Source: Edaphobacter modestus (GTDB lineage Bacteria; Acidobacteriota; Terriglobia; Terriglobales; Acidobacteriaceae). Taken from it: DNA of 64,000 bases. The notes beneath the pieces were generated by a model. It had not been told where the DNA came from. It did not search any database and saw only the letters and a program-made list of their open reading frames with translations. The position numbers were made by a program, and so were the translations under genes. Below, piece by piece: positions 1-64,000 of the stretch (the stretch's first letter is position 1; each line of letters begins with the position of its first letter). Location of the stretch: the NCBI RefSeq assembly GCF_004217555.1, contig NZ_SHKW01000001.1, forward strand, positions 2,108,001 through 2,172,000, written 5' to 3'.

Positions 1-270
1 CCGCTGCAATCCTCGGGCAATCTCACGAATCGACGAACCGGAAGCAATGCCTCGTGAGATGTCTTCCCGCTCAGCCAACGTGAGCGTTCTCGGCGAGCGG
101 CGACGAACGGCAGGAACAATCCCGCCGTGCTGCGACAACAAGAACTGAATGGAGCCATGCTCCTTGCCGAAGGCGCGTCCAATCTCATGCAGCGACTCGC
201 CCGCCTTCCAACGGCGCCATATGTCGGCCTTCTGCTCCCCAGAAAGACCATACCGTCTTCCTTGTCTCAT
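1..270 (-). CDS. IS30-family transposase, N-terminal part (cut by window edge)
   Basis: The minus strand reads from an ATG at 270 down to base 1 without a stop (90 codons). The product starts MRQGRRYGLSGEQKADIWRR and continues with a helix-turn-helix (residues about 30-85, with AFGKEHGSI and SSIREIARGL). This is the N-terminal DNA-binding part of IS30-type transposases; the catalytic DDE part would lie outside the window. The AT-richer stretch after the start (271-330) probably holds the element's terminal repeat, but its exact end cannot be fixed here. Function in transposition follows from family knowledge. Confidence 0.8.
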   Translation of the reverse strand, partial: MRQGRRYGLSGEQKADIWRRWKAGESLHEIGRAFGKEHGSIQFLLSQHGGIVPAVRRRSPRTLTLAEREDISRGIASGSSIREIARGLQR

Positions 271-392
271 CAACACCACCTCTAAGAAATGATCTAAATC
301 AGATGGTGTGTTGCATCGACCGGTTGAGACCGCCCCGTTTTTCGGCCACTTGAACCAGAGCACATCGGTAAACAGATGCCGACTTGAACGAA

Positions 393-409
393 GCCGCTTT
401 GAGAGCGGC
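393..409. repeat. Subterminal hairpin of IS91-type element
   Basis: GCCGCT and AGCGGC pair around a 5-nt loop about 12 bases inside the left boundary of the element. Rolling-circle elements use such hairpins at their ends for initiation or termination of strand transfer. The same hairpin is in copy 2 at 32166-32182. Confidence 0.55.
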
Positions 410-484
410 GGACGCATGCGCGTGTGGTTGAGCCAGCCTTGATGGCGCTGCGATAAGTTAAGTGGCAGGGGTATCTCTCAGCGC

Positions 485-1681
485 ATGAACCGACCTTCGC
501 TGGAGATGGCCGACATCGTTCACTGTGCCGGTGACGACTTCATAAAGCGCAGTCGCCGGTGGATCAGCTGGCAACATCAGAAGGTGTTGCTGGCCATCAC
601 CCGTTGCCGCACCGCTGCGCTGGGCGGGCATCGCGATCAGTGCTCCAGCTGCGGACATTCCGCCATCTCCTACTATTCGTGCCGTAATCGGCATTGCCCC
701 GGATGCCAGGGCAACGCCCGTGTGCGCTGGCTCGAAGCCCGCCAACGCGAGCTTCTCCCTACCCGCTACGTGCATGTTGTCTTCACCCTCCCGCGCGAAC
801 TGGCCCCGCTTGCTCTGCAGAACAAGCGGCTGATTTATAACCTGCTGTTCCACTCCAGCGCCGCGACCCTGCTCGAGATCGCTCGCGATCCCCGACACCT
901 CGGCGCCGAGATCGGCTTCTTCAGCGTGCTCCATACCTGGGACCAGCGCCTGCAACATCATCCCCATGTCCACTGCGTGCTCGCCGCCGGCGGCCTCGCT
1001 CCAGACCACTCCCGCTGGATCTCCTCCCGCCGCTCCTTCTTTCTCCCCATCAAGGTGCTCAGCCGCGTGTTCCGCGGCAAGTTCGTCGCCGGACTCAAGA
1101 GCGCCTTCCATACAGGCACACTCCAGTTCTACGGCAACCTCGCACCACTCGCAGCACAGGGGACCTTTACCTCCTGGCTCAGACTCCTGTTCCGCCACGA
1201 CTGGGTCGTCTACGCCAAGCGCCCCTTCGGCGGGCCGGAACACGCACTGCGCTATCTCAGTGCCTACACCCACCGCATCGCCATCTCCAACCACAGACTC
1301 GTTGCCCTCGCCAACGGCAACGTCACCTTCCGCTGGAGAGATTCCGCTCACGCCAACAAGAAGCGGCTCATGATCCTGCCCGTCGATGAGTTCCTGCGCC
1401 GCTTCCTCCTCCACCTGCTCCCGCGCGGCTTCGTGCGCATCCGCAACTTCGGCTTCCTCACCAACCGGTACCGCGCTACGTTGCTGCCGCTCTGCTTCCA
1501 CCTGTTCCACAGCACTGGACCGCCCCGACAGATAAATGCAGCGCAGACTTCAACCCATAGGAGCTCCGCATCGCTCTGGAACTGCCCTGTCTGCGGCGGA
1601 ACCATGCACGTCGTCGAACACCTCTCCGCAGCTCAACTCCTGCTTCGCTCTCCTCCGCTGTCCCGCGAGTGTGCCGCATGA
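485..1681 (+). CDS. IS91-family transposase (HUH, zinc-ribbon)
   Basis: Rolling-circle transposase of 398 residues. An N-terminal zinc ribbon is visible at about residues 54-77 (CSSCGH ... CRNRHCPGCQ). The HUH metal-binding motif is HHPHVHCVL at about residues 157-165. The tyrosine region YLSAYTHRIAISN (about 258-270) carries the candidate catalytic Tyr residues. A second CPVC pair near the C-terminus may bind another zinc. The length fits intact IS91-type enzymes, and no frameshift is seen. The second copy at 32258-33454 encodes the same protein, so both were probably active recently. A long antisense frame at 458-1510 is a codon shadow of this GC-rich gene. Confidence 0.92.
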   Translation: MNRPSLEMADIVHCAGDDFIKRSRRWISWQHQKVLLAITRCRTAALGGHRDQCSSCGHSAISYYSCRNRHCPGCQGNARVRWLEARQRELLPTRYVHVVFTLPRELAPLALQNKRLIYNLLFHSSAATLLEIARDPRHLGAEIGFFSVLHTWDQRLQHHPHVHCVLAAGGLAPDHSRWISSRRSFFLPIKVLSRVFRGKFVAGLKSAFHTGTLQFYGNLAPLAAQGTFTSWLRLLFRHDWVVYAKRPFGGPEHALRYLSAYTHRIAISNHRLVALANGNVTFRWRDSAHANKKRLMILPVDEFLRRFLLHLLPRGFVRIRNFGFLTNRYRATLLPLCFHLFHSTGPPRQINAAQTSTHRSSASLWNCPVCGGTMHVVEHLSAAQLLLRSPPLSRECAA

Positions 1682-2015
1682 ACCCACAGTTCCAACCTCG
1701 ACCTGCTTACCTGCTCCGGCACGCACAGAGTCCCTGTGTCGCATCTCGCTCCAACCGCACTCGAGACCACCGCTTCACCCGCTGTCTGCTGCCTCATCCA
1801 GAAGCTTTGCCCCCGCGAACTCTTCCCACAATCCGCATCCGCACCACGCACCACCGACCTCCGATGCCCTCGGCCTCCGCGCAGCACCATTCAAATCCCA
1901 TAGCAACCCAACTGCCAGCGGCTTCCTTCAAGTCGCTGTATCCGAAGCGCCGCCCCACAGCGCTTCAATCAACCAACCGGAAAAAATGGGCGCTCCAGAT
2001 ACAGCACTAAGACTT
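1682..2015 (+). other. Non-coding 3' part of IS91 copy 1
   Basis: No recognisable gene. Open frames here are rich in Pro, Ser, His and Arg, as expected from chance translation of C-rich DNA. A hairpin (GAAGCGC/GCGCTTC, 1944-1966) lies about 50 bases before the right boundary. Confidence 0.6.
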
Positions 2016-2062
2016 ACCAGGACTTATTCGGATTCGCAAGAGCAGTCGAGGTGTTAGCGTCA

Positions 2063-4402
2063 CTATTTTAGCTTCGAATATTCGGCTTGGGCCTGCTTTA
2101 GAACAGGGATGTCTGAGTCGGCATCCTTCCAGAGAGTAAGGAAATCCCCGTAGGCAGTTTTGGCCTTGGTCTTTTCGCCTGATGAGACGAATGCTCTTCC
2201 CAGCTGCAAATGCGCCAGTGCTCCTATTGGATCGCTAACGACGATTCCACGATGATCGATAATTTTCTGGAATTCTCTTGCTGCTTCAGGTCCCCGGTTT
2301 AGGGCAAGATAGGCTTCGCCACGCACATAGATCGGATAAAGAGCTCCATAGAATCCGAAGAAGCTACTCGGTGGCTCGCCAAGCTCGTACGGTATTGATA
2401 CCTGCAGCAGATCGACAGCCCGTGAAGGGTCACCATGCTTCAGCGCGAGAAGCGCGCGAAGAGTTGGCGCGTAGTTGAACCTGACCGCGGTATCTTCAGG
2501 GAAGCGCCTTTCGAGATCCCCCGCCAGTGTCGCGGTTTGCGATTGATCTCCCGCGAGGGCGAGTGCAAAGGCAGCGCCATACTCCGCATCCCGGCTCCGC
2601 GACAGCCGAAGGACCGCACCTGCGCTTTCATTGGCGGTGGCCACGTCTCCAAAGAGTGCCTCGCGAAGCGCAGCTCCAGCCTCGTACATAGCCGCTCTGT
2701 CCGGTTCGGAGGCCTGCTGGGCCAGGTTCCCAGCGTGTTGCGATTTCCTTGTTGCCTCCTGCATGTGACCGGCGTATGCCTCGGCAAAGGCCTCCTGGTC
2801 AACAACCGCATCTTCTACCGAAGATTCCTTTTGAGCAGCGGTCGATACGCCTTTCATGGCGGCCTGATCACCCTTGATAAAGGCAAGCTGATACCGATTC
2901 ATAAGAGAATCCGATATTTCCAGATTGCGCTCAGAGGCTTGCAGTAAGGTCTGCTCGGCTTCCTCAAGGTGGTTGAGTGCCTGGTAGCTCATGGCAAGTA
3001 CGTTATAGCCGATCGCAAATGACGAATCTGCCTCGACTGCTTTCTTCGCTTCCTGGACTGCCTCTTCGTATCTACCGAGGACGGGATAAATAATTCCCGA
3101 CAGGAACATGTGAGGTTTCAACTCGCGAGGATAGGTTTGTTCCCACGCTTCGCACGCCTGCCGTGCCCTCTCGAGGTTACCGGTTACCACCATGTCGTAG
3201 GAAGTAACGATAAAGAACTTTTCCTGATCACTCACGTGTTCCCGCAATTCGTAAGCCCTGCTTGTGCTCTTCACAGAGAGGATTGTTTCTCCCATATCTC
3301 CATAGGCACGTCCCAGCATGGCGTGAGCCATTGCAAACTGGGGGTCGATCTCGGTTGCACGTTGGAAAAGAGGCAAAGCGGCCGCCGGCCCAGTTGAGGA
3401 GAGTGTCTTCCAACCTGCACTGTAGGCTTTCAAGGCTTCGAGTGATGGTGTCGCGGCCTCCGCGAGCGGAGTATTGTGCTTCTCGACCGTGGCCAGCGAT
3501 TCGCCTACACGGGTTCTGTACTTACGGGCAATTTGACTCAGGGAATTGAGGACATCCTCTTTCCTCGACACCTGTACCTGTTCCTCATCGAGGACATCTC
3601 CGGTGTGGCAGTTGGTGGCACGCAAACCTAAAACATATTGGTTTCCCAAGCTAGCTATCGAGCCTTCCAAAACAGCAGCACTTCCGATGCGCTCGCAGAT
3701 CTCTCGAGCGAGTCCGGGGGTGAGAGGCTCATTCCCTGACCGGCCCATCAGACGGAGGGCGTGCTGGATGCGTTCCTCGGAGATGAGGCCTAGAAAGGGC
3801 GACTGCTCAAGTTGCACCGCCATGCCCTGCCGTAGTGTTCCGTCAAAAACGGTGTCGCCTGTGGTATTGGCGAAGTCCGCGAGCACAACCGTGTCTTTCT
3901 CACTCAGAAGCACTCTGCGATGCAAAAGCCACCGCCATGTGCCGACAGAGACGACAAGCAGGAAAACCACGGCCGCCACGATCCACGTCCACGGGCTGGT
4001 CTCTTTGACGTGAACCTGCACCTTGGAATGGCTGGCGGCAATGATCGCGAACTCTTCCTGAGGAACCAGATGTACATTCTCAGCGAGCCGGTATCCCCGA
4101 CCGGGCACTGTAATGATGTACTGGCGGTCCTGGGCAGTCTCGCCGAGCGCCTTTCTGAGCATGAAGATATTGCGACTGAGATTGGCCTCCTCCACAAAGG
4201 TGTCCGGCCAGACTGTCTTCATTAAGTCGTCTTTGGTGACGATCTCTTTGCCGTGGCGAACCAAAACCAGAAGGATCTGAAACGTCTTTGGCGTCAGCGG
4301 AACGGGCTCGCCGGCCCGAAGCAGTGTTTCTCTTGCGGCATCAACTCGGAAAGGGCCGAACTCGTAAAGCTCGTTGACCGTCTGGCTCTCGCTCGTGGTC
4401 AT
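2063..4402 (-). CDS. Winged-helix (OmpR/CadC-like) membrane regulator with TPR sensor domain
   Basis: One-component regulator of a type frequent in Acidobacteria. An OmpR-type winged helix covers about residues 12-107 of the 779-residue form (FGPFRVDAARETLL ... VPGRGYRL). One membrane segment follows at about 139-159 (WIVAAVVFLLVVSVGTW). The rest is a long outer domain with TPR-like helices from about 325. By analogy with CadC/ToxR, the DNA-binding part is cytoplasmic and the TPR part senses outside the inner membrane. A TTG at 4423 is in frame; I prefer the ATG at 4402, where family members usually begin. No neighbour gives its target, so regulon and ligand are unknown. Confidence 0.85.
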   Translation of the reverse strand: MTTSESQTVNELYEFGPFRVDAARETLLRAGEPVPLTPKTFQILLVLVRHGKEIVTKDDLMKTVWPDTFVEEANLSRNIFMLRKALGETAQDRQYIITVPGRGYRLAENVHLVPQEEFAIIAASHSKVQVHVKETSPWTWIVAAVVFLLVVSVGTWRWLLHRRVLLSEKDTVVLADFANTTGDTVFDGTLRQGMAVQLEQSPFLGLISEERIQHALRLMGRSGNEPLTPGLAREICERIGSAAVLEGSIASLGNQYVLGLRATNCHTGDVLDEEQVQVSRKEDVLNSLSQIARKYRTRVGESLATVEKHNTPLAEAATPSLEALKAYSAGWKTLSSTGPAAALPLFQRATEIDPQFAMAHAMLGRAYGDMGETILSVKSTSRAYELREHVSDQEKFFIVTSYDMVVTGNLERARQACEAWEQTYPRELKPHMFLSGIIYPVLGRYEEAVQEAKKAVEADSSFAIGYNVLAMSYQALNHLEEAEQTLLQASERNLEISDSLMNRYQLAFIKGDQAAMKGVSTAAQKESSVEDAVVDQEAFAEAYAGHMQEATRKSQHAGNLAQQASEPDRAAMYEAGAALREALFGDVATANESAGAVLRLSRSRDAEYGAAFALALAGDQSQTATLAGDLERRFPEDTAVRFNYAPTLRALLALKHGDPSRAVDLLQVSIPYELGEPPSSFFGFYGALYPIYVRGEAYLALNRGPEAAREFQKIIDHRGIVVSDPIGALAHLQLGRAFVSSGEKTKAKTAYGDFLTLWKDADSDIPVLKQAQAEYSKLK

Positions 4403-4636
4403 CCGGGCACACCCGCCTTCCAACCCAATGCTTGAGCTCGAATTTTAGCATGCGTCCGCGCTCACTCCGAGGTGTGCACCATCCGCGTCAGCGCCACCAA
4501 GACATTCATTTTATTACTACTTATGGGACTGCGAGAAATTATCAGAAGTTTTCAAAGCGCTTGGAAGGACTTTTCATGCGCTTTCGCGGCAACCTGCTCT
4601 CGTTCCAACATTCGGTCCACCTGGAAAGAAGGCCTT

Positions 4637-4906
4637 ATGGCTAAGCAGACAACAATCACAGTCGAAACCGACTCCCTGTTGATCCTTCGAGGCCGAAGTG
4701 CAAGGCGCGGATGGTGTCCCCGATGCGAAGCAGAAGTGGAAACGATCGCGATGGAAGACACAAGAGTGATCACGAACCTGAGACGGCCCGAATTAGAAGA
4801 ATGGCTCAATTCCGAGGAGCTGCAACGGCTGCACGCAGCCGATGGCTCAGCGGTGACTTGCCTGAATGCACTGCTCGCACGTGTGCAGAAGACAAAAACC
4901 AGCTAA
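4637..4906 (+). CDS. Small CxxC protein of unknown function
   Basis: An 89-residue protein; the ATG at 4637 follows GGAAAGAAGG. After a beta-rich start, a WCPRC motif (about residues 27-31) suggests half of a metal-binding or redox site; only two Cys are close together, with one more near residue 76. The middle part (NLRRPELEEWLNSEELQRLH) is helical and acidic. The gene ends 44 bases before a PEP-CTERM gene, so the two may share a transcript. I do not recognise a named family. Confidence 0.7.
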   Translation: MAKQTTITVETDSLLILRGRSARRGWCPRCEAEVETIAMEDTRVITNLRRPELEEWLNSEELQRLHAADGSAVTCLNALLARVQKTKTS

Positions 4907-4950
4907 CTGCGGTACCCGCGGTTGCGCAACAGGTAACAAGGAGGCGCTAT

Positions 4951-5880
4951 ATGAAATCCAGACTGCCCTTTACCAATCCAATTTTTGCCCTGCACAAGCT
5001 GATCCTTCTGATCCTTCCCCTTACAGTTGCACTTCTCACCGTTCCAGCATCTGCAGATTCCTCCGTTTATGTCATCAACCTTGCCCAGCAATTCGGCACA
5101 GTCAATCTGACTAGCGGCGCTTTTAACCCGATTGGACCAGGTCTTCCGGAAGGATCTGGAGGGCTGATCCCCGGGCCGGGCGGCACGTTGCTCACACTCA
5201 CCGACTCTGGCAACCTGGTTGCGATCAATCCTTCCAGTGGTGCATCGTCCGTCGTTGGCAGCACAGGATTAGGCGGCAACGCGAACGCCCTTGGCCACCT
5301 CGGCACGACCCTGTACGTCACCGATCTCAACAACAATCTGTATACGGTCAGCCCCACGACGGGCCTGGCGACACCGGTAGGAGCTACTGGTATCCCTGCG
5401 GATCCGACGATTCCATTCACGACCAACCCAGACGGATCTTTCAATCTTACCGACGAGACCCTCTTCGGCGTAGATGGAAAGCTGTACGCCACCTTCGACG
5501 CGTTCGCCCTCGGCACCGACGGCTATACCACCACCGTACAGGTCTCTCCGGCCCTCTGGGAGATCGATCCGACGACCGGAGCCGCGACGTATCTCTCGTC
5601 GGTTCCACTTCACCTGCTGACGATCTTCGATGCGGACGGCGCCCTGTCTGCGTTTCAAGGGTTCCCAACTCCTGACACCCCGTTTCCTGGGCCGGAGATT
5701 GATCTAGTGGCTTTTCACCTTTCAGATGGCACCACCTCCTTTGTCGGCAAGGTTGACCCAGCGGCCGGGCCGATCCTCGGCGCAACGCCAGCTGTTCCTG
5801 AGCCGAGTTCGCTCGTTTTGCTTGGCACTGGTTTGACCGCTCTCGCTGCCAGATTTCGAAGACGGAGTCTACAGCGTTAG
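4951..5880 (+). CDS. PEP-CTERM sorting-domain exported protein
   Basis: A 309-residue exported protein. The ATG at 4951 has an AAGGAGG ribosome site at 4938-4944, which decides the start. The N-terminus has a signal peptide (hydrophobic core LILLILPLTVALLTVP, cleavage after ASA). The body is Thr/Ser/Gly-rich with repeated turns such as NLVAINPSSGASSVVG and NLYTVSPTTGLATPVG, resembling degenerate propeller blades. The C-terminus has VPEPSSLVLLGTGLTALAA followed by RFRRR: the PEP-CTERM signal used for exosortase-dependent surface sorting or exopolysaccharide association. No exosortase gene is in the window. Confidence 0.88.
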   Translation: MKSRLPFTNPIFALHKLILLILPLTVALLTVPASADSSVYVINLAQQFGTVNLTSGAFNPIGPGLPEGSGGLIPGPGGTLLTLTDSGNLVAINPSSGASSVVGSTGLGGNANALGHLGTTLYVTDLNNNLYTVSPTTGLATPVGATGIPADPTIPFTTNPDGSFNLTDETLFGVDGKLYATFDAFALGTDGYTTTVQVSPALWEIDPTTGAATYLSSVPLHLLTIFDADGALSAFQGFPTPDTPFPGPEIDLVAFHLSDGTTSFVGKVDPAAGPILGATPAVPEPSSLVLLGTGLTALAARFRRRSLQR

Positions 5881-5892
5881 CGCTCTGTCAAA

Positions 5893-5923
5893 ACGGATGC
5901 GGTGGAATGAGAACCGCATCCGT
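5893..5923 (+). terminator. Hairpin after PEP-CTERM gene
   Basis: A perfect 11-bp inverted repeat (ACGGATGCGGT / ACCGCATCCGT) with a 9-nt loop, 13 bases after the stop codon. No T-run follows, so it may stop transcription weakly or stabilise the 3' end. Confidence 0.55.
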
Positions 5924-6559
5924 GGTTGCGAGCCTCATCTGCGGGACGATGTCACAAATAGCGTAGCGTCTGGATCTCGACTTTTTCAACACTCATAGGC
6001 CAATGCGCTCATCATGGAGCCCTTGGTTCGTGTTTCGAGTGGATTGTCGGCTAACCGGAACTTATTCACTTGGCCGAATAGTCGGCTTATCGTACAAGTG
6101 GCTTTCCGGTCTCAACGACTCATCTGAAGAAAAAGGCGGGCCATGATGACCATAGGGCACATACAGAACCGCTAGCAAACAGGTTTTTGAGTGCAATAGC
6201 GGTACACTCATCAGCTCTCCTCCTTCCGGCACCATCTCAAATGCCAATGTTCAGAGCTTTACCGTGAGCTTTCGTGCGCTGTAGCCGAGGTGCTTCGGGT
6301 TGGCAAATGCATTTAGGTACGAAATCAGGTACAGTGCGCATCTACTGTAATTTCAGTATTTTGGCTCTGTTTGCAGCTATATTTCTGGTGATTCGTCCTA
6401 TTTACGCTAGATTACGGAATGCTAATCTACGCTCTTCGGCTTCAACTGCTTCGGTTACCTCTTACCTCGTGCCATATGCTCTCCTCGTTCCAGTGTGTCT
6501 CTTAGTCACTGGTACAAAGCAAGCCGGGCACTCCAGCATCAAAGCTGGACATACTTCGT
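5924..6559. other. Gene-free stretch before the GAF activator
   Basis: No coding signal found. Local base composition is AT-richer than the flanks, and open frames (such as 6274-6567) show no recognisable protein. The last 55 bases are open in the frame of the downstream activator and read like coding sequence (KLDILRLVETLSTDLL), with a stop at 6503-6505. The activator's true N-terminus has probably been lost or starts at an unusual codon. Confidence 0.5.
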
Positions 6560-8065
6560 TTGGTTGAGACTCTGTCTACAGATCTGCTGAGAGTGACTCG
6601 GTGTGATTATTGCGCATTGCTCCTACCCGATGCCGATGGCGGAGGCCTGCGTGTAACAACGCTGTATAACCCCGAGGCGCGAGGTTCTCTGTCCGACGGG
6701 ACGATCATACCGAACGACGGTTCCATTTGTGGCACAGCCTTCCGGACCGGCAAGACTCAATACTTTGAGAACTTCGAGGACGTTCGTTATGAGGTCGAAC
6801 GTTCCGGTAGCAGCCTAGGTCGACGTATCTTTCAACGTGTTATTGATGAAGGGTTGGTGTCGGGGTGCGGCCTCCCACTTCTCAGCAGGAACGGCGTAAT
6901 AGGCGTGTTGACGGCCCTCAACCGGTCAGAGAAAGCATTCGACGTAGATGAAATCACTTTTCTCGAACAGGTTGCCCGCCAGGTTGCCATAGCCGTCGAA
7001 AACGCGTTGGATTATGAAAAGGCGATAAGGGATAGAGACAAAGAGACGAAACAGAGACTCTACCTCGAAGAGGAAATTCGCGCTGAGTTCGGGGAAATAG
7101 TCGGAGATAGTCCCGCGTTGAAGACTGCGCTTGATCTGGTTTCCATAGTGGCACCTACAGATTCGAGCACGCTGATTCTGGGCGAGACAGGAACCGGCAA
7201 GGAACTGATCGCACGCGCCATCCACAATCTGAGCAGCCGCCGGGAGCGGCCCTTTGTCAAATTGAACTGCGCAGCAATCCCGCTTGGCCTTCTAGAAAGC
7301 GAATTGTTTGGACACGAAAGAGGAGCGTTCACCGGAGCGATCGCGCAAAAAACAGGACGTTTTGAACTAGCGAATAAGGGAACACTCTTTCTTGACGAGG
7401 TCGGTGACATTCCTCTGGAACTTCAGGCAAAGCTGTTACGAGTCCTGCAAGAACAGGAATTCGAGAGACTCGGCAGCAATTACACCCATAAGGTCGATGT
7501 CCGTGTGATCGCAGCCACACATCGTGATCTGACTGCGATGGTAAAGCAGACTACGTTTCGCGAAGACCTCTATTATCGGTTGAAAGTATTCCCGATTCAT
7601 GTTCCAGCCTTACGACAGCGGACGGAGGACATTCCGAACCTGGTTCGTCATTTCCTGAAACACTACTCGAAGCGAATGAACAAACAGATCGATCAAATCC
7701 CTTCGGAGACAATGGACGCATTAGTGCGGTATCGATGGCCTGGAAACGTTCGGGAACTGCAAAATTTTATCGAACGGGCAGTGATTCTTTCTCCGCACAC
7801 AGTGTTACGTGCCCCAACTGCGGAATTGGAACCGTTCAGCGCTCATAAAGGATCAAACGCGCCATTGACGGGTCTCGAGGAGGTAGAACGAGATCATATC
7901 CTCCGAGCGCTTGATGCGAGCAACTGGGTCGTCGGCGGCCGGAGCGGCGCTGCGGAACGATTGGGGATGAAGCGGACGTCGCTGGTTTACAAAATACAGA
8001 AGCTCGGGATCAGCCGTCCCGTGTCCTTTTCAAAGGGTATCGAGGGTCCTTTACAGCCGGAATGA
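6560..8065 (+). CDS. Sigma-54 activator with GAF sensor domain (FhlA-like)
   Basis: Bacterial enhancer-binding protein, 501 residues from a TTG. A GAF-type sensor fills about residues 1-150 (ligand unknown). The AAA+ domain has Walker A GETGTGKE (208-215), an intact GAFTGA sigma-54 contact loop (255-260), Walker B FLDEVGD and the [15 protein letters not shown] motif near 394. A Fis-type helix-turn-helix closes the protein (about 460-490). Homologues normally carry residues before the first GAF helix, and the reading frame is open back to 6506, so the start is uncertain. A candidate UAS (8120-8149) and a -24/-12 promoter (8238-8253) lie directly downstream, which makes egtB its likely target. 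Confidence 0.88.
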   Translation: MVETLSTDLLRVTRCDYCALLLPDADGGGLRVTTLYNPEARGSLSDGTIIPNDGSICGTAFRTGKTQYFENFEDVRYEVERSGSSLGRRIFQRVIDEGLVSGCGLPLLSRNGVIGVLTALNRSEKAFDVDEITFLEQVARQVAIAVENALDYEKAIRDRDKETKQRLYLEEEIRAEFGEIVGDSPALKTALDLVSIVAPTDSSTLILGETGTGKELIARAIHNLSSRRERPFVKLNCAAIPLGLLESELFGHERGAFTGAIAQKTGRFELANKGTLFLDEVGDIPLELQAKLLRVLQEQEFERLGSNYTHKVDVRVIAATHRDLTAMVKQTTFREDLYYRLKVFPIHVPALRQRTEDIPNLVRHFLKHYSKRMNKQIDQIPSETMDALVRYRWPGNVRELQNFIERAVILSPHTVLRAPTAELEPFSAHKGSNAPLTGLEEVERDHILRALDASNWVVGGRSGAAERLGMKRTSLVYKIQKLGISRPVSFSKGIEGPLQPE

Positions 8066-8119
8066 TTTCTCCTACACTGCATACCGCGCCAGCCCTGCGA
8101 CGGAAGCCTGTCAGTGGCG

Positions 8120-8149
8120 GTCATCAGTCACGATTCCGTCAGTGATGAC
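8120..8149 (+). promoter_or_regulatory. Candidate enhancer (UAS) for the GAF sigma-54 activator
   Basis: GTCATCA (8120-8126) and TGATGAC (8143-8149) form a perfect 7-bp inverted repeat with a 16-bp gap. It ends 88 bp before the -24/-12 promoter, the usual distance for an activator binding site. Assignment to the adjacent activator is inference. Confidence 0.5.
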
Positions 8150-8237
8150 GAGCGTTGCGTTCGACATCTGCGGCAATAGATCATTGCAAATAAATGACTT
8201 ATGCTACTTTGTCGCTGATCTGGAAAATCTCTGCTTT

Positions 8238-8253
8238 TGGCACATTGCTTGCC
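8238..8253 (+). promoter_or_regulatory. Sigma-54 (-24/-12) promoter of egtB
   Basis: TGGCAC-N5-TTGCC matches the sigma-54 consensus TGGCAC-N5-TTGCW except for the final base. It lies about 100 bp before egtB and 170 bp after a sigma-54 activator gene. The promoter before the alcohol dehydrogenase (16818-16833) differs by one base of the spacer. Confidence 0.8.
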
Positions 8254-8354
8254 CAGTACAGTCACGCTGACTTCGGAGCGTACTGTCGTGTTGCGACCGA
8301 ACGCTCCGTCTGCCAACTCAGATTGCGGCAGAGGCTCAGCGGATGAATTGACCC

Positions 8355-9617
8355 ATGTCCACTCTCGAGTCGAAATACAAAGCTGTGCGCTCGATGACGC
8401 GTTCCCTCGTCGCTACTTTGTCTGCCGAAGATCAAATGGTCCAGTCATGTCCAGAGGCCAGTCCAGTCAAATGGCATCAGGCACATACCACATGGTTCTT
8501 TGAAACTTTCGTATTGCGACCATTTCTGGCCGACTATAGGCCCTTTCGTGAAGAGCTTCATCGCCTTTTCAACAGCTATTACATCTCTCTCGGAGAAGAG
8601 ATTCCCGACAAGAAGTTACGCGCGTCATTCTCTCGGCCATCACTCGATGAGGTTCTGGCCTTCCGCGCGCATGTTGATCAAGAAATGGAAAGATTGTTTG
8701 CAGGCTCGATTGACGACGAAGCGTCACGGCGCATCTTGCTGGGCTTAAACCACGAACAGCAACACCAGGAACTGGCACTGACTGACATCAAGCATGCATT
8801 CTTCTCAAATCCGCTGCGACCGTCATATGGATCTGCAACTCTACCGAAAGAGCATCCCCAGCCAATTCCTCAGCTCAAATGGCTCAACTTTGAGGGCGAC
8901 CTTACTGAAATCGGTTATTCATTGAACTCTGAAGAGCCTCTGGACTTTTGCTTTGATAACGAGACGCCACGCCACAGGGTCTACCTGGAACCATTTCAGA
9001 TCGCAAGCCGCGAAGTCACCTGTCGTGAGTATCTGGAGTTTATGTCAGATGACGGATATATGCGTCCCGAACTCTGGCTTTCTGACGGTTGGGAGGCCAT
9101 AGAGCGAGAGGGTTGGGAAGCGCCACTTTACTGGGAACGCGATCCTGGCGATGAGACGGGATGGCGGGTCTTCACGCTAAAAGGGTGGCACGAACTCTCA
9201 GAGTTGCTTGACACTCCCGTATGCCACATCAGTTTCTTCGAGGCTGAAGCCTTCGCGCGCTGGCGTGGCTCTCGACTTCCGACAGAAGCAGAATGGGAAT
9301 CTGTCGCGGGCAAGGCACGCCGGCACGGAAATCTACTCGACACCGGGAGACTGCATCCTGCGTGGGCGAATGATGCGGGTGTTGAGCAACTGTCTGGAGA
9401 CTGCTGGGAATGGACCGCCAGTCCTTACACGGGCTATCCGGGATACAAACCTCTCCCTGGCGCGCTGGGCGAATACAACGGCAAATTTATGTCAAGTCAG
9501 ATGATCTTGCGGGGAGGGTCGTGCGTCACGCCTGCGGATCACGTGCGCGCGACATATCGGAATTTCTTTCATCCGGCGACGCGCTGGCAGTTCACTGGAA
9601 TACGTTTAGCAATTTGA
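8355..9617 (+). CDS. egtB: Ergothioneine biosynthesis protein EgtB (iron-dependent sulfoxide synthase)
   Basis: Joins the sulfur donor (gamma-glutamylcysteine or cysteine) to hercynine with O2. The protein has 420 residues. An N-terminal DinB-like domain carries the iron ligands: H44 in AHTTWFFE, and H133/H137 in LNHEQQHQE. The C-terminal formylglycine-generating-enzyme-like domain includes RLPTEAEWE, CWEWTASPY and the final RATYRNFFHPATRWQFTGIR. Length is full. It is the first gene after a sigma-54 promoter. The next gene, egtD, is broken, so hercynine would have to come from elsewhere. Regulation by the upstream GAF activator is inferred from position. Confidence 0.92.
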   Translation: MSTLESKYKAVRSMTRSLVATLSAEDQMVQSCPEASPVKWHQAHTTWFFETFVLRPFLADYRPFREELHRLFNSYYISLGEEIPDKKLRASFSRPSLDEVLAFRAHVDQEMERLFAGSIDDEASRRILLGLNHEQQHQELALTDIKHAFFSNPLRPSYGSATLPKEHPQPIPQLKWLNFEGDLTEIGYSLNSEEPLDFCFDNETPRHRVYLEPFQIASREVTCREYLEFMSDDGYMRPELWLSDGWEAIEREGWEAPLYWERDPGDETGWRVFTLKGWHELSELLDTPVCHISFFEAEAFARWRGSRLPTEAEWESVAGKARRHGNLLDTGRLHPAWANDAGVEQLSGDCWEWTASPYTGYPGYKPLPGALGEYNGKFMSSQMILRGGSCVTPADHVRATYRNFFHPATRWQFTGIRLAI

Positions 9618-9632
9618 AAGGTCTTCGTTGGC

Positions 9633-9908
9633 ATGACTAAATGCTCTCAGGCATTCGATCTGGAGCACGCGCCTGGATTCGGCGCGTGCTCAGAGCTCAT
9701 CTTCGAGGTTCAGCGTGGGCTGCTTACGTGGCCTCGGTCTCTCGCGCCGTGGATGTTTTACGATGAGCTGGGTTCGGGCCTTTTTGAGCGAATTACAGCT
9801 TTGCCGGAATACTATTTGACCCGTACCGAGAGCGGCAGGGCGGCATCGACGGTGACCGGCTCGCGCTCGACTTCGACCTGCCCGCGCAGGCCGCCCTCGA
9901 TGCCTGAA
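9633..9908 (+). pseudogene. egtD: Truncated egtD (histidine methyltransferase) remnant
   Basis: The first about 66 codons match the start of EgtD, the SAM-dependent histidine N-methyltransferase: SLAPWMFYDELGSGLFERIT followed by ALPEYYLTRTE, ending at 9830. The similarity then stops abruptly, and all SAM-binding motifs of the normal roughly 320-residue enzyme are missing. The following DNA is GC-richer; in another frame it reads GGIDGDRLALDFDLPAQ and stops at 9908, which looks like the C-terminus of an unrelated gene. The break is therefore a junction rather than a point mutation. The egtB-egtD order is usual for ergothioneine operons. Confidence 0.75.
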
Positions 9909-10042
9909 CACAGGAGCACGGGCGCCTGCCGATTTCCAATGGGCATCAAGTCGCAGATCGTCGCAATAAGTCAGCTTCATAACAGTTATGTAAGCTGCTC
10001 AAAACAGAGCACACGTCCGCAGACATTTCGAAAGGAGTCCAA

Positions 10043-11761
10043 GTGAGATTCAGACGAATCTTTGTTTTTGCTACACGCCGTCGCCGCTCGCGAATCTTTC
10101 ATCCGATTGTCGAGCTCGCTCTATCTATACTCTGCTGGCAAAACATCGCAATGGCGCAAACACAGGTACATCACCATCACGGGCCAGAAGGGATCCCTCC
10201 GGAAGTCATTGAGAAGCTTGGGACGGTACAGATGCCAATCTCCTGTGCTGCGTCAACAAGCACAACATTCGAGCGTGGTGTGGCGATGCTTCACTCGTTT
10301 TGGTACGAAGAAGCACGAAAGGAGTTTACGTCCGTAGCAACGACGGACCCATCATGCGCCATGGCGCAGTGGGGTCTTGCGATGACAGAATGGCGTCCAT
10401 TTTGGGACGGAATGCCAGAGGATCGTCGGCGTGAGGGAGTCGTTGAAATTGACAGAGCCTTAGCGTTAGCTCCGAAAACGGATCGGGAACGCCGATATAT
10501 CACAGCGCTGAGCGGATATTTGCATGGCGATTCGGCGCACGATGATCTCGCTCTTGCAAGCTACGTCAACGCGATGGGAGCCCTGCACAGGGCTTACCCG
10601 GACGATGTTGAAGCTCTTGCGTTCTACGGATTAGCTCTTGCTGCCGCGGCAAATGTTGACTCCAAGGATCCGATTGGGGCAGACCGCAAAGCTCTAGCAG
10701 TGCTAGAGCTTGGTTTCAAGGCCCATCCAGATCACCCAGGTTTTGCTCACTATATCATCCACACGTGTGATAACCCTGTGCTGGCTCGCGAAGCTTTGCC
10801 GGCAGCCGAACGATATGCCGCGATTGCTCCGGCATCAGCTCATGCGCTCCATATGCCGGGGCATATCTTCGCGCGACTAGGGATGTGGCCTGATGATATC
10901 TCTAGCAATCTTGCCTCGGTACAGGCCTCCAAACTTGCTGAGAAGGAGCATCTTGATGGCGTTTCGCATGAAATGCACGCATATGAATTTTTGTTATACG
11001 CGTACCTGCAGGAAGCAAGCGATTCCAAGGCTGACCAAATCTATGAATTGGTTAACCCAACGATAGCCCATCTCAAAACTGTCCCGGGGATCCAGGATGA
11101 TGGGATGTTCGTTTTCCTCGGCTATTTCACTGCCGAATTACCGTCGATCTATCACCTCGAAAGACATGAATGGAAGGAGGTTCTTGCACTTCACTATCCC
11201 GGTGGTTCTATGCGTTCTGCTGACTATTATCTGGACTGGTCTCAGGCAATAGCTGCCGGGCATCTGCACGATGTCGTTACGGTCGACCGAGTCGCCGCCC
11301 ATGCACAATCGATATACCAAGCAGTATCCCGTGAGGGATCGCCAATTTCCGCCGAGGAACGCGCTACTTTCTTAACTATCCAGGGCTGGCAAGCCTACGC
11401 GCATGGACGTAACGCGGAAGCGCTCGCCAAGCTTAGTGAAGCGGCGGATGAACAAGACCGCGTTGGCCAGGCCGAGGTTGATATCCCGGCTCGTGAGATG
11501 TATGCCGACATGCTCTATAGTTTGGATCGTCCGAAAGACGCGCTTACTCAGTACAAAACAGATTTACGCCTCAGTCCAAACAGGTTCAACGGGTTGGCGG
11601 GTGCTGCTCGTGCTGCCGCTAAAGATGGTCATCCTCAAGAAGCCCGATCCTATTACGGGCAACTTCTCAAAATTACAGGAGGAGGAAGTTCATCTTGTCG
11701 GCCCGAGATCGATACGGCGCGGAAGACGATGGCGAGTTCCCAGGCGCCGGAAACAAAATGA
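10043..11761 (+). CDS. Exported TPR-repeat protein
   Basis: A 572-residue protein from a GTG at 10043, chosen because AAAGGAG (10031-10037) precedes it with correct spacing. The N-terminus is basic (RFRRIF, RRRRSR) and is followed by a hydrophobic stretch ending AMAQ, a probable signal peptide. A His-rich HHHHGPEG follows the cleavage site and could bind metal. The body is a series of TPR-like helical pairs (for example FWYEEARKEFTSVATTDPSCAMAQWGLA), and the HYIIHTCDNP and HALHMPGHIF motifs are typical of a widespread uncharacterised TPR family. It lies downstream of the egtB promoter; the gap of about 210 bp leaves co-transcription open. Confidence 0.8.
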   Translation: MRFRRIFVFATRRRRSRIFHPIVELALSILCWQNIAMAQTQVHHHHGPEGIPPEVIEKLGTVQMPISCAASTSTTFERGVAMLHSFWYEEARKEFTSVATTDPSCAMAQWGLAMTEWRPFWDGMPEDRRREGVVEIDRALALAPKTDRERRYITALSGYLHGDSAHDDLALASYVNAMGALHRAYPDDVEALAFYGLALAAAANVDSKDPIGADRKALAVLELGFKAHPDHPGFAHYIIHTCDNPVLAREALPAAERYAAIAPASAHALHMPGHIFARLGMWPDDISSNLASVQASKLAEKEHLDGVSHEMHAYEFLLYAYLQEASDSKADQIYELVNPTIAHLKTVPGIQDDGMFVFLGYFTAELPSIYHLERHEWKEVLALHYPGGSMRSADYYLDWSQAIAAGHLHDVVTVDRVAAHAQSIYQAVSREGSPISAEERATFLTIQGWQAYAHGRNAEALAKLSEAADEQDRVGQAEVDIPAREMYADMLYSLDRPKDALTQYKTDLRLSPNRFNGLAGAARAAAKDGHPQEARSYYGQLLKITGGGSSSCRPEIDTARKTMASSQAPETK

Positions 11762-11949
11762 ACGACCTCGGTACCGGTTCAAGCCGCGTGCCTCGAGCCC
11801 GGGCACTCCACTGACTTCACCGATAATTCTCAAGTTGATCAGACCATACGTCGATGAGCAGTGCGTAGGCGCTGTCACGCTGCAGTACGGCCGCTCTTTC
11901 ATATTGAGGGCGAAGGTTCCATAGGGATTGATGTGTTGCCACTTCAGCG

Positions 11950-12170
11950 GGCGACAGCGCCCGGAGGTCGGCATCGCAAAGCGTGTCTACCCCATCTGCT
12001 GCAGCATTCCGTCGCCACGATCCTGCTAGACTCCGGACAAGTTCCCATCGACCAGGTCCAGAAGTTCCTCGGCCACCTGAATCTCTCGACCACCCAGATC
12101 TATGCCGAAACCAGCCTCCAAGCGCTGGGCGACAACTATCTCCGCGCCTTGGACGGCAATAACCGCACCC
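11950..12170 (+). pseudogene. Tyrosine recombinase (XerC/D-type) C-terminal remnant
   Basis: The translated fragment HSVATILLDSGQVPIDQVQK followed by FLGHLNLSTTQIYAET is the end of a phage-integrase-type recombinase, with the catalytic His (LGH) and Tyr (QIYAE). The normally invariant Arg of HxLRH is Gln here (HLLQH). The reading frame shifts near 11983, because GIAKRVYP and PHLLQH are in different frames. No N-terminal domain precedes it. It is a decayed fragment. Confidence 0.7.
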
Positions 12171-12230
12171 GGCAGCATGCCTGGCTGACGCTATTTTGCC
12201 GTAATTTCGACCTTCGCTAGGTTCGGCCAT

Positions 12231-12260
12231 GATGCAGCGGGTCTGAGAACCCGCTGCATC
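12231..12260. terminator. Strong hairpin after recombinase remnant
   Basis: A perfect 12-bp inverted repeat (GATGCAGCGGGT / ACCCGCTGCATC) around a 6-nt loop. An A-rich tail follows on the plus strand, and there is no T-run in either useful position. It may be a terminator or a relic of the mobile element. Confidence 0.45.
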
Positions 12261-12633
12261 GAAAAATAATAGCGATCAGTCATCTGTTCGTGACGGTTCT
12301 TGCCCGAAGTCGATGATTGAGCCAAAGGAACGGCCCATTGCAGCCCAAAAATGTAGCTACAGTCAACCGCATCTACGAAGCATTCTCAACTCACGCTTTG
12401 AGGCGACCGAACCAGATTAAGGCGTCGGCGGTAGACGGTGGTTCCATGGTCCGCATACCGATTGGAAACGAAAAATCATCACGCGTAGAAGTACGAAAGG
12501 GGTCTTGTTCTCGCCGCTTTTGAGGAGTTCGAATGAGCTCCCCGTTGAATGCTCTCTCTATAGATATGGAATAAGGGCGCTCAATTGGTGTTTTGGTTGA
12601 TAGAAGTTTCCAAACAAAAGAGGCTGACATCAA
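12261..12633. other. Gene-free stretch
   Basis: No convincing open frame and no recognisable protein remnant on either strand. The DNA is AT-richer toward 12560-12630, where the promoter of the next small gene is likely to be. Confidence 0.4.
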
Positions 12634-12984
12634 ATGAAAACTTTACGTCTTATTAGTTTTGTAATTGCATTATCTATCTTCTTTTCTCTGACTCGCGGTT
12701 ACGCTCAGAGCAAGATAACTCCCACAATCCAACAAGCCACGGAACAAAAACACAAAATGATCCACTTCTCTGTCCGTAACGATGGCATGCAGACTCTTCA
12801 TTTGCGAGCGAATGACCGTCTGATCAGTCTTGAGAAAGGTGAATCGCTTGATTTAAAACTTGTGGCCGGCTCTCAGCTGCTTTTTGCAGCCGCAGAAGGT
12901 GGCCACAAGGCCGGTAGCACTTTGGTTGTGGTGTCTGACGCCATTAGCGGGGCTACCGTAGTCACCCACGAAATTACTCATTGA
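12634..12984 (+). CDS. Small exported protein of unknown function
   Basis: A 116-residue protein with a clear signal peptide (LISFVIALSIFFSLTRGYAQ; cleavage probably after YAQ). The mature part is beta-rich and hydrophilic (ITPTIQQATEQKHKMIHFSV, later LVVVSDAISGATVVTHEITH). No catalytic motif and no Cys after the signal. An AGAGG-like ribosome site lies upstream. Codon usage is less GC-rich than its neighbours. I do not recognise a family. Confidence 0.65.
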   Translation: MKTLRLISFVIALSIFFSLTRGYAQSKITPTIQQATEQKHKMIHFSVRNDGMQTLHLRANDRLISLEKGESLDLKLVAGSQLLFAAAEGGHKAGSTLVVVSDAISGATVVTHEITH

Positions 12985-13167
12985 TGAGCATCGACCTCAC
13001 GCGCTTCCTTCGGTTACCAAGACCATCACCTTCACGAGGTATTGCTCTGCTCAGCGGAACCTGAGGACGGATGCGCCGTGAGTGATTTGAAGCCTGACAT
13101 TCGAATCGCAATTCTTCAGGAGCGACTATTCATCGATGATTACAAACAGAACTATCAAGGAATGCAC

Positions 13168-13345
13168 ATGGCAAAGTTAGAAAACAGAGTTGCAGTATTT
13201 ACCAAAGTAACAGCGAGATCGGACTAGCAACAGCGGGGGAATTTGTCACCGAAGGTGCCCACGTCTTCATCATGGGGTGACGGAAGGAGGCAACTCGACG
13301 AGGCGGTAGGCCTGATGGGGCGAAGTGTCACAGCTGTCCAGGGTA
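13168..13345 (+). pseudogene. SDR-family oxidoreductase, N-terminal remnant with frameshifts
   Basis: Starts MAKLENRVAVFTKVTA, the usual beginning of SDR enzymes. A frameshift follows, then IGLATAGEFVTEGAHVFIMG in the next frame, then RRQLDEAVGLMGRSVTAVQG in a third. These pieces align with residues 1-65 of the intact SDR at 24087-24824. The Rossmann glycine motif is damaged and all catalytic residues are missing. It is the first of several remnants of one SDR subfamily here. Confidence 0.7.
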
Positions 13346-13430
13346 TCCAAGTGAGATCGCGGAATATCAAGATGCGACCGCGATGGTTCAACTTGGACTG
13401 GATTCTTTCCTTCTTCGTCTCACTTGACGA

Positions 13431-13985
13431 TCAGATTGTGCGAATCAGCCGCATGAAGGCGTCGATCTTCTTCGTAATTCGCGCCCGGTCGGGGCCGAGG
13501 TTCTGCTCCAGGCAAATTCCGCTAAAGAACGTGACGATCAAGCCAGCGAGGGAATCATTATCGTCACGAGATCCACGCGCTGCAGCTAGATTGTCGATGA
13601 GCAGCTGATGGGCTTTCATTACGCTCGCGACCATGATCTGGCGGGCTTTTGGGGGGAGGTCTGCGAACTCGCGCATGGAGTTCACCGAGAAGCAGCCCTT
13701 CTGGCCCCAACTCCCATAGCAGACCTTGAGAAAACTCTCAACATTGGTCCAACCCAGAGGCTGTTTCGTCAGGTGTCCGCGTGCCATCAGGACGTCGAAA
13801 TACCGGCGCAGACTCTCCACGAACAGGTCTTCTTTGTCCTTGAATTCCGTATACAAGCCAGATTTGCGCACACCTGTGGCCTGTTCAAGATCCTGAACAC
13901 TCGTCTCAGCGAGGCCATGCTTCCAGAAGACTGGGATTGCTTTATCGAGGACATCCTCTCGGGTGAACAGTTTTCGTCGTCCCAT
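13431..13985 (-). CDS. TetR/AcrR-family regulator (TetR-1)
   Basis: A 184-residue one-component regulator. The helix-turn-helix lies at about residues 25-48 (TSVQDLEQATGVRKSGLYTEF); the C-terminal part (SVNSMREFADLPPKARQIMV) is a ligand and dimerisation domain of unknown specificity. The start is the ATG at 13985; a GTG at 14003 is in frame but less likely. It diverges from the SnoaL-like gene at 14078, and a palindrome (14028-14041) lies between them. It is a close paralogue of the regulator at 26543-27097, which controls a redox operon, so a carbonyl or electrophile signal is plausible but unproven. Confidence 0.88.
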   Translation of the reverse strand: MGRRKLFTREDVLDKAIPVFWKHGLAETSVQDLEQATGVRKSGLYTEFKDKEDLFVESLRRYFDVLMARGHLTKQPLGWTNVESFLKVCYGSWGQKGCFSVNSMREFADLPPKARQIMVASVMKAHQLLIDNLAAARGSRDDNDSLAGLIVTFFSGICLEQNLGPDRARITKKIDAFMRLIRTI

Positions 13986-14027
13986 TGCAACATTATCGGT
14001 CACTTCACTTGAGGACTTGCAAATAAA

Positions 14028-14041
14028 GGACCAAATGGTCC
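14028..14041. promoter_or_regulatory. Candidate TetR-1 operator
   Basis: GGACCAAATGGTCC is an inverted repeat (GGACCA/TGGTCC, 2-bp centre) in the 92-bp gap between the divergent TetR-1 gene and the SnoaL-like gene. Its position 43 bp before tetR would allow control of both directions. Confidence 0.55.
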
Positions 14042-14077
14042 ACTATTTCAGAGAATGAACTTGTCCTTGGAGGACCC

Positions 14078-14839
14078 ATGCCCCCTAGCCGTAAACAACA
14101 GGTCGTCGATCTCTTGAAGTCGCTTGAGACTAAAAATCCAGTCCCGTTCGCGTATGTCAACCCGAACAAGTACATCCAGCACAACCTACAGGTGGGACCT
14201 GGCCCTGAAGGTGTAGCCGCCCTCATTCAGAACATGCCGCCCAATGCGTCAGTCAACACCATCCGCGTCTTTGAAGACGGCGATTATGTCTTCGCTCACA
14301 CTGAATACAACTTCTTCGGGCCACGCATCGGCTTCGACATATTTCGCTTCGAAGATGGTCTGATCGTCGAGCATTGGGACAATTTGCAGGAGACCGCGAC
14401 CGAACTCAGTCCGAGTGGCCACACGATGATCGACGGCCCCACCGCGGTGTCTGATCTCGACCAGACACAGGCGAATAAGGCGCTCATGCAACGCTATATG
14501 GACGACCTTCTCGCAGGCCGTCGCGAGACCTTTCCGAGCTACTTCAACGGAATCGCATACATTCAGCACAATCCATGGGTCGCCGACACTATCCCGGGAC
14601 TGATTGCGGGTTTACAGGCTCTTGCCGCCAAGGGGCAGGCAGTCGTCTATAAGCGCGTGCATATGGTACTTGGTGAAGGTAATTTCGTCTTGGTCGTTGC
14701 CGAGGCTACGTTTGGTGGCGTGCCCACCGCCATCTACGATCTATTCCGCATTGAAAGCGGCAAGATCGCTGAACGCTGGGACACGCTCGAAGCGATTCCA
14801 CCTCGCGATCAATGGAAGAATAGCAACGGCAAATTCTAG
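14078..14839 (+). CDS. Tandem SnoaL-like (NTF2-fold) protein
   Basis: A 253-residue protein made of two NTF2-like halves (about residues 1-125 and 130-250). Each has the YIQHN motif (NKYIQHNLQVGPG near 31 and IAYIQHNPWVADT near 160) and a closing WDxL motif (HWDNLQE; RWDTLEAIPP). Members of this group are annotated as predicted aldol-condensation or SnoaL-like enzymes, but the reaction is unknown. TTGGAGGA precedes the ATG. It is 20 bp from the sigma-54 activator downstream, so the two are probably one operon under TetR-1. A single-domain relative sits at 24885-25286. Confidence 0.82.
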   Translation: MPPSRKQQVVDLLKSLETKNPVPFAYVNPNKYIQHNLQVGPGPEGVAALIQNMPPNASVNTIRVFEDGDYVFAHTEYNFFGPRIGFDIFRFEDGLIVEHWDNLQETATELSPSGHTMIDGPTAVSDLDQTQANKALMQRYMDDLLAGRRETFPSYFNGIAYIQHNPWVADTIPGLIAGLQALAAKGQAVVYKRVHMVLGEGNFVLVVAEATFGGVPTAIYDLFRIESGKIAERWDTLEAIPPRDQWKNSNGKF

Positions 14840-14859
14840 TTCGGTGAGAGGCGGAACGT

Positions 14860-16662
14860 ATGCTCTCGGTCGATTCCCAAATGTCGGAGGATAATCTTAG
14901 GCAGGTCATCGACACGCTTCCCACTTTGGTTTGGTGCACTCGACCTGATGGTTCTACGGAGTTCCTTAACAAGCGCTGGCATGATTACACAGGTTGTTCT
15001 CCGGAGGAGTCGCGTGTCCATGGATGGCAACCTACAGTTCATCCGGAGGACCTGCCCCGCGTCGTAGCCAAAGGACAAGAGTTGTTGGCATCGGGACAGC
15101 CAGGCGAAGTTGAAGGACGTATTCGCCGCCATGATGGAGTATTTCGCTGGTTTCTTTTGCGTGTCGAGCCCCTGCGGGACGAGACTGGCAAAATCGTCAG
15201 GTGGTACGGAGTTCAAACCGACATCGACGACCTTAAGCAGATTGAAGAGAAGCTGCGAGAAGAGGATCGCGAACTGCGCCGGATCACCGACGCCATTCCG
15301 CAGACAATTGTGGTGGTAGATACGAGCGGCGTTCCTATCTATGCAAACCAGGCGATGCTCGACTATGCGGGGCTCTCGGCCGAAGATATACTCACGTCTG
15401 GCTTCCGTGAACGTTTCTCTCATCCCGACGGTCTCGAAAAGCTCAAAGAACAACGGGCGGCTGGTCTCTCGCGCGGACTTCCGTTCGAACTAGAGCATCG
15501 AGCGCGGCGGAAGGACGGAGAGTATCGTTGGTGCCTGGTTCGATTCAACCCATTCCGCGATGAGATGGGTCGCGTCGTTCGTTGGTATGCGACGGGAACT
15601 GACATCGATGATCGAGTTAAAGCTGAAGAGAGGACACGCAACGAGAACCAAGTATTGCGAGAGCAGATCGATCGGGACTCGATGTTTGAGGATATTGTCG
15701 GATCCTCGGAAGCACTTCGCAAAGTCCTCCGTCAAGTCGCGAAGGTAGCGTCGTCCGATTCCACTGTCCTGATTCTGGGTGAAACCGGCACAGGAAAAGA
15801 ATTAATTGCGCGCGCCATTCACAAGCGATCCAAGCGCGCGTCACGGGCATTTATCGGGGTCAACTGTGCTGCCATCCCGCCATCACTGATAGCTTCCGAG
15901 CTTTTTGGCTATGAGAAGGGAGCCTTCACTGGCGCGACACAACGTCGCTTGGGTCGCTTCGAGTCGGCGAGCGGCGGAACCCTTTTTCTGGACGAAGTAG
16001 GCGACCTGCCCTTGGATATCCAAATCGCTCTCCTAAGAGTGCTGCAGGAGCGCGAAATCCAACGCGTCGGCGGTAACACCGCAATTTCTGTTGACGTGAG
16101 AGTGTTGGCGGCAACTCATCGAGATCTGGATGTGCTAGTGGCCGACGGCAAGTTCCGTGAAGATCTCCTGTATCGCCTCAACGTCGTACCCATTGTCGTG
16201 CCTTCGCTGCGTGAACGTGCAGATGACCTTCCTCTACTCGTCGAGTACTTTATTACGCGTTTCGGAAAAAACGCCGGCAAGACGTTCAGGGCAATCGATG
16301 ACAAGACACTCAATTTGTTTCGAGCTTATGGCTGGCCCGGAAATGTCCGTGAGTTACAGAACGTAATCGAGCGAGCCGTGATCTTGAGTGAAGGCGATAT
16401 CTGTGCTGTGGACGAGACCTGGCTCAAGCGGCCTTCCTCCCACACAGCAGCTAGCCCGGCGTTTGCGCTTAGTGGTGTTCTGCATAAGAGGGAAAAAGAG
16501 ATGATCGAAGCCGCGCTTGCGGCAAGTAACGGACGCGTCTCGGGCCCAACGGGCGCAGCAACGAAGCTCGGCATCCCAACCAAGACGCTCGATTCGAAGA
16601 TAGGGCGATTGGGAATCAATAAATACCAGTTCAGGGCTTCCGGCACCGAGCCCTTCGCGTAA
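14860..16662 (+). CDS. Sigma-54 activator with two PAS domains
   Basis: A 600-residue enhancer-binding protein. Two PAS/PAC units fill about residues 10-130 and 135-260. AAA+ follows with Walker A GETGTGKE (307-314), GAFTGA (354-359), FLDEVGD and [12 protein letters not shown]-terminal Fis-like helix-turn-helix includes [23 protein letters not shown] units may bind haem, flavin or a small ligand; the sequence does not decide which. A -24/-12 promoter lies 155 bp downstream in front of the alcohol dehydrogenase operon, the likely target. A truncated paralogue is at 35392-37149. Confidence 0.9.
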
Positions 16663-16686
16663 GGCTAAACTCCTAACGAAGTCCGC

Positions 16687-16704
16687 CGGACAAAATTTGG
16701 TCCG
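16687..16704. promoter_or_regulatory. Candidate activator site upstream of the ADH operon
   Basis: CGGAC and GTCCG form a 5+8+5 inverted repeat, about 115 bp before the -24/-12 element. A second candidate is the 12-bp palindrome CTGAAATTTCAG at 16762-16773, only 45 bp away. Either could be the PAS activator's UAS. Confidence 0.4.
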
Positions 16705-16817
16705 AACGCAAATAGGTTGCCGAAGTTCTCTAGCTTTTCCATCCTTCCTCAACAGGAAATTCTGAAATTTCAGGATTTGTGCTGCTCAAATGCCCAATCG
16801 TTTCAAGCATTTGGGAA

Positions 16818-16833
16818 TGGCACTTTGCTTGCC
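16818..16833 (+). promoter_or_regulatory. Sigma-54 (-24/-12) promoter of the ADH-ALDH operon
   Basis: TGGCAC-TTTGC-TTGCC, with the GG and GC pairs at correct spacing, about 95 bp before the first gene. It is nearly identical to the egtB promoter at 8238-8253. No other promoter-like sequence is apparent before 16929. Confidence 0.8.
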
Positions 16834-16928
16834 ATTAGAACAGCAGACCTGGGTGGTCAAACAGCCGCTACTCCCGAAATTCCGTGAAGGAACACAAGAC
16901 AGTTTGTGCAGATCGATAGGAGACGAAG

Positions 16929-17942
16929 ATGGGAAAAACGTATAGGGCAGTCGAAATAACGAAGCCCGGGACTGTTCACCTCATAGAAAGGCCCGTTGTT
17001 GCGCCGATTGCAGGACAGGTACGCATCCGTGTCCAGGCCTGTGGTGTATGTCATTCCGACGCAGGTACTGTTGAAGGGCAGTTGCCGGGCGTAGTGTATC
17101 CTCGCGTGCCGGGCCACGAAGCAATTGGTCAAATCGAAGAAATCGGTCCAGGCGTCACGAGCTGGCAGGTCGGCCAGCGCGTCGGCGTTGGTTTTTTTGG
17201 CGGCGAAGACGGAACCTGCGAGACCTGTCGTCGCGGCGACACGGCATATTGCCAGAACCCCATTATCACTGGCGTGACGAGTGATGGCGGCTATGCGGAA
17301 ATGATGATCGCAGAAGCACGCGCACTGGCTCTCATACCTGATGAGCTCAAATCAGAAGACGCGGCCCCTCTGGTTTGCGCCGGCATCACGACGTTCAATG
17401 CGCTCCGCAATGCCGGACGTGCAGGCGATACCGTCGCTATCCAGGGCATTGGTGGGTTAGGACATCTTGGCGTGCAGTACGCCAAGAAGATGGGTTTTCG
17501 CACCGTTGCAATCGGCTTCGGTCCAGACAGAGAACATCTTGCGCCCAAACTGGGAGCTCACGTTTACATCGACGCCAAAGCTGAGGATGCGGGAGCCGCG
17601 CTGCAGAAACTAGGAGGCGCCGACGTGATCCTGGCAACTGCACCCAGCGGAGCAGCAATCGCCAGCCTGCTTCCCGGCCTCTCAGTTCGCGGAAAGCTTG
17701 TGGTAGTTGGTGTTTCGGGTGATCCGATTCCCGTCAACGGAGTTCCGCTCATCTTTGGTGGCCGCTCGGTCATTGGAAGCCTGACGGGAAGAGCGATCGA
17801 GACACAGGACACCCTTGACTTCAGCGTCCTCACCGACGTTCGCCCCATGATCGAAACGCTTCCTTTGGAAAAAGCTGAAGAAGCGTATCGGCGCATGATG
17901 TCTGGTGAAGCGCGATTCCGCGTAGTCCTCACAATGGCCTAA
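16929..17942 (+). CDS. Zinc-dependent alcohol dehydrogenase (AdhP-like)
   Basis: NAD(P)-dependent interconversion of alcohols and aldehydes. 337 residues with catalytic zinc ligands C38 and H63 (CGVCHSD; PGHE), a structural-zinc lobe with three visible Cys (GTCETCRRGDTAYC; the first of the usual four is absent), and the Rossmann motif GIGGLGHLGVQYAKKMG. Length is typical. It is the first cistron after the sigma-54 promoter, and the aldehyde dehydrogenase follows after 58 bp, so the pair could oxidise an alcohol to the acid. The substrate is unknown. Confidence 0.9.
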   Translation: MGKTYRAVEITKPGTVHLIERPVVAPIAGQVRIRVQACGVCHSDAGTVEGQLPGVVYPRVPGHEAIGQIEEIGPGVTSWQVGQRVGVGFFGGEDGTCETCRRGDTAYCQNPIITGVTSDGGYAEMMIAEARALALIPDELKSEDAAPLVCAGITTFNALRNAGRAGDTVAIQGIGGLGHLGVQYAKKMGFRTVAIGFGPDREHLAPKLGAHVYIDAKAEDAGAALQKLGGADVILATAPSGAAIASLLPGLSVRGKLVVVGVSGDPIPVNGVPLIFGGRSVIGSLTGRAIETQDTLDFSVLTDVRPMIETLPLEKAEEAYRRMMSGEARFRVVLTMA

Positions 17943-18000
17943 AAGCTCACAACGCTGCTGAAAAGCGGCATCGACAAACCGATGTGCGAGGGAGACTCAT

Positions 18001-19383
18001 ATGAATCAGTTCCAGGAAATCTTCGACAAGCAGAAGGAATATTTCGATTCGGACGCGACCAAGTCATACGAGTGGCGCATCGACCAACTGACGCGCCTTG
18101 AGAACTTGTGCAAAGAGAACGCCGAGGCTCTTGAGGCTGCGATGAGCAGCGACTTCAAGACGGCCAGTCAAGAGAAGGTCTTCGAGATTATGGCGCCTGT
18201 GGGAACTGTCGCCTTCGCGAAGCAAGATTTGAAGGAGTGGATGAAGCCCGTAGGTGTGGTTGTGCCCAAGGCCCTCAGGGAGAGTGGGCATACTGCTAAG
18301 GTCTATCGGGAACCTTACGGCGTCACGTTGGTTATCGGTCCATTCAACGGACCTCTGACGCTGCTCTTTGACCCCGCGATCCAGGTTATTGCGGCTGGCA
18401 ATCCATGCATCCTCAAACTCTCCGAGGGTTTGCCCGCCACCAGTAAGGTCTTGCTCGATCTCATCCCAAAATATTTCGATCCTCGGGCCGTCACTGCCGT
18501 CACCGGCAGCAAAGACGAGGTGACGGAGCTTCTCAAGCTGCCCTTCGACTTCATCTTCTTCACCGGAAGCGTGAAGGTTGGCAAGATCGTCATGGAGGCG
18601 GCCGCAAAGAATCTGACTCCCGTTCTCCTCGAACTCGGTGGCCAGAATCCGGCTTTCGTTGACGAGACCGCAAATATCCCGGATGCCGCCAAGAAGATCG
18701 TCTGGGGTGCGACGGCTTGGGGCGGTCAGTGGTGTACATCGCCCGGATACGCCTATGTGCACGAATCAATTGCAGAACGGTTTGTTGAGGAATGCAAGAA
18801 AGCTGTCGTGGAACTGTATGGGACTGATCCGAAGAGCCGGCCCAACGACTACTCTCGCATCATCAGCCCAAAGGCTACTGAGCGCCTGGCTGGTCTCATC
18901 GATCAAAAGAAGGTCGTCGCTGGTGGGTCGTCTGACCCTGAGGCCTGCTATCTCGATCCTACGGTCATTTATCCGGTGACATGGGACGACCCGATCATGG
19001 AGGACGAGATCTTCGGACCGCTTCTCCCAATCCTCACCTACAAGGATATGGACGCTGCCATTCGCGAGGTGAAAAAGCATCCGAAGCCCCTTTCCGGTTT
19101 CCTCTTCAGCCGGGACCAAAAGGCAATCGATCATTTCCTCGCGAGCCTGTCATTCGGCAGCGGCGCGATCAATCAGGTGAACATTCATCTGTTTATCGAA
19201 ACGATGCCCTTCGGCGGTGTTGGATACTCCGGCATCGGTCATTACTACGGCAAGGCCGGCTTCGACGCCCTCACGCATGCAAAATCGGTTCTGATTTCTC
19301 CTCCTGACGTCGCCATCGAGCATTTGTTCCCGCCGTATACGGAGGAGAAGGTCAAAGCCCTCAGCCAGTGGTTTGAGTATTAG
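18001..19383 (+). CDS. Aldehyde dehydrogenase (ALDH3-like)
   Basis: Oxidises aldehydes to acids with NAD(P)+. 460 residues, the short ALDH3-type length, ending PPYTEEKVKALSQWFEY, which resembles the C-terminus of that class. The catalytic Glu lies in LLELGGQNPAFV (near 212) and the nucleophilic Cys in GGQWCTSPGY (near 245). The NAD-binding turn GSVKVGKIV precedes them. GAGGGAG lies before the ATG at 18001. It is the second gene of the sigma-54 operon, after the alcohol dehydrogenase. Confidence 0.92.
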   Translation: MNQFQEIFDKQKEYFDSDATKSYEWRIDQLTRLENLCKENAEALEAAMSSDFKTASQEKVFEIMAPVGTVAFAKQDLKEWMKPVGVVVPKALRESGHTAKVYREPYGVTLVIGPFNGPLTLLFDPAIQVIAAGNPCILKLSEGLPATSKVLLDLIPKYFDPRAVTAVTGSKDEVTELLKLPFDFIFFTGSVKVGKIVMEAAAKNLTPVLLELGGQNPAFVDETANIPDAAKKIVWGATAWGGQWCTSPGYAYVHESIAERFVEECKKAVVELYGTDPKSRPNDYSRIISPKATERLAGLIDQKKVVAGGSSDPEACYLDPTVIYPVTWDDPIMEDEIFGPLLPILTYKDMDAAIREVKKHPKPLSGFLFSRDQKAIDHFLASLSFGSGAINQVNIHLFIETMPFGGVGYSGIGHYYGKAGFDALTHAKSVLISPPDVAIEHLFPPYTEEKVKALSQWFEY

Positions 19384-19427
19384 TACGAACGCTCGCGCGG
19401 CAAGAAGTGCAGGAAGGAAATTCATTC

Positions 19428-19979
19428 ATGAATGTGTTTCGCGCAGCTCTCGCTCGCGACTTCTGGATCACCGGAATCGCGATTGCTCGCTATATGCCTC
19501 GGGCATTCCGTGTGAAGCAAGTTGATGGCAATCAATTTTTCACGGAGGAGAAGCGGCAAGAGTATCGCCGGCGCGTGGAAAGTGTGACACCCAACTCGCA
19601 GCGTCAGTGGGGGACGATGGAAGTTGATCAGATGCTTCATCATCTCAACCTAGCGTGTGGAGGGTCGCAGGGCTTCTACGATCTTCCAGACGAGAGCTAT
19701 CTGATTTCGAGGACGCTTTTCAAATGGATTCTCGTGGATTGGTATCCAGAACAGCCGGTCGGATTACGGCTCCCGACCGGCTTCAAAATCCCACATTCAC
19801 AGAGATTTGAGTTTGCTTATGAGAAGTCACAGTTGCTGAAAATCCTGGAGGTTGATTGGAATGGAAGAACTAAGGACGCCTGGAAACCCCACCCTATGTT
19901 CGGCAAGATGACTCCGAAAGAGTGGGGAAAATTGCTGCAGATTCACGTGGACTATCACCTAAGACAGTTCGCTGCCTGA
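19428..19979 (+). CDS. DUF1569 (DinB-like) protein
   Basis: A 183-residue protein; the ATG at 19428 is chosen because AGGAAGGA precedes it. The motif WGTMEVDQMLHHLNLACG (about residues 63-80) and HVDYHLRQF at the end carry the His residues expected of a DinB-type four-helix metal-binding bundle. Function is unknown; related families act as metal-dependent thiol transferases. It is 44 bp after the ALDH gene and belongs to the same run. Confidence 0.8.
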   Translation: MNVFRAALARDFWITGIAIARYMPRAFRVKQVDGNQFFTEEKRQEYRRRVESVTPNSQRQWGTMEVDQMLHHLNLACGGSQGFYDLPDESYLISRTLFKWILVDWYPEQPVGLRLPTGFKIPHSQRFEFAYEKSQLLKILEVDWNGRTKDAWKPHPMFGKMTPKEWGKLLQIHVDYHLRQFAA

Positions 19980-20005
19980 AGAGTGCGCTTAGGAGTCAGG
20001 AACTC

Positions 20006-20287
20006 ATGATTCTGAGGATTGAACGTATTCCGGAGTTAAACAAAGTTCGACTTCGGCTGAGCGGACAGTTTCGATCTCACCATCTCGATCAGGTAAAGGC
20101 CGAAATCAGCCGTGGAGAGCCGATCGCACTGGATTTGGAGGAGGTCGATCTCGTGGACATCGAAGCCATTCGGTTCCTCAATGCCCGCGAGGACGAAGGT
20201 ATCCCGGTGTTGCATTGCTCGCCTTATATCCAGGAGTGGATGTCTAGGGAGCGGCAAGAAGAGAACGCTCGAACGGATTGGCGGTGA
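20006..20287 (+). CDS. Small STAS-domain-like protein
   Basis: A 93-residue protein. The beta-alpha pattern [20 protein letters not shown], then [20 protein letters not shown], then [15 protein letters not shown], resembles a STAS (anti-anti-sigma-like) fold. The Ser usually phosphorylated in SpoIIAA-type proteins (DSxG) is replaced by DIEA, so it is unlikely to work by that switch. It is 26 bp after the DUF1569 gene, with AGGAG before the ATG. Confidence 0.65.
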
Positions 20288-20328
20288 CGACATGGTTGAA
20301 AGAGGCAAAGAATGACGACCGACGAAAA

Positions 20329-20664
20329 ATGGGCTGCAAGCTGGATGGAAAGATCGCACTTGTCACTGGTAGGACAAGCGGGATTGGTCTTGCTACCGCG
20401 AAACGCTTCGTAGCGGAAGGAGCATACGTCTTCATCACCGGTCGGCGCGAGAAGGAGTTGGCTTCAGCGGTCAAGAGCATAGGGGGAAGCGTCACCGGGG
20501 TGCAAGGATATGTGTCTCAAATCGCTGACCTCGAACAACTCTTCGCCCAGACTAAGCGGGAGAAGGGTCGTCTCGATATTGTGTTTGCGAACGCTGGCAC
20601 CGCAAAAAAGTCACTGGCCAACCACGAACGATATGACAACGAAGGAGGTAGGGAATGGTTTTAG
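20329..20664 (+). pseudogene. Truncated SDR-family oxidoreductase
   Basis: The N-terminal half of an [23 protein letters not shown] (cofactor glycine motif), ITGRREKEL and [11 protein letters not shown]. After FANAG (about residue 92) the sequence no longer matches and ends after about 20 unrelated residues. The catalytic Ser-Tyr-Lys half is missing. The 3' tail contains the ribosome site of the next gene. It belongs to the same subfamily as the intact SDR at 24087-24824. Confidence 0.75.
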
Positions 20665-21284
20665 CAGGAATCAAAGTATCCGACACAGCTCTGGTCCGCG
20701 ATGCGATTGATTTGTCACGGAGTGCGTCAGAGCCATTTCTCTTCAATCATGCGATGCGCTCCTGGCTATTCGGTGTATTGCTTTCAGCAAGCGCTGAACG
20801 TGCTCCGGATCCCGAGTTGTTGGCAGTAGCCACGATTCTGCATGATCTGGGCTTGACTGACCGCTATACGGCGGAAAATCGTTTCGAGGTGGATGGCGCC
20901 AATGCGGCGCGCTCGTTTCTTAAGGGGCGAGGCATCTCGACGCAGCAGATGCAAGTTGTTTGGGATGCCATCGCGCTTCATACCACACGATCTATCGCTC
21001 TTCACAAAGAGCCCGAAGTGGCAATGACCCATTCGGGAATAACGGCGGATGTTCTGGGGGCAGGCCTTGATCGAATTCCGCAGGACAAACAAGGCGCGAT
21101 CCTAGCCGAATTTCCACGGCTGGCACTTAAGAACGGGCTCAAAGAGTGCCTTTGCAACATCGCTCGTCGGAAGCCGGAGTCCACCTTTGACAACATCGTT
21201 CGGGATTTCGGCGTTCGATATGTCGAGGGGTACACATCCCCCAACTTTGCCGATGTCGTCGCGAATGCACCATTTTCCGAATAG
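20655..21284 (+). CDS. HD-domain protein
   Basis: A 209-residue predicted metal-dependent phosphohydrolase. The H...HD...D pattern is visible: H in [13 protein letters not shown] (about 34), HD in [10 protein letters not shown] (about 59), and a later Asp. Similar proteins are often called HD-family or cyanamide-hydratase-like, but the substrate is unknown. A strong GAAGGAGG ribosome site precedes the ATG at 20655. Its start overlaps the tail of the truncated SDR, so it probably closes the operon begun at 16929. Confidence 0.8.
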
Positions 21285-21752
21285 ACGACCACCAGATCAT
21301 CGAATTGCGCACACAGGTTCGTAACGCGAGGTCGGCTTCTTGGTCGTTATGTGGACCGTAATAAAGACGGCGGCTCGTGCACGGTAGAGGTATTAGCAAG
21401 AAGCCAAGGTCTTTCGTCAGAGCTGGGTGCCGAAAAGGGTGCTGAATTGTCACTGGTTGATCAACACAAGCGCGTTTGTGGGGAGTAATTCTGACAATCA
21501 CGCGTAGCCGGCTATCAATGAGGGCTTTGGTCTTGTATTCGATATTCCTTTTGTTCTGGAAGCGGTCCTACGCTTAGGTGAAGATGTCTCTCGGTCCACA
21601 GCGCGCATCTTCTGAAGACTGGGGGCCAGCGTCTTCGAAGACAGTGAGAGGAGCATGGCCGCCTCCGCATCTGAGGCAAGCTCTGCAAAAAGTCGACCAT
21701 GTGGGTACCGACAATGCAACGGTGAGGAATATCTGCGGCAACAAGCGGGCGT
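21285..21752. other. Gene-free stretch
   Basis: About 470 bp between the HD gene and a converging membrane-protein gene. Frames are short and none gives a recognisable product; stop codons are frequent on both strands. Probably decayed DNA. Confidence 0.45.
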
Positions 21753-22154
21753 TTATTCACGCTTCGTTTCCGGCGTGATCCGCACGGATCTGTGAAGCAG
21801 ATACACCACGAAGAATTGGAGGATGGCGATAAAGAGCGGCCCAACGCATTTTCCAAGATCATGCTCAAACAGACCGATTCCGGCATCCAGCAATTGCACG
21901 GCGCCCGCGAGCGCACCCAGGATCAGCAACGCAGATGTCGCCTGCTTGTAGATCGCCCCCAACGCGAACAAAGCCAGAGGAATTGTGCGCGCCGCCGCGT
22001 ACATCGCCAATATCACCGACGCCTGCGTTGGAACGTATCCCACAGGTACCAGGTATTGTGGACGGATGATTCCCACGATGGAAAAGCCGCTCGCGACCAG
22101 GACATTGATTGCCGTGACCACCGAAGCCAGCCGGATCGACTTTATTGTTGTCAT
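21753..22154 (-). CDS. Small four-helix membrane protein (DUF4267-like)
   Basis: A 133-residue protein with four hydrophobic helices (about 8-29, 47-67, 72-92, 101-122) and short polar loops. The first helix begins VVTAINVLVASGFSIVGIIR, and GYVPTQASVILAMYAAARTI follows the first loop. Proteins of this layout are grouped with DUF4267 or DoxX-like families of unknown function. It lies downstream of, and parallel to, the MDR reductase at 22296; the 141-bp gap could hold its own promoter. Confidence 0.65.
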   Translation of the reverse strand: MTTIKSIRLASVVTAINVLVASGFSIVGIIRPQYLVPVGYVPTQASVILAMYAAARTIPLALFALGAIYKQATSALLILGALAGAVQLLDAGIGLFEHDLGKCVGPLFIAILQFFVVYLLHRSVRITPETKRE

Positions 22155-22295
22155 TGATTCCTCTCTCTGAGCAAGTTCGTTCGAGCATAGTTGGGTTGGT
22201 TTAACAATTTTGTGTTCGCACTACGCCTGCGCATAGTGCGAACCCTTTGCTAATTGCGGAACGGGATACCTGTATGGTTCCCCCAACAATTGTCG

Positions 22296-23267
22296 TCAGA
22301 TTGTGAGAACGACTCTCCCAAAGGGGCGGTCCTCTACGAGATAACGCAGAGCCTCAGCTGCTTCTTCGAGAGGAAATGTCTTCGCTACGATCGGTTTGAC
22401 CGAACCGGATTGAAGCAGTGAGGCAGTAGATTTCCAGGAGTCAGCAACGATCGCCTGTGGCTGAGAGAACATATTGAAACCCCGGATGCTCGTCTGCGAC
22501 ACGATAAGACTTGTCACGTCAATAGTTGTCTTGCGGCTTGCGGAATACCCCAATGTAATGAGGCTTCCTCCCGGCGCGAGCGCTTTGACCGCTTCGCTCA
22601 ACACCTCACCACCGATCCCGTCGATGATGATGTCTGCGCCGTAGCCGTCGGTGATACGACGTACTCCGTCAGTTAGCTTTTCCAGGGAAGTATCGATGAC
22701 CTCATTGAATCCGAGTGCCTTCGACTTCTCGGCTTTCGCGTGACTGGTCGTGCTCGATATAGCGTGCTTTGCTCCGAGAGCGCAGGCCAATTGCGTTACA
22801 GCGTTGCCGACCGATCCCCCGATTGCTGGCGCGAGAACGATTTTGCCTGGACGGAAACCGGCCAGGGGCAGAGCCACTTGCGCGGTGAGGTATGCAACCG
22901 GAATGCCCGCGGCACTCACGTCATCGATATTTTCAGGAATCAAGCAGAGATCTTCCTTCCGCACAGCAATCCACTCGCAATAGGTTCCATCTTCAAAGGC
23001 ACCATAGGTGCCCCAGAACATCACCCGTGAGCCAGCGGGAAGATCCGCTCCGCCTCCCTCTTCGACCACGCCTGCTCCTTCGTTGCCCAAGATGAGCGGC
23101 TTCTCCGGGATGTGAAAATCGCCAGAGAGAATCGTATGATCGAGCGGCGTGACGCCGGCAGCAGTGATTCGTACCAGGACTTTCCCGTTTGTAACCGTTG
23201 GTTTTGGAAGCTCTACGAGCTTCAACGCTTCATAACCGCTAAATTTCTCCGCTCTCATTGCACGCAT
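22296..23267 (-). CDS. MDR-superfamily NADPH quinone/enone reductase (zinc-free type)
   Basis: A 323-residue reductase of the quinone-oxidoreductase branch. It has a GroES-like N-terminus (VLVRITAAGVTPLDHTILSG) and a Rossmann domain (AIGGSVGNAVTQLACALGA). The zinc Cys of alcohol dehydrogenases is absent, which fits reduction of quinones or enones with NADPH. I choose the ATG at 23267 because AAGAGAG precedes it; an in-frame upstream extension is not typical of the family. It diverges from a TetR gene, with a three-half-site operator between them. Confidence 0.85.
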   Translation of the reverse strand: MRAMRAEKFSGYEALKLVELPKPTVTNGKVLVRITAAGVTPLDHTILSGDFHIPEKPLILGNEGAGVVEEGGGADLPAGSRVMFWGTYGAFEDGTYCEWIAVRKEDLCLIPENIDDVSAAGIPVAYLTAQVALPLAGFRPGKIVLAPAIGGSVGNAVTQLACALGAKHAISSTTSHAKAEKSKALGFNEVIDTSLEKLTDGVRRITDGYGADIIIDGIGGEVLSEAVKALAPGGSLITLGYSASRKTTIDVTSLIVSQTSIRGFNMFSQPQAIVADSWKSTASLLQSGSVKPIVAKTFPLEEAAEALRYLVEDRPFGRVVLTI

Positions 23268-23408
23268 ATTGGTACTCTCTTTTCCATGTCGCTCCTGGCC
23301 TGCGCCGCTGGGCCACAACCCCGGAGATAGTTAATGTCGATCCAGACCAAGTGCAGGTCTCGAATTGGTTGAGCCCTGGCCTTCGCCGAGCACTGTGGAT
23401 TATTGTTA

Positions 23409-23441
23409 TAATCCTCATTACAGGATTAGATTCGTAATCCT
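23409..23441. promoter_or_regulatory. Candidate TetR operator with three alternating half-sites
   Basis: TAATCCT (23409-23415), AGGATTA (23422-23428) and TAATCCT (23435-23441), each separated by exactly 6 bp. Every neighbouring pair is a perfect inverted repeat with 13-bp centre spacing. The array lies between the divergent reductase (start 23267) and TetR (start 23476) genes, where a repressor would block both. Confidence 0.75.
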
Positions 23442-23475
23442 GATTCGGTCGCAGATTATTTTCGGGGAGGTTCAA

Positions 23476-24048
23476 ATGGGTTATTCTCAGGCGCAAAAGG
23501 AGAAGACGCATAAGCGTATCGTTGCCATTGCCTCAAAGAGATTCCGCGAACAGGGCCTTGCGGGATTTGGAATTGCGGAGTTGATGAAGGAAGCCGGCCT
23601 GACGGTAGGCGGTTTCTATAAGCACTTCGATTCTCGTGACGAACTGGTGGCGGAGGCACTCGGCGATGCATTCGGTGTCTGGCAGCGACAAAAGGAAGCT
23701 GCCGCATCCAGCGGGCAGCCGCTCTCCTTCGAGAAGCTTATCGACGATTATGTGAGCGATGCGCACCGCAAGAATCCCGGCGCGGGCTGTGCCTTTAGTG
23801 CATTGGCCTCGGAAATCGCTCGCAGCGATAAGCGGACTCGTGCGCTCACCTCTGATCAAGTCAAGGCCGATCTTGATTTGCTTGTCGGGTTGCTGCCAGG
23901 TAGGGATAAGCGCGCGGCAAGATCGAAGGCGATCCTGACTTTCAGTGCTCTTGTCGGAGCGATGTCTCTGGCCCGCGCCGTGTCGGATGAGGCGCTTTCG
24001 CACGAAATCCTGAAGTCGGTGGCCAACCTTCTAAAGCATCCCGCCTGA
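23476..24048 (+). CDS. TetR/AcrR-family regulator (TetR-2)
   Basis: A 190-residue regulator. The N-terminal helix-turn-helix is at about residues 28-50 (FGIAELMKEAGLTVGGFYKH); the C-terminal region contains GCAFSALASEIARSD, a segment typical of the TetR_C group whose members respond to electrophiles or quinones. The ATG at 23476 follows GGGGAGG. It diverges from the MDR reductase and probably represses it through the TAATCCT array. It converges with the SDR gene at 24087. Confidence 0.88.
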   Translation: MGYSQAQKEKTHKRIVAIASKRFREQGLAGFGIAELMKEAGLTVGGFYKHFDSRDELVAEALGDAFGVWQRQKEAAASSGQPLSFEKLIDDYVSDAHRKNPGAGCAFSALASEIARSDKRTRALTSDQVKADLDLLVGLLPGRDKRAARSKAILTFSALVGAMSLARAVSDEALSHEILKSVANLLKHPA

Positions 24049-24086
24049 ACGTGACAAGGCAAGGTATTCGGTCCCGCGTCCGTCGA

Positions 24087-24824
24087 TCAGACTTGCCCTC
24101 TGCCGCCATCAACGAACAGTTCAATACCTGTGACGAAACTGGAATCATCCGAGGCCAGAAACAACGCCGCTTTGGCGATTTCATCGGGCTCTCCCATGCG
24201 TCCCATCGGGATGGTGGACACGATTCGTGCAATGGCGTCCGCAGGTTGCCCATCGATAACCGGAGTATCGGTCGGCCCTGGGCTAATGACGTTGGAACGA
24301 ATATGACGATCCTTGAGCTCCGAGGTCCAGGTTCGGACGAAAGAACGGAGGGCTGCCTTCGTTGCGCCATAGACACCGAAGGCGGCCGTGCCTTTTACGC
24401 TCGCTACGGAACCGTTCAGGATAATCGAGCCACCATGATTCAGCAGTGGCAAAGCTTTCTGCACGGTGAAAAGCGTTCCCTTGACGTTGATGTCGAAGAG
24501 CTTGTCAAAATGCTCCTCGGTGATTTTGCCGAGTGGAGCAAATTCAGCGACGCCGGCATTAGCGAGCACGACATCGATTCTCCCCTTGATTGCGACGATC
24601 TCGTAGAGACGATCGAGGTCGGTCAATTTCGCAATGTCTCCCTGAACGCCAGTGACGTTGCTGCCAATTGCCTTCACAGCATCATCAAGTTCTTTTTGAC
24701 GACGACCCGTGATAAAGACGTAGGCGCCCTCTTTTACAAAGAGCTTCGCGGTAGCCAACCCTATCCCGGTTGTGCCACCAGTAATCACTGCTACTTTGCC
24801 TTGCAGCTTCTCAGGTCCGGTCAT
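24087..24824 (-). CDS. SDR-family oxidoreductase (intact)
   Basis: A 245-residue classical [13 protein letters not shown] cofactor motif (about 16-25), NAG (about 90), catalytic Ser in LNGSVAS (about 139), and YGATK (about 153-157). The closing FVDGGRGQV is typical. TGRRQK after the second strand suggests NADPH. The substrate is unknown. It is the last gene of the operon OYE-like, SnoaL-like, SDR on the minus strand. Remnants of the same subfamily lie at 13168 and 20329. Confidence 0.88.
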
Positions 24825-24884
24825 CGGCAGTCATCCTCCATCTCCGTTGCTCTCAGTTGTTGCCAAAATGTGTTAGCCGAACAC

Positions 24885-25286
24885 TTATGAAGGGAATGTG
24901 TCGCCAAACATGGGAAGACCGCTGACGGATTCGTCCTTAGTTGCTTCGTCCTGCAGAACATCCCAATGCTCTTTAAGAACGCCGCCTTCGAATCGGACGA
25001 TGTCGGCGGCGATCCAGGCGGCGGGTCTTCCCATCCCCGTGAAACGGCCGTGCGCGATGACGTAATCGCCTTCTGCGACGATAAGTTGGTTTTCATAGCG
25101 CAGCGTATCCGGCGTCGAGCGGACAAGAGCGAACAGTCCTTCGCGTCCCGGCGCGATGTGCGCGCTATGCTGGATGTACTTTGGGGACCAGAAGCGTTCC
25201 GCTGTCGCGTAGTCGCGTTTGTTGAAGAGAGTATCGAAGGCTTCGAGAACGATCGCCTTGTTCTGTTCGGGTGTTGTCTTTGGCAT
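24885..25286 (-). CDS. SnoaL-like (NTF2-fold) protein
   Basis: A 133-residue single-domain protein with the motif KYIQHSAHIAPGREGL (about 46-61) and KEHWDVLQDE near the C-terminus, as in each half of the protein at 14078-14839. The fold forms a hydrophobic pocket; the reaction, if any, is unknown. The start ATG at 25286 is 2 bp after the stop of the OYE-like gene, so the two are translationally close. It may act on the same small molecule as the flavoenzyme. Confidence 0.82.
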   Translation of the reverse strand: MPKTTPEQNKAIVLEAFDTLFNKRDYATAERFWSPKYIQHSAHIAPGREGLFALVRSTPDTLRYENQLIVAEGDYVIAHGRFTGMGRPAAWIAADIVRFEGGVLKEHWDVLQDEATKDESVSGLPMFGDTFPS

Positions 25287-25288
25287 GT

Positions 25289-26410
25289 TCAGCTCCTTGG
25301 GTTGTGTTCGGACGATTGATAGGTTGGGTAATCGGAATAGCCGTGCGGCCCGGAGCCATACACAGTTTCCCAATCAACCTCAGCAAGAGGCGCATTCTCG
25401 GCAAACCTCTGGACCAGGTCGGGATTTGCGATATAAGGACGGCCGAACGCCACCAGATCCGCCAACCCTTCTGCGATAAGGCGATTGGCGCGATCACGGT
25501 CCATCTTCACGTTCGCGATCAGTGTGCCTTTGTAGAGAGGACGGAAATGGTGAAACATGCCATCGTCGGTCAATTTCTCAAGTGGCGTACCGGTGAAGTC
25601 GGTGGTATTGCCCATGAGCAACAAGTGCGAAAGATTGTAGGAACTCAGCTTCTGAATTGCGTATTCGGTGATGGGCAGCGTTTCGTCGTTGGCTTGAAAT
25701 GCACTGCCTTCGTGCATGGGGCTGATCTTGACTCCCATCTGTTGTGCATTGACCTCGCCCAAGACTGCCTCGACCACCTCAAAGAGAAAACGCGAGCGGT
25801 TTTCCAGGCTTCCGCCATACTCGTCGTTACGCAGGTTGGTGGCGGCGTTCAGAAACTGCGAGATCAAATAGAGGTAGTTGGCGAGGATCTGGACGCCATC
25901 AAAGCCCGCTTGCATCGCGTTTCGTGCAGCTCGCGCGAAATCCGCAACCGTGACTTGAATCTCCTGCTTTGTCAGAGGCCGTGGTGTTACCGTGGGCTTC
26001 CTTCCAGTCGGCGTAACCGAGATCTGACCTGGATCGACGTTCGATGCGGACACGGGCTGCGCGCCGTCCAGTAGTTCAGGATGCGAGATTGCGCCGGTGT
26101 GCCAGAGTTGTGCAATGATACGGCCGCCAGCCGCATGGACGGCGTCCGTGACTCGCCTCCATCCCCGGACCTGCTCCTTCGTCCATAGCCCTGGCGTATC
26201 GGCCCAACCAAATCCTTCCGGGTTAATCGCGGTGGCCTCGGCGATGATCAGTCCCGCCGAAGCACGCTGGGCGTAATACTCCGCTTGCAGGGTCGTGGGC
26301 ACATGATCGTGGGGGTGGGCACGCATCCGAGTGAGAGGCGCCATGACGATGCGGTTGGGAAGATCGAGGTCTCCCATCCGATAGGATGTGAACAGCGGCT
26401 GATTCGACAT
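25289..26410 (-). CDS. Old yellow enzyme-like flavin alkene reductase
   Basis: A 373-residue FMN-binding TIM-barrel protein with PLTRMRA (about 26-32), QLWHTG (about 101-106), DEYGGSLENRSRF and ADLVAFGRPYIANPDL. These enzymes reduce activated C=C bonds with NAD(P)H. The substrate-binding His/Asn pair of the usual HGANGYLIDQF is missing: here the segment reads LANYLYLISQF, of equal length. The flavin Arg of VRLSP is Lys. Substrate or activity may therefore differ. A GTG at 26413 precedes the ATG used. First gene of a three-gene operon. Confidence 0.88.
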   Translation of the reverse strand: MSNQPLFTSYRMGDLDLPNRIVMAPLTRMRAHPHDHVPTTLQAEYYAQRASAGLIIAEATAINPEGFGWADTPGLWTKEQVRGWRRVTDAVHAAGGRIIAQLWHTGAISHPELLDGAQPVSASNVDPGQISVTPTGRKPTVTPRPLTKQEIQVTVADFARAARNAMQAGFDGVQILANYLYLISQFLNAATNLRNDEYGGSLENRSRFLFEVVEAVLGEVNAQQMGVKISPMHEGSAFQANDETLPITEYAIQKLSSYNLSHLLLMGNTTDFTGTPLEKLTDDGMFHHFRPLYKGTLIANVKMDRDRANRLIAEGLADLVAFGRPYIANPDLVQRFAENAPLAEVDWETVYGSGPHGYSDYPTYQSSEHNPRS

Positions 26411-26454
26411 CACATAAACTCCGGCATGGGTCTTGTTCGACCCTGCGTACGGTT

Positions 26455-26472
26455 TAGAACCGTTTAGTTCTA
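26455..26472. promoter_or_regulatory. Candidate TetR-3 operator, site 1
   Basis: TAGAAC-CGTTTA-GTTCTA is a perfect 6+6+6 inverted repeat between the divergent OYE-like and TetR-3 genes, 44 bp before the OYE-like start. A weaker second site follows at 26510. Confidence 0.7.
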
Positions 26473-26509
26473 TACGATGACAATGGGGCGGCGAGGATGC
26501 AGAGATATT

Positions 26510-26523
26510 GAACTATTTGGTTC
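26510..26523. promoter_or_regulatory. Candidate TetR-3 operator, site 2
   Basis: GAAC-N6-GTTC, with the same half-site core and same spacing as site 1, placed 19 bp before the TetR-3 start codon. Suitable for autoregulation. Confidence 0.5.
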
Positions 26524-26542
26524 TTTATCGGATAATACTGCT

Positions 26543-27097
26543 ATGGGACGTCCAAAGAGCTTTAGCCGGGAGGAAGTGCTGGAAAAGGCGATGCCCGTCT
26601 TCTGGAAGCATGGGTTTGCGGACACGAGTCTCCAGGAACTGGAACGAGCCACAGGCGTGAACAAGTCAGGGCTGTATACCGAGTTTCGAGACAAGGAAGA
26701 TTTGTTTGTAGCGTGTCTTCAGCACTACCTTGACACCCAGGAGAAGAGGGGGCTTCTCACCACTCAACCTTTTGGCTGGAACAACGTCGAGACGTTCCTC
26801 AAGCAAGGTCCCTACAACAAGGGAGACCAGCAGGGCTGCTTTTCCGTCAACTCTATGCGGGAACTCGCCATCCTACCCAGTCAAACCGGCGAGATGATGG
26901 CGGAAGCTCGAACACTGCTGCAGCGCCTTCTCGCTATGAATATCAACGCCGAAAAAACCAGGATGGCTCCATCCGCAATTTCGGAGATGGTGCTGTCCTT
27001 CTTTTCCGGCTTATGCATCGAGCGCAATCTGAAATCCGGAAAAGTCTCGTCGAACCGCAAAATCGAGAACTTTATGGCAGCCCTTCGTACCCTCTAA
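26543..27097 (+). CDS. TetR/AcrR-family regulator (TetR-3)
   Basis: A 184-residue regulator, a close paralogue of TetR-1 (both begin MGRxKxFxREEVLxKAxPVF-like and share WKHG, KSGLYTEF and GCFSVNSMRE). The helix-turn-helix is at about residues 25-48. I start at the ATG at 26543; the upstream frame would run through the operator. It diverges from the OYE/SnoaL/SDR operon, with two palindromes between. The C-terminal Cys (QQGCFSVN) is conserved in both paralogues and might sense electrophiles; this is inference. Confidence 0.88.
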   Translation: MGRPKSFSREEVLEKAMPVFWKHGFADTSLQELERATGVNKSGLYTEFRDKEDLFVACLQHYLDTQEKRGLLTTQPFGWNNVETFLKQGPYNKGDQQGCFSVNSMRELAILPSQTGEMMAEARTLLQRLLAMNINAEKTRMAPSAISEMVLSFFSGLCIERNLKSGKVSSNRKIENFMAALRTL

Positions 27098-27131
27098 TCA
27101 AGCAATGAGTCCCCTGAAATCAGCTCGCGCC

Positions 27132-27521
27132 TTACGGTATGACTTCGATTGCGTCGACCCGCGAGGGATAAAACGCCAGATGCTCCTTAATGGTGTCAAC
27201 TGCTTCGTAAGGCTCTTCGTAGGTCCAAACGGCATATTCTGACTTCGCTCCACCACTGGGAATGCTGTAGTACGTGCAATCACCTTTGTACGGACAATAG
27301 GTGTAGTGCGTTGTCCGAACGAGGAGCGACATATCCGCATCGTCGCGCGGCAGGTAGTAGACAGGTGGGTATCCCTTCTCCTCCAGCCGAAGCGCTCGCG
27401 TCGATTCAGCGACGATCTTTCCGCCGACCGTTACACGGACCTTGCCCTCAGCAAGAGAAATCGTGATGGGATGGTCAGCCCCGGGAATCTTGACCTCTTT
27501 ACCTTTGCTCGACCTGGTATC
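27132..27521 (-). CDS. DUF427 protein with no obvious start codon
   Basis: The frame is open for 130 codons and matches DUF427: HPITISLAEGKVRVTVGGK, PPVYYLPRDDADMSLL, YTYCPYKGDCTYYSI and AVWTYEEPY ... LAFYPSRVD. These small beta-barrel proteins have no assigned role. There is no ATG, GTG or TTG between the in-frame TAG (27522-27524) and the internal ATG at 27332, although an AGGAG sequence lies just upstream of the TAG. Either a rare start codon is used or the start has been lost by mutation. It follows an SDR gene by 23 bp. Confidence 0.65.
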   Translation of the reverse strand, partial: DTRSSKGKEVKIPGADHPITISLAEGKVRVTVGGKIVAESTRALRLEEKGYPPVYYLPRDDADMSLLVRTTHYTYCPYKGDCTYYSIPSGGAKSEYAVWTYEEPYEAVDTIKEHLAFYPSRVDAIEVIP

Positions 27522-27544
27522 CTATGCGCTCCTCACGTTGCCGG

Positions 27545-28312
27545 TTAAAGCTTCGAACCACCATCGACGGGAATACTGGCACCCGTGATCCAGCGCGCCG
27601 CATCGGACGCCGCAAAGGCGACGACATCGGCGACATCCTCGGGTTTACCGAGCCGCTTCAGCGCCTGCATCCCCAGCGCAGCCTCGCGTCCCACTTCGGT
27701 CTTGGTGAAATTCGACATATCCGTGTCGATGACCCCTGGAGCGACAGCATTTACACGAATGCCGCCCGGCCCGAGAATAGCAGCCCAGTTCTTGACCAGA
27801 GTCTCCAGTGCCCCTTTGGTCGCGGCATAGGCAAGAATGGAAGGATTTTCCAACCCAGGCTTACCGACCACTGTATGGGCTACAGCAGAAGAGATAACAA
27901 CGATGTTCGAACCCTCGCCTAGAACGGGCAGGAGTTGCTGTACCACGAAGAACGGACCTCGGACGTTTGTCGCAAAGAGGTTGTCAAAATCCTCTATCGT
28001 GTGATCCTCGATGCGGGCCAGCTTGCTGATTCCGGCGTTGAGTACAAGCACATCCAGCCGATCGCCGATGATGGAGCGCACCTGTTTGGTGAGAGATGAA
28101 GCACCGTCCGGAGTTCCCAGATCCGCTGAGATAGCATCTGCGCGGCCGCCCTTAGCTTGAATCGCGGCCACGAGAGACTCTGCTTCCTGTTTTGAGCGGC
28201 CGTAGTGAACCAGGATGTGTGCCCCAGCGTCAGCAAGCGCCAGTGCTGTCGCGCGCCCAATTCCTCTCGATGCGCCCGTCACGAGCGCCGTTTTGTTTTG
28301 AAGTGTAGTCAT
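27545..28312 (-). CDS. SDR-family oxidoreductase (FabG-like)
   Basis: A 255-residue SDR: TGASRGIGRA (about 13-22), NAG (about 93), catalytic Ser region VVISSAVAH (near 140), YAATKGA (near 163) and a closing PVDGGSKL. The HYGRS after the second strand suggests NADPH. Full length. It precedes DUF427 on the same strand and follows another SDR after a 114-bp gap that holds a hairpin. Substrate unknown. Confidence 0.88.
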   Translation of the reverse strand: MTTLQNKTALVTGASRGIGRATALALADAGAHILVHYGRSKQEAESLVAAIQAKGGRADAISADLGTPDGASSLTKQVRSIIGDRLDVLVLNAGISKLARIEDHTIEDFDNLFATNVRGPFFVVQQLLPVLGEGSNIVVISSAVAHTVVGKPGLENPSILAYAATKGALETLVKNWAAILGPGGIRVNAVAPGVIDTDMSNFTKTEVGREAALGMQALKRLGKPEDVADVVAFAASDAARWITGASIPVDGGSKL

Positions 28313-28367
28313 TGTTCTCTTTCGCTATCCAGGTGCCTCACGAGTGCACCCTTAGTTGAAAGTGAGG

Positions 28368-28397
28368 AACCAGATATGCGAGGTGACATATCTGGTT
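28368..28397. repeat. Inverted repeat between two SDR genes
   Basis: Perfect 11-bp arms (AACCAGATATG / CATATCTGGTT) with an 8-nt gap. It lies between the stop of the upstream SDR (28427) and the start of the downstream SDR (28312). It could terminate the first gene or serve as an operator for the second. There is no T-run. Confidence 0.5.
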
Positions 28398-28426
28398 GCA
28401 TCTATGGCCTGAATGCAGGTGCTGAT

Positions 28427-29167
28427 TTAGGCATTCATTCCGCCATCAACGGTCAGATTTGCACCGGTGATGTATGAGGATTCAGGACCGGCGACGAACG
28501 CCACCATTGCGGCGATCTCCTCAACGTTCCCATAGCGGTCGAGTGCTGTGGCGGCCCTCTGCGGTACCGCCCAATCACCCGAGGCGGGATTCAAATCCGT
28601 ATCGATCGGACCCGGCTGCACGTTGTTGACCGTGATGCCCCGGCTGCCGACCTCTCTGGACAGGGCCTGAGTGAACATTTTGACGGCTCCCTTTGTGGCC
28701 GCGTAGGGCACAAGACCGGGTGCAGCGGCACGCTCGCCCACGCACGAACCGACGTTGATGATTCGGCCACCGTCACCCAAGTGCTTAAGCGCCGCCTGAG
28801 TCGCGGCGAATACACCACGGATGTTGATGTTGATCACGAGGTCCATCTCTTCCAGAGTCGCCTCTTCGAACGATTTAGGAATGGCCGTGCCAGCGTTGTT
28901 CACAAGTACGTCCAACCGGCCGAAGGTCGCGACGGTCTTTTCGACCGCGGCTTTGACCGCTTCGACTTTAACAGCGTCTGCCTGGATCGCGACGGCCTTT
29001 CCACCGCCGAGTTCAATCGCCTTGACTACAGCCGCGGCCGCACCGGCGTCCTTGGCGTACGTGAAGGCTACGTTTGCTCCATCGGCAGCCAGACGTTTCG
29101 CAATCGCTGCGCCAATACCCCTGGAACCGCCGGTAACAAGTGCCACTTTGTTTGCTAACTTAGACAT
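28427..29167 (-). CDS. SDR-family oxidoreductase
   Basis: A 246-residue classical SDR with [23 protein letters not shown] (catalytic Ser), YAATKGAVK and TVDGGMNA. The ATG at 29167 is chosen because AAGGAG precedes it. A LysR-type double site (29288-29314) lies about 120 bp upstream and is shared with the LysR/epimerase promoter region, so it is probably in the LysR regulon. A close paralogue with a missing start lies at 34684-35391. Confidence 0.88.
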   Translation of the reverse strand: MSKLANKVALVTGGSRGIGAAIAKRLAADGANVAFTYAKDAGAAAAVVKAIELGGGKAVAIQADAVKVEAVKAAVEKTVATFGRLDVLVNNAGTAIPKSFEEATLEEMDLVININIRGVFAATQAALKHLGDGGRIINVGSCVGERAAAPGLVPYAATKGAVKMFTQALSREVGSRGITVNNVQPGPIDTDLNPASGDWAVPQRAATALDRYGNVEEIAAMVAFVAGPESSYITGANLTVDGGMNA

Positions 29168-29287
29168 GGATCTCCTTGGTTTTCTGAAAATGATTGATCG
29201 ATTCACTGATCAATTGACCGCCAGCGCATTCTGGCCTGCCAGACGTTTATCTGATGTGTGAGTTTTGAATCTGATTTGGCAGTCTCG

Positions 29288-29314
29288 GGAATACCGTCTA
29301 TTCCTCAGAGGAAT
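29288..29314. promoter_or_regulatory. LysR-type binding site upstream of SDR
   Basis: GGAAT-N7-ATTCC-N5-GGAAT. The inner ATTCC-TCAGA-GGAAT fits the T-N11-A pattern of LysR boxes. The same three-part arrangement with the same gaps recurs at 30550-30576. Confidence 0.7.
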
Positions 29315-29378
29315 GCCAAACTGGTGCGGTGCGGAAGAGTGGCCCCGCGCATCTTCTAACGCACCGCGAAAGCGCAAT

Positions 29379-30464
29379 CTACGGGATGATTCGTAGTTCC
29401 CGAAGCTTCGTCAGTTGTCGTCTGAAACTTTCATGCGTGTCGATACAATCAGCGAAGCCGGCTTTGCGGATCTTGATTGTGCTTAGGGTTACCTCTTCGC
29501 CGAAGTTGAGCATCCAGTCCACGAAGTGCCAGTTCGCGATCTGCTCGTACGGGGTTGCATGCAGTCCATAGCGAGCTACTATCGAATCCCACAACGGACC
29601 CTTCTCGCTCATCTCCGAAACTGTCGACAAAGCAAGAGGCTCGGCCACGGGAAGATCATAAAAAACCGCCAATTCGTTCCAAAGCTGCCGCCAACGGTAG
29701 AGGTCCCCGTTGGACACATTGAAGATTTCGTTACGGGCCTTGTCCTCGTCGAGCGCCCACAGGGTGGCCCGTCCAAACAACTCTGCATCGGTGGTTTCTT
29801 GAAGTGTGTTCCACCCTTCGCGGCGGCCTGGAAACCGCAACGGAAGCTCAAGTTCGCGGCTCATTGCAGCATAGGTAGCGAGGCTTGTGACAAGATTCAT
29901 CGGCGAATTTAAGCTCGGCCCCATCACGAGATGCGGACGCAAGACCGTCCAGGTCGCTCCATTCTTGCTGGACCAAGCGGCAACGATATCCTCCTGTTGG
30001 TGGTAGTGGATCGGTGCGATAAGACGGGGCTCAGTTTCTTTTGCGGGAGCGTTGAACGCGCCTAAACTGAATCCATAAGATTTGGCTCCGCCCGCCAGAA
30101 CGATGTGCTTGAGAGGGATATTCCGCGCCGCAAGGGCTTCAAGTGTGTTTGTCAGCATCCTGGCATTGGGTGCTACGGTTTCCGCCATCGTCGGCTTCTC
30201 AACATAGGCCGCGTAAACCAGATCGGTCACAGTATCCAGATTCGAGAAAGCCTTGATCGTGCTGTCACGATCCATAAGGTCGACGCTAATATGGCGGGGT
30301 GGGGTTTGGGTGCGATATGTCGGCGCAGGCCGGCGCGCTGCTGTAGTGATACGCCAGGCCGGGTTAGCGGCAACAGCGTCGATCACTCCTGTTCCAAGCA
30401 CGCCATATGGACCAACGAGCAGGATTTCACGGTCCGAAGCTGACTCTTTAGACGTCGTGGTCAT
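29379..30464 (-). CDS. SDR-type NAD(P)-dependent enone reductase/epimerase (PRISE-like)
   Basis: A 361-residue extended SDR. The nucleotide motif is GPYGVLGTGVID (about 18-29), TTAARRPAP suggests NADPH, and AGGAKSYG (about 127-134) matches the region of the catalytic Lys in progesterone-5-beta-reductase/iridoid-synthase-like enzymes; a Tyr near 149-158 could complete the site. Such enzymes reduce enones. It diverges from a LysR gene, and two ATTCC/GGAAT sites lie between. Confidence 0.8.
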   Translation of the reverse strand: MTTTSKESASDREILLVGPYGVLGTGVIDAVAANPAWRITTAARRPAPTYRTQTPPRHISVDLMDRDSTIKAFSNLDTVTDLVYAAYVEKPTMAETVAPNARMLTNTLEALAARNIPLKHIVLAGGAKSYGFSLGAFNAPAKETEPRLIAPIHYHQQEDIVAAWSSKNGATWTVLRPHLVMGPSLNSPMNLVTSLATYAAMSRELELPLRFPGRREGWNTLQETTDAELFGRATLWALDEDKARNEIFNVSNGDLYRWRQLWNELAVFYDLPVAEPLALSTVSEMSEKGPLWDSIVARYGLHATPYEQIANWHFVDWMLNFGEEVTLSTIKIRKAGFADCIDTHESFRRQLTKLRELRIIP

Positions 30465-30549
30465 CGATGTTTCCTTCCATGTCGTATTGAGTGGTACTAA
30501 GCGACGCTCATCTGATGTGCCATTCCTGCAAGAAGATATGGTGCTTCGA

Positions 30550-30576
30550 GGAATACAAGCGATTCCAGATGGGAAT
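30550..30576. promoter_or_regulatory. LysR-type binding site between PRISE-like gene and lysR
   Basis: GGAAT-N7-ATTCC-N5-GGAAT, the same spacing as at 29288-29314 although the spacer bases differ. It lies 86 bp before the PRISE-like start. Confidence 0.7.
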
Positions 30577-30618
30577 ACTCACTCAAGACGTGAATCCTTC
30601 TCTAGCAAAATACAATCC

Positions 30619-30633
30619 ATTCCACAGAGGAAT
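30619..30633. promoter_or_regulatory. Second LysR-type site next to lysR start
   Basis: ATTCC-ACAGA-GGAAT, 12 bp before the lysR ATG; it would suit autorepression. Its core differs by one base from the site at 29300-29314. Confidence 0.6.
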
Positions 30634-30644
30634 AGGGAGGCTGT

Positions 30645-31553
30645 ATGGACCGATTGGATGCGATGCAAGCGTTCGTCCGAGTGATTGAGAAGGGGAGCTT
30701 CTCCGCAGTTGCGAAAGAACGTGGAATTGGTCAGCCTGCTGTTAGTAAACAGATTTCCTCCCTTGAAGAGGAGCTCGGCACCGAGTTGATTCACCGCACT
30801 TCTCGTTCCATTGCTCTGACTGAGGCAGGCCGCGACTTTTACGAGTCAGCCTTGCGCATTCTCGATGACTTTGAAAACGCGACTTCGCGAATCGGTCGAG
30901 GCCAGACCGCCCCGAAAGGCCTCATTCGAGTAGCCGTTCCTCCCACATTCGCCCGCCTCCATATGGTGTCAAAGCTGCCTGCATTTTTTACTGCCTACCC
31001 TGATATAGCGATCGAGATGTCCACATCGGAAAGTCCCGCAACAATCATCGAAGACGGATTCGACTTCGCAATCCACTCCGGTGACCTCCCGGACTCCACG
31101 TTGGTTGCGCGAAGACTGGGGCAGACGATGACCGTTCTCGTCGCAACCCCCCAGTACCTCGCACGTTACGGAGCACCGGAATCACCTGAGGATCTTAGCC
31201 GCTTTCGATCCGTCGTCTTTGTCGAGCGAGGTTCCATACAGCCGTGGAGCTTTGGCTCTGGACAAAATGCGAAGCGTGTTGTCCCCTCAGGAGTCTTTAG
31301 AACAGACGATATCGAACAGATGAGAATGGGTGTCCTTGAGCATTTAGGGATTGCTCAGGCGCCGGCTTGGCTCTTCGCTGCAGAACTCAGAGAAGGTACA
31401 GTTGTACGTCTTCTCACTCCGTTTGAACGTACAGTGCCGATCCTTGCTGTGCGGCCGGCGAGCCGCAGGATGCCTGCCAAAGTTCGCATCTTCATCGAAC
31501 ATCTAGAGAAGACTTTTGCACTTTGCTTCCAGTTCAATCCACGACCCAACTAG
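30645..31553 (+). CDS. LysR-family regulator
   Basis: A 302-residue LTTR: N-terminal winged helix (MQAFVRVIEKGSFSAVAKER, QPAVSKQISSLEEELG) and a periplasmic-binding-protein-like inducer domain from about 90. AATAGGGAGG precedes the ATG. It diverges from the PRISE-like gene. ATTCC-N5-GGAAT sites in the shared gap and before the SDR at 28427 suggest a small regulon of reductases. The inducer is unknown. Confidence 0.9.
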   Translation: MDRLDAMQAFVRVIEKGSFSAVAKERGIGQPAVSKQISSLEEELGTELIHRTSRSIALTEAGRDFYESALRILDDFENATSRIGRGQTAPKGLIRVAVPPTFARLHMVSKLPAFFTAYPDIAIEMSTSESPATIIEDGFDFAIHSGDLPDSTLVARRLGQTMTVLVATPQYLARYGAPESPEDLSRFRSVVFVERGSIQPWSFGSGQNAKRVVPSGVFRTDDIEQMRMGVLEHLGIAQAPAWLFAAELREGTVVRLLTPFERTVPILAVRPASRRMPAKVRIFIEHLEKTFALCFQFNPRPN

Positions 31554-31656
31554 TACTGTGACGGAAAGTTCGGCCATCAAAACAAGGGACTGCAGCTCAA
31601 CTCCGCGGTGATGACGAATCATTACTGACTGAAGGGCGTTTTCGGGGCTTCCAGCC

Positions 31657-32016
31657 GTGCGTGCGGACCTGAGGCTCGTCAAAAAAGCTCTAGCACAATT
31701 GCTAGAAAATGCATGCAAGTATTCACCATCCGACGGCCCGATTACCGTCGCGGTTGAGACGAATGGAGTATTCGTGATGACGAGCGTGGTCGATCAGGGC
31801 AACGGGATTGACCCCGATGAACAACACTTGATTTTTGACGAACTGTATCGCGGGAAGGACCATCGTCAGATGGTCCAGGGAACGGGAATGGGACTGTCAA
31901 TTGCGAGGACTATTGTTGAGGCGCACGGCGGCTCGCTGAGTGTGATAAGCGAACGCGGCTGCGGTTCTGTCTTTTCCTTTACGTTGCCGATCGATCCCCA
32001 ATTCATCCCTAGCTAG
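31657..32016 (+). pseudogene. Sensor histidine kinase, C-terminal ATPase fragment
   Basis: 119 residues matching only the HATPase_c domain: N box LLENACKYSP, G1 box DQGNGID, F box FDELYRG and G2 box GTGMGLSI. The phospho-accepting His, dimerisation domain and sensor are missing. It begins at an arbitrary GTG without a ribosome site. The fragment is KdpD-like in the FxxFYRG and AHGG motifs. Confidence 0.75.
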
Positions 32017-32089
32017 ATAACTTCCTAGCCCTCGTCAGAATTCTTGGGGAATGTCTTCAGGGGCAAGGGGAAGGTGAAGAGAAACGAGA

Positions 32090-32107
32090 TTGCTAGGAAA
32101 CTAGCAA
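32090..32107. repeat. Small hairpin before IS91 copy 2
   Basis: TTGCTAG-GAAA-CTAGCAA, a perfect 7-bp stem with a GNRA loop, 47 bp before the second IS91 copy. It may be the terminator of the kinase gene whose end remains here. Confidence 0.35.
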
Positions 32108-32153
32108 ATCGGCCAGATACTGGGACTTTTCGATGATTACTGACGATAAGCAA

Positions 32154-33788
32154 GACTTGAACGAAGCCGCTTTGAGAGCGGCGGACGCATGCGCGTGTGG
32201 TTGAGCCAGCCTTGATGGCGCTGCGATAAGTTAAGTGGCAGGGGTATCTCTCAGCGCATGAACCGACCTTCGCTGGAGATGGCCGACATCGTTCACTGTG
32301 CCGGTGACGACTTCATAAAGCGCAGTCGCCGGTGGATCAGCTGGCAACATCAGAAGGTGTTGCTGGCCATCACCCGTTGCCGCACCGCTGCGCTGGGCGG
32401 GCATCGCGATCAGTGCTCCAGCTGCGGACATTCCGCCATCTCCTACTATTCGTGCCGTAATCGGCATTGCCCCGGATGCCAGGGCAACGCCCGTGTGCGC
32501 TGGCTCGAAGCCCGCCAACGCGAGCTTCTCCCTACCCGCTACGTGCATGTTGTCTTCACCCTCCCGCGCGAACTGGCCCCGCTTGCTCTGCAGAACAAGC
32601 GGCTGATTTATAACCTGCTGTTCCACTCCAGCGCCGCGACCCTGCTCGAGATCGCTCGCGATCCCCGACACCTCGGCGCCGAGATCGGCTTCTTCAGCGT
32701 GCTCCATACCTGGGACCAGCGCCTGCAACATCATCCCCATGTCCACTGCGTGCTCGCCGCCGGCGGCCTCGCTCCAGACCACTCCCGCTGGATCTCCTCC
32801 CGCCGCTCCTTCTTTCTCCCCATCAAGGTGCTCAGCCGCGTGTTCCGCGGCAAGTTCGTCGCCGGACTCAAGAGCGCCTTCCATACAGGCACACTCCAGT
32901 TCTACGGCAACCTCGCACCACTCGCAGCACAGGGGACCTTTACCTCCTGGCTCAGACTCCTGTTCCGCCACGACTGGGTCGTCTACGCCAAGCGCCCCTT
33001 CGGCGGGCCGGAACACGCACTGCGCTATCTCAGTGCCTACACCCACCGCATCGCCATCTCCAACCACAGACTCGTTGCCCTCGCCAACGGCAACGTCACC
33101 TTCCGCTGGAGAGATTCCGCTCACGCCAACAAGAAGCGGCTCATGATCCTGCCCGTCGATGAGTTCCTGCGCCGCTTCCTCCTCCACCTGCTCCCGCGCG
33201 GCTTCGTGCGCATCCGCAACTTCGGCTTCCTCACCAACCGGTACCGCGCTACGTTGCTGCCGCTCTGCTTCCACCTGTTCCACAGCACTGGACCGCCCCG
33301 ACAGATAAATGCAGCGCAGACTTCAACCCATAGGAGCTCCGCATCGCTCTGGAACTGCCCTGTCTGCGGCGGAACCATGCACGTCGTCGAACACCTCTCC
33401 GCAGCTCAACTCCTGCTTCGCTCTCCTCCGCTGTCCCGCGAGTGTGCCGCATGAACCCACAGTTCCAACCTCGACCTGCTTACCTGCTCCGGCACGCACA
33501 GAGTCCCTGTGTCGCATCTCGCTCCAACCGCACTCGAGACCACCGCTTCACCCGCTGTCTGCTGCCTCATCCAGAAGCTTTGCCCCCGCGAACTCTTCCC
33601 ACAATCCGCATCCGCACCACGCACCACCGACCTCCGATGCCCTCGGCCTCCGCGCAGCACCATTCAAATCCCATAGCAACCCAACTGCCAGCGGCTTCCT
33701 TCAAGTCGCTGTATCCGAAGCGCCGCCCCACAGCGCTTCAATCAACCAACCGGAAAAAATGGGCGCTCCAGATACAGCACTAAGACTT
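32154..33788 (+). mobile_element. IS91-type insertion element, copy 2
   Basis: Same sequence, length (1,635 bp) and orientation as 381-2015. I saw no difference between the copies over the transposase or the non-coding 3' part. The flanks are unrelated to those of copy 1. The two copies enclose 30,138 bp as a direct repeat, which allows deletion or circle formation by recombination between them. Confidence 0.88.
32258..33454 (+). CDS. IS91-family transposase, copy 2
   Basis: 398 residues, identical in sequence to the product of 485-1681. It has a zinc ribbon, HUH motif (HPHVHC) and tyrosine region. The identity of the two genes points to very recent transposition or to gene conversion. Confidence 0.92.
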   Translation: MNRPSLEMADIVHCAGDDFIKRSRRWISWQHQKVLLAITRCRTAALGGHRDQCSSCGHSAISYYSCRNRHCPGCQGNARVRWLEARQRELLPTRYVHVVFTLPRELAPLALQNKRLIYNLLFHSSAATLLEIARDPRHLGAEIGFFSVLHTWDQRLQHHPHVHCVLAAGGLAPDHSRWISSRRSFFLPIKVLSRVFRGKFVAGLKSAFHTGTLQFYGNLAPLAAQGTFTSWLRLLFRHDWVVYAKRPFGGPEHALRYLSAYTHRIAISNHRLVALANGNVTFRWRDSAHANKKRLMILPVDEFLRRFLLHLLPRGFVRIRNFGFLTNRYRATLLPLCFHLFHSTGPPRQINAAQTSTHRSSASLWNCPVCGGTMHVVEHLSAAQLLLRSPPLSRECAA

Positions 33789-33800
33789 GTCGGTACGGAT

Positions 33801-33844
33801 CGGATCTCGATGAGTGCGTTCGATCATGCACTCACCGAGATCCG
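33801..33844. terminator. Long hairpin after SDR fragment
   Basis: 17-bp arms (33801-33817 and 33828-33844) with one mismatch and a 10-nt loop, ending 7 bp from the stop of the minus-strand SDR fragment. Probably the original terminator of that SDR gene. Confidence 0.6.
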
Positions 33845-33850
33845 CTGATA

Positions 33851-34138
33851 TCAGATGGCCGACAAGCCGCCGTCGACGGACAACTCCACCCCATTTACGA
33901 AGCTCGAATCGTCTGAAGCAAGAAACAGCGCGACCGTCGCGATTTCCTCAGGTTGACCCATCGTTTCCCGCGGGATCAGGGATTCGAACATCTCCTTCGC
34001 CTCCTTGGTGAGAACTTCTTCCTGCATCGGTGTGGCGATCGGCCCCGGGCCCAGCACGTTCACCCGGATCTTCCTGCCCTTCAGTTCGTTGAGCCACGTG
34101 CGTGCGAAAGAGCGCAATGCTGCCTTGCTCGCCGCATA
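33851..34138 (-). pseudogene. SDR-family oxidoreductase, C-terminal fragment
   Basis: The frame picks up at YAASKAALRSFARTW, that is at the catalytic Tyr-Lys, and continues through PGPIATPM and [20 protein letters not shown] to the normal end. The N-terminal two thirds (cofactor motif and catalytic Ser) are missing. The break coincides with the end of the HbpS-like gene on the same strand, in a different frame. It is related to the SDR subfamily at 24087. Confidence 0.8.
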
Positions 34139-34550
34139 CCAGCGCCAGGGCTGCTTTCGCGCAGTCGACGTCGTTCTGCACCGTGGGCGCCCCGCTCAAA
34201 CCGATCGCCCCGACAATTTCTCCGTTCACCTTAACGGGAAACCCACCTCCGTACGCCGCCACACGCGAAAGCGTAGGGATGCCGGCCAAAAGCGACGGAT
34301 CGCCCTGGATAAAGTTGAAAAAGTCCTGCGTGGAGACGCCGAACAGAGCTGTATACGCCTTATTCTGTGCAATCTCTATGGAGAGGAGGGGAGCCCCATC
34401 CATCCGGCTGAATGCCTTGAGATTGCCCCCGTCATCGAGGATCGCTACGTTCTCACTAACGCCAAGTTCTCTGGCTTTCGCCACCGCTTCATCCACCATC
34501 TTCTGTGCTAGATCAGAAGAGATGCTGTGTTTCTTCACTACGTTAGCCAT
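33948..34550 (-). CDS. HbpS/GlcG-like (DUF336) haem-binding-type protein with chimeric tail
   Basis: Residues 1-138 are a DUF336 domain: LAQKMVDEAVAKARELGV, VAILDDGGNLKAFSRMDGAP, GIPTLSRVAAYGGGFPV, IGAIGLSGAPTVQNDVDCAKAALAL. Such proteins bind haem or corrinoids or assist glycolate and aromatic metabolism; the role here is unknown. About 62 more residues follow in a frame that reads out of frame through the SDR fragment. The natural C-terminus is therefore replaced after about AALALV, at a junction near 34138. The tail (GEQGSIALFRTHVAQRTEGQ) is chance translation. The protein may still fold. Confidence 0.7.
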   Translation of the reverse strand: MANVVKKHSISSDLAQKMVDEAVAKARELGVSENVAILDDGGNLKAFSRMDGAPLLSIEIAQNKAYTALFGVSTQDFFNFIQGDPSLLAGIPTLSRVAAYGGGFPVKVNGEIVGAIGLSGAPTVQNDVDCAKAALALVCGEQGSIALFRTHVAQRTEGQEDPGERAGPGADRHTDAGRSSHQGGEGDVRIPDPAGNDGST

Positions 34551-34683
34551 CGGAAACCCTTCCTCTCCACTTTGGATATGCGTTTTGTGTTGATCATCCC
34601 CGCATTTCGCGGGTCCAGGTGTGCTTCCTGTCCCGCGGAATCAGCCCACCGAGATTTCGCAACGTGACTTCGCGTGCGTTGGT

Positions 34684-35391
34684 TCAGGCAATCATTCCGC
34701 CATCCACGGTAAGATTTGCCCCGGTGATGTACGAGGATTCCGGACCGGCGACAAACGCCACCAATGCGGCAACCTCATCAACGTGCCCATAGCGGTCGAG
34801 CGCTGTAAAGGCCTTCTGCGGTACCGCCCACTCGCCCGAGGCGGGATTCAAATCCGTGTCGATCGGACCCGGCTGCACATTGTTGACCGTAATGCCACGG
34901 TTCCCCACCTCTCTGGACAGCCCCTGGGTGAACATCTTGACCGCTCCCTTCGTGGCCGAGTAGGGCACGAGGCCGGGCGTCAGAGCACGCTCGCCCACAG
35001 CCGAGCCGATCGAGATGATGCGGCCGCCGCTCTTCATGTGCTTGAGCGCCGCCTGCGTCGCGACGAATACGCCGCGGACGTTGACGTCAATCAGGCGGTC
35101 CAACTCTTCCAGCGAGGTCTCCTCGAACGTTTTCGGAATAGCCGTGCCGGCATTGTTCACAAGGACGTCGAGGCGGCCGAATGTCGCCACGGTTTTTTCG
35201 ACCGCGGCTTCGACGGCGTCGGCATCAGCGGCGTCCGCCTGAATTGCGATCGCCTTTCGGCCAGCGCGTTCAATCTCATTGACGACCGACGCGGCCGCAT
35301 CGGCACCTTTCGTGTATGTGATGGCCACGTTCGCTCCGTCCGCAGCCAGACGCTTGGCGATTGCAGCACCAATGCCGCGCGAGCCCCCCGT
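34684..35391 (-). pseudogene. SDR-family oxidoreductase lacking its start
   Basis: From [19 protein letters not shown] to TVDGGMIA this is a near-complete SDR and a close paralogue of 28427-29167, with [13 protein letters not shown] and YSATKGAVK intact. The first roughly 11 residues, start codon and promoter are gone: the homology stops at the Thr of TGGS (35389-35391). Upstream DNA is the truncated sigma-54 activator on the other strand. The longer open frame (to 35550) is antisense readthrough. Confidence 0.8.
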
Positions 35392-37149
35392 GAGGCTGCC
35401 CGGCTCCAGACCGTCATCGACACGGTTCCATCTTTCTTGTGGACGAGTTTCCCTGATGGGTCCAAGGAATATCTGAACAAACGCTGGTACGAGTACACCG
35501 GTCTGACCCAGGAACAGGGGAAAGGTTGGGGTTGGAAGGTGGTCGTTCACCCGGATGACTTGGATCGACTCATTCGTGAATGGCTAGCCTTGCTGGATGA
35601 TCCCAAACCAGGCGAACTGGAAACCCGCATCCGTCGATATGACGGAGAGTACCGATGGTTCCTCATACGTGTCGTTCCAGAATTCGACACTGAAGGCAAC
35701 GTCGTCAGGTGGTTTGGAAGCAATACCGACATCGAAGATCGAAAAAGAGCGGAGAAGAAACTCCTTGAGGACGAGCTAGAGTTTCGCCGGATTACCGATG
35801 CTATTCCGCAGAGCATTGCCGTGCTTGACCCGAACGGCGTTGTGCTCTACGTGAACCAATCATCTCTCGACTATACCGGCCTCACTGCCCAAGACTTGTC
35901 TTCTCCAGAAGCTCGTGAGCGGGTCATCCATCCGGACGACGTAGAGAGAATACGGGACGAGCGGAGGGCCGCTCTTGCGCGCGGCCTTCCGTTTGAGTTT
36001 GAGGAGAGAAAACTGGGGAAGGACGGGCAATATCGCTGGTTCCTCATCCGCTACAACCCGTTCCGCGACGAACAGGGACGCCCGGTGCGCTGGTATGCGA
36101 CGGGAACTGACATCGATGATCGCAAGCGCGCCGAAGACCGGACACGAAACGAAAACGTTGCGTTGCGCGAAGACATCGTACGCTCATCCATGTTCGAGGA
36201 AATCGTCGGTTCCTCCGAGCCATTACGTCGTGTGCTGGTTCAAGTTTCCAAGGTAGCTCCGACGGATTCCACAGTCTTGGTCTTAGGTGAAACCGGAACA
36301 GGAAAGGAGCTGATTGCTCGCGCAATTCATAACCGGTCCAAGCGTTCAAACCGTGCTTTCATACGAGTGAATTGCGCGGCGATTCCGACATCGCTGATTG
36401 CCTCCGAACTGTTCGGTCACGAAAGAGGATCCTTCACGGGGGCCACTCAGCGCCGCCTAGGTCGTTTCGAATCGGCCGATGGAGGAACGATCTTCCTCGA
36501 TGAAGTAGGCGATCTTCCGCCAGAGACGCAGGTCACATTGCTGCGAGTTCTTCAGGAGCGGGAATTCGAGCGAGTGGGCGGTACTCAAACCGTTTCGGTT
36601 GACGTGCGGGTGATAGCGGCTACCAATCGAGACCTGCCCACAGCGGTGGCTGAAGGGACGCTCCGTCAGGATTTGTTTTACCGTCTCAATGTTTTTCCGA
36701 TTCGATTACCCGCGTTGCGCGAGCGCATTGGTGATATTTCGTTGTTGGTCGAATACCTGATCGACCGTTACGCCCAAAAAGCAGGTAAGAAGATTCGAAA
36801 TATAGACAAGAAGTCAATGGAACTCTTCCGCACGTATGACTGGCCAGGCAACATCCGAGAGTTGCAAAACGTAGTCGAGCGGGCGGTGATTCTATCTGAA
36901 GGGGAGACTTTCTTCGTAGATGAAGCCTGGCTTACGCGCGTGCCTCCCAAGTTGGCTGCGAAGTCTGTTCCGCTGGTTGCTGACCTCGTCGAGCACGAAA
37001 GGGAAATGCTCGAAGCCGCACTTCGGGAATCCGAAGGCGTAATTGGGGGTCCAACCGGCGCTGCCATTAAGCTGGGCATTCCTCGCCAGACCCTAGAATC
37101 AAAAATAAGGAAGCTGGGTATAAACCGGCACCACTTTAAGGCTTCTTGA
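35392..37149 (+). pseudogene. Sigma-54 activator with two PAS domains, start missing
   Basis: Paralogue of 14860-16662 over 585 residues: two PAS/PAC units, AAA+ with GETGTGKE, Walker [18 protein letters not shown] and a Fis-type helix-turn-helix ([20 protein letters not shown]). The sigma-54 loop is GSFTGA (codons 36427-36444) instead of GAFTGA. Homology begins at [12 protein letters not shown]; about 12 residues, the start and the promoter are missing where it meets the SDR head to head. An open frame continues upstream through SDR antisense to 34621, but that part is not a real domain. No -24/-12 promoter follows it. Confidence 0.75.
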
Positions 37150-37256
37150 TCTTCCCGTAAGTAAACGTCAGCCGCTCTCTTCCAGTGCTTTTACTCAAGC
37201 CACTCGTGCTATGACGGCACTCCAAGACGGATCTTGCGTGTGAACTCGCACAGTTC

Positions 37257-37808
37257 TTGAATATCGTCACGCAAATAGCCCCTTGCGGCGTGCATGGAAC
37301 CTTCTCGGAGCAAGAGACGCGCAAATTCTCTCTACCCTCCGCGTACTTCGCTCCAAAGCCAGCGACGAAAGGGCTACACGGCGGAGGGCATGGCACACAC
37401 CCGCGCACCGAAGTAAAAGGCCTCTCCGCTGCAGTAGACCGCCTCCTGAACAGTGAAATGGTACAGGCTCGCTGTGCTGAACCCATTTCGAAGCCTCGAC
37501 CGACGCCGCAGAGCTTTGAGCCAAATCTCATTTCCTCTTCGGCACCCGTCCGCATGACGAAACACGCGCGCGTCTATGACGCTGTAGAGCAGGCGCTGCG
37601 AAGCACAGACTTGCTCATTCAAACGGGCGGCTTCAGTGCGATCATCCTCGATTTTGGAGATCTTCCGCGCGAAGTTGTCGCTCGTATCGAACTTTCGACC
37701 TGGCACAGATACCGCGTCGCTTCCGAACAAACCCAATCGAGCATTGTGCTGCTCTCGCAAGACGGAGGCATCAGGCAAGCCGGGTACTCCATTCCCAAAC
37801 ATGGATGA
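37257..37808 (+). pseudogene. ImuA-like (RecA-related SOS mutagenesis) C-terminal remnant
   Basis: Within a 183-codon frame, about residues 100-165 (VYDAVEQALRSTDLLIQTGG, SAIILDFGDLP, TWHRYRVASEQTQSSIVLLS) match the C-terminal part of ImuA proteins that work with ImuB and DnaE2 in translesion synthesis. The Walker A region is not present, and residues 1-80 look non-homologous. No imuB or dnaE2 follows. It lies just before the integrase gene. Confidence 0.55.
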
Positions 37809-37907
37809 CCCGGTGAGATGTGACTGCTCCTGCATCTAGCCGGACCGAGTACTGTTACACCCTGGCGCTCCGATCAGGCAGGACTAATTGTATGCAAAGG
37901 AGATCAA

Positions 37908-39209
37908 ATGAACAGATTTCAGCAAGGAAGCCTCTTCAAAGTGAAGCGAAAAGGCTGCTCCGATGTGTGGGTTTTTCGCTGGTACGACTATTCCTCCGGA
38001 AAGCGAATCTACAAGAAGGAGATCATCGGCAGCGTAGCTCAAATTCGGAGTAAACAAGAAGCGGAAAAGACTGTCGCTGCACTTCGCAGCTCAATCAACG
38101 TCGACATTGGAACACCACACACCATATGTGATCTCGCGGCGCACTATCGAGCGCACGAGCTGACTCAAGAGAAGAAATCGTTCTCGACAATCGATAACCA
38201 TCGCAATCTATTCAAGCGTTACATTGAGCCAAGATGGGGGTGCCTTCGGCTTGGTTCCATTCGAACAGTAGAGGTCGAGGAATGGCTCCATTCTCTCCCA
38301 TTGGCGCCGGCCTCGAAGGCGAAACTCAAGTGTGTCCTGTCGGTGCTGTACAACCATGCGATCCGCTATCAATGGCTAACGTTCAACCCGATCAATCGAG
38401 TGAGGACATCACAGAGACGTCTCCGCGATAAAGACATTCTCACGCCAGAAGAATTTCAGAAATTAGTACAACAACTCTCGGTGCGGGACCGGACCATGGT
38501 CTTGCTGATTGGCAGCACTGGACTACGTCGATCAGAGATGATCGCTCTGACGTGGTTAGACCTCAACACCAGGACGATGGAGGTCAATATCTTGAGGTCT
38601 TGCGTGCGCAATCGCTTCGGGAAGACGAAGACCGAGTCGTCCTGCCGCCCCGTCCCGCTTCATCCGCTTGTGCTCAGCGCTTTGTTGGAGTGGCGTGCGC
38701 AATCGCCCTATGCTACGGATGTGGATTTTCTGTTTCCCTCAACTCGGTTCAAAGGCAGCAAGCCCCTCAGCCCTGACAGCATCCTGGAGAAGAGTATTCG
38801 CCCCGCATTAGCGAGGATCGGAGTCGTTGGAAAGCAGATCGGCTGGCACAGCTTCCGTCATTCGCTGGCGACGAACCTGAGATCACTTGGCATCGACATT
38901 AAGGTTGCTCAGGAGTTGATGCGACATTCCAGTTGCCGCACAACGCTTGATATTTACACCCGCGCGGTAGACCAACAAAAGCGCGAAGCGAGCCTGAAAG
39001 TCGTGGAATTGATACTTCCTTTGGAGGTGAAGAAATTTCAGCACCCTTCCGCACCCTCGGAGACAGACGAGACTTCAAATCAGAGTCTGCAACGTACTCA
39101 TTGCAGGAGGTTTATTGGTGGACCTGATCGGGATCGAACCGATGACCTCTTCCATGCCATCGGCCAAAAACATAAGTTGTTGACGGATAAGCAGTTATTA
39201 GTCGGCTGA
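37908..39209 (+). CDS. Tyrosine recombinase/integrase of an integrative element
   Basis: A 433-residue site-specific integrase. The SAM-like core-binding domain lies at about residues 65-165. The catalytic set is visible: Arg in TGLRRSE (near 207), Lys in GKTKTESS, HxxR in WHSFRHS (near 324-330), His in LMRHSS, and Tyr in LDIYTRA (near 352). AAAGGAG precedes the ATG at 37908. The C-terminal extension GGPDRDRTDDLFHAI is the antisense reading of a tRNA 3' half, so the attachment core lies inside the gene. It probably mediates integration and excision at a tRNA-Ala gene. Confidence 0.9.
   Translation: MNRFQQGSLFKVKRKGCSDVWVFRWYDYSSGKRIYKKEIIGSVAQIRSKQEAEKTVAALRSSINVDIGTPHTICDLAAHYRAHELTQEKKSFSTIDNHRNLFKRYIEPRWGCLRLGSIRTVEVEEWLHSLPLAPASKAKLKCVLSVLYNHAIRYQWLTFNPINRVRTSQRRLRDKDILTPEEFQKLVQQLSVRDRTMVLLIGSTGLRRSEMIALTWLDLNTRTMEVNILRSCVRNRFGKTKTESSCRPVPLHPLVLSALLEWRAQSPYATDVDFLFPSTRFKGSKPLSPDSILEKSIRPALARIGVVGKQIGWHSFRHSLATNLRSLGIDIKVAQELMRHSSCRTTLDIYTRAVDQQKREASLKVVELILPLEVKKFQHPSAPSETDETSNQSLQRTHCRRFIGGPDRDRTDDLFHAIGQKHKLLTDKQLLVG
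39116..39160 (-). other. Attachment-site core: 3' half of tRNA-Ala(GGC)
   Basis: Read on the minus strand, 45 bp match a tRNA from the anticodon loop (ATGGCAT, anticodon GGC) through GGAAG, the variable region, the T arm (ATCGG-TTCGATC-CCGAT) and a CCA end at 39116-39118. The 5' half (acceptor, D arm and left anticodon stem) is absent: CTTCC is expected before the loop but TGGCCG is found. This is an integrase att core, not a functional tRNA gene. Confidence 0.75.
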
Positions 39210-39230
39210 GTCGGCAAAACCGGCCCAGTT

Positions 39231-39259
39231 TGCTACCAATGCTACCAATTTGCTACCAA
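39231..39259. repeat. Triple TGCTACCAA direct repeat
   Basis: Three copies of TGCTACCAA at 39231, 39240 and 39251 (spacing 9 and 11 bp), 70 bp from the att core. Such short direct repeats next to att sites often bind the integrase N-terminal domain (arm sites) or a directionality factor. Confidence 0.55.
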
Positions 39260-39366
39260 AATTTAACCGAGCGGACTTGGGCTGAACCCGTGGGGGAGCA
39301 GCCCAAAACTCTTCCAGTACGTCCCTGGATTTGCGCTTTAGAGTTCGTAAAGACGATCCCGGCAGC

Positions 39367-39387
39367 TGTGCGGCAACTTGCCGCACA
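39367..39387. promoter_or_regulatory. Perfect palindrome upstream of abiE
   Basis: TGTGCGGCAA-C-TTGCCGCACA, 10-bp arms around one base, about 130 bp before AbiEi. With the inverted repeat at 39431-39447 it resembles the paired operators that AbiEi-type antitoxins bind for autoregulation. Confidence 0.5.
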
Positions 39388-39430
39388 ACAGCCAAGGGTA
39401 TGACGGGCAGGTTTGAACTTAGCCACAAAG

Positions 39431-39447
39431 GTGCGTTCAAGACGCAC
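39431..39447. promoter_or_regulatory. Inverted repeat upstream of abiE
   Basis: GTGCGT-TCAAG-ACGCAC, 21 bp before a TTGACA (39468-39473) that could be the -35 of the abiE promoter. Near-consensus -10 candidates (GATTAT at 39492-39497) overlap the proposed AbiEi start, so the start may be a few codons later. Confidence 0.5.
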
Positions 39448-39495
39448 GTTTGTGAGTTTATGTGAACTTGACATGGTGTTTGATGATGAGCGATT

Positions 39496-40359
39496 ATGTG
39501 CGTCATGGATGCACAAAGATCATCTCGGCTAAACCATCTCTTGCTTTCTCTGCCAGAAGGATTTCTGGCAGACAGCGCGTGGCTGCAAGCACAGGGGCTC
39601 TCTCGTTCGTCGATACGCGACTATGTGGATCGGGGTTGGCTCGAACGACTAGGGCCGAGAGTGTATCGACGGCCCATGCAAGCAGCCAAGAGTTTGCTTC
39701 GCTGGGATTTGGTCGTCCTCTCCCTTCAGCAGGTCATGCACAAGCCGCTTCATGTCGGCGGTCGAACGGCAGTCGAGCTATCCGGTTACGCCCACTATCT
39801 CGAAGCCGGCGATGCTTCCACGGTGTACCTCTATGGGCAAGGCATACCGTCCTGGCTCGCCAAACTTCCCTCGTCGGCTCACTTTGAAACCCGTTCTATT
39901 CGTCTCTTTGCGAACTCCAGTACAGGAGTTGAGATGAGGCGCTACGATTTGCGTTCTGGTGAAGCTGCTGGCTCCACGAAGGATGCGGAGTCAACGAGTC
40001 CGTGGGAATGGTCTTTGACGATGTCGGTGCCGGAGCGAGCAATCCTGGAGATGATGGATGAACTTCCGCAGCACGAGAGCTTTCATCAGGTTGATGTCGT
40101 CATGGAAGGACTCGCCAATTTGCGTCCTGGACTGGTGGGGAAGCTCCTGCAGGAATGCAGGAGTATAAAAGTGAAACGCCTCTTTCTCTGGTATGCGGAC
40201 CGACACGGACACGCCTGGTTGAAGCATCTCGATCAGTCGTCCGTCGATCTAGGAAAGGGAAAGCGTCAATTGGTTCCCCAGGGCCATTTCGACTCTCGCT
40301 ATCAGATCACGCTCCCAACTGAACTGTTCGCTACCGGAGGTCCAAGCGATGCCCAGTGA
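39496..40359 (+). CDS. abiEi: AbiEi-family antitoxin (type IV toxin-antitoxin)
   Basis: A 287-residue antitoxin and autorepressor. An N-terminal winged helix (QGLSRSSIRDYVDRGWLERL, then GPRVYRR) is followed by the AbiEi C-terminal antitoxin domain (LHVGGRTAVELSGYAHYL, MSVPERAILEMMDELP). In known systems it binds promoter inverted repeats, and its C-terminal domain counteracts the AbiEii nucleotidyltransferase. The start could also be the ATG at 39505. It overlaps abiEii by 11 bp. Such pairs limit phages and stabilise mobile elements. Confidence 0.88.
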   Translation: MCVMDAQRSSRLNHLLLSLPEGFLADSAWLQAQGLSRSSIRDYVDRGWLERLGPRVYRRPMQAAKSLLRWDLVVLSLQQVMHKPLHVGGRTAVELSGYAHYLEAGDASTVYLYGQGIPSWLAKLPSSAHFETRSIRLFANSSTGVEMRRYDLRSGEAAGSTKDAESTSPWEWSLTMSVPERAILEMMDELPQHESFHQVDVVMEGLANLRPGLVGKLLQECRSIKVKRLFLWYADRHGHAWLKHLDQSSVDLGKGKRQLVPQGHFDSRYQITLPTELFATGGPSDAQ

Positions 40360-41290
40360 AGTCTTCGAGGCGCAGGTAGCCCTTCTGGTTCGCCTGCTGC
40401 CGTATGTGGCGGCGGAAACCTGCTTTGCCCTCAAGGGTGGTACGGCAATCAATCTTTTCGTGCGAGACCTGCCTCGGCTCTCGGTGGATATTGATCTCGT
40501 TTACCTGCCCATTGAGGATCGAGAGACTTCGCTTCTGGGCATACGATCTGCTCTGGGTCGCATCGCCGAGACCATTCGCAAAGCGATTCCCGGAAGTGTC
40601 GTCACAGACACGGCAAACGCTGATGGAACCAGAATTCTTATTCGTCAGCGGAACGCCCAGATCAAGATTGAAGTCACTCCGGTTCTTCGGGGAACAGTCC
40701 ATCCAACCGAGTTGGGGATTGTACGGCCAATCGTGGAGGAACGATTTGGCTTTGCCGAAATCCAAGTGGTTTCATTCGCTGATCTCTACGCGGGAAAACT
40801 GGTTGCAGCACTCGACCGTCAACATCCTCGGGATCTATTCGATGTTCAATACCTGCTTGCGAATGAAGGCATCGACAAGACTCTCTTCCAAACCTTTCTC
40901 GCATACATCCTCAGCCACAACCGTCCAGCACACGAAGTCCTGCAACCGCGCTTGAAAGAGATAAGGCAAGCCTTTGAGCAAGAGTTTGTGGGCATGACCG
41001 TCGAAGAAACTTCCCTCGATACACTTCTTGCAGTACGACAACAACTCATTTCGGAGATTCGTTCTCACCTGGATGAAGCCTCCAAACGGTTCCTGCTCTC
41101 ATTTCACGAGCTGAAACCTGATTGGGATCTTCTCGGATTACCCAACGTCCGCAACCTTCCAGCAATCCGCTGGAAGCTGATGAATCTCGAACGGTTGAGA
41201 ATCGAGCAACCAGTGAAGTACGAGGAAACGCTTGAGAGTCTTGAAGCGACGCTTGCCACCATTGATGGTAAACCGGTGGTAAACCGGTGA
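40349..41290 (+). CDS. abiEii: AbiEii-family nucleotidyltransferase toxin
   Basis: A 313-residue toxin of the DUF1814/AbiEii family. The nucleotidyltransferase signature is intact: FALKGGTAINLF (about 26-37) and RLSVDIDLVYLP (about 43-54, two Asp metal ligands), then the third Asp/Lys region in SFADLYAGKLVAALDRQHPRD. AbiEii relatives block growth by acting on nucleic acids or tRNA; the exact target here is unknown. It is translated from within the end of abiEi, which keeps the two balanced. Confidence 0.88.
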   Translation: MPSEVFEAQVALLVRLLPYVAAETCFALKGGTAINLFVRDLPRLSVDIDLVYLPIEDRETSLLGIRSALGRIAETIRKAIPGSVVTDTANADGTRILIRQRNAQIKIEVTPVLRGTVHPTELGIVRPIVEERFGFAEIQVVSFADLYAGKLVAALDRQHPRDLFDVQYLLANEGIDKTLFQTFLAYILSHNRPAHEVLQPRLKEIRQAFEQEFVGMTVEETSLDTLLAVRQQLISEIRSHLDEASKRFLLSFHELKPDWDLLGLPNVRNLPAIRWKLMNLERLRIEQPVKYEETLESLEATLATIDGKPVVNR

Positions 41291-41439
41291 ATAGCATTCT
41301 GGATGCCGTTCACCAGGTACAAGCAGACCTCCTTGTTTTCGGGATCACTCCACACTCCGAGTTTGGAGGCGTGATCTTCGGAAGCACGGCGAGTGAGCTG
41401 GCCCAGCACGCACGATTTGATGTTCTCGGAGTCCACTAG
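41287..41439 (+). pseudogene. Universal stress protein-like C-terminal fragment
   Basis: A 50-codon frame from a GTG that overlaps the abiEii stop: SILDAVHQVQADLLVFGITP then GGVIFGSTASELAQHARFDV. It resembles the last strand-helix part of UspA-fold proteins (ADLIVMG ... GSVAExVVRHAPCPVLVV). The ATP-binding N-terminus is missing. It could be translated by coupling, but is more likely a remnant. Confidence 0.45.
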
Positions 41440-41528
41440 TTGCTGGACCACAACATCAACGATTCTCGCGCGGAATCCGGAGAACCAGACACTGTGCGTT
41501 GCTTAGAGCTGCTGAGAAAGGGGAGTTT

Positions 41529-41984
41529 ATGGCAGAAGTGGATTTACAAAGACAACAGGACGAGCCCCTCGTGAACGCGGAATTAGTTGATCGTGGTGCA
41601 ACAGATGAAGTCCTCGTTGCGGCGGCCAAGTCAGGGGATCATCTCGCCTTTGTGGAGTTGTGGACGCGGCACTCAAATACGGCCTTCAAGATCGCCTACC
41701 GGATCATGGGAAACCGAGACGACGCAGAAGACGCGATTCAGGATGCCTGGATGAAAGCCTATGTTCATTTGAAGACATCCGACGGCAGGGCAAAATTCTC
41801 AACCTGGCTCACGCGAATTGCGATCAATTCAACGCTCATGACTCTACGGAGGAGGCGTACCCGTCGTGAGACGTCGATGGAGATCACGGACGGTGAGAAC
41901 TGGGTCCAATATGAAATTACAGACGGCAAGAGAAGCGTTGAAGAACTCTGTGTACAGCACTCAACGGTGAAGTTCGCGATCTAA
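41529..41984 (+). pseudogene. ECF sigma factor truncated after region 2
   Basis: 151 residues; the ATG at 41529 follows GAAAGGGGAG. Region 2 is clear (HLAFVELWTRHSNTAFKIAY, RIMGNRDDAEDAIQDAWMKA, FSTWLTRIAIN). The linker runs to EELCVQHST, and then the protein ends after five unrelated residues. Region 4, needed for -35 recognition, is absent. The break is next to the start of the 5'-truncated amidohydrolase, so a deletion probably fused the two. Confidence 0.75.
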
Positions 41985-41986
41985 CT

Positions 41987-42823
41987 TTGATCCGGCGCGC
42001 CAAGGACACCATGAACATCGCCATCCAGGTGGTGTTCCCGCAGCCGATGCTCGAGATTGGTATGCATCCGAGCCCCGAGATTGCAACCGCACTGACCCTT
42101 GCCTACAACAAATGGTTCACCAAGAACATTTTGTCCAAAGATGAAAAGTTGCGGTCATTGCTCGCATTGCCATTCGAAGATCCGGCGGCCTGCATCCGCA
42201 TGATTGATGAGTATGCTGGATTTCCAGGCGTCATCGGCTTCATGGTGACCAGTCAGCGCAGGATTGCGGTTAATAACAACGCTTACATGCCGATCTACAA
42301 GAAGCTCGAGGAGTTGGGCTTGCCGCTGGCCTTCCACGCTGGCCCGACACTTTCGGATTCGATGGTCAGCCACATGAACAAGTTTTTGTCGATTCATGCC
42401 ATGTCGTTCGTGACCTGCAACATGCTTCATCTGACGAACTGGGTCATCAACGGTCTTCCGGAGCGCTTTCCGAAGTTGAAGGTGGTCTGGGTAGAAAGCG
42501 GCCTCGCGTGGGTCCCCTTCATGATGCAGCGCCTTGATCACGAATACCTCATGCGCCAGTCCGACGCCCCGTTGCTCAAGAAGAGGCCCAGCGACTACAT
42601 GCGTGAGATGTATTACACCTCGCAACCCATGGAGGCTACTGATCTTAACTTGCTGCAGGCCACCTTCAAGGCAATCAACGCCGAAACTCAGTTGATGTAC
42701 TCATCTGACTGGCCTCACTGGGACTTTGATACCCCAGGCCGGATGGCGTGGCTACCATTCCTGAGCGATGAGGGAAAGCGCAACATCCTCGGTGAGACTG
42801 CGCGGAAGGTCTTTAATCTGTAG
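41987..42823 (+). pseudogene. Amidohydrolase-2 family protein, N-terminus missing
   Basis: 278 codons from a TTG that merely opens the frame. It matches the central and C-terminal part of ACMSD-like metal-dependent amidohydrolases/decarboxylases: EYAGFPGVIGFMVTS, LAFHAGPTLSD, VVWVESGLAWVPFMMQRLDH, LMYSSDWPHWDFDTP (metal-site Asp). The N-terminal strand with the HxH metal ligands is missing; family members are usually about 80-100 residues longer. It lies between a truncated ECF gene and an ALDH stub. Confidence 0.75.
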
Positions 42824-42970
42824 CTCTTCCACGATGCCCGCATGGTCTAGACGCTCAGCGATTCCCGGCATCCACTGCACCGGGGTTCAAGATGCGCGAC
42901 TCAATACTGCAATTTCAACCGCAATAGCAAATGGCGAAGCCGCTCGTCGGCTTTGGCAGGGAGAAATGTC

Positions 42971-43090
42971 ATGACAGCAGTCGGTAGTGTTCAAAATGCG
43001 GCACAGAGCCAGAAAGGTGCGGGCTCATCTTCAGCCCCGACACGTTACAGCAAGTTCGACGGCCAATACATCTCGGGTGTTTGGCGTCAC
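42971..43090 (+). pseudogene. Aldehyde dehydrogenase, N-terminal stub
   Basis: After AGGGAGA and an ATG, about 40 codons read MTAVGSVQNAAQSQKGAGSS, then RYSKFDGQYISGVWRHGN. The last part is the start of an ALDH domain (FDxxYIGGVWR). Then the sequence becomes the antisense of a ParB fragment. With the amidohydrolase upstream it probably belonged to one catabolic operon. Confidence 0.5.
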
Positions 43091-43390
43091 GGTAACCCGC
43101 TTTCGTTCTGGCTTTGCTACTGTTTGCGGCTTCTTCTCGCCTCTGGCTTTGTCCTTCGCGGTGAACTCCTGCTTGACCTTGAGGGCGATGGCATCGGTGT
43201 CCACCTTGTACGCCTGGGCTGCGGCGCGGAGAACCTTACCGCCGTCCGCTTGCCTACTCGCTGAAAGCAGGATGGCAGCTTCGACGATCAGCTTGCCGAT
43301 TGCGCCCTCCTCTGCCTTACGGAGAAAGGCGGTTACCCTCCTGTTCCGTTTGAGAACTTTCTGTAAGCGGAAAAGTCGCACCACTAGTGC
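43085..43390 (-). pseudogene. ParB-like partition protein, C-terminal fragment
   Basis: The minus-strand frame contains NRRVTAFLRKAEEGAIGKLI, then ASRQADGGKVLRAAAQAYKV, then DTDAIALKVKQEFTAKDKAR: the C-terminal domain of plasmid-type ParB/RepB-like proteins. The nuclease-like and helix-turn-helix parts are missing. It hints that part of this region came from a plasmid. Confidence 0.6.
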
Positions 43391-43401
43391 GACTTTTGTC
43401 T

Positions 43402-44580
43402 CTATGTGCCGATCTCGCGGAGCAGCCAAGGCAATGACATCACCTCTGTCGTCGAGTCGAGCCTGAATCTCTCCTCACCGGGATAGAGCACGATCTGCCT
43501 TGTCGCCCGGATGTCTTCGCATCCAATATAGAAGCCCTTGCTCGGTGCCGGATTTCCGAGAGAGCGTTTGACCTCAATGGCCCAGCGCTCCTTTGCACTG
43601 AACTCGATAACGAGATCAATCTCCGCTCCCACTGAAGTACGGTAAAACGTAGGTCGGGCTGTCGCTGGCAGCGTATGGAGGATGTTCTCGATGAGCATTC
43701 CTTCCCAGCTTGCACCGACAACGGGATGCCCAAGCAACTCCTCCTGATCGCGGATACCGAGCAGGGCATGCAGCAATCCGGTATCGCGCACATAAACCTT
43801 GGGTGTACGAACCAGCCGCTTCTTCGCGTTCGTAGCCCACGGCTGCAAGCGGCGAACGAGCAGCAAGTCCACCATGATATCGAGGTAGCGTGCGACCGTA
43901 TGCCCGCTGACGCCGAGCCCGCTGGCAATCTGCGCTGCATTAAGCATCTGCCCCTGGTTGTGCGCGAGCATTTGCCAGTAGCGCCGGAGCGTCTCCGCTG
44001 GGATACGCGGCCCGAGCGCGGGGACGTCGCGCTCAAGGTAGGTCTGGATGAAGGCAGAACGCCATGTGAAGCTGTCCTGGTCATTGGCGGCTAGGAAACT
44101 GTCAGGGAAGCCGCCGCGCACCCAAAGTTGGTCAGCCGAGCCGATCCCAGCCTCGGCGACTTCGCTCACAGAAAATGGGGTGAGCTCTTCGTAAGCGATG
44201 CGTCCAGCAAGGGTTTCGGCAGACTGCTGCAACAGGTCGATAGAGGCAGAGCCGAGAAGCAGGAAGTGACAATTGCGCTTGCCCTTCCGACGCCGCTGGT
44301 CGATTAGGCTACGGAGCGTCTCGAAGATGCCGGGAAGCCGGTGAATCTCGTCGAGTATGACCAGCCGCTCTGCGTGCTGTGAGAGGTACAGTTCCGCATC
44401 GGTCAGCTTCGCTCGGTCGGAGGGAAGCTCCAAATCAAGGTAGAGGGCCTGCTGTCCAAGCTCATCTGCCAAGGAGTGTGCGAGGGTGGTCTTGCCCACC
44501 TGCCGAGGGCCGAGAAGCGCCACAGCGGGAAACTGCTGGAGGAGTTTACGCAACTTCGGCTGTGCCAGCCTCGCAATCAT
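43402..44580 (-). CDS. AAA ATPase with DUF4143 domain
   Basis: A 392-residue protein: P-loop GPRQVGKTTLAHSL (about 23-36), Walker B LVILDEIHRLPG (about 73-84), sensor-like LLLGSAS, then the C-terminal DUF4143 nuclease-like domain (GHTVARYLDIMVDLLLVRRL; EIDLVIEF ... AIEVKRSLG). The D...ExK pattern in DLVIEF and EVKRS resembles PD-(D/E)XK nucleases. Function is unknown; such genes are frequent on mobile elements. It is full length and in the same direction as the relaxase gene 209 bp upstream. Confidence 0.85.
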   Translation of the reverse strand: MIARLAQPKLRKLLQQFPAVALLGPRQVGKTTLAHSLADELGQQALYLDLELPSDRAKLTDAELYLSQHAERLVILDEIHRLPGIFETLRSLIDQRRRKGKRNCHFLLLGSASIDLLQQSAETLAGRIAYEELTPFSVSEVAEAGIGSADQLWVRGGFPDSFLAANDQDSFTWRSAFIQTYLERDVPALGPRIPAETLRRYWQMLAHNQGQMLNAAQIASGLGVSGHTVARYLDIMVDLLLVRRLQPWATNAKKRLVRTPKVYVRDTGLLHALLGIRDQEELLGHPVVGASWEGMLIENILHTLPATARPTFYRTSVGAEIDLVIEFSAKERWAIEVKRSLGNPAPSKGFYIGCEDIRATRQIVLYPGEERFRLDSTTEVMSLPWLLREIGT

Positions 44581-44788
44581 ACCTTGTAATTATGCCACGC
44601 CGCTTCATATTTGCAAGGTGCTATTTTGATAGTCCCGTCTTGCATACGATCTACTTCACTTGGCTGATTCAAGCTGCAGCGTTCTGACTTCGGGCGGGAG
44701 GTATGACTACAAAGGTGAAGCACTTCGTACCCTTTATTCGCGTAAAGATCCGCTGTGGAATCGTGCTTAAGTCCGGATTCCATTGAGT

Positions 44789-47497
44789 CTATATAGAGAG
44801 GCCCTGAGACGGGGCGTTGACATGGGTAAATTCAATCGCTGACGATTTGGAGATGTCGTTGCTCAGGTTCTTGGTCAGGCTCGATGCATCGTTCGTGTAA
44901 ATCTCAGCGTCGAACCGCGCGCGCGAGACCGAGACATAAGCGAAGCGCGAGTTAATGAGGTCCGGGTGGCTGGAAGTGTCAATGTTGACGAGCACTCGAT
45001 CTGCGGTAAGGCCTTGGGAGCTGTGGCTTGTGACCGCATAGCCATGATCGAAGTGGCGGCTGGAAGACGGGTCGAAGTCAACCGACTTGCCGCTATCGAG
45101 AGAGACGGAGATTAGGCCTTCGGCAATCTGCTTGATGGTGCCCAATTCACGATTCGAGACGCCCAGTTCCTTGTCGGGAGCCGTGAACTGAATACGGTCG
45201 CCCACGGCGAAGTCCCTCTCGATCTCTCGGTACACACTGACACCTGCGAGACGCTTGGGGTCATAAGCAGCTTGTTCACCGGAGTCTTTCTCTACGGTAA
45301 CAAGATTCTCCTTTGGGTTTGTGAAGACGACGCGCGCGTAGCTGCCGCCCTCTATATCGAGCACCGCACTCCCGCGCGAGTAGCGCAGGATATCGTCCGG
45401 GTTGTAGCGCTCGGCCCACTGCCGATCAGCGCCTGTCAGGTCCTGGCGCGGAATGAGCACGCGCAAGGCATGATCGACCGTATCGACAACACCCTTGGTT
45501 CGTAATTCCTGTCGCACGGCTTGGTTCAATTCGCGGCGCGAGGCGTTGTCCGGCGAAACAACCAGGGTGTTCTCTGGGTGCTTCGCATAGTCCTTGGCAA
45601 TGGCCTGAACTCGTTCTCGCGGATCCCCGATTTCCTGCACTCGGCCTTGTCTCGTCAACGCTTCTATACCGCCAGCCACATTACCCACGGCAAGCTGTTC
45701 CACGGCGGTCTTCAGCTCCGGATCTTTCTGACGCACGATCTGGTTAAGTTTCGCGGTATTCATCCCGGCCTCCTGCAACTGCTGGAACGGACGGCCAGCC
45801 TCGACCGCCTGGTGCTGGCGTGTATCTCCTATAAGGATGACGCGATCCTGTGGGCCAAGACGGCTCAGAAAATCGCGCATCTGGTTGGTGCTGGCGAGGC
45901 TCGATTCGTCCACGAAGTACAGCCACTTCTCTGGCATTTCCTGTTCTTGCTGTCCCCGTGCGAGAAAGCCCTGCAACGTCCCCGAATGAATGCCGGCCTC
46001 CTCAAGCTGCTTGGCAGCGCGGGAGGTCGGCGCGAAACCTTCGACCTGATACCCGGAGAACTCCGCCCCCGCTCGGACGACCTCAAGCGCGGTCGTTTTA
46101 CCGGCCCCTGCGACTCCCTGAATTCCCTGTACCCTGTCGTGGGAGGTCAGCACTTCTTTGATGACCTCCTGCTGTCCGGGATTGAGGTGAGCGTGCCGCT
46201 CCGTCAGGGCAAGCGCGTCCCTAATCGACAGCATCGGTTCGACTTGGTTCTGTCCATTTCGCATCTGGCGAACGATGTCATTCTCGGCAGCTATGGCCTG
46301 GGCCGTTGTGAGCTGTCGGCCTGTTTGATGAGGACTACCGTCAATGGTGGAGAACTCCCCAGCAGCATGACGCGATTCGAGATTGTCGCGCACGAGCGCA
46401 TAGGGCGCTTCGCCCATTCCTCTGCGAAGCGCATCACGCATCAGGAGGCGCTCGTCCACGACCGCCTCGCGCTCAAAGTTCTTATCTCGGGCGAACGTAA
46501 CGGCCTCCTGAGCCCTCAGCGTACCGTTGCTAAGCGGATCCAAATGCAGGGCGCGTTCGCGGGCTGCATGGACAACCGCGTCGGCCTGATTGCCGAAGTC
46601 CGCCCCGAGCTGCCGGTGGGCGGCGAGAACTTCCTGCGGCGTAAGTATCTCCTTACGATCCCGCGTGGAGTGGGCGGCGATCTCAGCCGCCTCCTTGCTA
46701 TTGCGCCCGGTCGATTCCAGATACTCCCGAATCTGCTGACTGCGAGGACTGGAAGCGTCAAGATACTCCTGTGTGTATCCCTTGATCTCCGGCGCTCCGC
46801 TTCTTCCCGGCTCCAGTTCATAGCCCATCCGCGTCAAGCGGTAGGCCAATTCCGATTGATAGACCGCCGTCGTAAATTGCTGGGATTGGAAGAGCGCCCG
46901 TTCCTGAAGAGCACGGCTCTGACCATCTTCGCGCTCGGTCACGTTGAAGATCACGGCATGGGTATGGAGCTGCGGCGCGGCATAGCCATCGACGGGCCGT
47001 GCGGTGTCGTGCTCGAACTTGGCGGCAATGAACTTACCCGTTGTCTCCGCTGGATGATTGCCGCCGATCCGCGCTTGAGTGTAGTGCTCCAACTGGTCCA
47101 AGGCGACACGCACACTCTCACGATGCGCTTCACGAACACGGTCATCGCCACCCACGAGGGCCGTCAGTGAAACAGATTTGGGGGCGGAAAAGGTAGCGTC
47201 CCAGCCGGCTCGGTGCTCCATTGCCTTGACCGCTTTCCCTCGATCATCCTCGTACTCGTAGGCTGTCCTGTGACGGACAAGCTGGTCCTCTGTCTGCGGA
47301 TGCTGGCCCTGGCTCAACTTTGCGAAGTCCTCTGCGCTGACCGCTCCGGTTAGACCATATTGCTCCGCTAAGCGTCCCTGCCATTCCCCCTGCACAGTGT
47401 TCCCCTGCGCCCAATAGCTCTGCTCCTTCGCAGTGAACTCCTTGGCGTGATAGGACTGCGCTTGTCCAGCCGAAAGTGCTTTGGAGATGGTCAGCAT
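44789..47497 (-). CDS. MobF-family conjugative relaxase (TrwC/TraI-like)
   Basis: Nicks oriT, leads the strand into the recipient and unwinds the plasmid or ICE DNA. 902 residues. The N-terminal relaxase has candidate catalytic tyrosines in SYHAKEFTAKEQSYWAQG (15-32) and the three-His metal site with QLHTHAVIFN (H178, H180). A RecD-like helicase follows: Walker A GVAGAGKTT (461-469), FVDESSL Walker B, GDTRQHQAVEAGRP, and SHSSQGLTADRVLVN near the C-terminus. It is the last gene of a mobC-T4CP-relaxase transcript, 5 bp after the T4CP stop. Confidence 0.92.
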   Translation of the reverse strand: MLTISKALSAGQAQSYHAKEFTAKEQSYWAQGNTVQGEWQGRLAEQYGLTGAVSAEDFAKLSQGQHPQTEDQLVRHRTAYEYEDDRGKAVKAMEHRAGWDATFSAPKSVSLTALVGGDDRVREAHRESVRVALDQLEHYTQARIGGNHPAETTGKFIAAKFEHDTARPVDGYAAPQLHTHAVIFNVTEREDGQSRALQERALFQSQQFTTAVYQSELAYRLTRMGYELEPGRSGAPEIKGYTQEYLDASSPRSQQIREYLESTGRNSKEAAEIAAHSTRDRKEILTPQEVLAAHRQLGADFGNQADAVVHAARERALHLDPLSNGTLRAQEAVTFARDKNFEREAVVDERLLMRDALRRGMGEAPYALVRDNLESRHAAGEFSTIDGSPHQTGRQLTTAQAIAAENDIVRQMRNGQNQVEPMLSIRDALALTERHAHLNPGQQEVIKEVLTSHDRVQGIQGVAGAGKTTALEVVRAGAEFSGYQVEGFAPTSRAAKQLEEAGIHSGTLQGFLARGQQEQEMPEKWLYFVDESSLASTNQMRDFLSRLGPQDRVILIGDTRQHQAVEAGRPFQQLQEAGMNTAKLNQIVRQKDPELKTAVEQLAVGNVAGGIEALTRQGRVQEIGDPRERVQAIAKDYAKHPENTLVVSPDNASRRELNQAVRQELRTKGVVDTVDHALRVLIPRQDLTGADRQWAERYNPDDILRYSRGSAVLDIEGGSYARVVFTNPKENLVTVEKDSGEQAAYDPKRLAGVSVYREIERDFAVGDRIQFTAPDKELGVSNRELGTIKQIAEGLISVSLDSGKSVDFDPSSSRHFDHGYAVTSHSSQGLTADRVLVNIDTSSHPDLINSRFAYVSVSRARFDAEIYTNDASSLTKNLSNDISKSSAIEFTHVNAPSQGLSI

Positions 47498-47502
47498 AGC
47501 GG

Positions 47503-49419
47503 TTACGACACCTGCATTCCGAGATCGTCCGCAGATGGCTCGATATCAGTCTCCGGGGAGGCTTCTTTAGCCTTCGATGTGGACGTTGTCGGTGGTTTCG
47601 CCGGATCGATCTTGCGCTTCTTGCGCGGAAGGAAGTCATCGAACTTGTCATCGAGCTTCACGAACGGCATGGAGAAGCGGGCGATGTGGTTGCCGTACTT
47701 GAGAAACGCATTCAGATCGGGAAGACCCTGGATCTCAGATGGCATGACCATCGCTTCTCTGAGGCGTTCCAACGTGAAGTTCTTCCCAGCGCGGCTGCCG
47801 TCGTAGTGGGTTTCCTTAAGCCGCTCAATTTCTATCTCGCCAAGGTTGTCGGAGATCCATTTCGCCGCCTCTGGTTCATCCGTCCTGAAGAAAATCTTGG
47901 TCGCGGGCTGCGACAGCATCGCCTCCGCATCGTGACCGTAGCGAGTCTCAAGTTGGCTGCGTCCCTGAAAGCCGAGCACGATGGGATTTTCGCATTTCCG
48001 ATTCTGCGTCAAGGCTGTATGCAACTGGGGAAGCCGCTGCAAGCTGGCCATCTCATCAATGAAAAACCAGACACGTTTCTGGTCTTTGTTCCGCATTCCC
48101 AGCAAATGCAGGATGAGCATATCCAGCCACACGCAATGCAGGGGTCTAATGGCTTCGTGCGTCTGGACGGTGGAGGTCAAGAATATCCAGCCGTCCCGAT
48201 TCTCACACCATGATCTCGCGTTCCACTGACGATTCCCGGCTTCCTTAAGTGTCGGGAGCATCCTCAGAGTCGTCGCAATCTTATTGAGCGAACTCAGGAC
48301 GCCGACGCGCTGTGGGCCCGCCGTCCGATCGACGAGAATCGAATGCTCCGTGTCTTCAAGCCGTGCTTCGATCTTGTCCTTGCTTGCCATCCATTCGATC
48401 AAATCTTCTGGCGTCGGTTTTGGTTCGCGGCTAATCAGGTAGGCAAAGATTTTCTGCGGGCTCTCAACGAAGAACTGGTTGGGGATTTTGTCGGGCTGGT
48501 AGAACGAAGTTGCAAGAGTCAGGGCCTCCGCCTCGTCATCCACCTCCTCTGCCGGATTCCAATACGGCATCCTCTCGTCAAGGGGATTGAGCACTACATC
48601 GTGTCGCTTCTCGTTGTAAAACTGGCGGATGAACTCACCTGCCGGATCGAAGATGACGGCACATTCGCCACGCTCCTGGATGCGAAACGCCAACTGCCGA
48701 ATGCAGCTCGACTTGCCGGAGCCGGTGTCTCCAATGACAAGGATGTGTTGGTTCTCCGCCAGTGCCGGAATGCACAGCAGCTCGTCCATATCGTCCGTCT
48801 TGATGCCGATGCCGTCGCCTTGGATGGCAACATTGAACTCCTTGGCTGTGACAAGATTCGGCCCCTTCAAACGTCGCCCATAGCGTAGTTCCTTGCGATG
48901 CTTGACGTCCTTCGGGAGAGCAAACGGGAGTATAAGGACGATGGCGATTCCACCGAAATAGATCTGCGTGGAAAATAACTGCCAGAGATCGTAGCCGCTG
49001 TAGACCTGCTGTGAGAAGAAGGTGTGCAGTGGCTTGTTCACATACATCCGTCCAGGCTCGCGCCATATCCGGTCGTACCCTTGTTGACTCGCCAGCTTGG
49101 AGACCTGGAGGGCAATGGGCTTCCCGTCGGGCTGGGCCGTAGACCCAGCCTCGGTATCAGCAAGACTCGCAAAGCGAGACTGCTTTCCATTGCTCACGAA
49201 GAGAAGCTGATACTTCGCCGTGGGCCGGATGCTGGCGACGGAGCGGACATAGTACAGAAGGTAGTAACGCTCAAGCGGCTTCATCCCAAACTGAAAGCGC
49301 AGGTAGATCAGGAAGCCCATGAGGACGAGTCCTATAAAGATCGCCCCATAGGTGTTGTAAAAGCCGCGCGGCGGCCAGATGATGGATTCTTTTCTGCCCC
49401 ACTTCTCGACGTTTGCCAT
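47503..49419 (-). CDS. Type IV coupling protein (TrwB/TraD-like)
   Basis: Hexameric ATPase that links the relaxosome to the secretion channel. 638 residues from the ATG at 49419 (GGAGG just upstream; the longer frame is out-of-frame reading of mobC). Two membrane helices (about 23-41 and 153-168) anchor it. Walker A is VIGDTGSGKSS (about 228-238), Walker B FFIDEMASLQRLP, and the motif LGFQGRSQLETRYG follows. The C-terminal tail is Lys-, Pro- and Ser-rich. It works with the MobF relaxase and the VirB channel in this window. Confidence 0.9.
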   Translation of the reverse strand: MANVEKWGRKESIIWPPRGFYNTYGAIFIGLVLMGFLIYLRFQFGMKPLERYYLLYYVRSVASIRPTAKYQLLFVSNGKQSRFASLADTEAGSTAQPDGKPIALQVSKLASQQGYDRIWREPGRMYVNKPLHTFFSQQVYSGYDLWQLFSTQIYFGGIAIVLILPFALPKDVKHRKELRYGRRLKGPNLVTAKEFNVAIQGDGIGIKTDDMDELLCIPALAENQHILVIGDTGSGKSSCIRQLAFRIQERGECAVIFDPAGEFIRQFYNEKRHDVVLNPLDERMPYWNPAEEVDDEAEALTLATSFYQPDKIPNQFFVESPQKIFAYLISREPKPTPEDLIEWMASKDKIEARLEDTEHSILVDRTAGPQRVGVLSSLNKIATTLRMLPTLKEAGNRQWNARSWCENRDGWIFLTSTVQTHEAIRPLHCVWLDMLILHLLGMRNKDQKRVWFFIDEMASLQRLPQLHTALTQNRKCENPIVLGFQGRSQLETRYGHDAEAMLSQPATKIFFRTDEPEAAKWISDNLGEIEIERLKETHYDGSRAGKNFTLERLREAMVMPSEIQGLPDLNAFLKYGNHIARFSMPFVKLDDKFDDFLPRKKRKIDPAKPPTTSTSKAKEASPETDIEPSADDLGMQVS

Positions 49420-49421
49420 GA

Positions 49422-49808
49422 CTATCTGTCCTCCTGTTTCAGGCGCTGAGCGAGCAGTTCCTTGGCACGTTTGGCTTTGCCGGACTGCACATTCTTCGCA
49501 AGCTCCTGACACTGTTCCGCCGTCAATGTCTGGCCCTGCAGCAAATGGGAGAAGCCGCCCATGAGCAGCATTTGCAGGCCGACAAGCTCGGTGAATACAT
49601 GGGCGGAGATGCGGTCGTCCTCCGCCCGCTTCATTCGCTCCAGCAACTGCTCTCGCGCCCAATCGCCGACCTTGTGCCCCGTCCGCCATGCCTCTCTTTC
49701 GAGCGTGGCGTATTCCATCTCCGTGACGCGGACACCGATCTGTCGGCTCTTTAGAGAGGGGCGGCAAACCTCTTCGTTCTGTTCTGCGAGTGCGCTATTT
49801 CCAGCCAT
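49422..49808 (-). CDS. MobC/TrwA-like relaxosome accessory protein
   Basis: A 128-residue protein. The N-terminus (RQIGVRVTEMEYATLEREAW) has the strand-helix pattern of ribbon-helix-helix plasmid mobilisation proteins. The C-terminal half is helical (SAHVFTELVGLQMLLMGGFS, AEQCQELAKNVQSGKAKRAK). Such proteins bind DNA at oriT and help the relaxase. It is the first gene after a repeat-rich non-coding region and ends 2 bp before the T4CP start. Confidence 0.75.
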   Translation of the reverse strand: MAGNSALAEQNEEVCRPSLKSRQIGVRVTEMEYATLEREAWRTGHKVGDWAREQLLERMKRAEDDRISAHVFTELVGLQMLLMGGFSHLLQGQTLTAEQCQELAKNVQSGKAKRAKELLAQRLKQEDR

Positions 49809-49828
49809 GATTTCCTCGCTCAGGAAGC

Positions 49829-49930
49829 GATAGCGGACGATACCGAAAGGTAGCGGGTGCTATCGCAGCTTGGTAAGTTGCTCATTCTGTCTCCGGTAGC
49901 GGACGCTATCGTTTGGTAGCGAACGCCAAC
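49829..49930. repeat. Repeat array, candidate oriT / MobC binding region
   Basis: Related 16-17 bp units: GATAGCGGACGATACC (49829-49844, inverted), GGTAGCGGGTGCTATCG (49849-49865), GGTAGCGGACGCTATCG (49895-49911) and a partial GGTAGCGAACGCC (49915-49927). The first two form an imperfect hairpin. The array occupies the only sizeable non-coding gap of the mob region, just upstream of mobC, T4CP and the relaxase. A nic site cannot be named from sequence alone. Confidence 0.6.
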
Positions 49931-50006
49931 CCTTCAAGGGATGGAGTGTCAACATTCTTCCGGTGCGGAGCACCGTTCTTGCTCCATCCCGGAATTGCAT
50001 GCCGGA

Positions 50007-50321
50007 TCATGCCTTCGACACCCGTGCAGAATCGACAGCTTCAACAGCCGCAACAGGCTTCTTCACGGGCTGCTCGGGAGCATCATTCGCAGGAGCTTTA
50101 CGGATGCGAAGGGTGGAGGAAACTTGCTTCGCCTGCGGACTCTTCAAAAAGTCCTGGAAGTCACGGTCCTTCACAAAGACATAGTTGAGAGCCTTATTTA
50201 CTACGTCATCCGCCGATGCGTGGATGAAGGTGGCGTACTGATCGACCTGGGCCGCAGTTGCTTCGTCCAACCGGACGGAAGCGCTGATCTGACGGGATTG
50301 GGTGACTTCAAGTAACGGCAT
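50007..50321 (-). CDS. Small putative DNA-binding protein (ribbon-helix-helix type)
   Basis: A 104-residue protein. Residues 8-50 (QSRQISASVRLDEATAAQVD, then ASADDVVNKALNYVF) have the strand-helix-helix pattern of RHH regulators. The C-terminal tail is basic and Pro/Ala-rich. GGAG precedes the ATG. It lies between the primase gene and the oriT-like repeats, so it could regulate transfer genes or be part of the relaxosome. The family is not recognised with confidence. Confidence 0.6.
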   Translation of the reverse strand: MPLLEVTQSRQISASVRLDEATAAQVDQYATFIHASADDVVNKALNYVFVKDRDFQDFLKSPQAKQVSSTLRIRKAPANDAPEQPVKKPVAAVEAVDSARVSKA

Positions 50322-50345
50322 ATTGGTTCTCCTTTGAGGTGGGGT

Positions 50346-51290
50346 TTAAGCAAACTTTCTGCGGCCAATCATCCGCTGCGCGGTGGCTGCAATCTCCCGC
50401 GCACGAGCGCAGCAATGTTCGGCGGGGATCTCGCAACGGCGGCGGCTTTCAAGCATCGCGACGACATCCGATACGGTTGTGCCTTCCAGCAGCCAAAGAC
50501 GAGCGGAAGCCATATCGACCGTCCGTTGCGCGTAATACCGGGGATTGGGCTTATCTTCGCGACGTAAAGCGAGCAGATCCGTCAGCATCACCGCGTCCGT
50601 GCCGTGGGCAAGCTCATCCACAACCCAGGTCCAATCGTGCTCGGAAGCGGTCGGCATATCGGGACGAATGTGATGCACGGTCGGGCGAGGTAGTACGGCG
50701 GCCTCTGGCGGAACGTGCAGGCGGAAGTCCTCTGGTTTCCATGTGGCGTGGGAGAGGTATTCGATAGTCACCGTTTGCGAGGGATCATACTTGCAATTCG
50801 CAAATCCTGGTAAGCGAAGGACACGGTTGCAATCCGTGCAGGCGGGATCGCCGCCGAAGGCGATAGCAATCAGCTTGAGCGTGGCCTCTTGGACGTCGAA
50901 GTCGAAGCCTTCGACCCGCCAAAGCACCTGATACTTGCCACTTGAGGTAGAGAGAATAGCCGTTGGCGTCGGTACTAGATTAGAGGCCCGAAGCGCAGCG
51001 AGTCGGGCCTCCCCGTTTCCGTCGATATCTATATATAGGTGGCGAATGGCGGCGATGTTCTCTTTGGTACGCCTCCGGCTGCCAGAGCGGAGCGGATTGG
51101 CAGCGACATAGATGTTGAAGCCTTCCGTATTCTGATGAGCAAGCCAGCCGAGGTAACGAGGCGCTAGAGCACGCTCCAGAAGAACGATCCGCTGGAGTGT
51201 AGAAGCCGCAGATTCGCGGCGAAGCAGGAGCGCAATCGTCTCACTCGGAGCGAAGCAACGGGTGAGGAAGTCGTTGGCAATTGTCTTCAT
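50346..51290 (-). CDS. RepB-type DNA primase domain protein
   Basis: A 314-residue protein with an archaeo-eukaryotic-type primase fold of the RepB-like group: IRHLYIDIDGNG (about 83-94; the two Asp bind metal), ILSTSSGKYQVLWRV (about 113-127) and CNRVLRLPGFANCKYDP (about 158-174). On conjugative elements it could prime complementary-strand synthesis in the recipient. Its ATG overlaps the virB11 stop by 4 bp. Confidence 0.82.
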   Translation of the reverse strand: MKTIANDFLTRCFAPSETIALLLRRESAASTLQRIVLLERALAPRYLGWLAHQNTEGFNIYVAANPLRSGSRRRTKENIAAIRHLYIDIDGNGEARLAALRASNLVPTPTAILSTSSGKYQVLWRVEGFDFDVQEATLKLIAIAFGGDPACTDCNRVLRLPGFANCKYDPSQTVTIEYLSHATWKPEDFRLHVPPEAAVLPRPTVHHIRPDMPTASEHDWTWVVDELAHGTDAVMLTDLLALRREDKPNPRYYAQRTVDMASARLWLLEGTTVSDVVAMLESRRRCEIPAEHCCARAREIAATAQRMIGRRKFA

Positions 51291-52243
51291 GGCTGAACCT
51301 CGAAGACCGGCTCGATAAGGAAGCGCTTTGCGTCACGGTCGTACCCGCGAAGCGCCAGCACTTCGCGGATGACGCGGCGACCTGGCTGCCGCTCGACATG
51401 GATAACGAAATCGACCGCTTCTGCGATCTCTGCCTCGGTGTCGGAGAAGGTCGTCTGCGCGTGATTCCGCATGACGAGATTGGCGAAACGATGCAGAGCC
51501 TTCTCAGCGGAGTTCGCATGGATCGTAGCAAGCGAACCGGCATGGCCAGTGTTGAGCGAATCGAGCAGCGTCCGCGCCTCCATACCGCGCACTTCGCCAA
51601 GGATGATTCGGTCCGGTCTCCAGCGGAGAGCGGACTTGAGAAGGTCATCGAAAGAGATGCTTGCCTTGAACGTATCAGTCTGGCACTCAACCGCCAGCAT
51701 GTTCGGTTTGCGAATATGAAGCTCCGACGTATCTTCGATGACAACGATGCGCTGATCCTCAGGGATGGCGTTCGCAAGTACACGGAGGATGGTCGTCTTG
51801 CCAGTAGAAGTTCCGCCGCTGATGAGCACGGTCTTCCCGTTGCGAATGTACTCTGAAAGCAGTTTAGAGAGCGGCTGCGTCAGCGTGCCGCGAGCGATCA
51901 GGTCATCGACCGTGTAATGACGGCTGGGGAACTTCCGAACGATGAGCGCGGGCGAAGGCCGCACGACCGGAGGAATGACGGCCGCAAGCCTGCTCCCGTC
52001 AGGGAGCTGCGCGTGGAGGACGGGGTTGTCTTCGTCGAGCCTCTTGCCAAGCTGGTTGGCGATGACTTCGAGGCCGGTGCGAAGCCTGCCGGCGTCGAAA
52101 GAAACCGTCTCTTCTCTTCGCATAATCCCATCGCGCTCATACCACCATGAGGAGTCGGGATTGCCCATGATCTCGCTGACGCTGTCGTCCAACAACAGCG
52201 GCTCTATGGGGCGAAGAAATGGAAGAATCAACTCGAAACTCAT
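51287..52243 (-). CDS. virB11: VirB11/TrbB-type secretion ATPase
   Basis: Hexameric ATPase at the base of the T4SS. 318 residues; Walker A ISGGTSTGKTT (141-151), Walker B with RPDRIILGEVRG, and the His box HAGSLATIHANS. The N-terminal domain starts directly with LPFLRPIEPLLLDDSVSEIM, a normal VirB11/TrbB beginning. It follows ssb by 66 bp and overlaps the primase by 4 bp. Confidence 0.9.
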   Translation of the reverse strand: MSFELILPFLRPIEPLLLDDSVSEIMGNPDSSWWYERDGIMRREETVSFDAGRLRTGLEVIANQLGKRLDEDNPVLHAQLPDGSRLAAVIPPVVRPSPALIVRKFPSRHYTVDDLIARGTLTQPLSKLLSEYIRNGKTVLISGGTSTGKTTILRVLANAIPEDQRIVVIEDTSELHIRKPNMLAVECQTDTFKASISFDDLLKSALRWRPDRIILGEVRGMEARTLLDSLNTGHAGSLATIHANSAEKALHRFANLVMRNHAQTTFSDTEAEIAEAVDFVIHVERQPGRRVIREVLALRGYDRDAKRFLIEPVFEVQP

Positions 52244-52309
52244 AGCGGGTCCTCACAGAGATGGAAGCCCAGCGTGTAGCCAGGCTTCCGGGGGTAAAGA
52301 ACAAGCGGC

Positions 52310-52693
52310 CTATGCGGCCTCTTCCTCAAGGGTTAGGTCGTGCTGCTCCTGCTCTTCCGGGCTGGCCTTCTCTGCGCGGTCGAGCTTCAGGATTGAATCG
52401 ACCTTGATCTCCCAGATGCGCTGCTTGGTTTCCGTCTTCTTGCTGTCGTACTCCCGACTCCGCAACTCGCCTTCGACCTGGATATGTGCGCCCTTGGTGA
52501 GCGTCTTGGCGAACTCCGAGAGTTTGCCGAAGACGATGCAACGGTGCCATTCGGTGTGGGAGATGTACTTGCCATCCTTCTTGTATGAGGACTTGGTTGC
52601 CAGCGAGAGGGTTGTGAAGGTGCGGTCGTTGTTGGCGCGAACTTCTGCGTCGTTGCCGAGGAAGCCGATGAGGGTTACTTTGTTCTGGTACAT
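52310..52693 (-). CDS. ssb: Single-stranded DNA-binding protein
   Basis: A 127-residue OB-fold SSB: VTLIGFLGNDAEVRANNDRT, FTTLSLATKSSYK, TEWHRCIVFGKLSEFAKTL, GAHIQVEGELRSREY. The C-terminus (HDLTLEEEAA) is acidic but lacks the DDDIPF-type tip that recruits host repair proteins. The start ATG at 52693 matches the family; an upstream frame extension is not homologous. Being inside the T4SS block, it probably coats transferred ssDNA in the recipient. Confidence 0.9.
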   Translation of the reverse strand: MYQNKVTLIGFLGNDAEVRANNDRTFTTLSLATKSSYKKDGKYISHTEWHRCIVFGKLSEFAKTLTKGAHIQVEGELRSREYDSKKTETKQRIWEIKVDSILKLDRAEKASPEEQEQHDLTLEEEAA

Positions 52694-53148
52694 GGTCGTG
52701 TCTCCGTTTGTTGAATTTCCCGAACTTGCTCGGGTCACTAAATAGCGAAGTGGGCCCGGCTCCCAAGTGCCGAAGCTCTGCATTTACGGAGGCTCCGGAA
52801 CGGAAACCGTAACCCGTAGGGCGGCGTAGCCGAAGCAGAAGAGCGAGCTGCCGCAGGGCGCCGGATGGGGCCCCGAAGCAGTGACCGTGCAAAAGGCGGG
52901 ATAGAAAACGGGCAGACACATGCGGGAACATAGTTCTCATCTGCGTTCTGGCTGCGGAAGTTTGCCGAAACTGCAACGTCATTCGAGCGGCCAAGAACTC
53001 TGCGGAAGGATGACCCTTCGCCACCTTCATTGCATGGTTTCTGGCCTTGGTTCGTCGCGAACACCTGCATAGGCACAGGGGGGGGTGAAGCAGCCGGATT
53101 GGCAGCAATTTTGGGCATCTCGAAGCCTCTGGGAAAGTCGATAAATTC
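52694..53148 (-). other. 455-bp gap between virB8 and ssb; possible small ORF
   Basis: A minus-strand frame of 126 codons (52738-53118, starting MPKIAANPAASPPPVPMQ) is open but Ser-, Arg- and Pro-rich, with no recognisable domain and no good ribosome site. A longer frame over ssb is a shadow. The sequence near 52740-52880 is GC-rich with many short inverted repeats. Probably non-coding, perhaps holding a promoter for ssb. Confidence 0.35.
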
Positions 53149-53832
53149 TTAGCTGAACGCCTGGTCGGCCCGGAAGCGCACGATGGTCAACCCAAGAGGG
53201 TCAACGGCCAGCTCGTTGTTCTTCACGTTCTCTCGGAAGACATAGGTCACGCTGGCTGTCCATCGCTCCCGTTTGAGTTCGGTATGATCCGCCGGGTTCG
53301 TGAACACCTTCTCGAACTCGATCCGTGCCGCATAGGGCGACTGCCGGAGGTCGTCAAGGACGACGCTCTTCACTTCTATATCGACATAAGGAAGAGTGCT
53401 GTCGTTCCGATAAGTCAGGATGATGTTGTCGTTTCGTTCCTTCTCAATCACGGCACGCTGAACGTCACCATTGAGGAAGTAGAGAGCGCTGGTTTGATCG
53501 CGCTCGATGGTGAAGCGGTTGCGGCTGAAGTACAGTTCGGCCCAGCGGGTCAGATAATACTTGTTTTCGGCCTCCTGGGGCCGGTACTGGAAGTTGCGAT
53601 AGTCGATCGCTTCCGCACGTCCCACATCGTTGATACGAACGATCAATGGGTGGATCCCCGCAAGGGCTTTCTGACTCTTGAAGACGAGCACGGCAAGCGA
53701 GAGGCAGACGACCAACAGAACGACAATCGTCACCTTCAGATAGGTATTCATCACCAACGGATCACCGTACTGCTCTAGATAGCGTTCCGCTGCACGAGTG
53801 ATCTCGGGAGACGCTTTTATTGCTGTCGCCAT
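53149..53832 (-). CDS. virB8: VirB8/TrbF-like T4SS inner-membrane protein
   Basis: A 227-residue bitopic protein of the channel's inner-membrane assembly. One membrane helix (about 31-50, VTIVVLLVVCLSLAVLVF) is followed by a periplasmic NTF2-like domain (YYLTRWAELYFSRNRFTIER; RWTASVTYVFRENVKNNELA; the last strand VDPLGLTIVRFRADQAF). The second ATG at 53832 is preferred because GGAGG abuts the first one. The virB6 gene is just upstream. Confidence 0.85.
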   Translation of the reverse strand: MATAIKASPEITRAAERYLEQYGDPLVMNTYLKVTIVVLLVVCLSLAVLVFKSQKALAGIHPLIVRINDVGRAEAIDYRNFQYRPQEAENKYYLTRWAELYFSRNRFTIERDQTSALYFLNGDVQRAVIEKERNDNIILTYRNDSTLPYVDIEVKSVVLDDLRQSPYAARIEFEKVFTNPADHTELKRERWTASVTYVFRENVKNNELAVDPLGLTIVRFRADQAFS

Positions 53833-53845
53833 ATTCATCCTCCGT

Positions 53846-54703
53846 TTACTTCAACAGTCCCGCAGTTACCATCCCTGTCATCATTCCCATGCCAGCATCA
53901 TGTCCGCCAGTGTGGCCGGAGAAGAGCGAGGCGGTCATAGCGGGAATCTTGAGCAGAATGAAACCAGCAACGAAGCACAGCATGAGCAAAGCCGGCATGA
54001 GAGTAACCAGCTTTTCCGGGCTATTGAGGTTCATCGCTCCGCTGGTGAGATAGGTAATCAGCAGATGGCTCATCACGCTCATAGTGGCTGCAGCTACGAC
54101 CTTGTAGAACTCAAAACTGAGAAACGCTCTTAGCCAACCCCAGAACAGGAACTCGGTCTTGTCGAAGACCATCCAAGGTATGAATACAGGGCCAAGCAAT
54201 CCGATGATCGTCGCCCCAATTGCTCCGTAGGCGATGATGACGGCGATGAGTGCGGTCAGAACGCTAAGAATGATTTGTACGGTATAAGTACAGAGGAGTT
54301 TATACGGCTCGGTGAACGATGGAGAGAGATTTCCGGCCTGCGCCAATGCGGTGCGAATGGTAGTCTGCACCTCCTGCGTCGAGTCGTGGCCAATGTAATC
54401 GACGAGGTTACTCGTGCCACCGCTAATGAAGCCCTTGAGCGAATAGCCGATACCGGGTATGGAGCCATCGTAGAACTTGACGAAGCAGTAAGCGAAGGTA
54501 ATCAGTAGAAAAAAGTTCAGAAACTTCCCCAGATTGAACCCAGGACCACCCTGGGCAGAGGCGAGCGCCTCCTGCACTCCAAACCAGACGAGCATGATGG
54601 TGGCGAGGGACAGCACCATATGCACTCCCAGAGAGTCTACGGAGGGAGCGACCGTTGCTGTCAGATTGTCGCATCCGTTTTTAATGAGTATGAGGAAATC
54701 CAT
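53846..54703 (-). CDS. virB6: VirB6/TrbL-like polytopic channel protein
   Basis: A 285-residue protein with at least five hydrophobic segments (about 30-48, 59-76, 145-195 as two or three helices, 205-225, 233-253). The central IGATIIGLLGPVFIPWMVFD and the Trp-rich FLFWGWLRAFLSFEF are characteristic of VirB6/TrbL. Located between virB5 and virB8 with short gaps. Confidence 0.82.
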   Translation of the reverse strand: MDFLILIKNGCDNLTATVAPSVDSLGVHMVLSLATIMLVWFGVQEALASAQGGPGFNLGKFLNFFLLITFAYCFVKFYDGSIPGIGYSLKGFISGGTSNLVDYIGHDSTQEVQTTIRTALAQAGNLSPSFTEPYKLLCTYTVQIILSVLTALIAVIIAYGAIGATIIGLLGPVFIPWMVFDKTEFLFWGWLRAFLSFEFYKVVAAATMSVMSHLLITYLTSGAMNLNSPEKLVTLMPALLMLCFVAGFILLKIPAMTASLFSGHTGGHDAGMGMMTGMVTAGLLK

Positions 54704-54721
54704 GCCCGCCTCTCCCTTGGA

Positions 54722-55528
54722 TCAATAGTGGAACGCCCACTGCGTACCCGCGCTTGTCTGCTGCGGTGTAACGGTATTGAATATTTGCTGATAACTGTTC
54801 CCAAGCAGGAAAAGCGATTTTAGATTGTCTTGCTGCACCTTCCGTCCAACCATCTGCTGCAATGCTTGAGCTTGGATCATCTGGTTAGTCTCCTGCTGTG
54901 TTCTCAACTCAATCAATAGTGCTTGGTTGATGCGCTGTAGCGTTGCCATCTCGGTATGCTGGGCTGGATCGGCAGAGTGACTCGCAGCTTCAAGTTGGCT
55001 GATATCGGCTTCGCGCTGGATGGAGTTCGCCCGTATTGAGCCAACCGTCTGTAGACTCGTCGCGTTTGCCGCATCTGAGAGATCGACGGTGGCACCTTGG
55101 GTGGCAACCGCCTGTTGCCCTTGCAGACTGAGCGAGCTGTATCCAGAAATCTGGCTGGTACGTTGCACACTTGCGGTCTGGTTCGCCGACGATGCGCCAT
55201 ATCCGGTAGAAGCCGCATTCATCCACGCTAAAGAATTTCCGTAGGTATTTGCAGGCTGCGTGAGTGTGATCCACTGCTGGCGTCCTAAATTGCTATATGA
55301 CATATAGAGCGACTGCGGGAGGTTCGCCATGCGTTGCGCGAGGTTGTAGGCTCCAATCACGTTCTGTGTGGTCTTGAGCGTGGTTGTATAAATCTGATTC
55401 GCTTGGAGTATCTGTTGGGCTGCGTGGGCTGACTGTGCCGGATCGTAGACGATGCCGGATCCGAACTGAGCGTGTGCTATCGGTACGGCTGTTGCCATTG
55501 CGAGGGCCGTAATAAAGAGCGTCTTCAT
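54722..55528 (-). CDS. virB5: VirB5/TrbJ-like exported pilus-associated protein
   Basis: A 268-residue exported protein. Signal peptide LFITALAMATAVPIAHAQ; the ATG at 55528 follows AGAGGAGA. The mature part is Gln-, Ala- and Ser-rich and helical (AQQILQANQIYTTTLKTTQN, INQALLIELRTQQETNQMIQ), as in TrbJ/VirB5 minor pilins. It ends before virB6 and follows a lipoprotein gene. Confidence 0.8.
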   Translation of the reverse strand: MKTLFITALAMATAVPIAHAQFGSGIVYDPAQSAHAAQQILQANQIYTTTLKTTQNVIGAYNLAQRMANLPQSLYMSYSNLGRQQWITLTQPANTYGNSLAWMNAASTGYGASSANQTASVQRTSQISGYSSLSLQGQQAVATQGATVDLSDAANATSLQTVGSIRANSIQREADISQLEAASHSADPAQHTEMATLQRINQALLIELRTQQETNQMIQAQALQQMVGRKVQQDNLKSLFLLGNSYQQIFNTVTPQQTSAGTQWAFHY

Positions 55529-55545
55529 AAATCTTCTCCTCTGGG

Positions 55546-55791
55546 TTATTGCTTGGCGTGTTCCGCCTGGAGTCGCTGCCATGCTTCCTTAACTTTCTTA
55601 TCTTCTTCCGTGCATTTCTGGCTTACTGTTGGCGGTATTGTCAGATATTCGGCGGAACAGTCTTGATGAAACTGACTAGCTAATTGGTCGTACTCTTTCT
55701 GAAGTGCATCAACCTTAGCTTGATGACTCTCACATCCGTTCAGGCCGAATACGGCAACAGCGATGGCAGCGACAATGAACTTTCTCTGCAT
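55546..55791 (-). CDS. Small lipoprotein (entry-exclusion/TrbK- or VirB7-like)
   Basis: An 81-residue lipoprotein. Signal peptide with lipobox VFGLNGC (lipidated Cys at about residue 20), then a helical charged domain with two more Cys (HQDCSAEY, SQKCTEED) that could form a disulfide. The second ATG (55791) fits the GGAGG spacing better than 55797. In Trb systems a small lipoprotein after the trbJ gene (TrbK) gives entry exclusion; in VirB systems the VirB7 lipoprotein supports VirB9. The sequence alone does not decide. Confidence 0.75.
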   Translation of the reverse strand: MQRKFIVAAIAVAVFGLNGCESHQAKVDALQKEYDQLASQFHQDCSAEYLTIPPTVSQKCTEEDKKVKEAWQRLQAEHAKQ

Positions 55792-55801
55792 AGACATCCT
55801 C

Positions 55802-57160
55802 CTAGAACGATTGGGCTATCGTGTGGTTGCTGTACGCAGGCAGCAACATATCCTGCGTAAAGTAAACTTTGATGCGATGGCCCTCGCGGATGGTTATCGT
55901 TGGCGGAATCTGAATGAAGCGGTCAAGAATACTGGTTGCCGACTGAGACACGCTGCCGGCGGCCCCAGTGGTGAATGCCTGTGAGCCGCTGGTAGAGATG
56001 GTGCCGCCGCCCTGGGTAATTACGCCAGCTCCGGCGATGACGCCTAGGGCAATTGAAGTTCCAAAGATCTCTAGGTAGTGGTTATTGACCTTATCTTTCA
56101 AACCCTCCTCGCCGATCTGGTCGAGACCGTGGAACTGGTCGAGGTCCACGGAATAACCATCTGGCATAATCATCCGGTGGAAGGTTACGGACATTCGGCG
56201 TTGCTGGCCGAAGCCTGACGAGCCAATCTTCTTCGCTTCACCCAGCACGATCGTCCCGTCAGGGATAAGGACGTGCTGGTGATCGTGCGAGTACACGGCA
56301 TTCGAGACAAGCACCTTCACGGGGCCAACGGCATCACCATCCAACCGATTCATCAAAACCGTGTCCATCGTCAGCCCTTCATAAATCACATAGGCTTGGC
56401 CGATGGCTGAGTCGATATTAACCTCCGGGCCATGCTTGATCGACGCCTGTCCCATCTGGCTCGTCCGTTGCTCACCTGCTCCACGGGGAGCAAGCAAGCT
56501 GCTTTCCTGTTGCTGAGCACCCGGGGCATAGCCGGTCGGCATAGCACTCCAGCGCTCTTCTTCGGCGCGTTGCGGCGGCGGATCGGCTGGGCGCGAGTAG
56601 GCGAGATTCGATGAGAATCGCGACTCGAACGCCTTCTCCCGCTCTTTCACCGCGAGTTGCTGAGCCGCTTCCTGCTCAGGGGTCATCTGCGACTGGACTC
56701 CGCCTGCCTGTTGGCTGTACCCCTGTGGCGGACAAGTTTGTCCGGGGACGCACGGGATACTCTGGCCGTTCGTGCTGTACCCGGCGGCAGCGGCACGCTG
56801 TGCGGGCGTCGCGTTTGAAAACGCGGGGTCGGTCCCAGCTGCTTGCGCTGCCGCCGCCTGGTTAGCCTGCTTCTGCCGCTCGGCGGCAAGCTGGTTCTTC
56901 AAGTCCTGCACGTTGTTATCCGTGTTGTCCTGCAAGTTCGGTTGCGGAGGTTCATGCCGTGCCGCTGCTTGTTGCGCGGGCGTTGTTTCGGTGTGCGAAC
57001 TGGCAAGGGCAGCTAGGATCACAAGCAAGGCTGCGCCGAGATAGACAAACAACTTGATGTTCTTCTGGAGAACGCCTCTGGGCACGAAGGCGTTCTTCGA
57101 CAACCCCGGCTCGGCATGGGGCTGGCCCTGAATTTGCGGATCGTCGGTCTGCTCTGCCAT
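55802..57160 (-). CDS. virB10: VirB10/TrbI-like T4SS core-complex protein
   Basis: A 452-residue protein that spans the envelope. One membrane helix (about 36-54, LFVYLGAALLVILAALAS), a long Pro/Gln/Ala-rich periplasmic stretch (55-245), then the conserved beta-barrel domain from about 255 (AYVIYEGLTMDTVLMNRLDG, LIPDGTIVLGEAKKIG, RMSVTFHRMIMPDGYSVDLD) with the antenna region (IFGTSIALGVIAGAG) and the final RIKVYFTQDMLLPAY. It lies between virB9 and the lipoprotein. Confidence 0.9.
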   Translation of the reverse strand: MAEQTDDPQIQGQPHAEPGLSKNAFVPRGVLQKNIKLFVYLGAALLVILAALASSHTETTPAQQAAARHEPPQPNLQDNTDNNVQDLKNQLAAERQKQANQAAAAQAAGTDPAFSNATPAQRAAAAGYSTNGQSIPCVPGQTCPPQGYSQQAGGVQSQMTPEQEAAQQLAVKEREKAFESRFSSNLAYSRPADPPPQRAEEERWSAMPTGYAPGAQQQESSLLAPRGAGEQRTSQMGQASIKHGPEVNIDSAIGQAYVIYEGLTMDTVLMNRLDGDAVGPVKVLVSNAVYSHDHQHVLIPDGTIVLGEAKKIGSSGFGQQRRMSVTFHRMIMPDGYSVDLDQFHGLDQIGEEGLKDKVNNHYLEIFGTSIALGVIAGAGVITQGGGTISTSGSQAFTTGAAGSVSQSATSILDRFIQIPPTITIREGHRIKVYFTQDMLLPAYSNHTIAQSF

Positions 57161-57187
57161 ATTGAACGCTCCTCTTAAAGCCCTGAA

Positions 57188-57943
57188 TTAGCCCTTGCGT
57201 GTGAAGTCCATGCGCTTCTTGCCCAGTTCGACGTACCCAGAATCCATCACCTTCGGGATGATGTACGTCCCGTCGCGGAGATCGTAGGTGATGAGGTTCG
57301 GTTTACCGTCCTTCATCTCGTAGACCGAGAACTTCTCCGGGGCATTCGTCTTGATGTAGGTGAACTTGTCGTCGTGATAGATCGACTGAATATCGAACGG
57401 GGCCTCGTTCGCCTTGTACGCATAGTCGAACTTCAATTGCATCGGATAGGCGCTCTTGTACTCATCCACGGCCTGGGTGACGTGTGACTGCAGGGCTTCG
57501 ACCTGCTGCTTCGTCTGTTCCAGTTGAGCGGCGGGGACATACTGTGCAGGGCCGGACGAAGCGACAATGGAAGACTTATCAGCAGGCTGGATCAACACCT
57601 TCAAGTCGGGCGCTTCCGCAGTACCGGACACGTCCTGCAAGGTGAACGAATAGATGTTGCCCTTGTCGGTGATTAGATTAAGGTTGGAACTGATACCAGC
57701 CTTCGCCGGATGAACGAAGCAGAAGTTGCCGACTACGTCGACGACCCAGAAGTCCCTGTCGCCGGTCGCCGCCTCCATGATCTTCTCGGTGGGCGGAACC
57801 TGAATCAGTGTCGCGTACTTGAGCTTGGCGTGAATCGGGACGATGTCCTGCGAGTGATACTGCACAGTGCGGGCTGAAACATCCTGGGCGATGGCGGCAA
57901 CTGACGATAGAGCAAGGACGACAGAGATAAAGATACGAAGCAT
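57188..57943 (-). CDS. virB9: VirB9/TrbG-like outer-membrane-complex protein
   Basis: A 251-residue exported protein. Signal peptide (IFISVVLALSSVAAIAQ), N-terminal domain with IMEAATGDRDFWVVDV and LNLITDKGNIYSFTLQDVSG, then the C-terminal beta-sandwich (AYKANEAPFDIQSIYHDDKF, TYIKTNAPEKFSVYEMKDGK, VMDSGYVELGKKRMDFTRKG). Forms the outer ring with VirB10 and a lipoprotein. It sits 11 bp after virB4. Confidence 0.88.
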   Translation of the reverse strand: MLRIFISVVLALSSVAAIAQDVSARTVQYHSQDIVPIHAKLKYATLIQVPPTEKIMEAATGDRDFWVVDVVGNFCFVHPAKAGISSNLNLITDKGNIYSFTLQDVSGTAEAPDLKVLIQPADKSSIVASSGPAQYVPAAQLEQTKQQVEALQSHVTQAVDEYKSAYPMQLKFDYAYKANEAPFDIQSIYHDDKFTYIKTNAPEKFSVYEMKDGKPNLITYDLRDGTYIIPKVMDSGYVELGKKRMDFTRKG

Positions 57944-57954
57944 GACGAACCTCC

Positions 57955-60444
57955 TTATCGGTTGGTGGCAGATGAGACGGCCAGAGTGCGGGGTCGGAAC
58001 GGATGGTCTTCGGCGAGTTTGCGGAGCCCTTCGGCGATACCGAATTGCTCGAAGTATTCACGCTTCTTGAGGTTGTCGCGGGCGTTGTTCGTCGCCGTCC
58101 AGTGCGAGACGGAATCGACGTTCAACTGAACCTTTTTGCTGGACTGCGCCTTACGAATGAGCATCTGTCCTGGAGGGACAAGCCCCGCGATCAACTCAAG
58201 CTCGGTATCGTTCAAATGGAATGCTTCCCGGTAGAGATCGCGGTCCATCTCAGGGTTCGCAAGGAAGATTTTCGTCGGGCAGCTTTCGGAAACAATCTGG
58301 AGCATCCCCGACTCTTCAAGCTCCTTGATGGACTGCGTGGCGAGGATCATCGCAGCATTATGTTTGCGCCAAGTTTTTTGTCCCTGGACGATGTAGCTCC
58401 GGATGGTTTCGTTCTTAATGAACAGCCATGCCTCATCAAGCAGGAACATCTTGAAGGTAGCGAGCTTCTTTGGGTCGGCAATCTCATTGCTAGCCCGGTG
58501 CAGGACATAGAACAGCAACGGCTCCAGAACATCGGGAGCATCACCCCAGCCGGCGAAGTTGAAGGTCTGGAAGCGGCTGAACGAAAGTGTGTCGGCCACA
58601 TTGTCGAAGAGAAACCCATACTGCCCGCCCTTGGTCCAGCGATGCAGCCGTTCTTTCAACTCGCCGATGATGTTCACGAAATTCGATATGGTTCGCTGAC
58701 CGGACTCCAGAACATACACCCGCTCGATCGCGTCCCACAGTCTACGCTCTTCCTTGAAGTCCAGCCGGTAACGCTGGTCGTTGCCCTCGATCAGCACGCG
58801 AAAGAAGCTGAAGAGAAACTGCATATTCTCCTTCGTGGGCAGCAGAGAGAATGGGTTGATGGTGAAGTTCCTGCTGTCCTGGCCGACGTTGAGATACGAC
58901 CCACCGAAGATCGTCGTCAGCGATTGGAAGCTGCCACCGATGTCGAAGATGAACGTCAATGGCGCGTACTTCTGGCCGTTTTGCAACACGAAATTAGCCA
59001 GGTACGATTTGCCCGAGCCGGTCATTCCTAGGATGAGCGTGTGAGCAACTTCACCGTTATGCAGGTTGAAGAAGTACGGCGTACTGTTGTCCGTCTCAAG
59101 GACTGCAAGATACTCCGTGCCGAGATGCGCGTTCGTCTTCTCCCCCGGCAGGATCGTAAACAGGAAGCTCAGGTCGGCATAGTTGCTATTGAGCAGGTAC
59201 AGTTTGCGGAGATTGAGCGCGTAGTTGCCGGGAACAGTGGCGAAGTACGCATTGAGCTGGTTGTAGGTCTCGGCGTAGAGGTTGCCGTCTGCGTTAGTAA
59301 AGACACTGGTGAACTCGCCGATGAGCTGATCGAGCTGTGCCTTGGAACCTCCATACACAACGATGGAAAGAGAGAAGTCACCCAACGATTGGCCATCTCC
59401 GAGAGCTCGGAGGCAGTCGCCCAGATTCTCTATATCCGCCTGCTTCGATTCATCTACCATGACATCACGGGGGTTAGCCTTCGCCACGTCATTCCCCATC
59501 TGCGACACAAAGCCCGTCTTCGACATATTGAAGTGGCGGCGGCGCTTAGTAACTTCCTTGCGCGCCTTGGCAACCGTCATCGGTGTCCACTCGGTGCAGA
59601 CCATAAAGTTGCCCGCAATCTTGAGCAACGAATCCAGCACCAATGGCCGTGTCTCCGTGATGGCCTCCTTCATTGTCATCACGCGAACGAAGTGGTCGCC
59701 CACACGCAGATGATCGCGTTCGGCTTCGATGTTGGAGTTGACGACCTGATAGTCGAGGAACTGAGTGCTCTGCGGTCTGCCCGCAATGCGCGTAGCGTCA
59801 TAGTTGAGTAGACGACGCAGGAACGTGAACTGCCCCTGCTGGTCGAGAACCGTAATCTGAACGAAGTCCGCAAGCTGCCTAGTGAACGCCTGGACGCGCT
59901 GGTCAAGCCGAGCATGATCGGCTTCGATCTGCGTCCGCAAGAGCGTTTTCATGGCATTATTGGTGAACTGAGCGCGGAGTTCGCCTACGGCTCCAGCGGG
60001 ATCGGTGAAGAGACGAGCAAGGGCCGTCCCGATACCTTGCTTCGATCTCGCACCCTCCAGCAGCACCACATAAAAGATCTCGACCTGATAGAGGTCATCT
60101 CGCTTCGACTCGAAGAAACGGCGGCGTTGGTCGATAGCGGCCTCGACGACGGGATCGTCGTAGGTGTCGAATGGAATCTCTGGCCGGTTCGACTTGAACA
60201 GGTATTGATAGATATGGAACCCAGAGCCGAAGGCTTTGAGCGCAGCTTCGAGCCGCTTCACGGCGTACTCCTGCTCCGCTCCATCAAGGCTTTCGTAGTC
60301 CACACCTTGAACCTGCAGGACTACTCCGAGGTCGCCCGACTTCGTAAGGAAAGTCGTTTGATTCCAGAACCCATAGAGGTTGATGTGGTCGTTGAGAGCA
60401 GCGCTCTCTTTCCATGGCTTGATGACTCGATTCAGTCGCAGCAT
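57955..60444 (-). CDS. virB4: VirB4/TrbE-type secretion ATPase
   Basis: An 829-residue ATPase that powers pilus assembly and transfer. The N-terminal VirB4 domain starts NLYGFWNQTTFLTKSGDLGV. Walker A GMTGSGKS lies at about 473-480 and Walker B in KMFLLDEAWLFIKN, with ATQSIKELEESG after it. The ATG at 60444 overlaps the virB3 stop as ATGA, which decides it over the GTG three bases earlier. A complete, undamaged gene. Confidence 0.92.
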   Translation of the reverse strand: MLRLNRVIKPWKESAALNDHINLYGFWNQTTFLTKSGDLGVVLQVQGVDYESLDGAEQEYAVKRLEAALKAFGSGFHIYQYLFKSNRPEIPFDTYDDPVVEAAIDQRRRFFESKRDDLYQVEIFYVVLLEGARSKQGIGTALARLFTDPAGAVGELRAQFTNNAMKTLLRTQIEADHARLDQRVQAFTRQLADFVQITVLDQQGQFTFLRRLLNYDATRIAGRPQSTQFLDYQVVNSNIEAERDHLRVGDHFVRVMTMKEAITETRPLVLDSLLKIAGNFMVCTEWTPMTVAKARKEVTKRRRHFNMSKTGFVSQMGNDVAKANPRDVMVDESKQADIENLGDCLRALGDGQSLGDFSLSIVVYGGSKAQLDQLIGEFTSVFTNADGNLYAETYNQLNAYFATVPGNYALNLRKLYLLNSNYADLSFLFTILPGEKTNAHLGTEYLAVLETDNSTPYFFNLHNGEVAHTLILGMTGSGKSYLANFVLQNGQKYAPLTFIFDIGGSFQSLTTIFGGSYLNVGQDSRNFTINPFSLLPTKENMQFLFSFFRVLIEGNDQRYRLDFKEERRLWDAIERVYVLESGQRTISNFVNIIGELKERLHRWTKGGQYGFLFDNVADTLSFSRFQTFNFAGWGDAPDVLEPLLFYVLHRASNEIADPKKLATFKMFLLDEAWLFIKNETIRSYIVQGQKTWRKHNAAMILATQSIKELEESGMLQIVSESCPTKIFLANPEMDRDLYREAFHLNDTELELIAGLVPPGQMLIRKAQSSKKVQLNVDSVSHWTATNNARDNLKKREYFEQFGIAEGLRKLAEDHPFRPRTLAVSSATNR

Positions 60445-60746
60445 CACACCACCTCCACACGCGGGACGACTTGCTTTGCACTGTCGTACCGCAACTTGTA
60501 TTTCTCGGACTTTGCCAGGATGCGAAGGAACGCGGGATCGCTAGTCGTCACCCAATGACCGAACACGAATCCGCAAATGAAGACGCCAATCCCGGCCAGT
60601 ATGCTGTTGAACAGATTGAACGCTCCCACAGCGCCAACGCAGACGAAGTAAAACAGTGTCCGTTCCACACCGAGATAGGTGAGGGGCTTATGCAAGCTCT
60701 TGAAGACGCGATTTGTGCGACGCTTCCGATTCTGTTGTTCGGACAT
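60444..60746 (-). CDS. virB3: VirB3/TrbD-like membrane protein
   Basis: 100 residues. After a basic N-terminus (NRKRRTNRVFKSLHKPLTYL) there are two adjacent hydrophobic segments (about 31-70), then a charged C-terminus (LAKSEKYKLRYDSAKQ). The VFKSLHKPLTYLGVE stretch resembles the PLTxxGVxR signature of VirB3/TrbD. Translationally coupled to virB4. Confidence 0.82.
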   Translation of the reverse strand: MSEQQNRKRRTNRVFKSLHKPLTYLGVERTLFYFVCVGAVGAFNLFNSILAGIGVFICGFVFGHWVTTSDPAFLRILAKSEKYKLRYDSAKQVVPRVEVV

Positions 60747-60800
60747 AAGCCCCTCGCAGGTTGAGATTGGTGATGTAAGCAGGAGAGTGGAGACGGTGGT

Positions 60801-61136
60801 TTAGCCGCCCCAAAGCCAGCTCAGAACGTTGGTGGCGAGAACGGCGATCCCCGTTCCGGCGGCAACACCGGCGAGGGCTTTCTTGGCTCCGGGTTCGCCA
60901 TGCGCGAAGCCGTAGCCACCGATCACTATGGCGATCAGCGATGCAACCTTGGCGACGGTTCCGGTGAACAGGGTTTGCAGGTTCGTGAAGCCGCTATCGA
61001 ACGGGCTCCCAGACTGCGCATAGGCTGCGAGGGGAAGGAAGAGACATACGGCGGCGAGAGGGATGGACAGACGCATCCACCTCCGAAATGCCTCGGCTGT
61101 CTTCTGGGGAAGGATGATTCGTATGCTGCGGGACAT
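60801..61136 (-). CDS. virB2: VirB2/TrbC-like conjugative pilin
   Basis: 111 residues; the ATG at 61136 follows GGAGG with proper spacing (a GTG at 61142 is in frame but too close). A long signal peptide ends AAYAQ. The mature part has two hydrophobic helices (LFTGTVAKVASLIAIVIGGY and LAGVAAGTGIAVLATNVLSW) separated by the short polar loop GEPGAKKA, the layout of VirB2 pilins. First gene of the T4SS transcript. Confidence 0.85.
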   Translation of the reverse strand: MSRSIRIILPQKTAEAFRRWMRLSIPLAAVCLFLPLAAYAQSGSPFDSGFTNLQTLFTGTVAKVASLIAIVIGGYGFAHGEPGAKKALAGVAAGTGIAVLATNVLSWLWGG

Positions 61137-61956
61137 CAGCACCTCCAGCGACCCGGATTGCAGTCGCGATAGGCCGACGTTAGGCGCGGTCCATCATCCC
61201 GTCCAATACTTCCTATTTATCGGGTGATAGCTGCCATGTATCACCTCTAAGATCATTCTCAGATTCGAGTACGGTTTGCTTGACGAAGTCCAACTTCCTG
61301 GTTGCCGACAATCCAACCAGAACGCCAGAAGGTGTCTGTTGAGAGCTCACCGAGTGACTCGGCCTGTAGCTGTCAATAAACTCGATATTCATGAGAACGG
61401 CGATTGTGGGGGAGATGGTCAGCCCTTCCCTACAATCGCTTAGGGCATCCTAACGCGACGTCGCTTTGACTTCGTCCCAAATCTGACTTTTTCAACACCC
61501 ACGCCTGTTCTCACCAACTGAGAACGGAACGCTACCAATTCCCGGTGGCCTGGGAGATATCAACTGCCGCAATGGATACAGCGCATCCTCAAACCATGAG
61601 GGTCGCTGTCGACGCAATTGTAAGAGAGCGCTCGCCTGAACTCAGTTCTTGTTAGTCCTCCATACCCGTTCAAGAACCCATCAACCGCCGCATTGATGGT
61701 TCGCTTTGCTTCCGCTCGCGAAGGTCTTCTGCCGATTCCCATCCAGGCAGATCCAAAACTTGTCCGGAAAGCATGCCGTAGAGCGCCCGCTTTCTCAGCC
61801 GAGCATTCTCAACAACGAGCAGCACGGCTCCACCCCATTCGCCTCCAGGGCCGACGCCCGGCCCGAAGCGGCAGAGAGCGAGTAGCAGCGGATGACAAAT
61901 GTGGTTGCGCAATGAGGATTGCAGAAGGTTGGAGAGTGGCGTAGTACTCGCCGAGG
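61137..61956. other. Non-coding region between T4SS and MarR-GNAT
   Basis: About 820 bp without a convincing gene on either strand. Nearest to virB2 is an inverted repeat (61223-61245). A 60-codon minus-strand frame (61560-61742, with two Cys at its end, RCIHCG) has no ribosome site or recognisable motif. The stretch 61780-61900 is GC-rich and may be remnant coding DNA. No second copy of the tRNA-Ala core is present. Confidence 0.45.
61223..61245. promoter_or_regulatory. Inverted repeat upstream of virB2
   Basis: GGTGATA and TATCACC with a 9-bp gap, 87 bp before the virB2 start. It is the only clear palindrome between the T4SS operon and the next gene, and a candidate operator for the transfer genes. 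Confidence 0.45.
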
Positions 61957-61984
61957 TTGACAAGTTGACTGAGTCAACTATAGT
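61957..61984 (+). promoter_or_regulatory. Promoter with operator in its spacer (MarR-GNAT gene)
   Basis: TTGACA (61957-61962), a 16-bp spacer, then TATAGT (61979-61984). The palindrome AGTTGAC-TGA-GTCAACT (61963-61979) fills the spacer exactly. This is a near-consensus housekeeping promoter with a typical MarR-sized operator, 22 bp before the start codon. Confidence 0.8.
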
Positions 61985-62006
61985 AATTGACAGAGAGATC
62001 AACGTG

Positions 62007-62951
62007 ATGCCTGCTGTCATTCCCCCTCCGGCCCAGAACAGCGATGTAGATCGCTTCCGAAGTTTCAACCGCTTTTATACCCATATGATCGGCACCCTCC
62101 CTGAGGGGCTGCTCAATAGCGAATACTCGCTGACCGAAGCCCGCGTGCTGTACGAACTCGCGATGCATCAAGGGATCTTGGCGCGAGAGATCGCAGATGA
62201 GTTGAGCCTTGATGCCGGTTATCTAAGCCGCATCTTGCGCAAATTTGAGAACGCAGCCCTGATTCGAAAGACGGTGTCTGAAAGCGATGCTCGCCAGATG
62301 GAACTCAAGCTGACCTCGAAGGGGAAGGCGCTCTTCGATGAGTTGAATGAGCGTTCCAATCAGCAGGCTGAACAGGTTCTCGAAAAGCTTACTCCAGGTA
62401 AGCGCAGCTCTCTTCTCCATTCCATGTCTGGCATCGTGAATGCGATGGCGCCTGAGCGGTCCCTATCGCCATATGTTTTGCGCCAGAACCGACCCGGTGA
62501 TATGGGCTGGGTGATCAGCCGGCATGCAGAGCTGTATGCAAAAGAGCATGGCTGGGACGAACACTTTGAGGCGCTTGTGGCCAATCTGGCTGCGGATTTC
62601 ATCACGAAATACGATCCCCGGCTCGAGCGCTGCTGGATCGCCGAACGTGATGGCGAGAGGCTGGGGTGCGTCTTTCTCGTCAGGCATCGCGACGAGGCCG
62701 CCACAGCGCGGCTGCGCATGCTGTTGGTTGAGCCGAGTGCACGTGGCTTAGGATTGGGAAAAGCGCTGGTCCAGGAGTGTGTCAGCTTTGCTCGAACCGC
62801 AGGATACAAGAGAGTGATTCTTTGGACCGTAAATTTACTTTCTGCCGCCCAGCACATTTACCAGCAGGCCGGATTCAAACTTGTGCAGGAGCAGGCCACC
62901 CATCGCTTCGGGGCCGACATGATCGACCAGACCTGGGAATTGGAGCTTTAG
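62007..62951 (+). CDS. MarR-family regulator fused to GNAT acetyltransferase
   Basis: A 314-residue fusion. MarR winged helix at about residues 10-145 (YSLTEARVLYELAMHQGILA, AREIADELSLDAGYLSRILR, RQMELKLTSKG). GNAT domain at about 160-314 with the acetyl-CoA loop LVEPSARGLGLGKALVQECV and a final VLWTVNLLSAAQHIYQQAGF-like segment. The ATG at 62007 is chosen over an upstream frame that would run through the promoter. A palindrome in the promoter spacer suggests autorepression. Substrate unknown; relatives often tie a small-molecule signal to acetylation. Confidence 0.9.
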   Translation: MPAVIPPPAQNSDVDRFRSFNRFYTHMIGTLPEGLLNSEYSLTEARVLYELAMHQGILAREIADELSLDAGYLSRILRKFENAALIRKTVSESDARQMELKLTSKGKALFDELNERSNQQAEQVLEKLTPGKRSSLLHSMSGIVNAMAPERSLSPYVLRQNRPGDMGWVISRHAELYAKEHGWDEHFEALVANLAADFITKYDPRLERCWIAERDGERLGCVFLVRHRDEAATARLRMLLVEPSARGLGLGKALVQECVSFARTAGYKRVILWTVNLLSAAQHIYQQAGFKLVQEQATHRFGADMIDQTWELEL

Positions 62952-63178
62952 CTGGTTCAGGAGCCGAGCTCCCCCTGCTCGCTGCGCTTCCGCTCGTCAC
63001 TCCTCCATCAGTGAACGTGCTCTGCGATCGAATCGAGACTGCTCACGCGCGTTTCATCCTGAATTATCTGCAGTGAAAGAGGGTCCCATGCTCTCTCAGG
63101 TTCTTGTCCCGCCGAGGAAAACTGATGGCAACGACACCGTAACCTCCGCTCCACAACCACTCACCATAGGATCTATTT

Positions 63179-64000
63179 ATGAACCGTCGTACTTTTGTTT
63201 CCAGCACCGCCGCCCTCGCTGCTCTCTCCGTCAGTGCAGCCCGGGGGCTCGATCCAACTCCCGCTCCCGTTGCTGAGCAACTCCCCGAAGCCCTCTCCCC
63301 CACCGGCAGACCGCTCAATCCTTCCGGCATCCGCACCGCCGGCATCCGCATGCTGCCCGTTGTCGGCGGCAAATACAAGGTCTGGACCAAGAGGATCGGC
63401 AGCGGCAAGGTCAAGGTGCTCCTGCTCCACGGCGGCCCCGGCGTTCCTCACGACTACCTCGAAGCCATGGAGTCCTTCCTTCCCCAGGCCGGCATCGAGA
63501 TGTACTACTACGATCAGCTCGGCGTAGGAAACTCCGACGTCCCCGACGATCCCTCACTGTGGAATCTCGCCCGCTACACCGAAGAGGTGGAAGAGGTGCG
63601 CCGCGGCCTCGGTCTCGACCACTTCGTCCTCTTCGGCCACTCCTGGGGCGGCATCCTCGCCATGGAGTACGCGCTAAAGTACCAACAGCACCTTCGCGGC
63701 CTCGTCATCTCGGACATGACCGCCGGCACCCAGGCCTATCTCAAGCGCACGGCCGCGCTCAAGGAAAGCCTGCTTTCTCCAGACAAGCTCGCGCAACTCA
63801 ATGCCCTCGAAGCCAAGCAGGACTACGACAACCCCGCGTACGACAAGATCATGATGGAGGATCTCTATCCCAAGATGCTCTGCCGCACCCAACCCTGGCC
63901 CGAGCCCCTTACTCGCGCCCTCAACCGTATGAACCAGAAGATCTACAACCAGATGCAGGGCAAGAGCGAGTTTGTCGTCACCGGCAACCTCAAGGACTGG
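63179..64000 (+). CDS. Exported alpha/beta hydrolase, proline iminopeptidase-type (cut by window edge)
   Basis: 274 codons from the ATG at 63179 to the window end without a stop. A signal-like N-terminus (MNRRTFVSSTAALAALSVSA) starts with an RR pair and a hydrophobic stretch, possibly Tat-type. Then the hydrolase core: oxyanion loop LLLHGGPGVPHDY (about 86-98), YYDQLGVGNSD, nucleophile elbow FGHSWGGILAMEY (Ser near 154). The C-terminal acid and His lie beyond the window. This fits proline iminopeptidase-like (S33) hydrolases. Confidence 0.85.
   Translation, partial: MNRRTFVSSTAALAALSVSAARGLDPTPAPVAEQLPEALSPTGRPLNPSGIRTAGIRMLPVVGGKYKVWTKRIGSGKVKVLLLHGGPGVPHDYLEAMESFLPQAGIEMYYYDQLGVGNSDVPDDPSLWNLARYTEEVEEVRRGLGLDHFVLFGHSWGGILAMEYALKYQQHLRGLVISDMTAGTQAYLKRTAALKESLLSPDKLAQLNALEAKQDYDNPAYDKIMMEDLYPKMLCRTQPWPEPLTRALNRMNQKIYNQMQGKSEFVVTGNLKDW

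Follow-up and report, generated by a model that had tools for sequence, protein, structure and literature searches.

In Sphingopyxis granuli, putative egtB and egtD genes are reported to lie under an EcfG-type stress sigma factor (PMC7083833, in the text available), and in Mycobacterium smegmatis egtB was most strongly up-regulated by diamide (PMC10693628, likewise in the text available). The locus described here resembles the first system in that putative egtB and egtD genes there come under an alternative, stress-related sigma factor, as is predicted here for egtB; it differs in that EcfG is an ECF sigma factor rather than sigma-54, described in the accessible part of that source without a dedicated activator, and belongs to another phylum. 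We count the response of M. smegmatis egtB to thiol stress as a likeness, although that is a single-egtB context, and the accessible part of its source names no sigma-54 control. Regulators of the NtrC, NifA, NorR and FhlA kind share with our activator the order of GAF domain, AAA+ domain with GAFTGA and Fis-type helix-turn-helix (HTH), and in their systems too an enhancer lies upstream of a -24/-12 promoter, an arrangement predicted here from sequence. The activator nevertheless did not reach the NCBIfam cut-off of FhlA (478.8 against 830), NifA (402.9 against 528.85) or NorR (365.1 against 476), and its predicted targets are unlike those of FhlA, NifA, NorR and NtrC regulators.

The window, the whole 64,000-nucleotide stretch of the Edaphobacter modestus genome analysed here, had been given a preliminary description that placed a GAF-AAA-Fis activator, a 7-bp inverted repeat at enhancer distance and a near-perfect sigma-54 promoter in a row before egtB. 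The features are as follows.

6560..8065, forward strand: sigma-54 activator gene; GAF, AAA+ with GAFTGA, and Fis-type HTH (Pfam and NCBIfam)
8107..8141, forward strand: enhancer-like block, CCGTCA-S-TGNCGG with GTC(A) elements recurring 17 and 28 bp further downstream; the activator presumably binds here
8120..8149, no strand assigned: inverted repeat GTCATCA (8120-8126) / TGATGAC (8143-8149), overlapping the 8107-8141 block
8238..8252, forward strand: sigma-54 promoter, TGGCAC-ATTGC-TTGC, exact at -24 (TGGCAC) and -12 (TTGC), 117 nt before the egtB ATG; start expected at about 8264
8355..9617, forward strand: egtB, ergothioneine sulfoxide synthase of 420 residues
9633..10046, forward strand: frame with an egtD fragment, about 43 residues matching profile positions 5-47 of 301; presumed pseudogene

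The identity of egtB was borne out by TIGR03440 (533.7 bits, cut-off 360), and its product fell below the cut-off of the SenA (selenoneine synthase) profile NF041186 (331.6 against 420). Residues 6-419 align with the Chloracidobacterium thermophilum EgtB structures (PDB 6qki, 6o6l and 8qf6; a full-length alignment at 443 bits), and we saw no difference in kind between the two enzymes. Y75-Y76, H44, H133 and H137 match the same letters in 6qki, and we take the three histidines to be iron ligands. Tyr93 and Tyr94 are essential in the Chloracidobacterium enzyme according to the available text of PMC10903977, and the aligned Y75-Y76 is probably this pair under an offset numbering. The downstream frame reached only 55 bits on the EgtD profile (cut-off 290.9), short of a full-length match. 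The genome's other egtB and its only full egtD, among the matches listed, lie near 2.44 Mb; the window does not hold the only ergothioneine locus, and its egtB is the second of the genome.

The activator frame opens at 6506 and stays open for 501 codons from TTG 6560, its earliest usual start codon; no ATG or GTG start was found at the 5' end of the frame 6506-8065. Pfam matched GAF, Sigma54_activat (PF00158, 245.6 bits, cut-off 20.2), AAA_lid_14 and HTH_8 (Fis; PF02954, 37.6 bits, cut-off 22) on this frame, read from 6506 or 6560. The GAFTGA letters are present in its translation and kept in 16 of 16 aligned orthologues, so the activator is as first described. The same alignment of 16 proteins revealed that it lacks the N-terminal GAF domain (GAF1) of its relatives; orthologues at loci L055, L056 and L057 have 720-748 residues and two GAF domains each, of which GAF1 is the better conserved. 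Because GAF1 is missing, the activator may respond differently in this genome, or not at all. We propose no ligand for GAF1, since it had only two matches among PDB sequences, both weak (a diguanylate cyclase, E 0.0011, and a phosphohydrolase, E 0.0064).

The promoter before egtB was found as described, and as stand-alone evidence we rejected it: TGGCAC-N5-TTGC has 22 matches across the 7.4 Mb of the genome against 15 for the reversed pattern, which makes the promoter alone weak evidence. A sigma-70-like match (9/12) also lies at 8050-8078, upstream of the block. The inverted repeat is present but not kept in relatives, and we rejected it as the conserved site. What relatives keep instead is the overlapping block, with the consensus CCGTCAgTGnCGGa..TCnGTCnC...TTCGTCA, found in 13 aligned upstream regions; the core TGG-N8-TTGC is in 13/13 of these. 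Activator, block and promoter core are retained where the intervening DNA has diverged. The block stands 81-101 bp upstream of the promoter in 32 distinct sites, one of which, in genome G035, looks like chance.

The preliminary description had proposed searching for the same promoter before egtB in related genomes, and this search supported it. The core was within 200 nt of egtB at 11/11 loci with the activator directly upstream and at 2/61 others (72 egtB loci; the upstream survey covered 35 of them first and all 72 later, and L055/L066, L056/L067, L058/L070 and L069/L178 are each apparently the same record twice). A combined enhancer and promoter pattern, derived from some of the same loci that the search later found, gave 11 matches in 7 of 62 genus genomes with none for the reversed control. 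In the window genome its single match was at the egtB locus (control 0), and a looser form added one unrelated-looking place. A stricter form gave 14 matches in 9 of 399 genomes of the class (reversed control 0), and in a phylum sample of 297 genomes only the window's own had the pattern (0/264 outside the class).

Among the matches listed, the activator was carried by 6 of the 7 genus genomes with the pattern and by 1 of the 55 others (p 7.8e-7). Five of five further pattern-match genomes of the class also had it, among the matches listed, against 1/19 non-match genomes, a set that we selected largely within the same genera; of the five, G403 is apparently the record of L069 and therefore not independent. 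The exceptions were G035 (pattern match without activator, among the matches listed), G034 (broken activator, no pattern match) and G273 (activator and block without a recognisable core). In a tree of 35 rows (34 of the 72 egtB loci were offered, L104 and L106 were dropped for short frames, and three others were added), all 12 activator-linked egtB rows fell in a single clade of 17 (support 100/99), and the other five members have no adjacent activator. An RpoN gene is present. What the sequences show directly is that the parts exist, are conserved and occur together.

In relatives, the enhancer and promoter element also stands before the alpha/beta hydrolase, DUF417 and RclA-like genes of one island. 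We therefore rejected egtB as the sole target: it is probably one of several genes under a sigma-54 regulon in some Terriglobia. For several island genes no core was found within 420 nt. The rclABC genes of E. coli are reactive-chlorine genes under the AraC-type regulator RclR. Proteins resembling two of their products occur in the islands, a flavoprotein like RclA and an RclC-like DUF417 protein. Neither reaches its curated cut-off (348.8 and 344.9 against 740 for RclA; 50.7 and 62.8 against 275 for RclC).

The island is largely missing from the window genome, with an interrupted RclA-like gene and no orthologue of the hydrolase found; egtB, promoter and enhancer block remain intact. Given these losses, the absence of GAF1 and the egtD fragment, regulation here is probably altered, either constitutive or lost. 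It is a serious possibility, if somewhat short of even odds, that the system is dead in this genome, the truncated activator being unmade or inactive and egtB silent or driven by another promoter. The want of an ATG or GTG start and of GAF1 would fit such decay, as would the damage to egtD and the island. Against it, egtB, promoter and block are all intact, and the activator frame is open over its 501 codons with GAFTGA and the Fis HTH in place. The dN/dS is also low, like that of relatives, although with dS near or above 1 this is a weak test.

The regulon might instead be catabolic, its hydrolases, short-chain dehydrogenase (SDR) and flavoprotein handling a GAF-sensed compound, with ergothioneine as an accessory. 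Alpha/beta hydrolases and SDR are the commonest partners beside egtB, the first hydrolase resembles haloalkane dehalogenases (scoring below their cut-offs), and in G300 a site lies between activator and hydrolase with no egtB in the stretch examined. We consider this unlikely, as the egtB, RclA-like and RclC-like members suggest oxidant defence. A fortuitous promoter-like match between genes, for which the poor genomic enrichment of the motif alone would speak, is very improbable in view of the conservation and co-occurrence seen in relatives and of a core in only 269 of 22000 shuffled 200-nt stretches.

We therefore favour, at a probability of roughly 0.7, the reading in which some Terriglobia carry a sigma-54 regulon, comprising the activator, its enhancer, the promoters and an inducible second egtB, and the locus is a reduced copy of it. 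Control of egtB by the adjacent activator is a well supported prediction, from conservation, co-occurrence and recurrence at island genes; that part of the original proposal stands, and is qualified by the missing GAF1, the second copy of egtB and the wider regulon. From these patterns we infer that the activator binds and activates, that RpoN is required and that the signal is one of stress. An NtrC-type activator, with two GAF domains in relatives and one here, would bind the block upstream of -24/-12 promoters and open them with RpoN polymerase. Its targets in relatives would include the second egtB, egtD where it lies behind egtB (L076 and L077), and genes for the alpha/beta hydrolase, the DUF417 (RclC-like) membrane protein, the RclA-like flavoprotein, a DUF427 protein and a class II aldolase-like protein. 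When induced, the system would yield more ergothioneine than a housekeeping egtB/egtD pair supplies. More tentatively, and with the balance of our judgement against it, this could be a Terriglobia defence regulon in which the tandem-GAF activator detects an oxidant or electrophile, perhaps reactive chlorine, and switches on the second egtB with the RclA/RclC-like and hydrolase genes, keeping inducible and housekeeping ergothioneine synthesis separate.

In the open-access literature we found no paper linking ergothioneine or egtB with sigma-54/RpoN, in agreement with the initial view that such control is undescribed, and no account of a Terriglobia sigma-54 regulon that has egtB as a target. 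For RclA with sigma-54 there was one paper (PMC12684718), in the available part of which the terms stand in neighbouring rows of a gene list. If the reading is true, egtB would join the known sigma-54-controlled genes, and Acidobacteriota would gain a readable regulon. The signal that calls for ergothioneine would become directly testable through a defined enhancer, promoter and activator, a set that is intact in named Granulicella and Edaphobacter strains, among them Granulicella mallensis X5P3 and Edaphobacter lichenicola X5P2 with complete islands at L064 and L067, and the reduced copy in the window genome would be a natural test of the role of the first GAF domain.

The preliminary description placed a sigma-54 activator, a sigma-54 promoter and egtB in that order, and domain and profile matches in the window, together with the promoter at 8238–8252, reproduce this arrangement.

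Features of the egtB locus in the window (G000:C1:2108001-2172000; genome size 7.4 Mb)
From 6506: sigma-54 activator with GAF, Sigma54_activat and Fis HTH domains
8238–8252: promoter TGGCAC-ATTGC-TTGC, exact sequence match
Downstream of a 289-bp activator–egtB gap: egtB (TIGR03440, 533.7 bits; cut-off 360)
After egtB: egtD-fragment frame, ~43 residues matching

The encoded EgtB should be active, because its residues 6–419 align to Chloracidobacterium EgtB, including the essential tyrosine pair. The genome also carries rpoN. A second sigma-54 activator with two PAS domains (14860–16662) is followed by an exact TGGCAC-N5-TTGC (16818–16833) and then by genes resembling alcohol and aldehyde dehydrogenases, which repeats the arrangement of the egtB locus with a different sensor. 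The AAA+ domain stretch of a third (36112–37128) is 52% identical to the egtB-linked activator.

On its own the promoter hardly exceeds chance (22 exact TGGCAC-N5-TTGC matches in the genome versus 15 for the backwards pattern), and we therefore compared relatives. Six aligned egtB proteins, used as the query against bacterial and archaeal genomes, yielded 72 loci, in 11 of which an activator with 69.9–100% identity to the window's ends 100–600 nt upstream of egtB. A search for the same promoter before egtB in related genomes had been suggested, and its core, TGG-N8-TTGC, was found within 200 nt of egtB in all 11 activator-linked loci versus 2 of the 61 others (Fisher P = 2.6 × 10−11, kinship of loci ignored); shuffled 200-nt stretches contained it in 269 of 22,000 cases. 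One of the two exceptions, L070 of Granulicella sp. L60 (genome G053), also has the enhancer-like block described below, and its activator sits on a different contig. The other, L088, had neither an activator match within 2.5 kb upstream nor a block in the stretch inspected; the core there may be a chance occurrence.

Alignment of 13 upstream regions (the window and 12 relatives) revealed two conserved stretches amid drifting DNA: the core, kept in 13/13, and a block 81–101 bp upstream of the promoter, with the consensus CCGTCAgTGnCGGa..TCnGTCnC...TTCGTCA from 32 distinct sites. The GTCATCA/TGATGAC inverted repeat originally proposed at enhancer distance does overlap this block, but the repeat itself is unconserved among the 13 regions.

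The combined pattern GTCANTG-N21-GTCA-N{80,110}-TGG-N8-TTGC gave 11 matches in 7 of 62 genus genomes, and its reverse none. It was built from some of the same loci, so matches there were expected; the independent part is the new genomes and new target genes. Near-relatives of the activator (≥74%) were present, among the matches listed, in 7/62 genus genomes, with the window's copy truncated and that of G034 broken. Pattern and activator coincided in six (P = 7.8 × 10−7 over 62 genomes; activator from the matches listed). G035 had a pattern match alone, fitting the wider consensus poorly, and G034 its broken activator alone. A stricter pattern gave 14 matches in 9 of 399 class genomes (reversed, 0). 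Among the matches listed, the activator (66–81% identity) occurred in 5/5 further pattern-positive genomes, one of which (G403) is the same record as locus L069 and not independent, and in 1 of 19 pattern-negative genomes picked by the analyst. That one, G273, has the block before a hydrolase gene and no recognisable core. In a phylum sample of 297 genomes, one had the pattern, the window's own; all 264 from other classes lacked it. What the sequences show of activator, block, promoter and egtB is their anatomy, conservation and co-occurrence.

These comparisons predict that egtB is one target among several of a regulon, not its sole gene.

Genes in relatives preceded by block and promoter, with loci
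Alpha/beta hydrolase: L069, L148, L154, L155, L158
DUF417 protein: L064, L145, L147, L160
RclA-like flavoprotein: L143, L149, L157
DUF427 protein: L150
Class II aldolase-like gene: L064
Hydrolase of a second kind: L151

Two further sites precede frames in L092 and L153; at L092 (962–1097) the full block and core stand before a 1013-residue frame, with a piece of another activator immediately before. Maps of 23 loci, including some records twice, gave a recurring island order of activator, site, egtB, site, hydrolases, SDR, site, DUF417 and RclA-like gene. The core lay within 420 nt of 11 of 26 island genes checked, and some units had no site. L076 and L077 retain egtD behind egtB, which may be the ancestral form. 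In G053, a catalase-peroxidase gene and a PerR/Fur-like gene with an upstream TGG-N8-TTGC match lie close to the activator (L136, G053:C12, 11706–14793).

Sigma-54 activators with enhancers are of a known kind: they bind the enhancer, loop the DNA and use ATP to open RpoN polymerase. By analogy with this family, the activator would bind the block and, through a DNA loop, drive ATP-dependent opening at the promoter. The signal could, more tentatively, be an oxidant or electrophile, given the RclA/RclC-like neighbours (which score under curated cut-offs), the reported scavenging of HOCl by ergothioneine, faster than that by ascorbate or glutathione (PMC7402156), and the diamide-responsive egtB of Mycobacterium smegmatis (PMC10693628). 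The island may instead have a catabolic function, to which its hydrolases and SDR point. In the open-access literature we found no report of sigma-54 control of ergothioneine synthesis or of this regulon. An alternative sigma factor is reported to control putative egtB and egtD in Sphingopyxis granuli (PMC7083833), but there it is EcfG, not sigma-54.

Relatives' activators have two GAF domains, the first better conserved than the second (mean pairwise identity 74% versus 57% in 15 relatives). The window's frame enters the alignment just ahead of GAF2, with no ATG or GTG start, and a search of the window and the preceding 8 kb turned up no trace of GAF1. An IS91-family transposase (485–1681; 417 bits, cut-off 125) lies ~5 kb ahead of the truncated activator and is a possible source of rearrangement. 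The genome's best RclA-like match (79% over 465 residues) is interrupted, with three stops reported, and adjoins a DUF417 gene at 2.6 Mb that still has the core upstream, the whole combined pattern being unmatched there. This displaced island part, with an open DUF417 frame (L183, 8444–10521; G000:C1, ~2.598–2.601 Mb), lies ~0.6 kb from a frame resembling a transposase by eye. For the hydrolase, the top match reaches 37% and spans part of its length. The dN/dS of the window's activator and egtB against five relatives was 0.06–0.11, compared with 0.05–0.12 among the relatives, a weak comparison because dS is near or above 1. The system in this genome may reflect either recent loss or retained function.

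In a 35-row egtB tree, the window's gene lay nearest Granulicella sp. dw_53 and G. mallensis, and all 12 activator-linked rows fell in one 17-member clade (support 100/99). The activator-link label changed four times, against a mean of 10.2 with shuffled labels. The genome's other egtB (61%, among the matches listed) lies outside this clade and, like its only full egtD, near 2.44 Mb. Each of the five genus genomes in which this egtB occurs together with the activator (G000, G002, G036, G041 and G053) has at least one further egtB match at 57–61% identity, which fits the activator-linked gene being an inducible copy alongside a housekeeping one.
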